38,150 bases of DNA from Kiritimatiellia bacterium (GTDB lineage: Bacteria; Verrucomicrobiota; Kiritimatiellia; SLAD01). The notes under the pieces were generated by a model that ran no database searches, had not been told where the DNA came from, and saw only the letters and a list, made by a program, of their open reading frames with translations. The translations under genes and the position numbers were made by a program. Every line of letters starts with the position of its first letter. Positions within the stretch are counted from its first letter, which is position 1. Below are positions 1 through 38,150 of the stretch, piece by piece. Location of the stretch: NCBI GenBank assembly GCA_007130845.1, contig SLRP01000203.1:1-38150 (forward strand), in the 5' to 3' direction.

Positions 1-69
1 CTGGGACATAGCGACGTGCGGACCACCATGATCTACACACACACCGTGCAAAGCCGAACGCAGAAGTAA
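1..69 (+). CDS. Tyrosine recombinase / integron-integrase-like protein, C-terminal fragment (truncated by window edge)
   Basis: Frame 1 reads LGHSDVRTTMIYTHTVQSRTQK*, the catalytic LGH..TT.IYTH tyrosine motif of site-specific tyrosine recombinases; the MIYTH wording is typical of IntI-like enzymes. Confidence 0.75.
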   Translation: MGHSDVRTTMIYTHTVQSRTQK

Positions 70-192
70 CGAAAAAGCCCGCTGGATTTCTGAATGATAT
101 CGATTGCTAGCTCATAGAGAGGGTGTAAACCAAAGATAGATGGCTATTTATCCTCAATGAGGGGCTGAGACCTTATAATTGTGTTGATGCTA

Positions 193-266
193 TGGAGCGG
201 GTGGCGGGAATCGAACCCGCGTAGCCAGCTTGGAAGGCTGGAGCTTTACCACTAAGCTACACCCGC
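193..266 (-). tRNA. tRNA-Gly (anticodon TCC), CCA encoded
   Basis: Reverse complement GCGGGTGTAGCTTAGTGGTAAAGCTCCAGCCTTCCAAGCTGGCTACGCGGGTTCGATTCCCGCCACCCGCTCCA folds as a cloverleaf; anticodon loop CTTCCAA; GGTTCGATTC T-arm; 3' CCA. Confidence 0.95.
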
Positions 267-339
267 GCATGTGGAATGAAAGGGGTAATACTATAACGGC
301 GATCCAAAACGGTCAAGATCCGTTAAACAGGACGAGCTG

Positions 340-2439
340 TCAAGACTCCGAAGCAGTAGTACGCTCAAAACAATTTCTTATCCGCGATACAAGGACATCG
401 CTCTTGTACGGTTTGTGTACCATCCCAAGAGCGCCCTTTTCAATAAGTTCCCGGCTTATTTCCTCCTCATAATAACCGCTGGTAAGAAGTACCGGGACTG
501 AATTATCAATCCTTCTGATTGCTTCAAAGGTCGCTTTACCATCCATTTCAGGCATGATCATGTCCAGGAAAACAAGATCTATGCTGTTGCTGTTCTCCCG
601 GAAATAATCAACCGCCTCAATGCCCGACGCTGTGGTTATGACTTTATACCCATGCCCCTCCAGGATTTCAGTCAACAACAGCCGAACAACTTCTTCATCG
701 TCCACGACCAGAATGGTTTCATTTCCCCTTGCCGGTTCCGGCGGCTTATCGTTGCGGGCATATATTTCTTCATGATGCAGCGGGAAGTACAGCGTGAAGG
801 TTGACCCTTTACCCTTCCTGCTGGAGGCAACAATGTGACCGCCATGATTGTCAACAATGCCGTATACAATGGATAAACCCAGTCCGGTACCTTTGTTACC
901 TGGTTTGGTTGTAAAGAATGGATCGAATATGCGCTCCCGAACTTCTTCATCCATTCCAACCCCGGAATCCGAAATCATGACGCATATATATTTTGATTCC
1001 GTAGAGTTGATAAGTATGGTCTTTTCCCGCCCGGTAAGCGGACGGCATTCAGTACGCAAGGTAATATCCCCTCCCCCGTCAGCCATGGCGTCGGCGGCAT
1101 TAAGGCATAGATTCATGATCACCTGGTTCATTTGCCCATGGTCTCCCAGTATGGGAGGCAGACCGCTCTCAAGTTCAGGGTATATCACAATATTCTTGGC
1201 CAGTGTTCGCTCTAGAATACCCAGCGATTCCTCAATGACCCGGTTCATCGACACTGATTCCTTTATGACGTCCTTCTTGCGTGAAAATGTCAGTAATTGC
1301 TGCGTCAATTCCGAGCCGCGAACAGCCGACTGTTCTATTAAACCGAGATTTCTATGCAAATCCCCGCCAGGCTCAGTCTTGGACAACATATATGATGAAA
1401 ATCCCAGGATCCCGCTAAGTATGTTGTTGAAATCATGAGCAATACCGCCCGCGAGCATGCCTACGGCCTCCATCTTCTGCGACTGCCTGAGGCGATCGGA
1501 CAATTCCCGATGGATTTCATCCTGTTCTTCCGCGCGAAGCCGTGCCGCAATCTGCAGGGCTGCCACTGTAACGAGTTCAACATCGACGTGTTCATATTCA
1601 CGTTTTGCGGTATCCACCAGCGCGATCGTTCCGTGTATCAAACCCTTGGAGTCCCGCAGTGGAGCGCCAAGATAGGTTCTCAAACCAAGCTCGTTGATCA
1701 TGAACTGGCTGGAATATGGTTCTGTCGCATCCAGCGAATTCATGTATAGCGGCAGTCCGGAGCTCATCATGGATGCACACAGGGAGTCCGGAGAACAGTC
1801 GAGCAGATTGCCCCGTATGGCAGCCGCAATTTCAGCGCCTGCTGAATACAGTTTCTTTTCATTGAGCTGAATGTTGAGCAATACGGCGTAAGGCTTGTAC
1901 ATGTCGTACAGGATTCGGCAAATACCTTTGAGATGCCCATTGATGTCAGCAGGCAAATGGCTGTTTCTTGCAAAAAAATGTTTGAGCTTGGCCACAAGAG
2001 ATTGAGCAAGCAGGTGCCGTTTCTGCATCGTCACGGCCTTTTCCCTCAACTTCTGCTCTCTCTTTTCGGGGATTTCCATGGCAATCACATATGCCCTTGA
2101 CTGATTGCTTGTGCGCACAACACGCCGGTGAACCCTTACGGGAGCATGAACAAGGCCTCCCAAATCCGAAGTCGAGTCAACCGATGTCTCGTTCGGGGCA
2201 TCGCTCCTTATCCATGTTTCAGGAGCAAGGATTTCACATGTTTCATTATCAATGTTCAGGGCGTCCGAAAGAGGCCTGCCAATGCATTCTTCTTCATGTC
2301 CCCCTGAAAACAACAACTTTCTCATTGCGGGATTCATAAACAGTACTAGCCGGTCTGAATCCACCACGACAATAGGAGTATCCAAGGCTTGAAGCACGCC
2401 TTTGAAAAGGTCTTGATGACTTTGATTTCTACTGTTCAT
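340..2439 (-). CDS. Hybrid sensor histidine kinase (PAS, GAF, HisKA, HATPase, receiver)
   Basis: H-box GGIAHDFNNILSGILGFSSYM, N-box NLCLNAADAM, G1 ISDSGVGM, G2 GTGLGLSIVYGIVDNHGG, receiver VDDEEVVRLLL...DLVFLDMIMPEMDG. Start taken at the internal ATG (2437-2439, MNSRNQSHQD) because the longer ORF would overlap the divergent gene. Confidence 0.93.
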   Translation of the reverse strand: MNSRNQSHQDLFKGVLQALDTPIVVVDSDRLVLFMNPAMRKLLFSGGHEEECIGRPLSDALNIDNETCEILAPETWIRSDAPNETSVDSTSDLGGLVHAPVRVHRRVVRTSNQSRAYVIAMEIPEKREQKLREKAVTMQKRHLLAQSLVAKLKHFFARNSHLPADINGHLKGICRILYDMYKPYAVLLNIQLNEKKLYSAGAEIAAAIRGNLLDCSPDSLCASMMSSGLPLYMNSLDATEPYSSQFMINELGLRTYLGAPLRDSKGLIHGTIALVDTAKREYEHVDVELVTVAALQIAARLRAEEQDEIHRELSDRLRQSQKMEAVGMLAGGIAHDFNNILSGILGFSSYMLSKTEPGGDLHRNLGLIEQSAVRGSELTQQLLTFSRKKDVIKESVSMNRVIEESLGILERTLAKNIVIYPELESGLPPILGDHGQMNQVIMNLCLNAADAMADGGGDITLRTECRPLTGREKTILINSTESKYICVMISDSGVGMDEEVRERIFDPFFTTKPGNKGTGLGLSIVYGIVDNHGGHIVASSRKGKGSTFTLYFPLHHEEIYARNDKPPEPARGNETILVVDDEEVVRLLLTEILEGHGYKVITTASGIEAVDYFRENSNSIDLVFLDMIMPEMDGKATFEAIRRIDNSVPVLLTSGYYEEEISRELIEKGALGMVHKPYKSDVLVSRIRNCFERTTASES

Positions 2440-2538
2440 TATTCCTCGCTCAAACAGGGGCCGGAACCGAACTACTACTATACAGCGTCGGATGACAGGA
2501 ATTAAGCAAATATGCACAGTTGAAGCGGACAGGAATTC

Positions 2539-3915
2539 ATGACAGTATTTGACACCATGCTTGAAAACATACTTGAAACAATAGGACAAACTCCGATCGT
2601 AAGGCTTAATCGCTCGGCCGAAGGACTTGTGCCATCCATCGCCATAAAGGCGGAATCGTTCAATCCCGGGGGAAGCGCCAAGGACCGGATAGCGATGTCA
2701 ATGATTGAGAATGCTGAACACCGGGGAGAACTAAGACCGGGCGGCACCATTATCGAGGCCACAGCCGGAAACACAGGCCTCGGGTTGGCTTTGGTAGGAG
2801 CAGTCAGGGGATATCGCTGCATTTTCGTCATGCCCGACAAGATGAGTGACGACAAGATCCGCCTGCTGCGGGCATACGGGGCCGAGGTGGTTATTACGCC
2901 TTCCAACGTCCCTCCGGATTCACCAGACAGTTACAATGGCGTCGCTGAACGACTCAGCCGTGAGATTCCAGGCGCATGGCGGCCCAACCAATTCAGCAAC
3001 ATATCTAATCCGGAAGCCCATTATCGAACGACGGGCCCGGAAATATGGGATCAGACCGGAGGCAGAATAACCGTTTTCGTGGCTGCAGCCGGAACCGGAG
3101 GCACACTGAGCGGTGTAGGACGATTCCTTAAAGAGAAAAATTCGGATATGAGGATAATTGGGGCGGACATCGAAGGCTCAATTTTGTCGGGCGATTCTCC
3201 CAAACCGTGGAAAGTGGAGGGAATCGGTGAGGATTTCGTTCCCAAGACGCTGAATGCTCAAGTTATTGATGAGTGGATACGGGTCAGCGACGCAGAGTCG
3301 TTTTCCACGGCCCGGCGCGTTTCACGAGAGGACGGAATAATGCTTGGGGGGTCATCCGGAACGGCGCTGGCTGCAGCCTTCAAATACGCATCGCGTTGTT
3401 CAAGGGAGGATCTTGTGGTCGTTCTGTGCCCGGACACGGGCAGGAACTATCTGAGCAAGATGTACAATGATGAATGGATGGCGGAAAACGGTTTTGCGGA
3501 TCGGGCTCCGGATAAGGTTACAGTCGGCGATCTGCTGAAAACACTCGGTCGAGCCGGCAAGATTCTGTCGCTTAAGCCCGAAGACACACTGCAAACCGCC
3601 CTGGGGATGGTGCAGGAATACGGCTTTTCACAATTGCCGGTTTCAGAGGACGGCCGAATGGTCGGGGCAGTCGAGGAAGTCACCATCATCCGCGCACTTC
3701 ATCAGGGTGTTTCTCCATCAAAGGCGCATATTAGAGATGTTATGGCGCGGCCTCTTCCGGCCCTGGAGGAGGAAGTTCTTTTGGAAGAGGCTTACAGACT
3801 GCTTATGTCGGGATACCCGGCCATTGTAATTACCAGACAGGATCACGTCATAGGTATTGTCACCAGAACCGACATGATGAGCTACTATGAAAAAGTACCA
3901 AGGCAGCACAATTAG
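2539..3915 (+). CDS. Cystathionine beta-synthase / cysteine synthase family PLP enzyme with C-terminal CBS-domain pair
   Basis: ETIGQTPIVRLNR, FNPGGSAKDRIA, TAGNTGLGLA, SSGTALAAA PLP-fold motifs; tandem CBS domains after about residue 320. Confidence 0.93.
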   Translation: MTVFDTMLENILETIGQTPIVRLNRSAEGLVPSIAIKAESFNPGGSAKDRIAMSMIENAEHRGELRPGGTIIEATAGNTGLGLALVGAVRGYRCIFVMPDKMSDDKIRLLRAYGAEVVITPSNVPPDSPDSYNGVAERLSREIPGAWRPNQFSNISNPEAHYRTTGPEIWDQTGGRITVFVAAAGTGGTLSGVGRFLKEKNSDMRIIGADIEGSILSGDSPKPWKVEGIGEDFVPKTLNAQVIDEWIRVSDAESFSTARRVSREDGIMLGGSSGTALAAAFKYASRCSREDLVVVLCPDTGRNYLSKMYNDEWMAENGFADRAPDKVTVGDLLKTLGRAGKILSLKPEDTLQTALGMVQEYGFSQLPVSEDGRMVGAVEEVTIIRALHQGVSPSKAHIRDVMARPLPALEEEVLLEEAYRLLMSGYPAIVITRQDHVIGIVTRTDMMSYYEKVPRQHN

Positions 3916-4050
3916 GGAGACAAAACGGAGGCCGGAAGGTAATGTGAATTTCCTTTACGATCAGACTCACTGCGTATCGTATGAACTGAGACAATGCAGG
4001 ATTGTGATCCCGCCTGCGCCGAGCGCTTAATTTTCCGGGAGTGACGTATC

Positions 4051-5217
4051 ATGGACAACGACGACAAAAGACCTCGCTTTGCAACCAGGGCCATTCACAT
4101 GGGACAAACCCCTGATCCGACAACGGGAGCAACCATACCCCCGATATACCTGTCCACCACTTACACGCAGGAAAGCCCCGGGGTACATAAGGGATATGAG
4201 TATTCGAGATCACAGAATCCCACCCGCACGGCCCTTGAAGCCTGTCTGTCGGGGTTGGAGGAAGGCGAGGATTGCGCGGTTTTTTCTTCAGGCCTGGCCG
4301 CCACGAATGCTCTATTGCAAAGCCTTCGGCCCGGCGACGGGTTCATAGCGGGTCATGACCTGTACGGTGGAACCTTCCGACTGCTGGAAGATGTGTTCAG
4401 GCCATGGGGCCTGGAAATAGCGCGAGCGGAATCCTCGGATCCTTCTGCTTATGAAAAGGCCATGAAGACGCTTGAGCGACCCAGAATGATATGGATTGAA
4501 ACACCAACCAATCCCCTCGTGGACTTGATTGACATAAGCTCAGTGGCGGAGATCGCAGGAAATAACGGATCTCTGCTGGTGGTGGATAACACCTTTGCGT
4601 CTCCGTGTTTGCAAAAGCCTCTTACCCTGGGCGCAGACATGGTTCTGCACAGCACCACCAAGTATCTGGGAGGGCATTCAGACGTCATTGGCGGCGCCCT
4701 GATAGCAAGGGAAGCCGGGCAACTTGAATCGGTACGGTTCATTCAGAATGCGGCCGGAGCCGTACCCGGACCCCTGGATTGCTACCTCATCCTCAGGGGA
4801 TTGAAGACCTTGGAGATTAGAATGCAAAGGCATTGTGCAAATGCCATGAAACTTGCGGAGGTATTGAACGGCCTGCCGGGAATCTCGCGAGTTTTGTATC
4901 CGGGCCTTCCGGATCATCCGGGACATGAGATCGCGAAAAAACAGATGCAGGGTTTCGGGGGTATGATATCGATAGAACTGGACGACGGGTTTGAACGGGC
5001 CAAAACATTTTGCACAAGCCTGAGAATTTTTTCTCTGGCGGAAAGTCTTGGAGGAGTTGAATCCCTAGTGTCGCATCCGGCCACCATGACGCATGCAAGT
5101 CTTCCGCCGTCGGAACGCCATGCGAGGCGCATCACAGACGGACTGGTCAGACTGAGCGTAGGTATAGAGGATGTACAGGATCTTATCGAAGATATAAATC
5201 AGGCCTTGCAGCCATAG
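4051..5217 (+). CDS. Cystathionine gamma-synthase / gamma-lyase (Cys/Met metabolism PLP enzyme)
   Basis: FATRAIHMGQ, YSRSQNPTRTALE, FSSGLAATNA, VVDNTFASP, LHSTTKYLGGHSDVIGG, SLGGVESLVSHPATMTH motifs; beta vs gamma and synthase vs lyase not resolved. Confidence 0.93.
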   Translation: MDNDDKRPRFATRAIHMGQTPDPTTGATIPPIYLSTTYTQESPGVHKGYEYSRSQNPTRTALEACLSGLEEGEDCAVFSSGLAATNALLQSLRPGDGFIAGHDLYGGTFRLLEDVFRPWGLEIARAESSDPSAYEKAMKTLERPRMIWIETPTNPLVDLIDISSVAEIAGNNGSLLVVDNTFASPCLQKPLTLGADMVLHSTTKYLGGHSDVIGGALIAREAGQLESVRFIQNAAGAVPGPLDCYLILRGLKTLEIRMQRHCANAMKLAEVLNGLPGISRVLYPGLPDHPGHEIAKKQMQGFGGMISIELDDGFERAKTFCTSLRIFSLAESLGGVESLVSHPATMTHASLPPSERHARRITDGLVRLSVGIEDVQDLIEDINQALQP

Positions 5218-5237
5218 TCCATGGAACGGAGGCTGGG
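5188..5237. repeat. Direct repeat copy 1 (50 bp), overlapping the 3' end of the cystathionine gene
   Basis: gaagatataaatcaggccttgcagccatagtccatggaacggaggctggg; 44/50 identical to 5715-5764 by hand alignment. Confidence 0.93.
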
Positions 5238-5309
5238 TTCCGAAATGGGACACCCATTCAGTCGATCGGGCTTTTGAAGCCGCTAAAGCGATGACGGACA
5301 AGACGGCGT

Positions 5310-5320
5310 AAGCGGAGTCG
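5310..5320 (+). repeat. Outer inverted repeat, left arm (AAGCGGAGTCG)
   Basis: Exact reverse complement CGACTCCGCTT occurs at 5562-5572. Confidence 0.85.
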
Positions 5321-5323
5321 GTT

Positions 5324-5400
5324 AAGGGTGGCGGGCAAGGGTTTCGGTTAAGAGTATTCGAGTAAGGGTGGCCGCGTAAGTGTATCCGGTTAAGGATATT
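5324..5400 (+). repeat. Left array of degenerate 13-14 bp phased repeats (AAG starts at 5324, 5337, 5350, 5364, 5378, 5392)
   Basis: AAGGGTGGCGGGC / AAGGGTTTCGGTT / AAGAGTATTCGAGT / AAGGGTGGCCGCGT / AAGTGTATCCGGTT / AAGGATATT read directly. Confidence 0.85.
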
Positions 5401-5501
5401 ATACCGCCTTTGAAAGCGCCGCAAGCATTACCGCTACGCGATGTTCAGAGCGATGGACCACAAGCTTCTCATGCCCGAAAGGTTCCGTCATAATCCCGGC
5501 T

Positions 5502-5560
5502 CTTTACACTTAACCGGATACACTTAAACGGCTACACTTAATCGGATATCCTTACCCGAC
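5502..5560 (-). repeat. Right array of the same 14-bp repeat in inverted orientation (CTT at 5509, 5523, 5537, 5551)
   Basis: Reverse complement: AAGGATATCCGATT AAGTGTAGCCGTTT AAGTGTATCCGGTT AAGTGTA. TAAGTGTATCCGGTTAAG (5377-5394) and CTTAACCGGATACACTTA (5509-5526) are a perfect 18-bp inverted pair. Confidence 0.88.
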
Positions 5561-5561
5561 T

Positions 5562-5572
5562 CGACTCCGCTT
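5562..5572 (-). repeat. Outer inverted repeat, right arm (CGACTCCGCTT)
   Basis: Exact reverse complement of 5310-5320. Confidence 0.85.
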
Positions 5573-5714
5573 CCCCGCCTTCCGATATTCTCGCAGTCGA
5601 AACATCCGCTCATCCCTTTATACGAACAGGCTCCATTCACATCCATGAGACACCACAATAACGCAATCGTTCCGTTGCAATTATGACTCGATTTCGAGGT
5701 CACCCGGAACACAG

Positions 5715-5764
5715 GAAGATATTAATCAGGCCTTATAACCGTAGTCCATGGAACGGAGGCTTGG
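5715..5764. repeat. Direct repeat copy 2 (50 bp), overlapping the 3' end of tsaD
   Basis: gaagatattaatcaggccttataaccgtagtccatggaacggaggcttgg; 44/50 identical to 5188-5237. Confidence 0.93.
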
Positions 5765-6796
5765 ATAGACATTGTCCGGGGCAGGCGGAGCCGATCCATT
5801 CAGTGACAGTGCACCGGCCAATCCGGCGATCATGGCTGCGTTATCAGTACAATACTCGAATGGAGCAATAAGGAGTCTGGATCCAAGGCGTTCGGACGTG
5901 CTTTCGAGCATCGTCCTGAGCCGTTTATTTCTTGCAACGCCTCCCACGCACGCGATAGCCCGGACCTTCTCATGAACTACCGCATTTTCAAGGCGGTCCA
6001 GCAGGGAATCAAATACAGCTTCCTGATAGGCGGCGGCGACATCTCCAAGGTCTTCCCCTGCCCTGGACTCAGGGTGATTCCTGACATGATACAGCAGGGC
6101 TGTCTTCAAGCCGCTGAAACTGAAACAGCAGTCGCGCCGCATGCCGTCTATCAGGGCTTCACCGCCTCTGCCCTTTCCCTTCAGTATGCCGCGCGGAAAA
6201 TCGATGCGGCCCGGGTTGCCCCCTTGAGCAGCCTTCTCAATTGCCGGCCCGCCCGGATATCCCAGACCTAGAACAGTAGCTCCCTTATCCAGCGCTTCAC
6301 CCGCCGCATCATCCAGGGTATGGCCAAGCACCGTGAAGTTTCGGACGTCGTCGACTCGGACCAGCATGGTATGTCCTCCTGAAACCAGAAGAACTACCAT
6401 TGGACAAATCTCATCCATGGACAAATCCGAACCGAGAAAAACAGAGTAAAGATGAGCTTGAAGGTGGTTAATTCCCAAAAGCGGAATATCTAATCGCAGG
6501 GAAAGCGCCCGTGCCGTTGTTACACCCATTAAAAGCGAGCTTGCCAGGCCGGGACCTTGCGTTACAGCAATGGAGTCAATGTCATACCAATCAGCCCCGC
6601 ACTGGTCCAGAGCTTGTCGTGTTACGTCCGGTAAAGCTTCAAGGTGGCGACGTGACGCGACTTCCGGAACGACTCCGCCATATTGAGCGTGTTCGGCAGC
6701 CTGGCTCAACACAATATTAGATCGTACTTCACGGCCATCAGCGACAACAGCGGCGGACGTTTCGTCGCAAGAGGTTTCGATGCCGAGAATCAGCAT
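5726..6796 (-). CDS. tsaD: tRNA N6-adenosine threonylcarbamoyltransferase TsaD
   Basis: MLILGIETSCDETSAAVV, GINHLQAHLYS, LLVSGGHTMLV, CVGGVARNKRLR motifs. Confidence 0.97.
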   Translation of the reverse strand: MLILGIETSCDETSAAVVADGREVRSNIVLSQAAEHAQYGGVVPEVASRRHLEALPDVTRQALDQCGADWYDIDSIAVTQGPGLASSLLMGVTTARALSLRLDIPLLGINHLQAHLYSVFLGSDLSMDEICPMVVLLVSGGHTMLVRVDDVRNFTVLGHTLDDAAGEALDKGATVLGLGYPGGPAIEKAAQGGNPGRIDFPRGILKGKGRGGEALIDGMRRDCCFSFSGLKTALLYHVRNHPESRAGEDLGDVAAAYQEAVFDSLLDRLENAVVHEKVRAIACVGGVARNKRLRTMLESTSERLGSRLLIAPFEYCTDNAAMIAGLAGALSLNGSAPPAPDNVYPSLRSMDYGYKA

Positions 6797-6824
6797 TTGC
6801 TACAGCGCCTTCCAAATTACAGGG

Positions 6825-8129
6825 TCAACGTTGTTGACCAGTCATTAGCCTTCCCGACCGCCGCGCATCGAAAATAACCAGACCCTTCATGAGATCCAAG
6901 GCGCGTTCCAGTTGCACATCCACGATTTCCTCAAATTCCTCCTCCCCGTCCAGAGGCTCGGCATTTTCAGGTCGGGCGCGATTCACAAGAAGTTTGCGCC
7001 AGTCATCCGGAGAGATAGATACCACTATATCAGGCTCTATTCCGTTGTCCTGAATACGGCGTTCACTGGGCGTATAATATGTGGCTGTGGTAAGCCTCAG
7101 GGCGGATCCGTCCCCCATGGGCAGCACACTCTGCACCGATCCCTTTCCAAAGGTCTTGCTGCCCACGACCACTGCGCGCCTATGATCCTGCAGCGCTCCG
7201 GCAACGATTTCGGAGGCGCTGGCACTGCCTTCATTCACAAGTACCACCAATGGCAGATCGGGATACTTCGGCCTGGTTCTGGACACATATCTCTGCTGCC
7301 TGTTTTCATCCCGGCCCTTTGTGTATACAATCAACTCCCCGCGGGGTATGAATTTCTGCGCTACATCCACAGCCGCGTTAAGCAACCCTCCGGGATTGCT
7401 TCTCAGGTCCAGAATAAGAGCCTCCATGCCATCGGCCTTGAGATCTTCGATGGCGCTGACAAGGTCATCCGCTGTAGGCGCATTGAACTGTGTAATACGT
7501 ATATATCCTATATCGTCCTCCAACAGAGAAGCGTCCTTGACGCTTTCAACGGTAATGATAGCCCTGGTGATGGTCATTTCCTCGAATTCATTCGTGCTGG
7601 GCCTCAGTATCCTGATATCCACATCGGTATCAGGCGGACCGCGCAGTTTGCGCACAGCCTCCTGAAGAGAAATCCCCTCCGTCGACTTTCCGTCAATTTC
7701 TATGATGCGGTCACCGGAAAGCAGGCCTGCATCAAATCCCGGGGTGCCCTCCATGGGGGCAACCACAGTTAAAATCCCGTCCCTCATGCTGATGACGATC
7801 CCAAGACCTCCGAAATGACCTGATGTGTCATCTTTCATGTCGCCGTACATGTCGGGATCCATGAACTGGCTATGAGGATCCAAAGACTGCAGCATGCCGC
7901 GGAGCGCGCCGTAAATGAGATCGTTATAGGTCGTGCTTTCACCGTCAACATAATGCTGACGGACCTGTTCCAAGGCCTTAGTGAACAAAGCCATGCTGTC
8001 ATAGGCATCGTCCCGCTCCCCGGAAGAAGCCTCCTGAGAATACAGGCTTGAGCCTATCAGAAGGTTCCCCACGAGCAAACTTGCAAGCAGGGTCCATCCG
8101 AGGCCGCGTCTAATAATTCTTGCCGACAT
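6825..8129 (-). CDS. S41-family C-terminal processing peptidase (CtpA-like) with PDZ domain
   Basis: N-terminal signal/TM; GLGIVISMRDGILTVVAPMEGTPGFDAGLLSGDRIIEIDG (PDZ); LDLRSNPGGLL; VNEGSASASEIVAGALQDHRRAVVVGSKTFGKGSVQ (Ser/Lys). Confidence 0.96.
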   Translation of the reverse strand: MSARIIRRGLGWTLLASLLVGNLLIGSSLYSQEASSGERDDAYDSMALFTKALEQVRQHYVDGESTTYNDLIYGALRGMLQSLDPHSQFMDPDMYGDMKDDTSGHFGGLGIVISMRDGILTVVAPMEGTPGFDAGLLSGDRIIEIDGKSTEGISLQEAVRKLRGPPDTDVDIRILRPSTNEFEEMTITRAIITVESVKDASLLEDDIGYIRITQFNAPTADDLVSAIEDLKADGMEALILDLRSNPGGLLNAAVDVAQKFIPRGELIVYTKGRDENRQQRYVSRTRPKYPDLPLVVLVNEGSASASEIVAGALQDHRRAVVVGSKTFGKGSVQSVLPMGDGSALRLTTATYYTPSERRIQDNGIEPDIVVSISPDDWRKLLVNRARPENAEPLDGEEEFEEIVDVQLERALDLMKGLVIFDARRSGRLMTGQQR

Positions 8130-8323
8130 AAAGCACTCCCATTTGACGATTTCACCGTAACGGCATGCAAAATCGCATTATCACGCCGGATAAATTAATG
8201 CAGAAAGGCTTGATTTGCAACCTGAATGGAAAATATGTATTTTGTTTACGAATTTTCAGGCAATTGCCCACGTTTTGAATAACCTTACGTGGGGTTTAGA
8301 ACAGTAATTAAGGGGTACAATAA

Positions 8324-9001
8324 ATGTTTTTCATAGATCCGTTATGGTTGATAATTGCGGCGCCCGGCCTGATACTGGCCATGATCGCGTCCTACATAAC
8401 CAAGAGCACCTTCCATAAGTATGCAGAGTATTCAGCGTCGTCCGGCATGACCGGAGCCCAGGCGGCGCGCCGCCTGCTCGACCAGCGCGGCATGAGTGAT
8501 GTCCGCATAGAGCCTGTACAGGGTTTTCTCAGCGATCACTATGACCCTCGCAGCCGGACATTGCGCCTGTCGCCGAACGTGTACAGTTCAAACTCGCTAT
8601 CGGCCATAGGGGTAGCCTGTCACGAAGCGGGTCACGCCATCCAGCACGCGGAAAATTTCGCCCCGCTTGCACTTCGATCGGCCCTCGTTCCAATTACTTC
8701 GTTCAGCACCAATGCAGCCTATTTCATCTTCATTGCGGGAATGTTTGCTGAAAGCGCCGGGCTGATGCACCTGGGCATAATACTATTCAGCTTTGTGGTG
8801 CTGTTCTCCCTGGTTACCCTTCCCGTTGAGTGGGACGCCAGCGCAAGGGCCAAGCGCCTGATGGTGAGCGCCGGAATTGTCTCTTCGAGAGAACAGGAGC
8901 ATGCCTCAAAGGTGCTTAACGCCGCGTTTCTAACCTACGTTGCGGCACTGCTGACCGCGCTGTTACAACTCCTGTATTTTATTCTGAGGGCCAGGCGCTG
9001 A
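8324..9001 (+). CDS. Membrane zinc metallopeptidase (YugP-like neutral zinc metallopeptidase)
   Basis: HEAGHAIQHAE zinc motif (HExxH), RVEP..FLSDHYDPRSRTLRLSPNVY pattern, several TM segments. Confidence 0.92.
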   Translation: MFFIDPLWLIIAAPGLILAMIASYITKSTFHKYAEYSASSGMTGAQAARRLLDQRGMSDVRIEPVQGFLSDHYDPRSRTLRLSPNVYSSNSLSAIGVACHEAGHAIQHAENFAPLALRSALVPITSFSTNAAYFIFIAGMFAESAGLMHLGIILFSFVVLFSLVTLPVEWDASARAKRLMVSAGIVSSREQEHASKVLNAAFLTYVAALLTALLQLLYFILRARR

Positions 9002-9319
9002 TTCCGCGCGTGTCTGCTCGTGGATCCATTTCAGAAAGGCGTCGTTCCCATATGTGACCGGTATGACGACTATGCACGGACAATCGTAACTGTGAATGGA
9101 CTTGACCCGTTCCGTAAGTTCCGTTACCCGATCCTCGGATGTCTTTGCAATGAGGACTGTTTCCCGTTCCTCCTGCACCTTCCCATCCCACCAGAAGAGT
9201 GAATGCATCGGGTCAATCACATTGACGCATGCCGCCATACGCCCCCGCACCAGATCCGAGCCTATTCTGCGAGCCTCCTCTGTATCCCTGGTGGTCATGT
9301 ACACGAAAACGACACTCAT
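8963..9319 (-). CDS. cutA: Divalent-cation tolerance protein CutA
   Basis: MSVVFVYMTTRDTEEARRIG...ACVNVIDPMHSLFWWDGKVQEERETVLIAKT; overlaps the 3' end of the convergent Zn-peptidase by 39 bp. Confidence 0.95.
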   Translation of the reverse strand: MSVVFVYMTTRDTEEARRIGSDLVRGRMAACVNVIDPMHSLFWWDGKVQEERETVLIAKTSEDRVTELTERVKSIHSYDCPCIVVIPVTYGNDAFLKWIHEQTRAESAPGPQNKIQEL

Positions 9320-9527
9320 GATTTCTGCTCCTTTATTATCATTTCATGATCAGGCTGAACTTTCTTGAAAATTGCCGCTACCCCTCCGCCAAAATGCTAA
9401 AAGCAGATTCTTCGTACACAAGCATTACAGGAACGGCAAACACAGCCACCTTAACGCCATTATCCCTTTGCCTTGCAAGGCGTCAACGACTAAGATTCCG
9501 CCTGTAAGAAAACAAGGAGGCGTCAAT

Positions 9528-10061
9528 ATGGATGAGCTATGGTATTATTCATCCGGTGAAGGCGAAAAAAAAGGCCCGGTTTCCGGAAATGATCTGCGGC
9601 GCATGATCAGCAACGACTCTCTCCGGGACGGCGACCTGGTCTGGAAAGAAGGTTTTTCCGACTGGATGCCCTTATCATCCGTTCCCGAGCTGCATCCGCA
9701 GTCTTCCATGCCGCATGGGGTTGACGGCATATACTCCGTTCCACAGGGCCTATCCGGATGGATGACCTTTGTGGGTGTCATGAACATCACGGCCGGCGCG
9801 GTCAATTGTCTAAGTTGTTTTGGAATCATCATAGGCATTCCCATGATCATTGCAGGCGTAGCCTTGCTGGGTGCAAAAAACGCGCTTTCCCAGATGGACC
9901 GGATTACGGCGGACATGGATATTTTCCTGCGGAAACTGCACACCGTCATGATTGCGAACGGTGTAATCTATGCGATAACGCTCATAGGCATTATAATATT
10001 CCTTCTTTTCTATGCAGCGGTGTTTTTCGCACTGCTCAGTGATGCGTTGGGACAGGTATAG
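9528..10061 (+). CDS. GYF_2 (DUF4339) domain membrane protein
   Basis: MDELWYYSSGEGEKKGPVSGNDLRRMISNDSLRDGDLVWKEGFSDWMPL; two TM segments; AAGGAGG RBS at 9514-9520 supports the 9528 start rather than the longer ORF. Confidence 0.85.
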   Translation: MDELWYYSSGEGEKKGPVSGNDLRRMISNDSLRDGDLVWKEGFSDWMPLSSVPELHPQSSMPHGVDGIYSVPQGLSGWMTFVGVMNITAGAVNCLSCFGIIIGIPMIIAGVALLGAKNALSQMDRITADMDIFLRKLHTVMIANGVIYAITLIGIIIFLLFYAAVFFALLSDALGQV

Positions 10062-10068
10062 GGCCGCG

Positions 10069-10602
10069 TCAAAACATTCTTCCGTACGCAGCTGCCACCA
10101 ATGAGTAGTCGAGGTCGCCGGAAGAGTCCGTCCATGTATGTCTGTATAATGCCTGAAGAAAATGACGGGCCTCACCAAACCATACGCGCAACCCCCCGTC
10201 GACATGCCCTCCCCAATAACTGCCGGAGGATTCCCGGTTGATATCTTCTCCGCGGGAACGGCCCGACAGCAGGGACTGATACGTTCCGCCCGCGCCGATG
10301 AACGGGGCAATATCTGTACGGGGCATGATTCTCAGCGTGAAACCAATGGAGGAATAGTTGCCATCCCTCATGTCATTCGACAGCCAGCCCCCGGATACCT
10401 CGCCGAACAGCGGGGTCCCGACCAGCCATACACCCGATTGAAACGCAAAACCATAGACATCCCCATCCATGTTTCTCTGAACCTCGAAACTCAATCCAGC
10501 CCATTCTTCATAATCTCCCGGGTCGAAGGCTGGGACATTCATGACCGCAAACAGATGAATGACTGCCTTGACAATAATAATCCGTGTAATTCTGCAATTC
10601 AT
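10069..10602 (-). CDS. Hypothetical exported protein, outer-membrane beta-barrel-like
   Basis: N-terminal hydrophobic segment, alternating aromatic/glycine strands (YSSIGFTLRIMPRTDIAPFIGAGGTYQSL...GGHVDGGLRVWFGEARHFLQALYRHTW...YSLVAAAYGRMF). Start uncertain (ORF extends to 10641). Confidence 0.55.
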   Translation of the reverse strand: MNCRITRIIIVKAVIHLFAVMNVPAFDPGDYEEWAGLSFEVQRNMDGDVYGFAFQSGVWLVGTPLFGEVSGGWLSNDMRDGNYSSIGFTLRIMPRTDIAPFIGAGGTYQSLLSGRSRGEDINRESSGSYWGGHVDGGLRVWFGEARHFLQALYRHTWTDSSGDLDYSLVAAAYGRMF

Positions 10603-10754
10603 GAATAAAACCTGAAAGGAAATCAGCATAACCCGCAACACATGTCCGAATCAACCAGTACAAGTTATTCCAATTTTCCGGTCAACCCGATACAATAAAC
10701 GGCAGGATCGGCCGTTTTATGTACAAAGGCGGCCGGATAAATGCATGTGACAAT

Positions 10755-11327
10755 ATGGGAAAGACGGATAAACACTGGCTGGACCGCTACCATGAAGGCG
10801 ACGTTGAAGCGCTGGGGGAACTCGTGAATTCTTACCGGAGACCGCTTTACGGGTTCATTCATAAGATGGTTAATACGCCGGGAGAAGCCGACGAGATATT
10901 CCAGGAGACATGGATCAGGGCCATACGTCACCTGGATGATTTCAAATCGGGGAAATTGTTGAGCTGGCTGTTCCGCATAGCGCGAAACCTGGTTATCGAT
11001 GCTGCCCGCAGGAAAAGGCCGGGTATCAGCTTGGATTACAGAGACGAGGAAGGAGTTTCATGGTCCGAAAGAGTTCCTTCCCCGATTACAGGTCCGGCTG
11101 ATGCCGCGTCCGACCGGGAACTCGGCCGGAACATAACGGCTGCGGTGTCCAGACTGCCGGTTGAACAAAAAGAGGTGTTCCTTATGAGGATCGACGGCAA
11201 CCTGCCGTTTCGAGAAATAGCCAGAATACAGGGAATATCCATAAACACAGCGCTGGCCAGAATGCAATACGCCCTGGAGAAACTTAAGACTGAACTTGAC
11301 ATGGAATACAGAACATTGGGTCGGTGA
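10755..11327 (+). CDS. ECF-type RNA polymerase sigma factor
   Basis: ALGELVNSYRRPLYGFIHKMVNTPGEADEIFQETWIRAIRHL (sigma2), LPVEQKEVFLMRIDGNLPFREIARIQGISINTALARMQYALEKLK (sigma4). In-frame upstream start at 10719 also possible. Confidence 0.93.
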   Translation: MGKTDKHWLDRYHEGDVEALGELVNSYRRPLYGFIHKMVNTPGEADEIFQETWIRAIRHLDDFKSGKLLSWLFRIARNLVIDAARRKRPGISLDYRDEEGVSWSERVPSPITGPADAASDRELGRNITAAVSRLPVEQKEVFLMRIDGNLPFREIARIQGISINTALARMQYALEKLKTELDMEYRTLGR

Positions 11328-11334
11328 CAAAAAT

Positions 11335-11910
11335 ATGAAACGCGACAAGATCATACGGCTGATTCTGCTGCGGCAAAGCGGCGATATTTCATGGTGGGGA
11401 AAGCTTCGCCTGCGCCGCGAGCTTATCCGCAACCCTGAAGTCTCGCGGGAACTTGACGAATTGAACTCGCTGTTCGAGGTCGCCGGCAGGGATCCTGAAA
11501 CACCCGGGCCGTCTCCTCATGTTATTGAACGCATTAAGGAAGAAGGGCGGGCCGTGCTGAAACGAAGGGAACGGCTCAACAGCCGTATTGCAATGGGATC
11601 CTTCACGAGATTGTGGCATCCGGCCCTGATTTACGGAACGGTATCAATATTGCTGCTGGCCGCCGGAGTATCTTACATGCTCAGTCCGCGCGAGACTCAA
11701 TATATGGCTGACCATATTGAGACAGAACCGCTTGAGTTCGCAATGACGCCATGGCCTGATATGCTGGATTATAGAATCGAAGAGCTCGAAGATGAACTTG
11801 AAGACATCGAAAAGGGCATTGAGTTGGTTTTATTGCACGAAGATGAGTTCTGGAGTGAACTGGATGCATGGGCGTATGAGCTTATGCGGATGGAGGATGA
11901 ACAGATATGA
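11335..11910 (+). CDS. Hypothetical single-TM protein, candidate anti-sigma factor
   Basis: Directly downstream of the ECF sigma gene; cytoplasmic charged N-terminus, one TM (ALIYGTVSILLLAAGVSYML), acidic C-terminal tail. Confidence 0.6.
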   Translation: MKRDKIIRLILLRQSGDISWWGKLRLRRELIRNPEVSRELDELNSLFEVAGRDPETPGPSPHVIERIKEEGRAVLKRRERLNSRIAMGSFTRLWHPALIYGTVSILLLAAGVSYMLSPRETQYMADHIETEPLEFAMTPWPDMLDYRIEELEDELEDIEKGIELVLLHEDEFWSELDAWAYELMRMEDEQI

Positions 11911-12653
11911 AAATCATGGCTTTATACCTGGCATTTATCATTGCCGGGACCTGCATTGCATCCGAGGGGATTGAACAGGTTCAGGGACATGGTCGGCACG
12001 GTTATGCAAGGGAGCAGACGGATCAGAATGAAAAACCGAGGGGATTTCGAGGACAGGGTCCCGCTGCTGCCGAATCGGAATCCAGGGAATACCGACCGCT
12101 GGAACGCTGGATGGCCAGTCTGAAGGAAGAGGATCCTGATGAATACGAGCGTCTTGAAAATATAAGGCGGACGGATCCATTGGCTTTTCGTGAAGAAATC
12201 AGGGAGCGCGTGCGCGAAATGCGCTTATTCCAGAGATTACGCCGTCAACATCCGGAACTGCATGAATTCCTTCGCGAACAACCAAGAAACGAGCGCCGGC
12301 ATATGATGCGTTATTTAAGGGGAATGCATGACGATCCGAACGAGGCCGTATCTCCCCGGCACAGACGCAGTGCCGACGAACCGGAAATAAAATCCGTGGA
12401 ATCTGATATCCGTAGGATGGTCCGTGACTACCGTATGGAGGAAGACCCCGGCCGACGGGATATGATAAGGAACGGGCTGAAAGATGAAATCGAGCGGCTG
12501 TATGACATCCGGGAGGCTCAACAACTCGAGAGGATCAAGGCCATGGAAGAGCGGCTGGATCAACTCAAACAGGATCTGATCAGGGACCGGGAAAAACGTG
12601 ACATGCACATTGAAAGCTTCCTGGACGAATTGCTCTCGCCGGCGCCTGAATAA
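11907..12653 (+). CDS. Hypothetical exported, highly charged helical protein
   Basis: Signal-peptide-like start MKIMALYLAFIIAGTCIASEG; 4-bp overlap with previous gene; rest is E/R/K/D-rich helix-forming sequence. Confidence 0.65.
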   Translation: MKIMALYLAFIIAGTCIASEGIEQVQGHGRHGYAREQTDQNEKPRGFRGQGPAAAESESREYRPLERWMASLKEEDPDEYERLENIRRTDPLAFREEIRERVREMRLFQRLRRQHPELHEFLREQPRNERRHMMRYLRGMHDDPNEAVSPRHRRSADEPEIKSVESDIRRMVRDYRMEEDPGRRDMIRNGLKDEIERLYDIREAQQLERIKAMEERLDQLKQDLIRDREKRDMHIESFLDELLSPAPE

Positions 12654-12702
12654 ACCCGGCTATGATCCGTACCGACACACTCACCCGCCGGTAAACATAT
12701 CA

Positions 12703-13050
12703 TTAACTCTCCGCAATAGCGGGTGCATCGCTCCACAATTGCTCCAGGTCGTAATATGAACGCCGTTCCGATGAAAATATATGTACTACCATGTCGAAGT
12801 AATCCATCGCGATCCATTCGCTTTCGGGAGTTCCCGACACGCGGAAACACCGCATACCCGCCTTCTTGAGGCCCACATCCACACTTTCCGCAAGGGCCTT
12901 GATATGAGGAATATTGTTTCCCGTTACAATAAGGTAATAGTCCGTAACCCCGGAAATATTGCGCACATCCAACGCTGCAACATCCTCTCCTTTCGCATCG
13001 AGAACTATCTCCTTGGCTCTCTCAAGACATTCCAATGTTTCGATCAGCAA
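12703..13050 (-). CDS. rsfS: Ribosome silencing factor RsfS
   Basis: AKEIVLDAKGEDVAALDVRNISGVTDYYLIVTGNN...WIAMDYFDMVVHIFSSERRSYYDLEQLWSDA. Confidence 0.95.
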   Translation of the reverse strand: MLIETLECLERAKEIVLDAKGEDVAALDVRNISGVTDYYLIVTGNNIPHIKALAESVDVGLKKAGMRCFRVSGTPESEWIAMDYFDMVVHIFSSERRSYYDLEQLWSDAPAIAES

Positions 13051-13673
13051 CGCTCCTTTCTATAAAGTTTGTTCGCTTCAATATACATCTGAACGGCGTC
13101 TGGAACAAGATAACGTATGCTGCGCCCTTCGGATACGCGTCTGCGTATATCAGATGACGAAATATCAATCTGGTGCGCAACTGCCTTACGGCTCAGCAGG
13201 CGTTCGGGCCAGGGATCCGGAAGGTCAAGTTGTCCGCCCACCTGGTCCGTAATGGGAAAACCCGGCCGGGCAAGCGTCACGAATTCACACAACTGCAGCA
13301 GTATATCGATATCTTTCCACATGTGCAGCTCCGGAAGCGTGTCCTCCCCTATTATGAAACAGATCCTGGAGTTGCCATACAGCCTGCGCAGTTCCCGCAC
13401 CGTGTCAACAGCGAAAGAAACACCGCCGCGATCAATTTCCATGCTGTTCAATTCGAACCGTTCATCTCCCTCTACGGCCAGAGAAATCATGGCCATGCGC
13501 GCTTCAGGAGGAGCCAGTTCACTGGTTGATTTATGGGGGGGTTCAGCACTCGGGATAAACAGGACACGGGACAAGTTAAAGCTCTCCATAGCGTCCTGCG
13601 CCACTATCAAATGGCCGTTATGAACCGGATTGAAGGTCCCCCCCAGGACACCGATTGACTCTTGCAAAAACAC
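13044..13673 (-). CDS. nadD: Nicotinate-nucleotide adenylyltransferase
   Basis: IGVLGGTFNPVHNGHLIVAQ and ISSSDIRRRVSEGRSIRYLVPDAVQMYI motifs. Non-ATG start (GTG 13673 or TTG 13667; SD spacing favours the latter). Confidence 0.95.
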   Translation of the reverse strand: MFLQESIGVLGGTFNPVHNGHLIVAQDAMESFNLSRVLFIPSAEPPHKSTSELAPPEARMAMISLAVEGDERFELNSMEIDRGGVSFAVDTVRELRRLYGNSRICFIIGEDTLPELHMWKDIDILLQLCEFVTLARPGFPITDQVGGQLDLPDPWPERLLSRKAVAHQIDISSSDIRRRVSEGRSIRYLVPDAVQMYIEANKLYRKERC

Positions 13674-13794
13674 CTCCCGCTATATCGAGAAAACCCTGAT
13701 ATTACTCTTCACGCTTGATCGCCCTTCATGCCTAGTCTATCGTGTGCCCTTTGGATTCCCAACAAAATAATATACATACAAAGGAGCCGTTTAA

Positions 13795-15084
<1,290 letters not shown>

Positions 15085-15104
15085 GAATAGATAATTCATT
15101 GAAC

Positions 15105-15134
15105 ATACGGGGCCCCGTGCAGGGGGCTCCGTAT
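15105..15134 (+). terminator. Strong hairpin downstream of eno (terminator-like, no clear U-tract)
   Basis: ATACGGGGCCCC / GGGGCTCCGTAT 12-bp stem with one G-U and a 6-nt loop, 20 bp after the eno stop. Confidence 0.45.
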
Positions 15135-15276
15135 AGCCTTTGCGTGTGTCTTATGCAAGTGCAAATGACGCATGCGCTCGGGCGCCGCACGCCGATGACA
15201 GGCGGTTATATGCAAGTGTTTTTGTCTTTTAAAGGGTCATTCTGATATCTACCGTTTGTGGTGGAGGATATCCGGC

Positions 15277-16725
15277 ATGATCGAGTTCGATGCAACACTT
15301 GCAATAACTTTCGCCCTATACACAGCAGTCATGATCGCCGTGGGAACAGTAGCTTGCCGGCGGACAAAGGATCTTTCAGACTATATTCTCGGCGGACGAA
15401 AGTTGGGAAGCGGTGTAACCGCGCTCAGCGCGGGTGCATCCGATATGAGCGGATGGCTGTTGCTGGGCCTTCCCGGCTATGCCTATCTAGCGGGACTGGA
15501 AGCGACATGGATAGCGGCGGGGCTTCTGGCTGGCACGTATCTAAACTGGCGAATCGTGGCCTACCGCCTTAGATTGTCATCGGAACTTCTGGATAACTCG
15601 TTAACCCTTCCCGACTATTTCGCGCGTCGGTTTAATGACCGATCGGGCGTGCTCAGGGTGGTTTCCGCCCTGTTCATACTTGTTTTCTTCACCTTTTACG
15701 CGGGAGCAGGACTGGTTGCCAGCGGAAAACTTTTTGAAACCGTATTTGGAATTCCCCATGTGTGGGCGGTTGCAGGCGGAGGAGGAGCCATCATTCTCTA
15801 CACGTTTCTGGGCGGATTCCTTGCGGTAAGCTGGACGGATTTTTTACAGGGAATACTGATGATGCTGGCGCTAGTCATGGTTTCCATTTTCGCGATTATT
15901 TATCTCGGGGGGCCTGCGGATACCGCTCATGAAATATCGTCGGTAAACCGGGAGCTTCTTGATCCACTAACAGGCATTACCGGCGATGCATTGACTTGGT
16001 TGGCTGTTATTTCCCTTGCAGGATGGGGGCTGGGGTATTTCGGGCAACCGCATATACTGGCGCGTTTCATGGCTATCAGGGAGCCGGGACGCATTCCACG
16101 TTCAAGGCGTATTGCCATGACCTGGGTAGTAACCAGCATGGCCGGAGCACTCATTGCGGGATGGTCAGGGATCGGCATTATAGACCCGGCATTGTCGGAA
16201 GCCGACTCAGAAAAGGTATTTCTCATTCTTACAGGTATTCTCTTCCATCCCGTTCCAGCCGGCATATGCCTTGCGGCCATACTTGCTGCCATCATGAGCA
16301 CGGCGGACTCCCAGCTGCTTGTAGCGTCTTCGGCCCTGACAGAGGATCTTTACAAGGCCATATTAAGAAAAAATGCAGGTGCCGGGGAACTTCTCTGGAT
16401 AGGACGCAGCGCGGTAATTTTCATAGCCGTAATTGCAGGGTTCCTTGCCGTGGATCCGGACAGCAAGGTTCTGGACCTGGTCTCATACGCATGGGCCGGG
16501 TTCGGAGCTTCATTCGGTCCTGCCATTATATTTTCGTTATTCAACAGAAATACCTCGCGTAACGGTGTCCTGGCAGGTATAACCACCGGTGGTTTGACAG
16601 TAATACTCTGGGATCGTTTCAGCGGCGGCATATTCGATTTGTATGAAATTATTCCGGCCTTTCTGCTTTCTTCAGTGACTATATACGGGGTGAGCTGCTT
16701 CGACACTGTCAGGCGGCGTTTATAA
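15277..16725 (+). CDS. putP: Sodium/proline symporter PutP (SSS family)
   Basis: LSDYILGGRKLGSGVTALSAGASDMSGWLLLGLPGYAY, LAAILAAIMSTADSQLLVASSALTEDLY, SYAWAGFGASFGPAI; GGAGG upstream of 15277 favours this start over 15256. Confidence 0.95.
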   Translation: MIEFDATLAITFALYTAVMIAVGTVACRRTKDLSDYILGGRKLGSGVTALSAGASDMSGWLLLGLPGYAYLAGLEATWIAAGLLAGTYLNWRIVAYRLRLSSELLDNSLTLPDYFARRFNDRSGVLRVVSALFILVFFTFYAGAGLVASGKLFETVFGIPHVWAVAGGGGAIILYTFLGGFLAVSWTDFLQGILMMLALVMVSIFAIIYLGGPADTAHEISSVNRELLDPLTGITGDALTWLAVISLAGWGLGYFGQPHILARFMAIREPGRIPRSRRIAMTWVVTSMAGALIAGWSGIGIIDPALSEADSEKVFLILTGILFHPVPAGICLAAILAAIMSTADSQLLVASSALTEDLYKAILRKNAGAGELLWIGRSAVIFIAVIAGFLAVDPDSKVLDLVSYAWAGFGASFGPAIIFSLFNRNTSRNGVLAGITTGGLTVILWDRFSGGIFDLYEIIPAFLLSSVTIYGVSCFDTVRRRL

Positions 16726-16748
16726 TTACGATATGTGGATATTTCTTC

Positions 16749-16910
16749 ATGAAGGACGAAACACAAGAGTTGATGTACATCAAGTGCGCCTATTGCGGAC
16801 AATGGTTGGACGTTAAACCCGGCCCCATTAATACCGTGTCGCACGGACTATGTCCCCGGTGTTATCAAAAGGAGTCCTCTAAACTCGAATCCGAAAATGA
16901 AAAAGGATGA
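16749..16910 (+). CDS. Small (53 aa) double-CxxC zinc-knuckle-like protein
   Basis: MKDETQELMYIKCAYCGQWLDVKPGPINTVSHGLCPRCYQKESSKLESENEKG*; absent from the supplied ORF track because it is below 60 aa. Confidence 0.6.
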   Translation: MKDETQELMYIKCAYCGQWLDVKPGPINTVSHGLCPRCYQKESSKLESENEKG

Positions 16911-17034
16911 TCTTCCCCTTTAACAGCTCATCCAGGCCTGGCCCCATTGAAAAAAGTCATGGCATCGTTTGGATATCAGCATTCTCAAAGGGTGTGTGAC
17001 CTGCGGGGCGACGCAGCATAATAATCCTCCGTCC

Positions 17035-20000
17035 TCACTCCAAGTCGAGAAGTTCCCTTACGTCCTCCCATCTAATGCGGTTCATAACCTGTTCATCAGA
17101 CGCCAGGGTGGCGCTGATCACGGATTGTTTCTTTCTCTGCATAGCCAGAACCTTTTCCTCAACCGTGTTTCTTGAAATCAGCTTTACATTGTATACTGTG
17201 CGTTTCTGCCCTATCCGGTGGGCGCGGTCGGTCGCCTGATCTTCAACCGCCGGATTCCACCACGGGTCGTAATGTATAACCATGTCCGCACCTGTGAGAT
17301 TCAAACCAGTCCCTCCCGCTTTCAGGCTTATTAGAAAAACTGGGATTTCCCTGCTTGTATTGAACTCATGCACTACTGCCATGCGATTAGTGGTGGAACC
17401 GTCCAGATAGCAGTATCGAAGATCCCGGTTATCCAGCTCACGTCCCAGGATCTTAAGCATTGAGGTGAACTGGCTGAATACCAGGACGCGGTGACCTCCG
17501 TCCATGGCTTCATCAAGAAGCTCGAAGAACAAATTCAGTTTTTCCGAAGGATGCCTGCTGTCAAGGCCTTCAAGCTTTAATAAATCCAGGTGGCAACACA
17601 CCTGTCGCAATCTCATCAGTGTCTTGAGAATCTCCATGCGGGATCTCTGGAAGCCGTTCTTGGAAACCATGTCGGAAATGCGTCGTCTGGAGTCGGAAAG
17701 CAATTCGCGATATACCATCTGCTGATCCCCGCTCAGCTCGCATTGGGCCACTCGGTCAATACGGGGTGGCAGATCTTTTGCCACATCGCGCTTAAGCCGT
17801 CGCAACAGAAACGGGTGCAGTTTCCTGCGCAATTTTTTCTGCGCTGTTTCACCATCAGGGCCACCCTGAGAGACAGGCAACTCATAGCGCTGGCGAAAGT
17901 TGTCATGCGAACCCAGATATCCAGGCATAAGGAAGTCCATTATCGACCACAAATCAGCCACACTGTTTTCCATGGGTGTTCCAGTCAGAACCACCCTGTG
18001 ATGCGCTTTCAATTTTTTTGCAGAAACGGCATTCTGTGTTGACCGATTCTTGATATGCTGGGCCTCATCCAACACCACTGCGGAGAATTCCTTCGCAAGG
18101 TACCTGTCCACGTCTCTTCGCAATAGAGAGTAGGATGTGATAACCAGATCCGAAGAGTCGATTTTATCCCATGAATTGTGACGGTCGGACCCGGTAACTT
18201 CCAGCACCTCCAGGTCCGGAACAAAGCGGCGGGCTTCCTCGGCCCAGTTTCCGACGAGACTCGTCGGACAAACAATGAGGGCGGGACAACCCGAAGCATC
18301 CCTTTTAACACGCTCGAGCTGCAGCCAGGCGAGAGTCTGCAAGGTCTTACCAAGCCCCATTTCATCGGCAAGAATGCCTCCGAATCCGTTGGCCTCAATG
18401 CAACGCAGCCAACTCACTCCGTCCTTCTGGTATCCGCGCAGTATTCCTTCAAGGTCCTCTCCCAGTTCAACAGGCTCCATGGGTTGAAGCCGGTTCTGCT
18501 GTTCTGCGCGCACACGCCAGTCCCGGCCTGCCTCCACATCCACGCCGTCCAGTGCGTCAAGTGATGACTTTACGTATGCAGAGTACACATCCGACATCCG
18601 AAACCGGCCGGCGGTGGATCCCTCAACACTGGCGCAGTCCTCAAAGACGTCCGTCATGGAATCTATGGCATCCGCATCCAGCAGGATCGTCCTTCCATTC
18701 TGTTCCACATAGGATTCGCCGCGGCGCAAGGCACGGCGGATATCGGATTCAGACAGGCTTTTTCCGTCTCGATTCTCGAAATGAAAGCCGACCTCGAACC
18801 ATCCAGGGCCGCTTTCCCCCACATTCACTACAGGAAGGGCGAATTCAACCTCCTCCATGAAACCGTCAATCCGCCCCTCCAATTCCACCTTCCAGCCTTG
18901 ACGCCTGAAGGCCGGCAGGTCACGGCCAAGGAAGTTCATTACTTCCCTGTTACCTATGATGCTGCTTACTCCGCCGCCATCGTCACTGGAAAATCCGGCG
19001 GAACTCAATTCTGACAGTGCCCGGCGTTCCGCATCCATGTTGCGTACTGTATAGCGCATGATATCTTCCGGGTCGGGATGAGCAAAATGCCCTGCCACAC
19101 TTGCCCTGCCCGCCTCCATTACATCCTCTCCATACTCTGCGTAAAGCGACGCAGACAGTGACGCAGGGCTGCCGCGTATCACCAAACGGAAACCGGGATC
19201 TTCGGGTTCGATGGTAAACAGGTCGAGCGAGACATCAGAATCGACCGGCATAACTCCTTTTAAAACAGGTAGTTCCAGCTGCAAGAACCGGGGTATTGCC
19301 TTTCTGCCTATATGGACAGGCTGCTCATAAACTCCTTGCAGGGGTGCCGGAAGAACCCTTTCCAGCGGCCAGAAATTATCTGCGGCATATATCCATCCCG
19401 AGGTTCGGTTCGCCATGTAGACCGGCATTTCACCGGGCCTCATGTGTGGGAGTTCTGTATGTACGGACAGGATAAGTTCCCCTGTTTCCCCATCCAAATC
19501 CATCTTCAGGCGTGATTGCATTCGAGGGGCATTAACCGTGATCGGATTATCTCCATCCTCCTCAAAAAGATTTTTCCCTTCGAATAGCGGAAGCAGATTC
19601 AGAAAATCCCGAAGGGGAACCTTGACACGACCCCTGACAGGGCCCTCACAAATGTCTTCCAGCACAAACAGAATTGATTCATCCTTGCGGGTAAGAAGGA
19701 ACGGAGCCTCTGTGGAAACCTCTTCAGGGAAATGCCGGCTTCCGTCAAACTCAAGAAGAACTGTCAAAGGCACGGCATTCGATCGAACACCCTCGCGCCA
19801 GCCCGCGGCCAGCTCGATCCTAAGCCCGGCGGAAACCGCCCCATCCACATGCTCCGTTACTCTTTGTATATATTCGTGTTCATCAACACCTTGAAGGCGC
19901 CTGGCACGGCGGGCTTCTTCCCTCAGCTTTTCCTCCCGTTCGGGATCATGCGCTCGATCAAGCAGTTCAAGGCATATCGCGATTACATGTGAACAAATTA

Positions 20001-20232
20001 TCCCCCGTTCCTTGTTGTCGTAGCAGGGGCATTTATTTTCTGCACTCCCGTCGGAAAGGATCTTCAGCCCCGACCTCATGGGCCGATTCCCCCTTGCAAT
20101 CTGCCCGCTTACGTGCGGAGGATCATATGAGGCCTTAAGGACATATCGCTGATTGTGCAGGGATTGCGCTTCGCGAAATACGCGCGCACCAGCCCAATCC
20201 ATCAGAATCTTGCGACTAAAGGGTGGTTTCAT
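17035..20232 (-). CDS. SNF2/SWI2-family helicase with N-terminal SWIM zinc finger
   Basis: SWIM CxCx(n)CxH: NKCPCYDNKERGIICSHVIAIC; GGILADEMGLGKTLQTLAW (Walker A), VLDEAQHIKN, LTGTPMENSVADLWSIMDFL, LKAGGTGLNLTGADMVIHYDPWWNPAVEDQATDRAHRIGQ. Confidence 0.97.
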   Translation of the reverse strand: MKPPFSRKILMDWAGARVFREAQSLHNQRYVLKASYDPPHVSGQIARGNRPMRSGLKILSDGSAENKCPCYDNKERGIICSHVIAICLELLDRAHDPEREEKLREEARRARRLQGVDEHEYIQRVTEHVDGAVSAGLRIELAAGWREGVRSNAVPLTVLLEFDGSRHFPEEVSTEAPFLLTRKDESILFVLEDICEGPVRGRVKVPLRDFLNLLPLFEGKNLFEEDGDNPITVNAPRMQSRLKMDLDGETGELILSVHTELPHMRPGEMPVYMANRTSGWIYAADNFWPLERVLPAPLQGVYEQPVHIGRKAIPRFLQLELPVLKGVMPVDSDVSLDLFTIEPEDPGFRLVIRGSPASLSASLYAEYGEDVMEAGRASVAGHFAHPDPEDIMRYTVRNMDAERRALSELSSAGFSSDDGGGVSSIIGNREVMNFLGRDLPAFRRQGWKVELEGRIDGFMEEVEFALPVVNVGESGPGWFEVGFHFENRDGKSLSESDIRRALRRGESYVEQNGRTILLDADAIDSMTDVFEDCASVEGSTAGRFRMSDVYSAYVKSSLDALDGVDVEAGRDWRVRAEQQNRLQPMEPVELGEDLEGILRGYQKDGVSWLRCIEANGFGGILADEMGLGKTLQTLAWLQLERVKRDASGCPALIVCPTSLVGNWAEEARRFVPDLEVLEVTGSDRHNSWDKIDSSDLVITSYSLLRRDVDRYLAKEFSAVVLDEAQHIKNRSTQNAVSAKKLKAHHRVVLTGTPMENSVADLWSIMDFLMPGYLGSHDNFRQRYELPVSQGGPDGETAQKKLRRKLHPFLLRRLKRDVAKDLPPRIDRVAQCELSGDQQMVYRELLSDSRRRISDMVSKNGFQRSRMEILKTLMRLRQVCCHLDLLKLEGLDSRHPSEKLNLFFELLDEAMDGGHRVLVFSQFTSMLKILGRELDNRDLRYCYLDGSTTNRMAVVHEFNTSREIPVFLISLKAGGTGLNLTGADMVIHYDPWWNPAVEDQATDRAHRIGQKRTVYNVKLISRNTVEEKVLAMQRKKQSVISATLASDEQVMNRIRWEDVRELLDLE

Positions 20233-20385
20233 TATTTCCGCGCCAATCCCTGGTTAATGATTCGTAATTAACGTTGAAATCGTTGAGCGTATCTATATTC
20301 TGGACCCTGAGGTTGTTAACCTAGGCATCCGGTCCATACGGCCCCGGACCGAAATAATCAAATATATTCAATGGTAAAACACCAT

Positions 20386-21429
20386 ATGAAGAGACACAAG
20401 ATAGTATTGATTCCAGGCGACGGCATAGGCCCGGAAGTCGCCGACGAAGTAAAACGCATACTTGACTCTGCAGGGGCAAAGATTGAATGGGTGGAACGGT
20501 ACGCCGGACAGGCTGCGCTCGACATGGGGTCTGATGTCATGCCCCCTGAAACGCTAGAAGCGATTGAGCACATCGGAGTTGCGCTGAAAGGCCCGTGCAC
20601 TACGCCGGTCGGCAAGGGATTCTCATCGGTAAATGTACAGCTCAGGAAAAAGCTCAACCTTTATGCAGCCGTCCGGCCGGTTAGAAGTTTGCCGGGCGTG
20701 TCTACCAGATTCGAGAATGTCGACCTTGTAATCGTCCGTGAAAACACCGAGGGGCTCTACAGCGGAATAGAAAACGAGGTCACCCCTGGAGTCGTCATGA
20801 GCATGAAGGTGTCCACGGAAAAGGCATGCACAAGGATCGCTAGATGGGCATTCCGATATGCAACGCACCGGCAGCGCCGGAAAATAACGGTCCTGCACAA
20901 AGCCAACATCATGAAGCTGACCGACGGCCTCTTCATAGGCTGTGCTCAGAATATCCACAAGAATGAATACCCCAACATCGATTATCAGGAGCTCATAATC
21001 GACGCGGGCTGCATGAAAATTGTACAGGACCCATCCCTTTTTGACGTTCTATTGTTGGAAAACCTGTACGGCGACGTCATAAGCGATCTTTGCGCCGGAC
21101 TTGTAGGCGGGCTCGGAGTTGTGCCGGGGGCCAACATCGGCGAACGGAAGGCCGTATTCGAGGCGGTCCACGGATCAGCTCCGGACATCGCCGGTAAAGG
21201 CGTGGCAAACCCCCTCGCGCTGCTCATGTCATCGGTAATGATGCTGAACCATATTGCGGATACCCGGGAGGATCCCGGAGCCCGCGAAATTGCCCACAAT
21301 ATTCGTAAGGCTTACGACAAGACTTTGGAAGACGGGCATAAAACCCGCGACCTAGGCGGCAATCTGGGAACAACGGAATTCGCCGACGCGATTATTGAAC
21401 GGCTGAACAAGCATGCCGGGATCTCATGA
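20386..21429 (+). CDS. NAD-dependent isocitrate dehydrogenase (isocitrate/isopropylmalate dehydrogenase family)
   Basis: HKIVLIPGDGIGPEV, VRENTEGLYSGIENEVTPGVVMSMKVSTEKACTRIARWAFRYA, HGSAPDIAGKGVANP. Start 20386 (MKRHKIVLIPGDGIGPEV) preferred over 20371. Confidence 0.92.
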   Translation: MKRHKIVLIPGDGIGPEVADEVKRILDSAGAKIEWVERYAGQAALDMGSDVMPPETLEAIEHIGVALKGPCTTPVGKGFSSVNVQLRKKLNLYAAVRPVRSLPGVSTRFENVDLVIVRENTEGLYSGIENEVTPGVVMSMKVSTEKACTRIARWAFRYATHRQRRKITVLHKANIMKLTDGLFIGCAQNIHKNEYPNIDYQELIIDAGCMKIVQDPSLFDVLLLENLYGDVISDLCAGLVGGLGVVPGANIGERKAVFEAVHGSAPDIAGKGVANPLALLMSSVMMLNHIADTREDPGAREIAHNIRKAYDKTLEDGHKTRDLGGNLGTTEFADAIIERLNKHAGIS

Positions 21430-21566
21430 CATATAGCGGAAGCAGCGCTTCAGGCCAACAACCGGAACATGCATGATCAGATCTGTTTTTCACCTCAGGC
21501 GGAGCATTTAATCGGCAGGATTGATTCTTCATCAAACGTGACCGGACTATTCGGGACCGTACGTTC

Positions 21567-21598
21567 TTGACACATGTCTATACAGACATGGATATTAT
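21567..21598 (+). promoter_or_regulatory. Putative promoter with operator-like inverted repeat in the spacer
   Basis: TTGACA (21567-21572), then CATGTCT-ATAC-AGACATG (21573-21590), then GATATTAT (-10-like). Confidence 0.45.
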
Positions 21599-21643
21599 CC
21601 CGTCTCGAGTGTATGTTGAAACCATTGGGAAGGTCGTTAGGCC

Positions 21644-22546
21644 ATGACGGATATTAATATCACCTGTCAACAATGCGGTCACCTCTTCACGGCCACAGAC
21701 AGCCGCAATAGTCTTCATGTTCCCTGCCCGTCCTGCGGAAGCAATACTCCGGTTCCAGGCGCCGGCGACAATATTCGGGAAGAAAGCATCCCTCCCAAAT
21801 TAAGGGTGCGCAGGGATCGGCCTGTCGGATCAATGCCGATGAAGCAGTGCCCTAAATGCGGCAAGGATGCTGTCGAGGATGCAGTACTGTGCGTACAATG
21901 CGGATATAACTGGGCAACCGGCAAGTCGATGCATACGAACAAGCATTCACCAATTCTCTCCGCAATAAAAATGCTTTTCATGGTTGTCCTGGCCTTAATC
22001 GTGGCCGGCGTGTCATTGTATTCCATATGGATAGTATTTTTTGATGACGAGACTGAGCGGCCATACGCCGCCATGGAGCAAGAGCCGCCCGTCAGCATAG
22101 AGGAGAAGGCCTACGAAGCCTTGACCGTCGAAGAGAAGGGCGAGACGGTTGACAGGCCTGTTTCCCTTCGCGAACCGGCAGAAGACGGGGAGACACCGCA
22201 GGAAGAGGTAAAAGAAGAAGTAGTTGAAGAACCCGAAGCCGCTGTTGACGTCAATAGGAAGAAGGAAGAGCTGAGGCAATCACTCACTGCATCGCTTGAT
22301 GAACGATTTCCCCTGTACTCAAGGGGGGATCAGGTGGTTCTTGAACAGCGCAACGGCCTGGTTCACAGGGGCAGACTTGTAGGTGTAAGTGACGGCGATG
22401 CCTTATTAATTGATGGTGAATTTCGCATTAGAGCCGCCCTTGACGATCTGACCGTTAATTCCCGGTTGCAGGTTGACGAAGGCTTCCGCGACCAAATGAT
22501 TGAAGATCGATTGCTACGGGAACTCGAAAACCAGGGCTTGCTGTGA
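21644..22546 (+). CDS. Zinc-ribbon single-TM hypothetical protein
   Basis: CQQCGHLF...CPSCGSN, CPKCGKDAVEDAVLCVQCGYN ribbons; TM (MLFMVVLALIVAGVSLYSIWIVFF); acidic linker and C-terminal small domain. Confidence 0.8.
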   Translation: MTDINITCQQCGHLFTATDSRNSLHVPCPSCGSNTPVPGAGDNIREESIPPKLRVRRDRPVGSMPMKQCPKCGKDAVEDAVLCVQCGYNWATGKSMHTNKHSPILSAIKMLFMVVLALIVAGVSLYSIWIVFFDDETERPYAAMEQEPPVSIEEKAYEALTVEEKGETVDRPVSLREPAEDGETPQEEVKEEVVEEPEAAVDVNRKKEELRQSLTASLDERFPLYSRGDQVVLEQRNGLVHRGRLVGVSDGDALLIDGEFRIRAALDDLTVNSRLQVDEGFRDQMIEDRLLRELENQGLL

Positions 22547-24228
22547 CAGCCGATATAAGTGAAATGGAATCGAAGAAATGGGAATTTCTCCGATCCATTG
22601 ATAGTCTGAACCGTGAATCTGAACACGGCCCTCCCGAATTTCTAAAGAGGGTTGACACTGAATTGCTGTCTCACCCTGCCTTTGAAATTCCACCGTTCGA
22701 CAAGGCAGCATTTTCACCCGACACGGCCCGTTTTGCAGATCGCTTGAGCCGAGAGTCCGGGTCCATGCGCCGTCGCATCCTAATATCAGACCTGGAATTC
22801 ATTGGGAAAATCAGCGAGTCCGGAGCTGAAGTGATACACCGGGATTCATTGGGCTTTATTCAGGGAGGTTTTCCTGTTTGCGCGAACGGCGGCATGGCGG
22901 CCTGTGTATGGACAGGAAGATTATCAGACCGGGCAATGGACGGAAAGACCTTTGAGGAGATTGTCCGCGATTCAGGCATTACAATTAAAGAGGTTGAATC
23001 TCTTGCTGCACGTATACCGGTTTTTACGGAAAAACAGATTGAACGGATTTTTGAGATTCACCGCAGGTGGAGAGACTCTCTTGAACTGATCCTGAAATCA
23101 CACCTGTCAATGAATGAGCTTGACGCTGAATTGAAGGAATCCGAAAGGGTACTTTCACTGGGTTCCCTTTCCAGCGGCATAGCGCATCACTTTAACAACC
23201 TTTTGTCCGTAATCCTTGGGTATTCATCCTTTCTTATAAACCGTAAAGACCTTCCTGATTACTCGAGGCATGCCCTTGAACAGATAGCGGAGGCTGCTCA
23301 GCGCGGCCGCCGCCTTACACAGGAAGTGCTTTCCTTCGCCGGCAGTGAAGTTGAAACCGAGACCCCATGTCCCGTTCACGAAATACTTGTCAGTGTGCTT
23401 TCCCTTCTTAAAACCCAGGCAACCTCACGACTGACCGTGAATACCGAGCTTAACGCATCAAACGACACTGTAACGGCGCCTTTGAGCTCGATTCACCAGA
23501 TAGTATTCAACCTGCTTTCCAATGCTATTGAAAGCATGCCGGAAGGAGGATCTCTCTACATTTCAACCCGGAATATGGATATCGAGGAAGGCGGATCGAA
23601 AGCCCGATATATGAAAATAGAGGTTCTCGACTCCGCGACTCCGGGAACTGTGACAGCCGAGAAACACCCCGCTGCTTCCAGCCCTCGCCTTTCAAGCCTG
23701 CATGATATCGTCAAAAAACTTGAAGGTTCCGCGACAGTATCTCAAGATGCCTGCTACACCAATCGAGCTGAAGTCCTTCTGCCGGTATCGGAATACAGCG
23801 AGGATTCCCCTGAAGAAGACAAGGGATCCGGAAGTTCGTCACCGACATCCGTATGGGTGGTGGACGACGACCCGATATTCAGGGAAATGTGCAGGCAAGT
23901 CCTGTCAGAGTACGGCCACATTGTCAGAGAGCTTTCGAGCGGTCTGGAAATGCAGGCCGCATGGACTCAAACACGGGAGTTCCCGGGTTTACTGATCATC
24001 GATTTCAGCATGCCGGAATGCAACGGACTGGAGCTTTGCGAATGGCTGCAGCAACAGGGTTCTGAGGCGGCGGTGATCCTGGTAAGCGGTTTTGCCCCAA
24101 CCCAGCCTGATATTCACAAGGCGTTGCAGATGCGACGCACGTTTTTCCTGCAGAAGCCGTTTCCCGTTCCGGAGCTGGAAGATGCCGTCAGCGTTGCCCT
24201 TGGGGAAAAGCTGCTTCATGATAGTTGA
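22543..24228 (+). CDS. Hybrid histidine-kinase-like protein with PocR-like sensor domain and C-terminal receiver; ATPase motifs degenerate
   Basis: GTG start overlapping the previous stop (GTGA). N-terminal ...SLGFIQGGFPVCANGGMAACVWTGRL...IPVFTEKQIERIFEIHRRWRDSL (PocR-like); LSSGIAHHFNNLLSVILGYSSFL H-box; NLLSNAIESMPEGG N-box; receiver VWVVDDDPIFREMC...GLLIIDFSMPECNG...LQKPF. Confidence 0.85.
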   Translation: MTADISEMESKKWEFLRSIDSLNRESEHGPPEFLKRVDTELLSHPAFEIPPFDKAAFSPDTARFADRLSRESGSMRRRILISDLEFIGKISESGAEVIHRDSLGFIQGGFPVCANGGMAACVWTGRLSDRAMDGKTFEEIVRDSGITIKEVESLAARIPVFTEKQIERIFEIHRRWRDSLELILKSHLSMNELDAELKESERVLSLGSLSSGIAHHFNNLLSVILGYSSFLINRKDLPDYSRHALEQIAEAAQRGRRLTQEVLSFAGSEVETETPCPVHEILVSVLSLLKTQATSRLTVNTELNASNDTVTAPLSSIHQIVFNLLSNAIESMPEGGSLYISTRNMDIEEGGSKARYMKIEVLDSATPGTVTAEKHPAASSPRLSSLHDIVKKLEGSATVSQDACYTNRAEVLLPVSEYSEDSPEEDKGSGSSSPTSVWVVDDDPIFREMCRQVLSEYGHIVRELSSGLEMQAAWTQTREFPGLLIIDFSMPECNGLELCEWLQQQGSEAAVILVSGFAPTQPDIHKALQMRRTFFLQKPFPVPELEDAVSVALGEKLLHDS

Positions 24229-24312
24229 AAATAAAGCATCGGATTGACAGGAGTGCGCCTTATCCCTATATTCGATTCCGGTTGGACACGGGTATTTCAG
24301 TTTCCGCCCGAG

Positions 24313-24389
24313 GGGCGATTAGCTCAGTCGGCTAGAGCACTACCTTGACATGGTAGGGGTCACAGGTTCAAGTCCTGTATCGCCCACCA
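24313..24389 (+). tRNA. tRNA-Val (anticodon GAC), CCA encoded
   Basis: GGGCGATTAGCTCAGTCGGCTAGAGCACTACCTTGACATGGTAGGGGTCACAGGTTCAAGTCCTGTATCGCCCACCA cloverleaf; anticodon loop TTGACAT. Confidence 0.96.
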
Positions 24390-24516
24390 GGCTTGGTCAG
24401 ACTAAAGTCCGGGCGCTTGATAATGAAAACGGTTCACCCCGGCAAAAAACGTAAAAGAGATGAGGAATAACAGCAAGGATCATGTACGGCGCGGGATCAT
24501 GCCCCGAATTTAATTG

Positions 24517-26307
24517 ATGAAATTAGACAAGGATTCCCATCTGTATAGGATGCGGCACAGCGCCGCTCATGTAATGGCCGCTGCTGTCTGCCGACTCTAC
24601 GAAGAGGTTCAGCTCGACATTGGTCCTCCAACCATTGAAGGATTTTACTACGACTTTGACCTTCCGGACCGGTTGACCCCCGAAGATTTCACGGCCATTG
24701 AAAAGGAAATGGCCAGGATCATAGATGAGAACCATCCATTCGAATGCCTGGAAATGTCCCGCGAAGAAGCCCGGAAATTCATAACGGGCATGAATCAGAA
24801 ATACAAACTGGAACGGCTGGACGACATTCCGGAAGGCGAGAGCATAACCTTCTATAAGTGCGGCGAATTTGTTGATCTATGCCGGGGGCCTCACATCGAA
24901 AGCACCGGAGGGGTTAAATCCTTCAAGCTCCTTTCCGTTGCCGGTTCATATTACCGGGGCAGGGAAACCAATCCCATGCTTCAGCGTCTTTATGGAACAG
25001 CATTTGAATCCGGAAAGCAGCTCAGGGCGTATCTAAAGCAGATCGAGGAGGCCAAGAAGCGCGATCACAGGAAACTCGGCAAAGAGCTGGACCTTTTCAG
25101 CATTCAGGAAGAGGCGGGACCCGGCCTCATACACTGGCATCCGAGGGGGGCGCGAATACGGTCGATCATAGAGGACTTCTGGCGCGACAGGCATTTCGAG
25201 GCCGGATATGAACTGCTGTATTCCCCGCATATAGGGAAGGCCGGTCTCTGGGAAACCTCGGGTCATCTGGATTTCTATCGCGAAAGCATGTATTCGCCCA
25301 TGGATGTTGACGGAACGAAGTATTTCGCAAAACCCATGAATTGCCCGTTTCATATAAAGATATATCAGGCGCAAAAACGTTCCTACAGGGATCTGCCCCT
25401 GCGATGGGCCGAACTTGGAACGGTGTACAGATACGAGAAAGGTGGGGTCCTGCACGGCCTGTTCCGAGTTCGCGGTTTTACCCAGGACGATGCACATATA
25501 TTCTGCACGCCTGATCAGGTTGGCGGGGAAATACGGGACGTTATCAAGTTCGCAAACGGCATCTGGAAGACATTCGGGTTCACGGACATATCAGCGTATC
25601 TGGCCACAAGGCCGGATAAGGCTGTCGGGGATGAATCACGCTGGCGGCAGGCAACCGAGGCACTCGAGGAGGCGTTGCAGTCCGAATCCATTCCATATGA
25701 GATAGACACTGGCGGCGGCGCGTTTTACGGCCCTAAAATCGACTTGAAGGTCAAGGATGTAATCGGGCGTGAATGGCAGATGAGCACCGTTCAGTTCGAC
25801 TTCAATCTTCCGGAACGATTTGATCTGACATATACAGGCGAAGACGGGCGGAGCCATCAGCCTTATATGATTCACAGGGCTCTCCTGGGAAGTATGGAGC
25901 GCTTTTTTGGAATTCTAACAGAGCATTATGCGGGGGCATTTCCTCTATGGCTTTCCCCGGAACAGGCAAGGGTCATACCCCTTACGGAAAGGGAAATTTC
26001 ATACGCCAGAACCGTTGCCGACGAACTACGTAGTGCGCATATGCGTGTGAGCCTGGATGAGCGGTCTGAAAAAGTCGGCGCCAAGATACGTAACGCCCAG
26101 CTCTCCAAGATCCCGTACATGCTGATTGTCGGCCCGCGCGAATCGACGGATAAAACCGTGGCCGTGCGAAGCCGCGTGCAGGGCGACATCGGCGCAATGC
26201 CCATTTCTGAACTCGTGGAAAAACTTCATACGGAAATAATTTCACGGAGCCATCCGTCCGTTGAAACGGAAGGATCTGCTCATGAAACAGCCATGTCAAA
26301 AAGCTAA
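24517..26307 (+). CDS. thrS: Threonyl-tRNA synthetase (lacks N-terminal TGS domain)
   Basis: RHSAAHVMAAAV, GPPTIEGFYYDFDL, MNCPFHIKIYQ, LPLRWAELGTVYRYEKGGVLHGLFRVRGFTQDDAHIF, GGGAFYGPKIDLKVKD. ATG 24517 or TTG 24514; in-frame TAA at 24511-24513. Confidence 0.97.
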   Translation: MKLDKDSHLYRMRHSAAHVMAAAVCRLYEEVQLDIGPPTIEGFYYDFDLPDRLTPEDFTAIEKEMARIIDENHPFECLEMSREEARKFITGMNQKYKLERLDDIPEGESITFYKCGEFVDLCRGPHIESTGGVKSFKLLSVAGSYYRGRETNPMLQRLYGTAFESGKQLRAYLKQIEEAKKRDHRKLGKELDLFSIQEEAGPGLIHWHPRGARIRSIIEDFWRDRHFEAGYELLYSPHIGKAGLWETSGHLDFYRESMYSPMDVDGTKYFAKPMNCPFHIKIYQAQKRSYRDLPLRWAELGTVYRYEKGGVLHGLFRVRGFTQDDAHIFCTPDQVGGEIRDVIKFANGIWKTFGFTDISAYLATRPDKAVGDESRWRQATEALEEALQSESIPYEIDTGGGAFYGPKIDLKVKDVIGREWQMSTVQFDFNLPERFDLTYTGEDGRSHQPYMIHRALLGSMERFFGILTEHYAGAFPLWLSPEQARVIPLTEREISYARTVADELRSAHMRVSLDERSEKVGAKIRNAQLSKIPYMLIVGPRESTDKTVAVRSRVQGDIGAMPISELVEKLHTEIISRSHPSVETEGSAHETAMSKS

Positions 26308-26321
26308 CCCAGGAGGACGTC

Positions 26322-26861
26322 ATCGCTAAACAAGGTGTATACAGCACGAGGGTCAACCACAGGATCCGCGTTCCGCAGGTCCGTTGTGTTGACGCGGACG
26401 GAAACCAGATCGGGATTCTTGAAACCCGCGAGGCCATGAAACAGGCTCAACTGGCGGGACTGGACCTGGTCGAAATCGCTCCGACTGCCAAGCCGCCGGT
26501 ATGCCGCATCATGGATTACGGCAAGTACAAATACGACATGGATAAGAAGCAGAAGCAGCAGAAGAAGCATCAAGCGGCTACCAAGGTCAAAGAGTTGAAA
26601 TTTCACGCCAATGTGGACATACATGATTATGAAACCAAGGTGCGCCACGCACGTGAATTTCTTGAGGAAGGACACAGGGTTAAGTGCTCACTCTATTTCC
26701 GGGGCCGGGAAGGGGCTCATCGAGAGCTGGGATTCGATGTAATGAACCGGGTTATCAAGGACTGTGAAGACCTCGGATTTCCGGAGCAGCCACCCCGCAT
26801 GCTGGGGCGCAGCATTATCATGCTCATGACGCCCAAACCGCCCGAAAAGAAAAAGAACTGA
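26322..26861 (+). CDS. infC: Translation initiation factor IF-3, non-canonical ATC start codon
   Basis: SD AGGAGG (26311-26316) 5 nt before ATC; reads (I/M)AKQGVYSTRVNHRIRVPQVRCVDADGNQIGILETREAMKQAQLAGLDLVEIAPTAKPPVCRIMDYGKYKYD..., full-length IF-3. The ORF track begins at an internal ATG (26436). Confidence 0.95.
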   Translation: MAKQGVYSTRVNHRIRVPQVRCVDADGNQIGILETREAMKQAQLAGLDLVEIAPTAKPPVCRIMDYGKYKYDMDKKQKQQKKHQAATKVKELKFHANVDIHDYETKVRHAREFLEEGHRVKCSLYFRGREGAHRELGFDVMNRVIKDCEDLGFPEQPPRMLGRSIIMLMTPKPPEKKKN

Positions 26862-26962
26862 GGAGCGGATCTCAAGAAACCCGTTTTGTAACGGCTCATT
26901 TAGCATATTTGCAACACAAGCTCCGCCGTTGCAGGTTAATCCCTGTCATTGCCGCTTTAAAC

Positions 26963-28624
26963 TCACCCCAGATCCACTATGCCTGGATCATAACCTTCAG
27001 GCGCTTCAAAACCCAATAGATTCAGGCAGGTGGCTGCCAGGCTGGTGATTCCGAGATCGCGATGTTCCGACAGCCGGATATCTGCAGTGCCTGCAGGATC
27101 GTATATGTACACAGGTACAGGATTGAGAGAGTGGCTTGTTTTGGCCTTGGGCTGGCCGCTTTCTGGGTCCAGAACAATCTCGCCTGTCTTCTTGCTGCGC
27201 TCAAACATGTCGTCCGCGTTGCCGTGGTCAGCGGTGACAACCAGAATGGCGCCTGTTTTGCGCGCAGCCTCCATTAATCTGCCGACAGCCAGGTCGACCG
27301 CCTCCACTGAAATTTCCACGGCCAGACAATTTCCAGTATGCCCCACCATGTCGCCATTCGGATAGTTAACGCGTATAAATCGGTATTTGTTCTCCAGCAT
27401 GGATTCAATCACCTTGTCCGTAATTTCAGCTGATTTCATCCATGGGCGCTCATCAAAGGAGACCTTGTCGCCCTTTATTTCGATGTACTCCTCGAGCTTT
27501 TCATCAAACTTGCCGGACCGGTTTCCGTTGAAGAAATAGGTAACATGTCCGAACTTCTGCGTTTCGCTTATGGCGAGCTGCGGCACTCCAGCGCGTGCAA
27601 GGTATTCCCCCATTGTGCGATCAAGGGATGGTGGGCTGACCAGATATTTCCGGGGGATTTCCAGGTCGCCGTCGTATTGCATCATTCCTGCGAATTTCAC
27701 CCTGGGCATGGGATCGCGCTCAAACTCCTTAAATTCATCACCTTCTTCAAAGGCGCGTGAAAGCTCTATGGCTCTGTCACCACGGAAATTAAACAGTATG
27801 ACGCTGTCATTATCGAGGATCGGGCCCACCGGCTGACCATCCTCTACTATTATGAAGGGGGGAAGGTTCTGATCGATCACGCCCGGACTTTCTTTGCGCA
27901 GCGTCTCAACCGCTTCATTCGCGGACCCGAAACCACGGCCACGTCCCGCAACATGTGTTTCCCAGCCGCGCTTGACCATGTCCCAGTCAGCATTGTACCG
28001 GTCCATGGTTATCATCATGCGTCCCCCGCCGGATGCAATGCGGTAATCCCTTCCGCTATCCTCGTTAAGCCTGTTCAGCAGGGACTCGAGGCGGTCGATA
28101 TACTCCGTGGCCGATTGAGGAGGAACATCGCGTCCGTCAAGCAATGTGTGTACACGCGCCTTTTCAATCCCTGCATCAGCGGCTTCATTAAGCATGGCTT
28201 CCAGGTGGGTTATATGGGTATGCACATTACCGTCTGAAAGAAGGCCTATGAAATGCAGCGCGCTGTTGTGTTCCAAGCAGTTATCCACGAGTTCCTTCCA
28301 GACCGGTCCCTCAAACAGGGCCCGCGTTTCAATGGCATGGTTGACCAGACCAGCCCCCTGCTTGAATATACGCCCTGCACCTATGGCATTGTGCCCAACT
28401 TCGCTGTTTCCCATATCCGACTCATCGGGCATTCCAACTGCCGGACCGTGAGCTTTCAGCCGGGAACTGACTGCATGAGCGTCCAGCCAATCGAGATGTG
28501 GTTTTGTCGCGGCGCTAACCATGTCGCCGGCAGGATCCTGCGCGATACCCACCCCATCCATGATAATTATCACCACCGGCCCACTCGGCCCTTCATAATC
28601 TGCTAGTTTCCTCAGGTTTTCCAT
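26963..28624 (-). CDS. gpmI: 2,3-bisphosphoglycerate-independent phosphoglycerate mutase
   Basis: VVIIIMDGVGIAQDPAGD, MGNSEVGHNAIGAGRI, LLSDGNVHTHITHLEAM, TADHGNADDMFE, KTSHSLNPVPVYIYD. ATG 28624 follows GGAGAG; the TTG at 28639 is less likely. Confidence 0.96.
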   Translation of the reverse strand: MENLRKLADYEGPSGPVVIIIMDGVGIAQDPAGDMVSAATKPHLDWLDAHAVSSRLKAHGPAVGMPDESDMGNSEVGHNAIGAGRIFKQGAGLVNHAIETRALFEGPVWKELVDNCLEHNSALHFIGLLSDGNVHTHITHLEAMLNEAADAGIEKARVHTLLDGRDVPPQSATEYIDRLESLLNRLNEDSGRDYRIASGGGRMMITMDRYNADWDMVKRGWETHVAGRGRGFGSANEAVETLRKESPGVIDQNLPPFIIVEDGQPVGPILDNDSVILFNFRGDRAIELSRAFEEGDEFKEFERDPMPRVKFAGMMQYDGDLEIPRKYLVSPPSLDRTMGEYLARAGVPQLAISETQKFGHVTYFFNGNRSGKFDEKLEEYIEIKGDKVSFDERPWMKSAEITDKVIESMLENKYRFIRVNYPNGDMVGHTGNCLAVEISVEAVDLAVGRLMEAARKTGAILVVTADHGNADDMFERSKKTGEIVLDPESGQPKAKTSHSLNPVPVYIYDPAGTADIRLSEHRDLGITSLAATCLNLLGFEAPEGYDPGIVDLG

Positions 28625-28816
28625 ATATTGTCTCTCCAACTCACAGGGTTTGAAAAATGCGGAACGGCATTGGGATCAGCCGGCAATGGCTGACGTCGTC
28701 TTCAAGACTGCGCTATTTACCCCTGCAATGCAAGGTCAGTGTGCGCAGGTGCGCCTATTGCGGTCCGCAAACGTTGATACTTGACGATATATACCGGGGT
28801 TCAGCATAGTTGATCC

Positions 28817-29737
28817 ATGGGCGCCAAGTTGGAATTGATAAAGAATGACGCTAATATCGAGCGTCTTTTAAAAAGCAGTCGCGATCTGATAGCTCGCGAC
28901 TTCAAAAAGTCGTCACTTGAATTTATAACTGATGACGAAAACGGGGTTATTGGCAACGGCAAGATGCTGCGATCCCGCATGGCATTCCGTATCGGGCCCG
29001 TGGCAGGTACGGAATCAGAAACTCTGATCCACGCAGCCACAGCCATCGAAATGATTCATACTGCGAGCCTCCTGCACGACGACGTTATTGACGGTGGCCA
29101 AATGCGCCGCAGCGCGCCTTCCTTCTGGGTAGAACGCGGTATCCCGGGCGCGATACTTCTGGGCGACTTTCTCCTTTTCAAGGCCCTTGACATAATCTGT
29201 CAGGCTGAAAGTGGGCTTACGCATCCCATGGTGAAATTCGTAGGGGAAATGTGCATGGCGGAGTCGGAACAGGAGCTGGTTCAACGTGGAGACAGCATTA
29301 CATGGGATGATTGCGTCAATGTCGCACGGCACAAAACAGGGTCACTTTTCGCATTCATAGGTTACGCGAGTGCGGCGAACGACCATGAACTGCGCGATGC
29401 GCTGACCGAGGCGGGCTACGCTGTGGGGACAGCCTACCAGCTGGCTGATGACATTATGGATGCCAAGGGATCGCCTGAAAACTCCGGCAAGACACTTGGA
29501 ACCGACGGCGCTCGAAATATAAATACAGCAATGAGTTTCGTCGACGGTGAACACCGGGTTAATCCCGTGAACTCTGTAAAAGAGACCCTGTCAGCAGCCG
29601 AAGGCCTTCTATCGCCATGGCCGGAAGTGCTGGAAGCATGGCATGTATATATGGAAAAGGATATGTGGCCGAGCATGAGCCAAATGCTGGGGATCAAGGA
29701 GGAATGGCGGAACACCCCTGGAAAGCCTGCCGATTAG
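28817..29737 (+). CDS. Polyprenyl diphosphate synthase (trans-isoprenyl synthase family)
   Basis: ASLLHDDVIDGGQMRRSAPSFW (FARM DDxxD), AYQLADDIMD (SARM). Confidence 0.93.
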   Translation: MGAKLELIKNDANIERLLKSSRDLIARDFKKSSLEFITDDENGVIGNGKMLRSRMAFRIGPVAGTESETLIHAATAIEMIHTASLLHDDVIDGGQMRRSAPSFWVERGIPGAILLGDFLLFKALDIICQAESGLTHPMVKFVGEMCMAESEQELVQRGDSITWDDCVNVARHKTGSLFAFIGYASAANDHELRDALTEAGYAVGTAYQLADDIMDAKGSPENSGKTLGTDGARNINTAMSFVDGEHRVNPVNSVKETLSAAEGLLSPWPEVLEAWHVYMEKDMWPSMSQMLGIKEEWRNTPGKPAD

Positions 29738-29786
29738 CCGTTTGCAAGGCAGGCGAAAAAGATCGTAAGGATTTTTTGATATCTAA

Positions 29787-29814
29787 TTGACATAGCGAAA
29801 CTCCTTTGTAAAGT
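29787..29814 (+). promoter_or_regulatory. Putative sigma70-type promoter upstream of nqrA
   Basis: TTGACA (29787-29792), 16 bp, TAAAGT (29809-29814, 4/6 to consensus), about 100 nt before the nqrA ATG. Confidence 0.35.
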
Positions 29815-29913
29815 CGATGACCTTGATTGGACCATACCCGATTGTGTTGCCATGGCGCAGGGTATCGGCGCCGGTCTGATTCAACAAGTTAATTTTTTGA
29901 ATCTCGGGAGAGA

Positions 29914-31287
29914 ATGAACCCTATAGAGATAAAGAAAGGATTGGATATACCATTAACCGGCAAACCTGTGCCGGAAATGGAAGGCGGCATAATATCCACC
30001 GACACAGTCAGCGTCTATCCGTCTGAATTCGAGGGGGTTAAAGAAAAGCTTCATATTAATGAAGGTGATTCCGTAAAACGCGGCACCCCGCTTTTCTTCA
30101 ATAAACGGATGCATGAACTGCAGTTTCTATCACCGGGTGGCGGCAAGATTTCCGAGATTAAATTCGGACCGCGACGTTCAATTCACAGCATAACCATAGA
30201 GCTGGATGCGGAAGAAGAAGTCGAGCCCCTGAGAAAATTCGAGCCGGAACAGATCAGAGAGGTCGACCGCAACGAAATCGTTCAGCATCTGCTCTCTACC
30301 GGGATGTGGGCGTATATCAGGCAGCGGCCGTTTTCACATATCGCCGACAAGGACGTTACTCCAAAGTCTATTTTCATAAATGCAATGAATACGGCTCCAT
30401 TTCAGCCGGATATTCATGTCTTGGTGAAGGAAAATGAGCAGGCATTCCAGGCCGGTATTGACGCCATGACCAGCTTGACGGATGGGGATGTTCACCTATG
30501 CATCTCAGCTGACGCGGAGAACCCCTCAACTGCCGTCACTGAAGCCGGAAACGCACAGGTCCACGCATTCAGGGGGCCGCACCCCTCGGGAAATTCCAGT
30601 GTGCATATTCACCACATAGATCCCATGGAAACTCATGACAAGGTATGGGTTGTCAGGGCATCGGACCTTATCACCATCGGGCAGCTATTCATTAATGGTG
30701 AATATCCTGCGGAGCGCACTATCGCGCTGGGCGGATCGGGGGTCAACCCGGAGGCATGCAAATACTATAGAATGCGGCACGGTGGATCATTGAAACCGCT
30801 TCTTGACGGACGGATGAAAGACGGGGAACAGCGGGTTCTACGCGGGGACTGCCTGTCGGGGATCAAGATATCCGCTGACGAGGGACTCCCCTTCTACGGA
30901 TCCTCTCTTACCGTAATCCCGGAAGGCAGGGAACGTTTTTTCCTTGGATGGCTGGGGCCGGGTATGGACAGATACAGTCCTTCGCGGACATTCCTTTCGA
31001 CATGGTTGAGGAAAGACAGTAAATGGGACCTGAACACCAACCTCAATGGAAGCCGGAGATCGATGGTGCTGACAGGGCTTTACAACGAATTTCTGCCGCT
31101 GAATATAATGGTGGATTATCTCGTGCGGGCCGTGCTTGCCCACGACACGGACGAAGCCATCTCTCTGGGTATACTTGAGACCGACCCTGAGGATTTCGCA
31201 CTCTGTTCCTTTGTATGCCCGTCCAAGATGGAGATCAGCCACATCATAAGACAGGGGCTTGATGAAATAGAGAAGGAAGGTATTTAG
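29914..31287 (+). CDS. nqrA: Na+-translocating NADH:quinone reductase subunit A
   Basis: IEIKKGLDIPLTGKPVPEM start, ...FINAMNTAPFQPDIHVL..., first gene of a complete nqrA-F run. Confidence 0.97.
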   Translation: MNPIEIKKGLDIPLTGKPVPEMEGGIISTDTVSVYPSEFEGVKEKLHINEGDSVKRGTPLFFNKRMHELQFLSPGGGKISEIKFGPRRSIHSITIELDAEEEVEPLRKFEPEQIREVDRNEIVQHLLSTGMWAYIRQRPFSHIADKDVTPKSIFINAMNTAPFQPDIHVLVKENEQAFQAGIDAMTSLTDGDVHLCISADAENPSTAVTEAGNAQVHAFRGPHPSGNSSVHIHHIDPMETHDKVWVVRASDLITIGQLFINGEYPAERTIALGGSGVNPEACKYYRMRHGGSLKPLLDGRMKDGEQRVLRGDCLSGIKISADEGLPFYGSSLTVIPEGRERFFLGWLGPGMDRYSPSRTFLSTWLRKDSKWDLNTNLNGSRRSMVLTGLYNEFLPLNIMVDYLVRAVLAHDTDEAISLGILETDPEDFALCSFVCPSKMEISHIIRQGLDEIEKEGI

Positions 31288-31291
31288 CCGA

Positions 31292-32512
31292 ATGAAATTT
31301 CTGCTGGACCAGTTGGAAAAAGTAAAACCGCTGTTCATGCCCGGCGGTAAACTGGAAAAACTGTATCCTCTCTACGAGGCCAAGGATACGTTTCTCTTCA
31401 CTCCTGGCGAGGTTACCGACCGCCCTCCACATGTGCGCGGGGCGCTGGACACAAAGAGAATGATGATCACGGTCGTCCTTGCCCTGATACCCTGCATCCT
31501 TTTCGGGATATACAACGCCGGTCATCAATACAACATTGTCAACCAGATCCCTGACACGGGTTTCCTGGATCATTTCACGCGCGGGGCCATCATAGTTCTT
31601 CCAATAATCATAGTGTCCTATGCCGTTGGGGGCACGCTGGAGCTTCTGTTCTGCATAATACGCAGACATGAAATAAACGAGGGATTTCTGGTAACAGGGA
31701 TGCTGTTTCCGCTCACACTTCCGCCTACAATACCTCTATGGCAGGTGGCGGTCGGCATCGCGTTCGGCGTGGTCATAGGCAAGGAGATATTTGGAGGCAC
31801 GGGCTTCAATGTACTCAACCCGGCGCTTACCGCCCGCGCGTTTCTCTTTTTCGCATATCCGAGCGAGATAACAGGCGACAACATCTGGACGGTAGTGAAG
31901 GATTCTGAAAACGTCGTGGACGGCTTCACAGGCGCCACGCCTCTGGGATTGGCGGCCGTCGCTCCGGAAGGGGTGGATATCGTTGAATATCTGAAGGATG
32001 CCGGGTTCGACTGGTGGACCATGGCCGGCGGCCTGTCAGGAGGCAGTATCGGGGAAACGGCCTTCCTGGCCTGCCTTATAGGAGCAGCCGTACTCATTAT
32101 ATCCGGCATAGGATCATGGCGCATCATGACCGGATGCGTAATAGGGCTGTTTCTTGGAAGTTCCCTGCTTAACCTGATGCCCGAGGACACATTCCACCCG
32201 TTCACCCAGCTTCCCTTCCACTACCATCTGGTTTTCGGGGGATTTGCGTTCGGCGCAGTGTTCATGGCAACGGATCCGGTTTCCTCATCGGCCACTCTCA
32301 AGGGAAAATGGATATACGGCATAATGATCGGACTCCTGACTGTCACCATACGAGTTGCCAATCCGGCGTTCCCCGGCGGCGTAATGCTTGCAATCCTGTT
32401 TATGAATGTCATGGCGCCGGTTATTGATCATTTCGTGCTTCAGGCGCATATAAAATCACGCAGGAAAAAAGCCAGAGAACAGAGTTTGAAATATGTCCAA
32501 GCCCAAAGGTGA
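31292..32512 (+). CDS. nqrB: Na+-translocating NADH:quinone reductase subunit B
   Basis: Multi-TM; VDGFTGATPLGLAA flavinylation site; GGTGFNVLNPALTARAFLFFAYP; MATDPVSSSAT. Confidence 0.97.
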   Translation: MKFLLDQLEKVKPLFMPGGKLEKLYPLYEAKDTFLFTPGEVTDRPPHVRGALDTKRMMITVVLALIPCILFGIYNAGHQYNIVNQIPDTGFLDHFTRGAIIVLPIIIVSYAVGGTLELLFCIIRRHEINEGFLVTGMLFPLTLPPTIPLWQVAVGIAFGVVIGKEIFGGTGFNVLNPALTARAFLFFAYPSEITGDNIWTVVKDSENVVDGFTGATPLGLAAVAPEGVDIVEYLKDAGFDWWTMAGGLSGGSIGETAFLACLIGAAVLIISGIGSWRIMTGCVIGLFLGSSLLNLMPEDTFHPFTQLPFHYHLVFGGFAFGAVFMATDPVSSSATLKGKWIYGIMIGLLTVTIRVANPAFPGGVMLAILFMNVMAPVIDHFVLQAHIKSRRKKAREQSLKYVQAQR

Positions 32513-33218
32513 TAAACAGACATTCCTATTCGCGTTCGTTATTCTGACCGTGTGCAGCATGCTGTTGTCTGCCGCGGCAGCGGCGTTGCGTGACAGGCAG
32601 CAGATGATGGTCGAATTCGACCGTAAGCGGAACGTGTTGATTGCCTTCGGTGTGGATCCGGTTCATGAGGACGGAACCAGATACACCCCGGAGGATGTAG
32701 ACCGATACGTTGACGAATTCATCCGGGAAGTGATTATTGACGCGGATACCGGGGAAATAATACCGGATATCACCAGCGCGGATGTAGAACCCCGTTTGCT
32801 ACGGGAGAAACGGAAACTCCCCCTGTTCCTGTGGGAGGAGGACGGTGAAGTCAAACGTTATGCATTTCCCGTGTCGGGATACGGACTATGGTCGACCATA
32901 TACGGATTTCTGGCGCTGGAAGACGACCTGGCCACCATTTCAGGCATAACGTTCTATGACCACGGCGAAACCCCCGGGCTGGGGGCAGAAGTCGAACGCG
33001 CATGGTTCCGTGATCAGTTTGAGGGCAAGGTCCTTTACAAGGACGGGGAACCGGTGGAATTTAAAGTGGCTAAGGGACGTGCCGAGGCTCAATATCCGGA
33101 CATGATTGATCACGCAGTGGACGGTATAAGCGGGGCAACCATAACCGGCAAAGGGGTAGCCGATTTCATAACCCGCGATTTCAAGAAGTATAATAAGTAC
33201 TTTGAGACGATCCGGTAG
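32493..33218 (+). CDS. nqrC: Na+-translocating NADH:quinone reductase subunit C
   Basis: N-terminal TM, HGETPGLGAEV, VDGISGATITGKGV flavinylation motif; 20-bp overlap with nqrB. Confidence 0.96.
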   Translation: MSKPKGDKQTFLFAFVILTVCSMLLSAAAAALRDRQQMMVEFDRKRNVLIAFGVDPVHEDGTRYTPEDVDRYVDEFIREVIIDADTGEIIPDITSADVEPRLLREKRKLPLFLWEEDGEVKRYAFPVSGYGLWSTIYGFLALEDDLATISGITFYDHGETPGLGAEVERAWFRDQFEGKVLYKDGEPVEFKVAKGRAEAQYPDMIDHAVDGISGATITGKGVADFITRDFKKYNKYFETIR

Positions 33219-33374
33219 CGGACAAGACCGCCGTGTACAGCGCGGCAACAAAAAGGGGACGCAGGCTGATACGAGCCGGTTGACGTCCGGAAATAAAAAA
33301 GTAAATTTTTCGGCCGACAACTCTTGATTGAAAGGCAAAAGGCGTTTAAGGATTAAGGAAACGCAGGTTGAATC

Positions 33375-33977
33375 ATGGCTATAGCAAAGAAAGTCATTAC
33401 AGATCCACTATCGGACAACAATCCGATCACCATACAGGTGCTGGGCATATGCTCGGCTCTTGCTGTTACGGTACAGATGGATACCGCCTTCGTCATGTCC
33501 CTTGCAGTGATTTCGGTTATTACCCTCTCCAATGCAATAATTTCCGCAATGCGCAACCTGATACCCGGCAAGATACGAATGATTGTAGAGGTCACCGTAA
33601 TTGCTTCACTGGTCGCACTTACGGATCAGTTACTACGGGCGTATTTCTTCGAAATGAGCCGGCAACTCAGCATTTTCGTAGGTCTTATTATTACCAATTG
33701 CATGATAATGGGCCGCGCTGAGGCTTTTGCCACGCAAAATCCGGTAGGGCCATCCTTGATGGACGGACTTGGAAACGGATTGGGCTACAGTGTAATCCTT
33801 CTGCTGGTTGCATCCGGCAGGGAGATATTGGGAAGCGGAACATGGTATCACCTGCAGGTCCTTCCGGAAGCATACTACGGTAACGGACTGGCGGTTCTGG
33901 CCCCGGGCGCATTTCTCATTCTGGGAATAATAATCTGGATTCAGCGTACGATAAGCGGGAATTTCAAGGACGATTAG
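33375..33977 (+). CDS. nqrD: Na+-translocating NADH:quinone reductase subunit D
   Basis: DNNPITIQVLGICSALAVTVQMDTAFVMSLAV, LIITNCMIMGRAEAFA. Confidence 0.96.
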   Translation: MAIAKKVITDPLSDNNPITIQVLGICSALAVTVQMDTAFVMSLAVISVITLSNAIISAMRNLIPGKIRMIVEVTVIASLVALTDQLLRAYFFEMSRQLSIFVGLIITNCMIMGRAEAFATQNPVGPSLMDGLGNGLGYSVILLLVASGREILGSGTWYHLQVLPEAYYGNGLAVLAPGAFLILGIIIWIQRTISGNFKDD

Positions 33978-33995
33978 CGGTAAACGGGAAGCATC

Positions 33996-34610
33996 ATGGA
34001 TCTCATCAACCTTGCAGTAAAGACCATATTCATTGAAAACATCGTGCTGGCATATTTTCTCGGCATGTGTTCGTTTCTTGCATGTTCCAAGAAGATAGAG
34101 ACAGCCACGGGGCTTGGAATGGCGGTGATATGCGTTCTCGGGCTTACCGTGCCTTTCAACTGGTTCATCGAAACCTATTTCCTCATGGAAGGCGCGATGG
34201 CCTGGACTGGAGTACAGGCCTTGGCGGCGCTGGACCTGTCATTCCTGAACCTGTTGAGCTTCATAGCCGTAATAGCCTGCACCGTACAGGTTGTCGAGAT
34301 GGTACTGGACCGGTTCTTCCCGAAGCTTTATCACTCGCTCGGGATCTTTCTTCCCCTGATCACCGTAAACTGCGCAATTCTGGGAGGGTCCCTCTTCATG
34401 GTGGAGCGCCAGTACACTCTGGCCGAATCGGCAGTGTACGGAGTCTCTTCCGGGGCAGGCTTTGCTCTTGCCATAGTCAGCATAGCCGCGCTTCGCAAGA
34501 AGATACGGTATTCGGATATTCCTCCGGGTTTGCAGGGACTGGGCATGACCATGATTCTTACGGGGCTGATGTCGATGGCTTTCATGTGCTTCGCGGGGAT
34601 CGATCTCTAG
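33996..34610 (+). CDS. nqrE: Na+-translocating NADH:quinone reductase subunit E
   Basis: [54 protein letters not shown]. Confidence 0.97.
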
Positions 34611-34628
34611 GAGTTCTTTTATTACTCG

Positions 34629-35861
34629 ATGAATCAAATTGTCATAGACGTGATGGTCAGCACGGTGGTGTTTACAGGCATCATCATGCTGCTTGTTGTA
34701 GGACTGGTATTTATATCCAAGAAGTTGTCGCCCGGCGGCGAAGTCTCCATTGACATTAATAAGGGGCAGAAGAACATCAATTCTTCGCCGGGATCCAATC
34801 TTCTTGCAGTGCTAGCCGATAACAAGGTCTTTCTCCCCTCCGCCTGCGGGGGTGGCGGCACATGCGCGCTCTGCAAGTGCACCGTGGATGAAGGCGGCGG
34901 CTCCATACTCCCGACTGAAACCGGCCATATCAACAAACAGGAGGCGCGCAAGGGCGTGCGCCTGGCTTGCCAGGTCAAGGTCAAGAAGGATATGAAGATC
35001 CGTGTGCCCGACGAGGTGCTTGAAATCAAGAAATTCAAGGGCACAGTGCGGTCCAACCATAACGTGGCCACATTCATCAAGGAGTTGATCGTGGATCTGG
35101 AGCCCGGATTCAATCTGGATTTCCAGGCGGGAGGATATATCCAGATAGACATTCCAAAGTTCGACATATCTTTCAAGGACTTCGAGGTTGAAGACAAGTT
35201 TCATGATGATTGGGACAAGCTGGATCTATGGAAACACAAGCTTGTAAACAATGAACCTTGTTTCCGTGCGTATTCCATGGCGAACCATCCGGCTGAAGGC
35301 AACATGGTCATGTTGAATGTGCGCATAGCTACGCCTCCGCCGAACATATCCGACGCCCCTCCAGGTGTGGCGTCTACCTACATTTTCTCATTGAAACCCG
35401 GAGATGAAGTGTGGATGAGCGGTCCATTCGGGGAGTTCTACGCCAAGGATTCCGACAGGGAAATGGTATATATTGGGGGCGGCGCAGGAATGGCCCCGAT
35501 GCGGAGCCATATCTTCGACCTGTTCCGAACCAGGAAAACCAACAGGAAGGTCAGCTACTGGTATGGAGGACGTTCTCTCAGGGAACTTTTCTATCTCGAT
35601 GATTTCAAAGGGATTGAAAAGGATTTCCCAAACTTCTCATTCCATGTAGCCCTGAGTGAACCGCGCGAAGATGATAACTGGGACGGCCCAACGGGCTTCA
35701 TACATACGGTGGTATTCGAAAATTACCTCAAAAATCATCCTGACCCGGACGAAATAGAATATTATCTTTGCGGACCACCCCCGATGATAGCAGCTTGCAA
35801 CAAGATGCTGTATGATCTGGGTGTGGAACAGGAAATGATCGCCTACGACGAGTTCGGTTGA
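34629..35861 (+). CDS. nqrF: Na+-translocating NADH:quinone reductase subunit F
   Basis: 2Fe-2S ligands [12 protein letters not shown]...[22 protein letters not shown]-binding [21 protein letters not shown]. Confidence 0.98.
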
Positions 35862-35875
35862 TTCCGCGGAGGGCA

Positions 35876-36970
35876 ATGAAAGTAATTCAGCCCAGACCCT
35901 TCCACCCCGGCAAAGCCCTCTTTGTGTTTTCGGTGCTCCTGGCCGTGACCATTTATCACTTCTTTTTTCGTGATACACCGGGACCGGACCATGTTCATTG
36001 GACCGGCAGCACAATGGGAACACACTATGTAATCCGCATAGCCCAATCGCCACTTACACAGAATTCGTTGCGTGAACTGCACTCTGAAATCGAAGCATAT
36101 CTGTTGAAGGCCAACAAGCAGATGTCCACCTATCTCCGGGACAGCGAGATCACTAAGTTCAATCAAAGCAGAACAACGGATCCATTTGAGGTTTCTCCTG
36201 CTTTCGCCGAGGTTACCCGCTATGCTGTAAAACTCTCGGAAATGACCGACGGTGCATTCGACCCCACTATTGATCCCCTGCTGGCCCTTTGGGGGTTCGG
36301 TCCGGACGCAAACATCCGGAGACAATTGCCCGACACAATGGAAATTGAACGTGCCATGGGGCAAACAGGATATGAGCATATAGCAGTACCCGCCGACAAC
36401 CTGATACAAAAACGGATTCCGGAAATAACATTGAACCTCAACGCCATCGCAAAAGGATACGCAGCTGACAGGGTTTCAGAAATACTCAACAGTCATGGAC
36501 TTACCAACCATTATGTCGAATTGGGTGGAGACCTGATTGTATCCGGAAAGAATCACGACGGGAAAAAATGGAGAATAGGAATAGAAATACCCGACCCCGA
36601 CTCCGAACCCGGAACCTCTTTGGCCGGCATTGCGAATATATCGAATGCGGCGGTTGCCGGTTCAGGGGACTATCGCGACGTCTGGACCGGGCCGGATGGA
36701 GAGACATATTCACATATCCTGGATCCCCGCACGGGTGCTCCCGTCAGGCATAACCTCGGGGCCGTAACCGTGATAGCCCCGACCTGCATGAAGGCGGACG
36801 GTATAGCAACGGCCGTCTTCGTCATGGGGCCTGAAGAAGGTGTCCGCTGGATAAATGAACGTGAGAATACTGAAGCCATGTTTATATACCGGAACGACGA
36901 GAACTCATACGGGTATATCTTCAGTGACGGATTCAAGGAAGAGGCGTCATTTGATCAGTTGATCGACTGA
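35876..36970 (+). CDS. apbE: FAD:protein FMN transferase ApbE
   Basis: GSTMGTHYVIRI, LNLNAIAKGYAADRVSEIL, YSHILDPRTGAPV, ATAVFVMGPEEG; GGAGGG SD before ATG 35876. Confidence 0.96.
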   Translation: MKVIQPRPFHPGKALFVFSVLLAVTIYHFFFRDTPGPDHVHWTGSTMGTHYVIRIAQSPLTQNSLRELHSEIEAYLLKANKQMSTYLRDSEITKFNQSRTTDPFEVSPAFAEVTRYAVKLSEMTDGAFDPTIDPLLALWGFGPDANIRRQLPDTMEIERAMGQTGYEHIAVPADNLIQKRIPEITLNLNAIAKGYAADRVSEILNSHGLTNHYVELGGDLIVSGKNHDGKKWRIGIEIPDPDSEPGTSLAGIANISNAAVAGSGDYRDVWTGPDGETYSHILDPRTGAPVRHNLGAVTVIAPTCMKADGIATAVFVMGPEEGVRWINERENTEAMFIYRNDENSYGYIFSDGFKEEASFDQLID

Positions 36971-37659
36971 CCGTGCCCTCCGCATAGTTCAACTTTCTAG
37001 ATTCCACTCCTGCACCATAATAGGGAATGCAGTCCCCTACCATGAATTTCACATCGGTACGCCTCACCTTCATGCATCACCGCATTCCTCCTCATAATCG
37101 TAATCATCCTGCCCCTCAACAATACGCTGGATGGCACTTCGTGGACATGATGGACAGAATCGCCGAATATAATCGCCCCAACTTTGGACAGGCCACAGGT
37201 GAAACCTCGAATATAATGCGTATCAAGACAGCCCAGCCATCCGTTTACTTCCCGTATCCCTCCGGGCCGTTAACTGTTATGTCTGTGGAGGCTCTGTCGA
37301 AATTGATTATATACCGCAAGTTTCACGTAAATTCATGCAAGCAATTCATAAGCCTACCGAATTCTCTTGAGTTTTCATGGGTGAAAATATTCTAAAATAA
37401 TCCGGGAACGGGTGATTATGAGCACGATTAAGATCATGATTTTGTAGAATGCAATCAGGATGGCGGCTGGACAGCACGATACCCCGACACCTTGCGCACT
37501 AAACACACATCGCGAAACCTGAGCGGCGGAAATCAAGGTTGCCCGTCGCTATCGTCTATTTTGAGTTAATTCCTACAGAATGGAGGGTACCTACCCTTAT
37601 TGTGCCCAGACGCATGCATGTGATAGGATTCATCGGTAGTATCATGACGTGGAGCATAC

Positions 37660-38150
37660 ATGCGCAGAAAAAAAGACAATGTGGACCTAATATGCGATAT
37701 AGCGGAACTGGCCGGACTGTTTGAAAAAAGCAGCAGCCTGGAAGATTTCCTTGATACAGCCACCAACATTATCGCATGGCACATGAAAGCCGCGGTATGC
37801 TCAATCTATCTATATGATGATGAGACGAAGGAAATCATTCTCAGGGCAACACAGGGATTGACCCATTCCGCAATTGGAAACGTACGGCTTAAACTTGGAG
37901 AAGGCCTTACCGGTCTATCCTTGAAGGAGCTCAGGCCTATTTGTGAAGGCCGAGGTTCAGAAAACCCAAACTTTAAATATTTTCCTGATATCCATGAGGA
38001 TAAATATGAAGCCTTTCTTGCCGTCCCAATATTGAGGGGCCTTGCAAGGGTAGGAGTAGTGGTCGTTCAGGATCCGCAGCCGGATTACTTCGATAATAAC
38101 GATGTAAAAGCCTTGCGCGCAATAGCCGGACAGCTTGCAACGACTATTGA
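37660..38150 (+). CDS. ptsP: Phosphoenolpyruvate-protein phosphotransferase PtsP, N-terminal GAF domain (truncated by window end)
   Basis: ATG at 37660 reads MRRKKDNVDLICDIAELAGLFEKSSSLEDFLDTATNIIAWHMKAAVCSIYLYDDETKEIILRATQGL...GEGLTGL...NPNFKYFPDIHEDKYEAFLAVPILRGLARVGVVVVQD; matches the PtsP GAF signature. Confidence 0.85.
   Translation, partial: MRRKKDNVDLICDIAELAGLFEKSSSLEDFLDTATNIIAWHMKAAVCSIYLYDDETKEIILRATQGLTHSAIGNVRLKLGEGLTGLSLKELRPICEGRGSENPNFKYFPDIHEDKYEAFLAVPILRGLARVGVVVVQDPQPDYFDNNDVKALRAIAGQLATTI

Follow-up and report, generated by a model that had tools for sequence, protein, structure and literature searches.

Two mirrored arrays of a short repeat lie between two convergent genes in a draft genome of a Kiritimatiellia bacterium. 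What is this structure, and how did it come to be there? It was analysed within the window, the whole stretch of 38,150 nucleotides considered here, and across 288 genomes of the class. The explanation that we consider probable is that the structure is a deleted copy of an element carrying a gene for a 23S rRNA-intervening sequence protein (IVP, Pfam PF05635), that its arrays are putative sites for the cognate IVP and that host or helper enzymes join the strands.

Anatomy of the element and its copies

A sequence-only reading had placed the feature at 5310–5572. The feature is real, but these limits take in only the middle of a larger element, 5233–5714, inserted at the tail-to-tail junction of metB and tsaD. 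Its parts and surroundings are as follows.

4051–5217, plus strand: metB-like host gene (Cys/Met metabolism PLP enzyme), with its stop within the left duplication copy
5188–5232, plus strand: left copy of the target duplication, 45 bp, GAAGATATAAATCAGG...GGAGG, containing the metB 3' end
5233–5714, no strand assigned: the full element, 482 bp (the genome has ~14 copies); its limits follow from the terminal inverted repeats, the direct repeats on either side and comparison with homologous copies
5233–5243, plus strand: left terminal inverted repeat (TIR), CTGGGTTCCGA (family consensus CTGAGTTCCGA)
5309–5398, plus strand: left array, a variant unit TAAGCGGAGTCGG and six CGNNTAAGNGT-type units, spacing 13–14
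5399–5491, minus strand: IVP gene remnant of 30 codons, MTEPFGHEKLVVHRSEHRVAVMLAALSKAV*, the first ~10 codons fused in frame to the last ~17
5505–5572, minus strand: right array, four oppositely oriented units spaced exactly 14 bp apart, and a variant end unit
5704–5714, minus strand: right TIR, CCGGAACACAG (family consensus TCGGAACTCAG)
5715–5759, plus strand: right copy of the target duplication, 45 bp, containing the tsaD 3' end
5726–6796, minus strand: tsaD host gene, with its stop within the right duplication copy

The stop codons of the convergent metB and tsaD both fall in the duplication, and each gene has an intact 3' end. The left duplication copy, when compared over 50 bp with 5715–5764, is 88% identical. 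As described earlier, the left array has six AAG units (5324, 5337, 5350, 5364, 5378 and 5392) and the right array four CTT units (5509, 5523, 5537 and 5551) that are exactly 14 bp apart. A 14-bp phasing had been proposed for both arrays: it is correct for the right one, but spacing in the left is mixed (13, 13, 14, 14, 14). The perfect 18-bp inverted pair (5377–5394 / 5509–5526) was found again, and sits within a pair of 51-bp arms that are 82% complementary. The outer 11-bp pair (5310–5320 / 5562–5572) is also present, but it is not a separate repeat: it is the first variant unit (TAAGCGGAGTCGG) of each array. The two-unit pattern TAAGNGTNNNCGNNTAAGNGT has four matches in the window, all within the region first reported, and none in 100 dinucleotide shuffles.

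Arms of this length raise the alternative that the hairpin itself is functional, as a terminator, an RNase III substrate or a small RNA. The window region indeed folds far better than its shuffles (z = −6.6), and RNase III excises 23S intervening sequence (IVS) elements at such stems (PMC4990558). However, in 13 elements of another genome of the class, G134, there is no sign of compensatory pairing at the position where facing units vary: Watson–Crick pairs number 4 against 4.4 in shuffles and 3 against 5.9, which argues, within this small sample, that the arms are kept for their sequence and not for pairing. Moreover, the conserved letters are maintained in each arm independently, both orders of the arrays (R..F and F..R) are found, and no Rfam family matches at the element. 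A functional RNA is very improbable.

When positions 5290–5590 were searched against the window's genome, 34 matches on ~16 contigs were returned. Many copies are located at contig ends, as dispersed repeats are in draft assemblies. When aligned, the copies share a common unit of ~400–480 bp that starts with CTGAGTTCCGAAATGGGACACC and ends with GGGCACTCGGAACTCAG; beyond it the flanks differ, with direct repeats abutting the TIRs. These direct repeats are long and variable target duplications. The four that were measured range from 16 to 75 bp (45–47 bp in the window, 75 in C171, 49 in C175 and 16 in C209), that of C216 was read by eye as 17 bp, and C192 and C16, apparently one copy split by assembly, have ~29 bp or more of common flank. 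One further copy is interrupted by a ~1.5 kb insertion, apparently another insertion sequence (G000:C217:12872–14331). The suggestion of a mobile family is thus borne out by ~13 further copies, variable flanks, long target duplications and a short terminal inverted repeat. Existing copies, together with a 13/14-bp spacing kept class-wide, are the opposite of what the sequence-only reading had named as counting against the idea.

IVP genes between mirrored arrays

The spacer between the window's arrays is coding-derived, and its origin is revealed by relatives in which mirrored CGNNTAAGNGTNNN arrays directly flank tandem two-domain IVP genes, the start and stop codons lying within tens of bp of the arrays. 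Genome G134 harbours two longer elements, L270 and L269, with a gene between mirrored arrays: both genes belong to PF05635, and the L270 protein displays two domains (E = 1.8e-29). Further array–IVP–array elements are L327 (G134), L333 (G215), L341 (G241), L340 (G221) and L344 (G001), the last with seven units on each side of the gene. When set beside intact IVPs (L270, MTQPFGHEKL...RRIAAMLTALSKVVGND*, and also L327), the window spacer reads as the first and last codons of an IVP, so that this copy has lost the interior of the gene in frame. Comparison of these sequences shows that the window element is a copy of a dispersed IVP element, internally deleted and non-autonomous. Its earlier likening to a MITE is right in form, the copy being both internally deleted and non-autonomous. 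Copy C230 carries an independent deletion that retains more of the C-terminus.

The association extends beyond single loci. IVP terminal motifs are 17-fold denser within 250 bp of arrays than in the remainder of those loci, a ratio that is approximate as it stems from 11 versus 5 matches, and all 20 array-positive genomes tested encode an IVP. PF05635 proteins occur in 243 of the 288 genomes of the class. The window's genome itself contains, on C92, an intact IVP gene between mirrored arrays of another type, with a direct repeat of ~53 bp on its flanks. An intact TAAGNGT-clade IVP was not seen in this genome, which is 84% complete, and on that account its copies may be stranded. Inverted repeats flanking single-domain IVPs are less clear (3/10), in part because gene starts are mis-set in that group. 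A structure model of the IVP from a two-sequence alignment was of poor quality (pLDDT 54).

Several loci display additional arrangements. At L331, L311, L332 and L343, array-bearing sequence is duplicated on both sides of a two-domain IVP gene (direct-repeat scores 49–146); at L331 the whole hairpin is duplicated on both sides, as though a solo hairpin could be a unit in its own right. At L292 (G000:C194:76–903) a very divergent two-domain IVP lies between tandem arrays of the ACGATTACGG type, with several extra copies of the ACGATTACGG repeat block alongside, and similar ACGATTACGG repeats stand beside TAAG arrays in the MAG JAQULY01. In G134, L269, L275, L325 and L327 have a common terminal inverted repeat, TTCCGCAGAATCTGTGGGT, which in L325 surrounds an IVP gene whose arrays are of another type; these longer G134 elements have terminal repeats and no detectable target duplication.

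Across the class, the two-unit pattern TAAGNGTNNNCGNNTAAGNGT of the 14-bp unit CGNNTAAGNGTNNN is present in 64 of 288 genomes and 42 of 113 genera, with up to 79 matches per genome and ~0 for a reversed-pattern control. The unit reads CG-NN-TAAG-N-GT-NNN across 223 distinct arrays, at spacings of 14, 13 and 15 bp in 510, 188 and 30 cases respectively, and there is no conservation beyond the array limits. Each class genome examined has its own multi-copy array families, and gene-less arrays have no recurrent neighbour gene. Named matches to the unit on GTDB contigs are nearly all in MAGs of Kiritimatiellae, Lentisphaerae, Verrucomicrobia or other PVC bacteria; chance may account for the few in Bacteroidales, Cupriavidus and Paenibacillus. 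The narrow array pattern of the G000 type is absent from GTDB contigs, and viral contigs contain no three-unit match. Outside the window's genome a duplication is undetectable around most arrays and is seen in a minority of elements. At three loci of a SKVN01 MAG (L138, L183 and L144) the direct repeats flanking the elements are 16–17 bp long and related in sequence (TGNNGTTACNNNYTAG), a hint of target preference.

Could the element be an ordinary MITE of an insertion sequence with a DDE transposase and long duplications, IS1634- or IS1202-like, whose TIR is the transposase site and whose arrays and IVP remnant are cargo? Long and variable target duplications are known for IS1634, and long ones also for IS1202-type families. 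In the window's genome the duplications exactly abut the 11-bp TIR, which lies ~75 bp out from the left array; the unit could thus have been moved by a separate transposase that acts on the TIR. On the other side, the genome (84% complete) contains no IS1634 transposase, IS1634 alone having been tested, and an IS1634-type transposase was rejected as mobiliser. None of 12 TIR matches was seen to delimit a longer TIR-bounded element or one with a transposase. Furthermore, the arrays recur class-wide without the CTGAGTTCCGA / TCGGAACTCAG TIR, and flank IVP genes in many lineages. We judge such a MITE unlikely.

An integron integrase was also considered as the arrays' enzyme and dropped, as none of 30 IntI loci had an array within 1.5 kb. 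IntI is nonetheless commoner in array-positive genomes (41/64 versus 80/224, Fisher p = 9e-5). Integron integrases of the TIGR02249 family occur in 121 of 288 class genomes, which seems unusually common, and in the MAGs Loclat bin-14761 and GL140_6 TAAG-type arrays repeatedly come directly after an integron-integrase-like gene or truncated C-terminal copies of one (L128:4234–5199, with the array at 5295, L127, L134, L088 and L087), an arrangement that is not general, since the 30 loci without a nearby array lie elsewhere.

Array type follows the IVP clade

Two-domain IVPs are associated with at least eight array types, including GTACGAG, ACGATCGGGAC, GATTAGGG, GATTAAGTA and CTTTGTCG. For 19 of 24 two-domain IVP genes the flanking inverted repeats exceed the 95th percentile of mismatched-flank controls. 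When array types, labelled by eye, are placed on a maximum-likelihood IVP tree, 11 changes are required against a shuffled mean of 16.1, and none of 200 shuffles was as low. An automatic k-mer test gives the same picture: in pairs from different genomes, flank k-mer sharing rises with protein similarity (Mantel r = 0.523, p ≤ 0.0002), and sharing is no greater when both genes come from one host than when the hosts differ. Genes from three host families, among them one from the genome of the window, fall in the GTACGAG clade (support 100/100), the TAAGNGT clade (99/97) comprises genes from four, and G134 accommodates six array types in one genome, each on a separate part of the tree. Across two-domain IVPs, the array motif tracks the IVP clade rather than the host.

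This pattern bears on the notion that the arrays are binding sites of a host protein, for nucleoid organization, uptake or segregation, and are maintained by the host. They are intergenic, occur class-wide and combine a conserved core with variable spacers, much as such sites would. Yet several array types coexist per genome, the type follows the IVP clade across hosts and the presence is patchy (64/288 genomes), all of which makes host-maintained sites the remotest of the explanations weighed. The match between array type and clade is most simply read as recognition by each IVP of an array of its own, and we infer from these sequence relationships that an IVP would bind its cognate array. What the evidence connects with the arrays is IVP genes rather than movement itself.

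A related explanation retains this recognition and dispenses with mobility: the arrays would serve IVP autoregulation or mark the element's RNA, and the copies would have spread via unrelated repair or recombination. In its favour, only tens of bp separate the arrays from the start and stop codons of the IVP gene, the IVP has no catalytic domain and, outside the window's genome, only a minority of elements display duplications. Against this, gene-less dispersed copies have kept both arrays through independent deletions, and autoregulation has no need of arrays in such copies. We hold this explanation to be rather unlikely.

Proposed mechanism and comparison with known systems

In the mobile-element explanation that we prefer, the cognate IVP, putatively an oligomer-forming protein built as a helical bundle, would recognise the arrays in cis; in Xanthomonas the related protein assembles from four-helix bundles into a homopentamer (PMC4990558), and the sequence match to 2GSC is weak (E = 0.0017). 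Each end offers several units in the same direction, to which an IVP oligomer would bind so that the two ends are paired. The sequence-only reading, which envisaged same-direction recognition sites mirrored at both ends, was right as to form. No transposase, recombinase or reverse transcriptase is tied to the element. As the IVP lacks a recognisable nuclease or polymerase, cutting and joining are assigned to host or helper enzymes, which would introduce two staggered nicks 16–75 bp apart, fill-in then creating the duplication. Deleted copies lose the gene and retain both arrays, which suggests that the arrays are needed in cis and that the IVP can act in trans. The overall function would be akin to that of REPIN/RAYT, with the IVP in place of the HUH transposase.

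To our knowledge, PF05635 proteins have had no known role since their discovery inside 23S rRNA genes. The match of protein clade and repeat type suggests a first handle on the role of these poorly understood proteins, and the first concrete putative substrate for an IVP: a short, defined repeat for each clade. Genomes with several IVP clades provide natural mismatched pairs, usable as controls. If the IVP also moves elements, a class of bacterial mobile elements has been missed by annotation pipelines, since the gene is labelled 'four helix bundle protein' and the ends resemble low-complexity repeats. Such a class would have a driver without a nuclease or polymerase of its own, each clade being tuned to its own short tandem repeat, and within it the rRNA IVS elements, known for 30 years, would form a specialised branch.

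Each near relative has a defining feature that the element lacks. MITEs of the IS1634/IS1202 type are likewise small, non-coding, multi-copy and TIR-bounded (here CTGAGTTCCGA / TCGGAACTCAG); the present element differs in its IVP remnant and in having no matching transposase, IS1634 being the only one tested. General DDE MITEs create short duplications of fixed length, whereas those found here measure 16, 45–47, 49 and 75 bp. The earlier comparison with Tn7- or Mu-like ends is not supported: such transposons encode a TnsB/MuA-type DDE transposase, while the relatives' arrays enclose only a PF05635 gene, and the duplications are long and variable (16–75 bp). The PF05635 fold has a homologue in Avd, the accessory protein of diversity-generating retroelements (DGRs; PMC10053308). 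The partner of Avd is a reverse transcriptase, whereas the present element has no such partner that could be found: RVT_1 is absent at E ≤ 0.001 from the window's genome (84% complete), and no template/variable repeat pair, as in DGRs, was seen.

REPIN/RAYT systems offer a parallel, as a single-gene driver lies between mirrored repeats and many dispersed gene-less mirrored copies, on which the driver acts in trans, accompany it (for a reference description, see PMC3116915). Here, in contrast, no HUH/Y1 transposase stands at the arrays: the candidate driver is PF05635, and the two Y1-type genes of the window's genome (C27 and C203) have no arrays nearby. The unit is a 13/14-bp tandem array and not the 20–40 bp hairpin of a REP, and the present element has target duplications.

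The 23S rRNA IVS of Leptospira, Coxiella, Brucella and Xanthomonas resembles the element in its inverted-repeat stem ends, in the PF05635 (S23/IVP) gene in the loop and in being regarded as selfish. In the Coxiella IVS, two to three tandem heptamers, variable in number, precede the S23p gene (PMC4990558). A comparable stem is present here (51-bp arms, 82% complementary, fold z = −6.6), and the PF05635 gene is found in full-length relatives, the window copy retaining its first and last codons only. Unlike the IVS, the element lies between metB and tsaD in a window without rRNA, the relatives' protein is the tandem two-domain form, and the ends are arrays whose motif tracks the protein clade; long target duplications occur in the window's genome, and gene-less derivatives are abundant. 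A search of open-access full texts, with subscription papers and preprints outside its range, returned the Coxiella IVS and DGR papers cited above and no published description of dispersed IVP elements with cognate arrays. That two-domain IVPs and their cognate arrays constitute a new class of mobile element, with a helical-bundle driver, gene-less derivatives spread in trans and long staggered target duplications, of which the rRNA IVS would be one branch, is a proposal for and against which we find the balance even.
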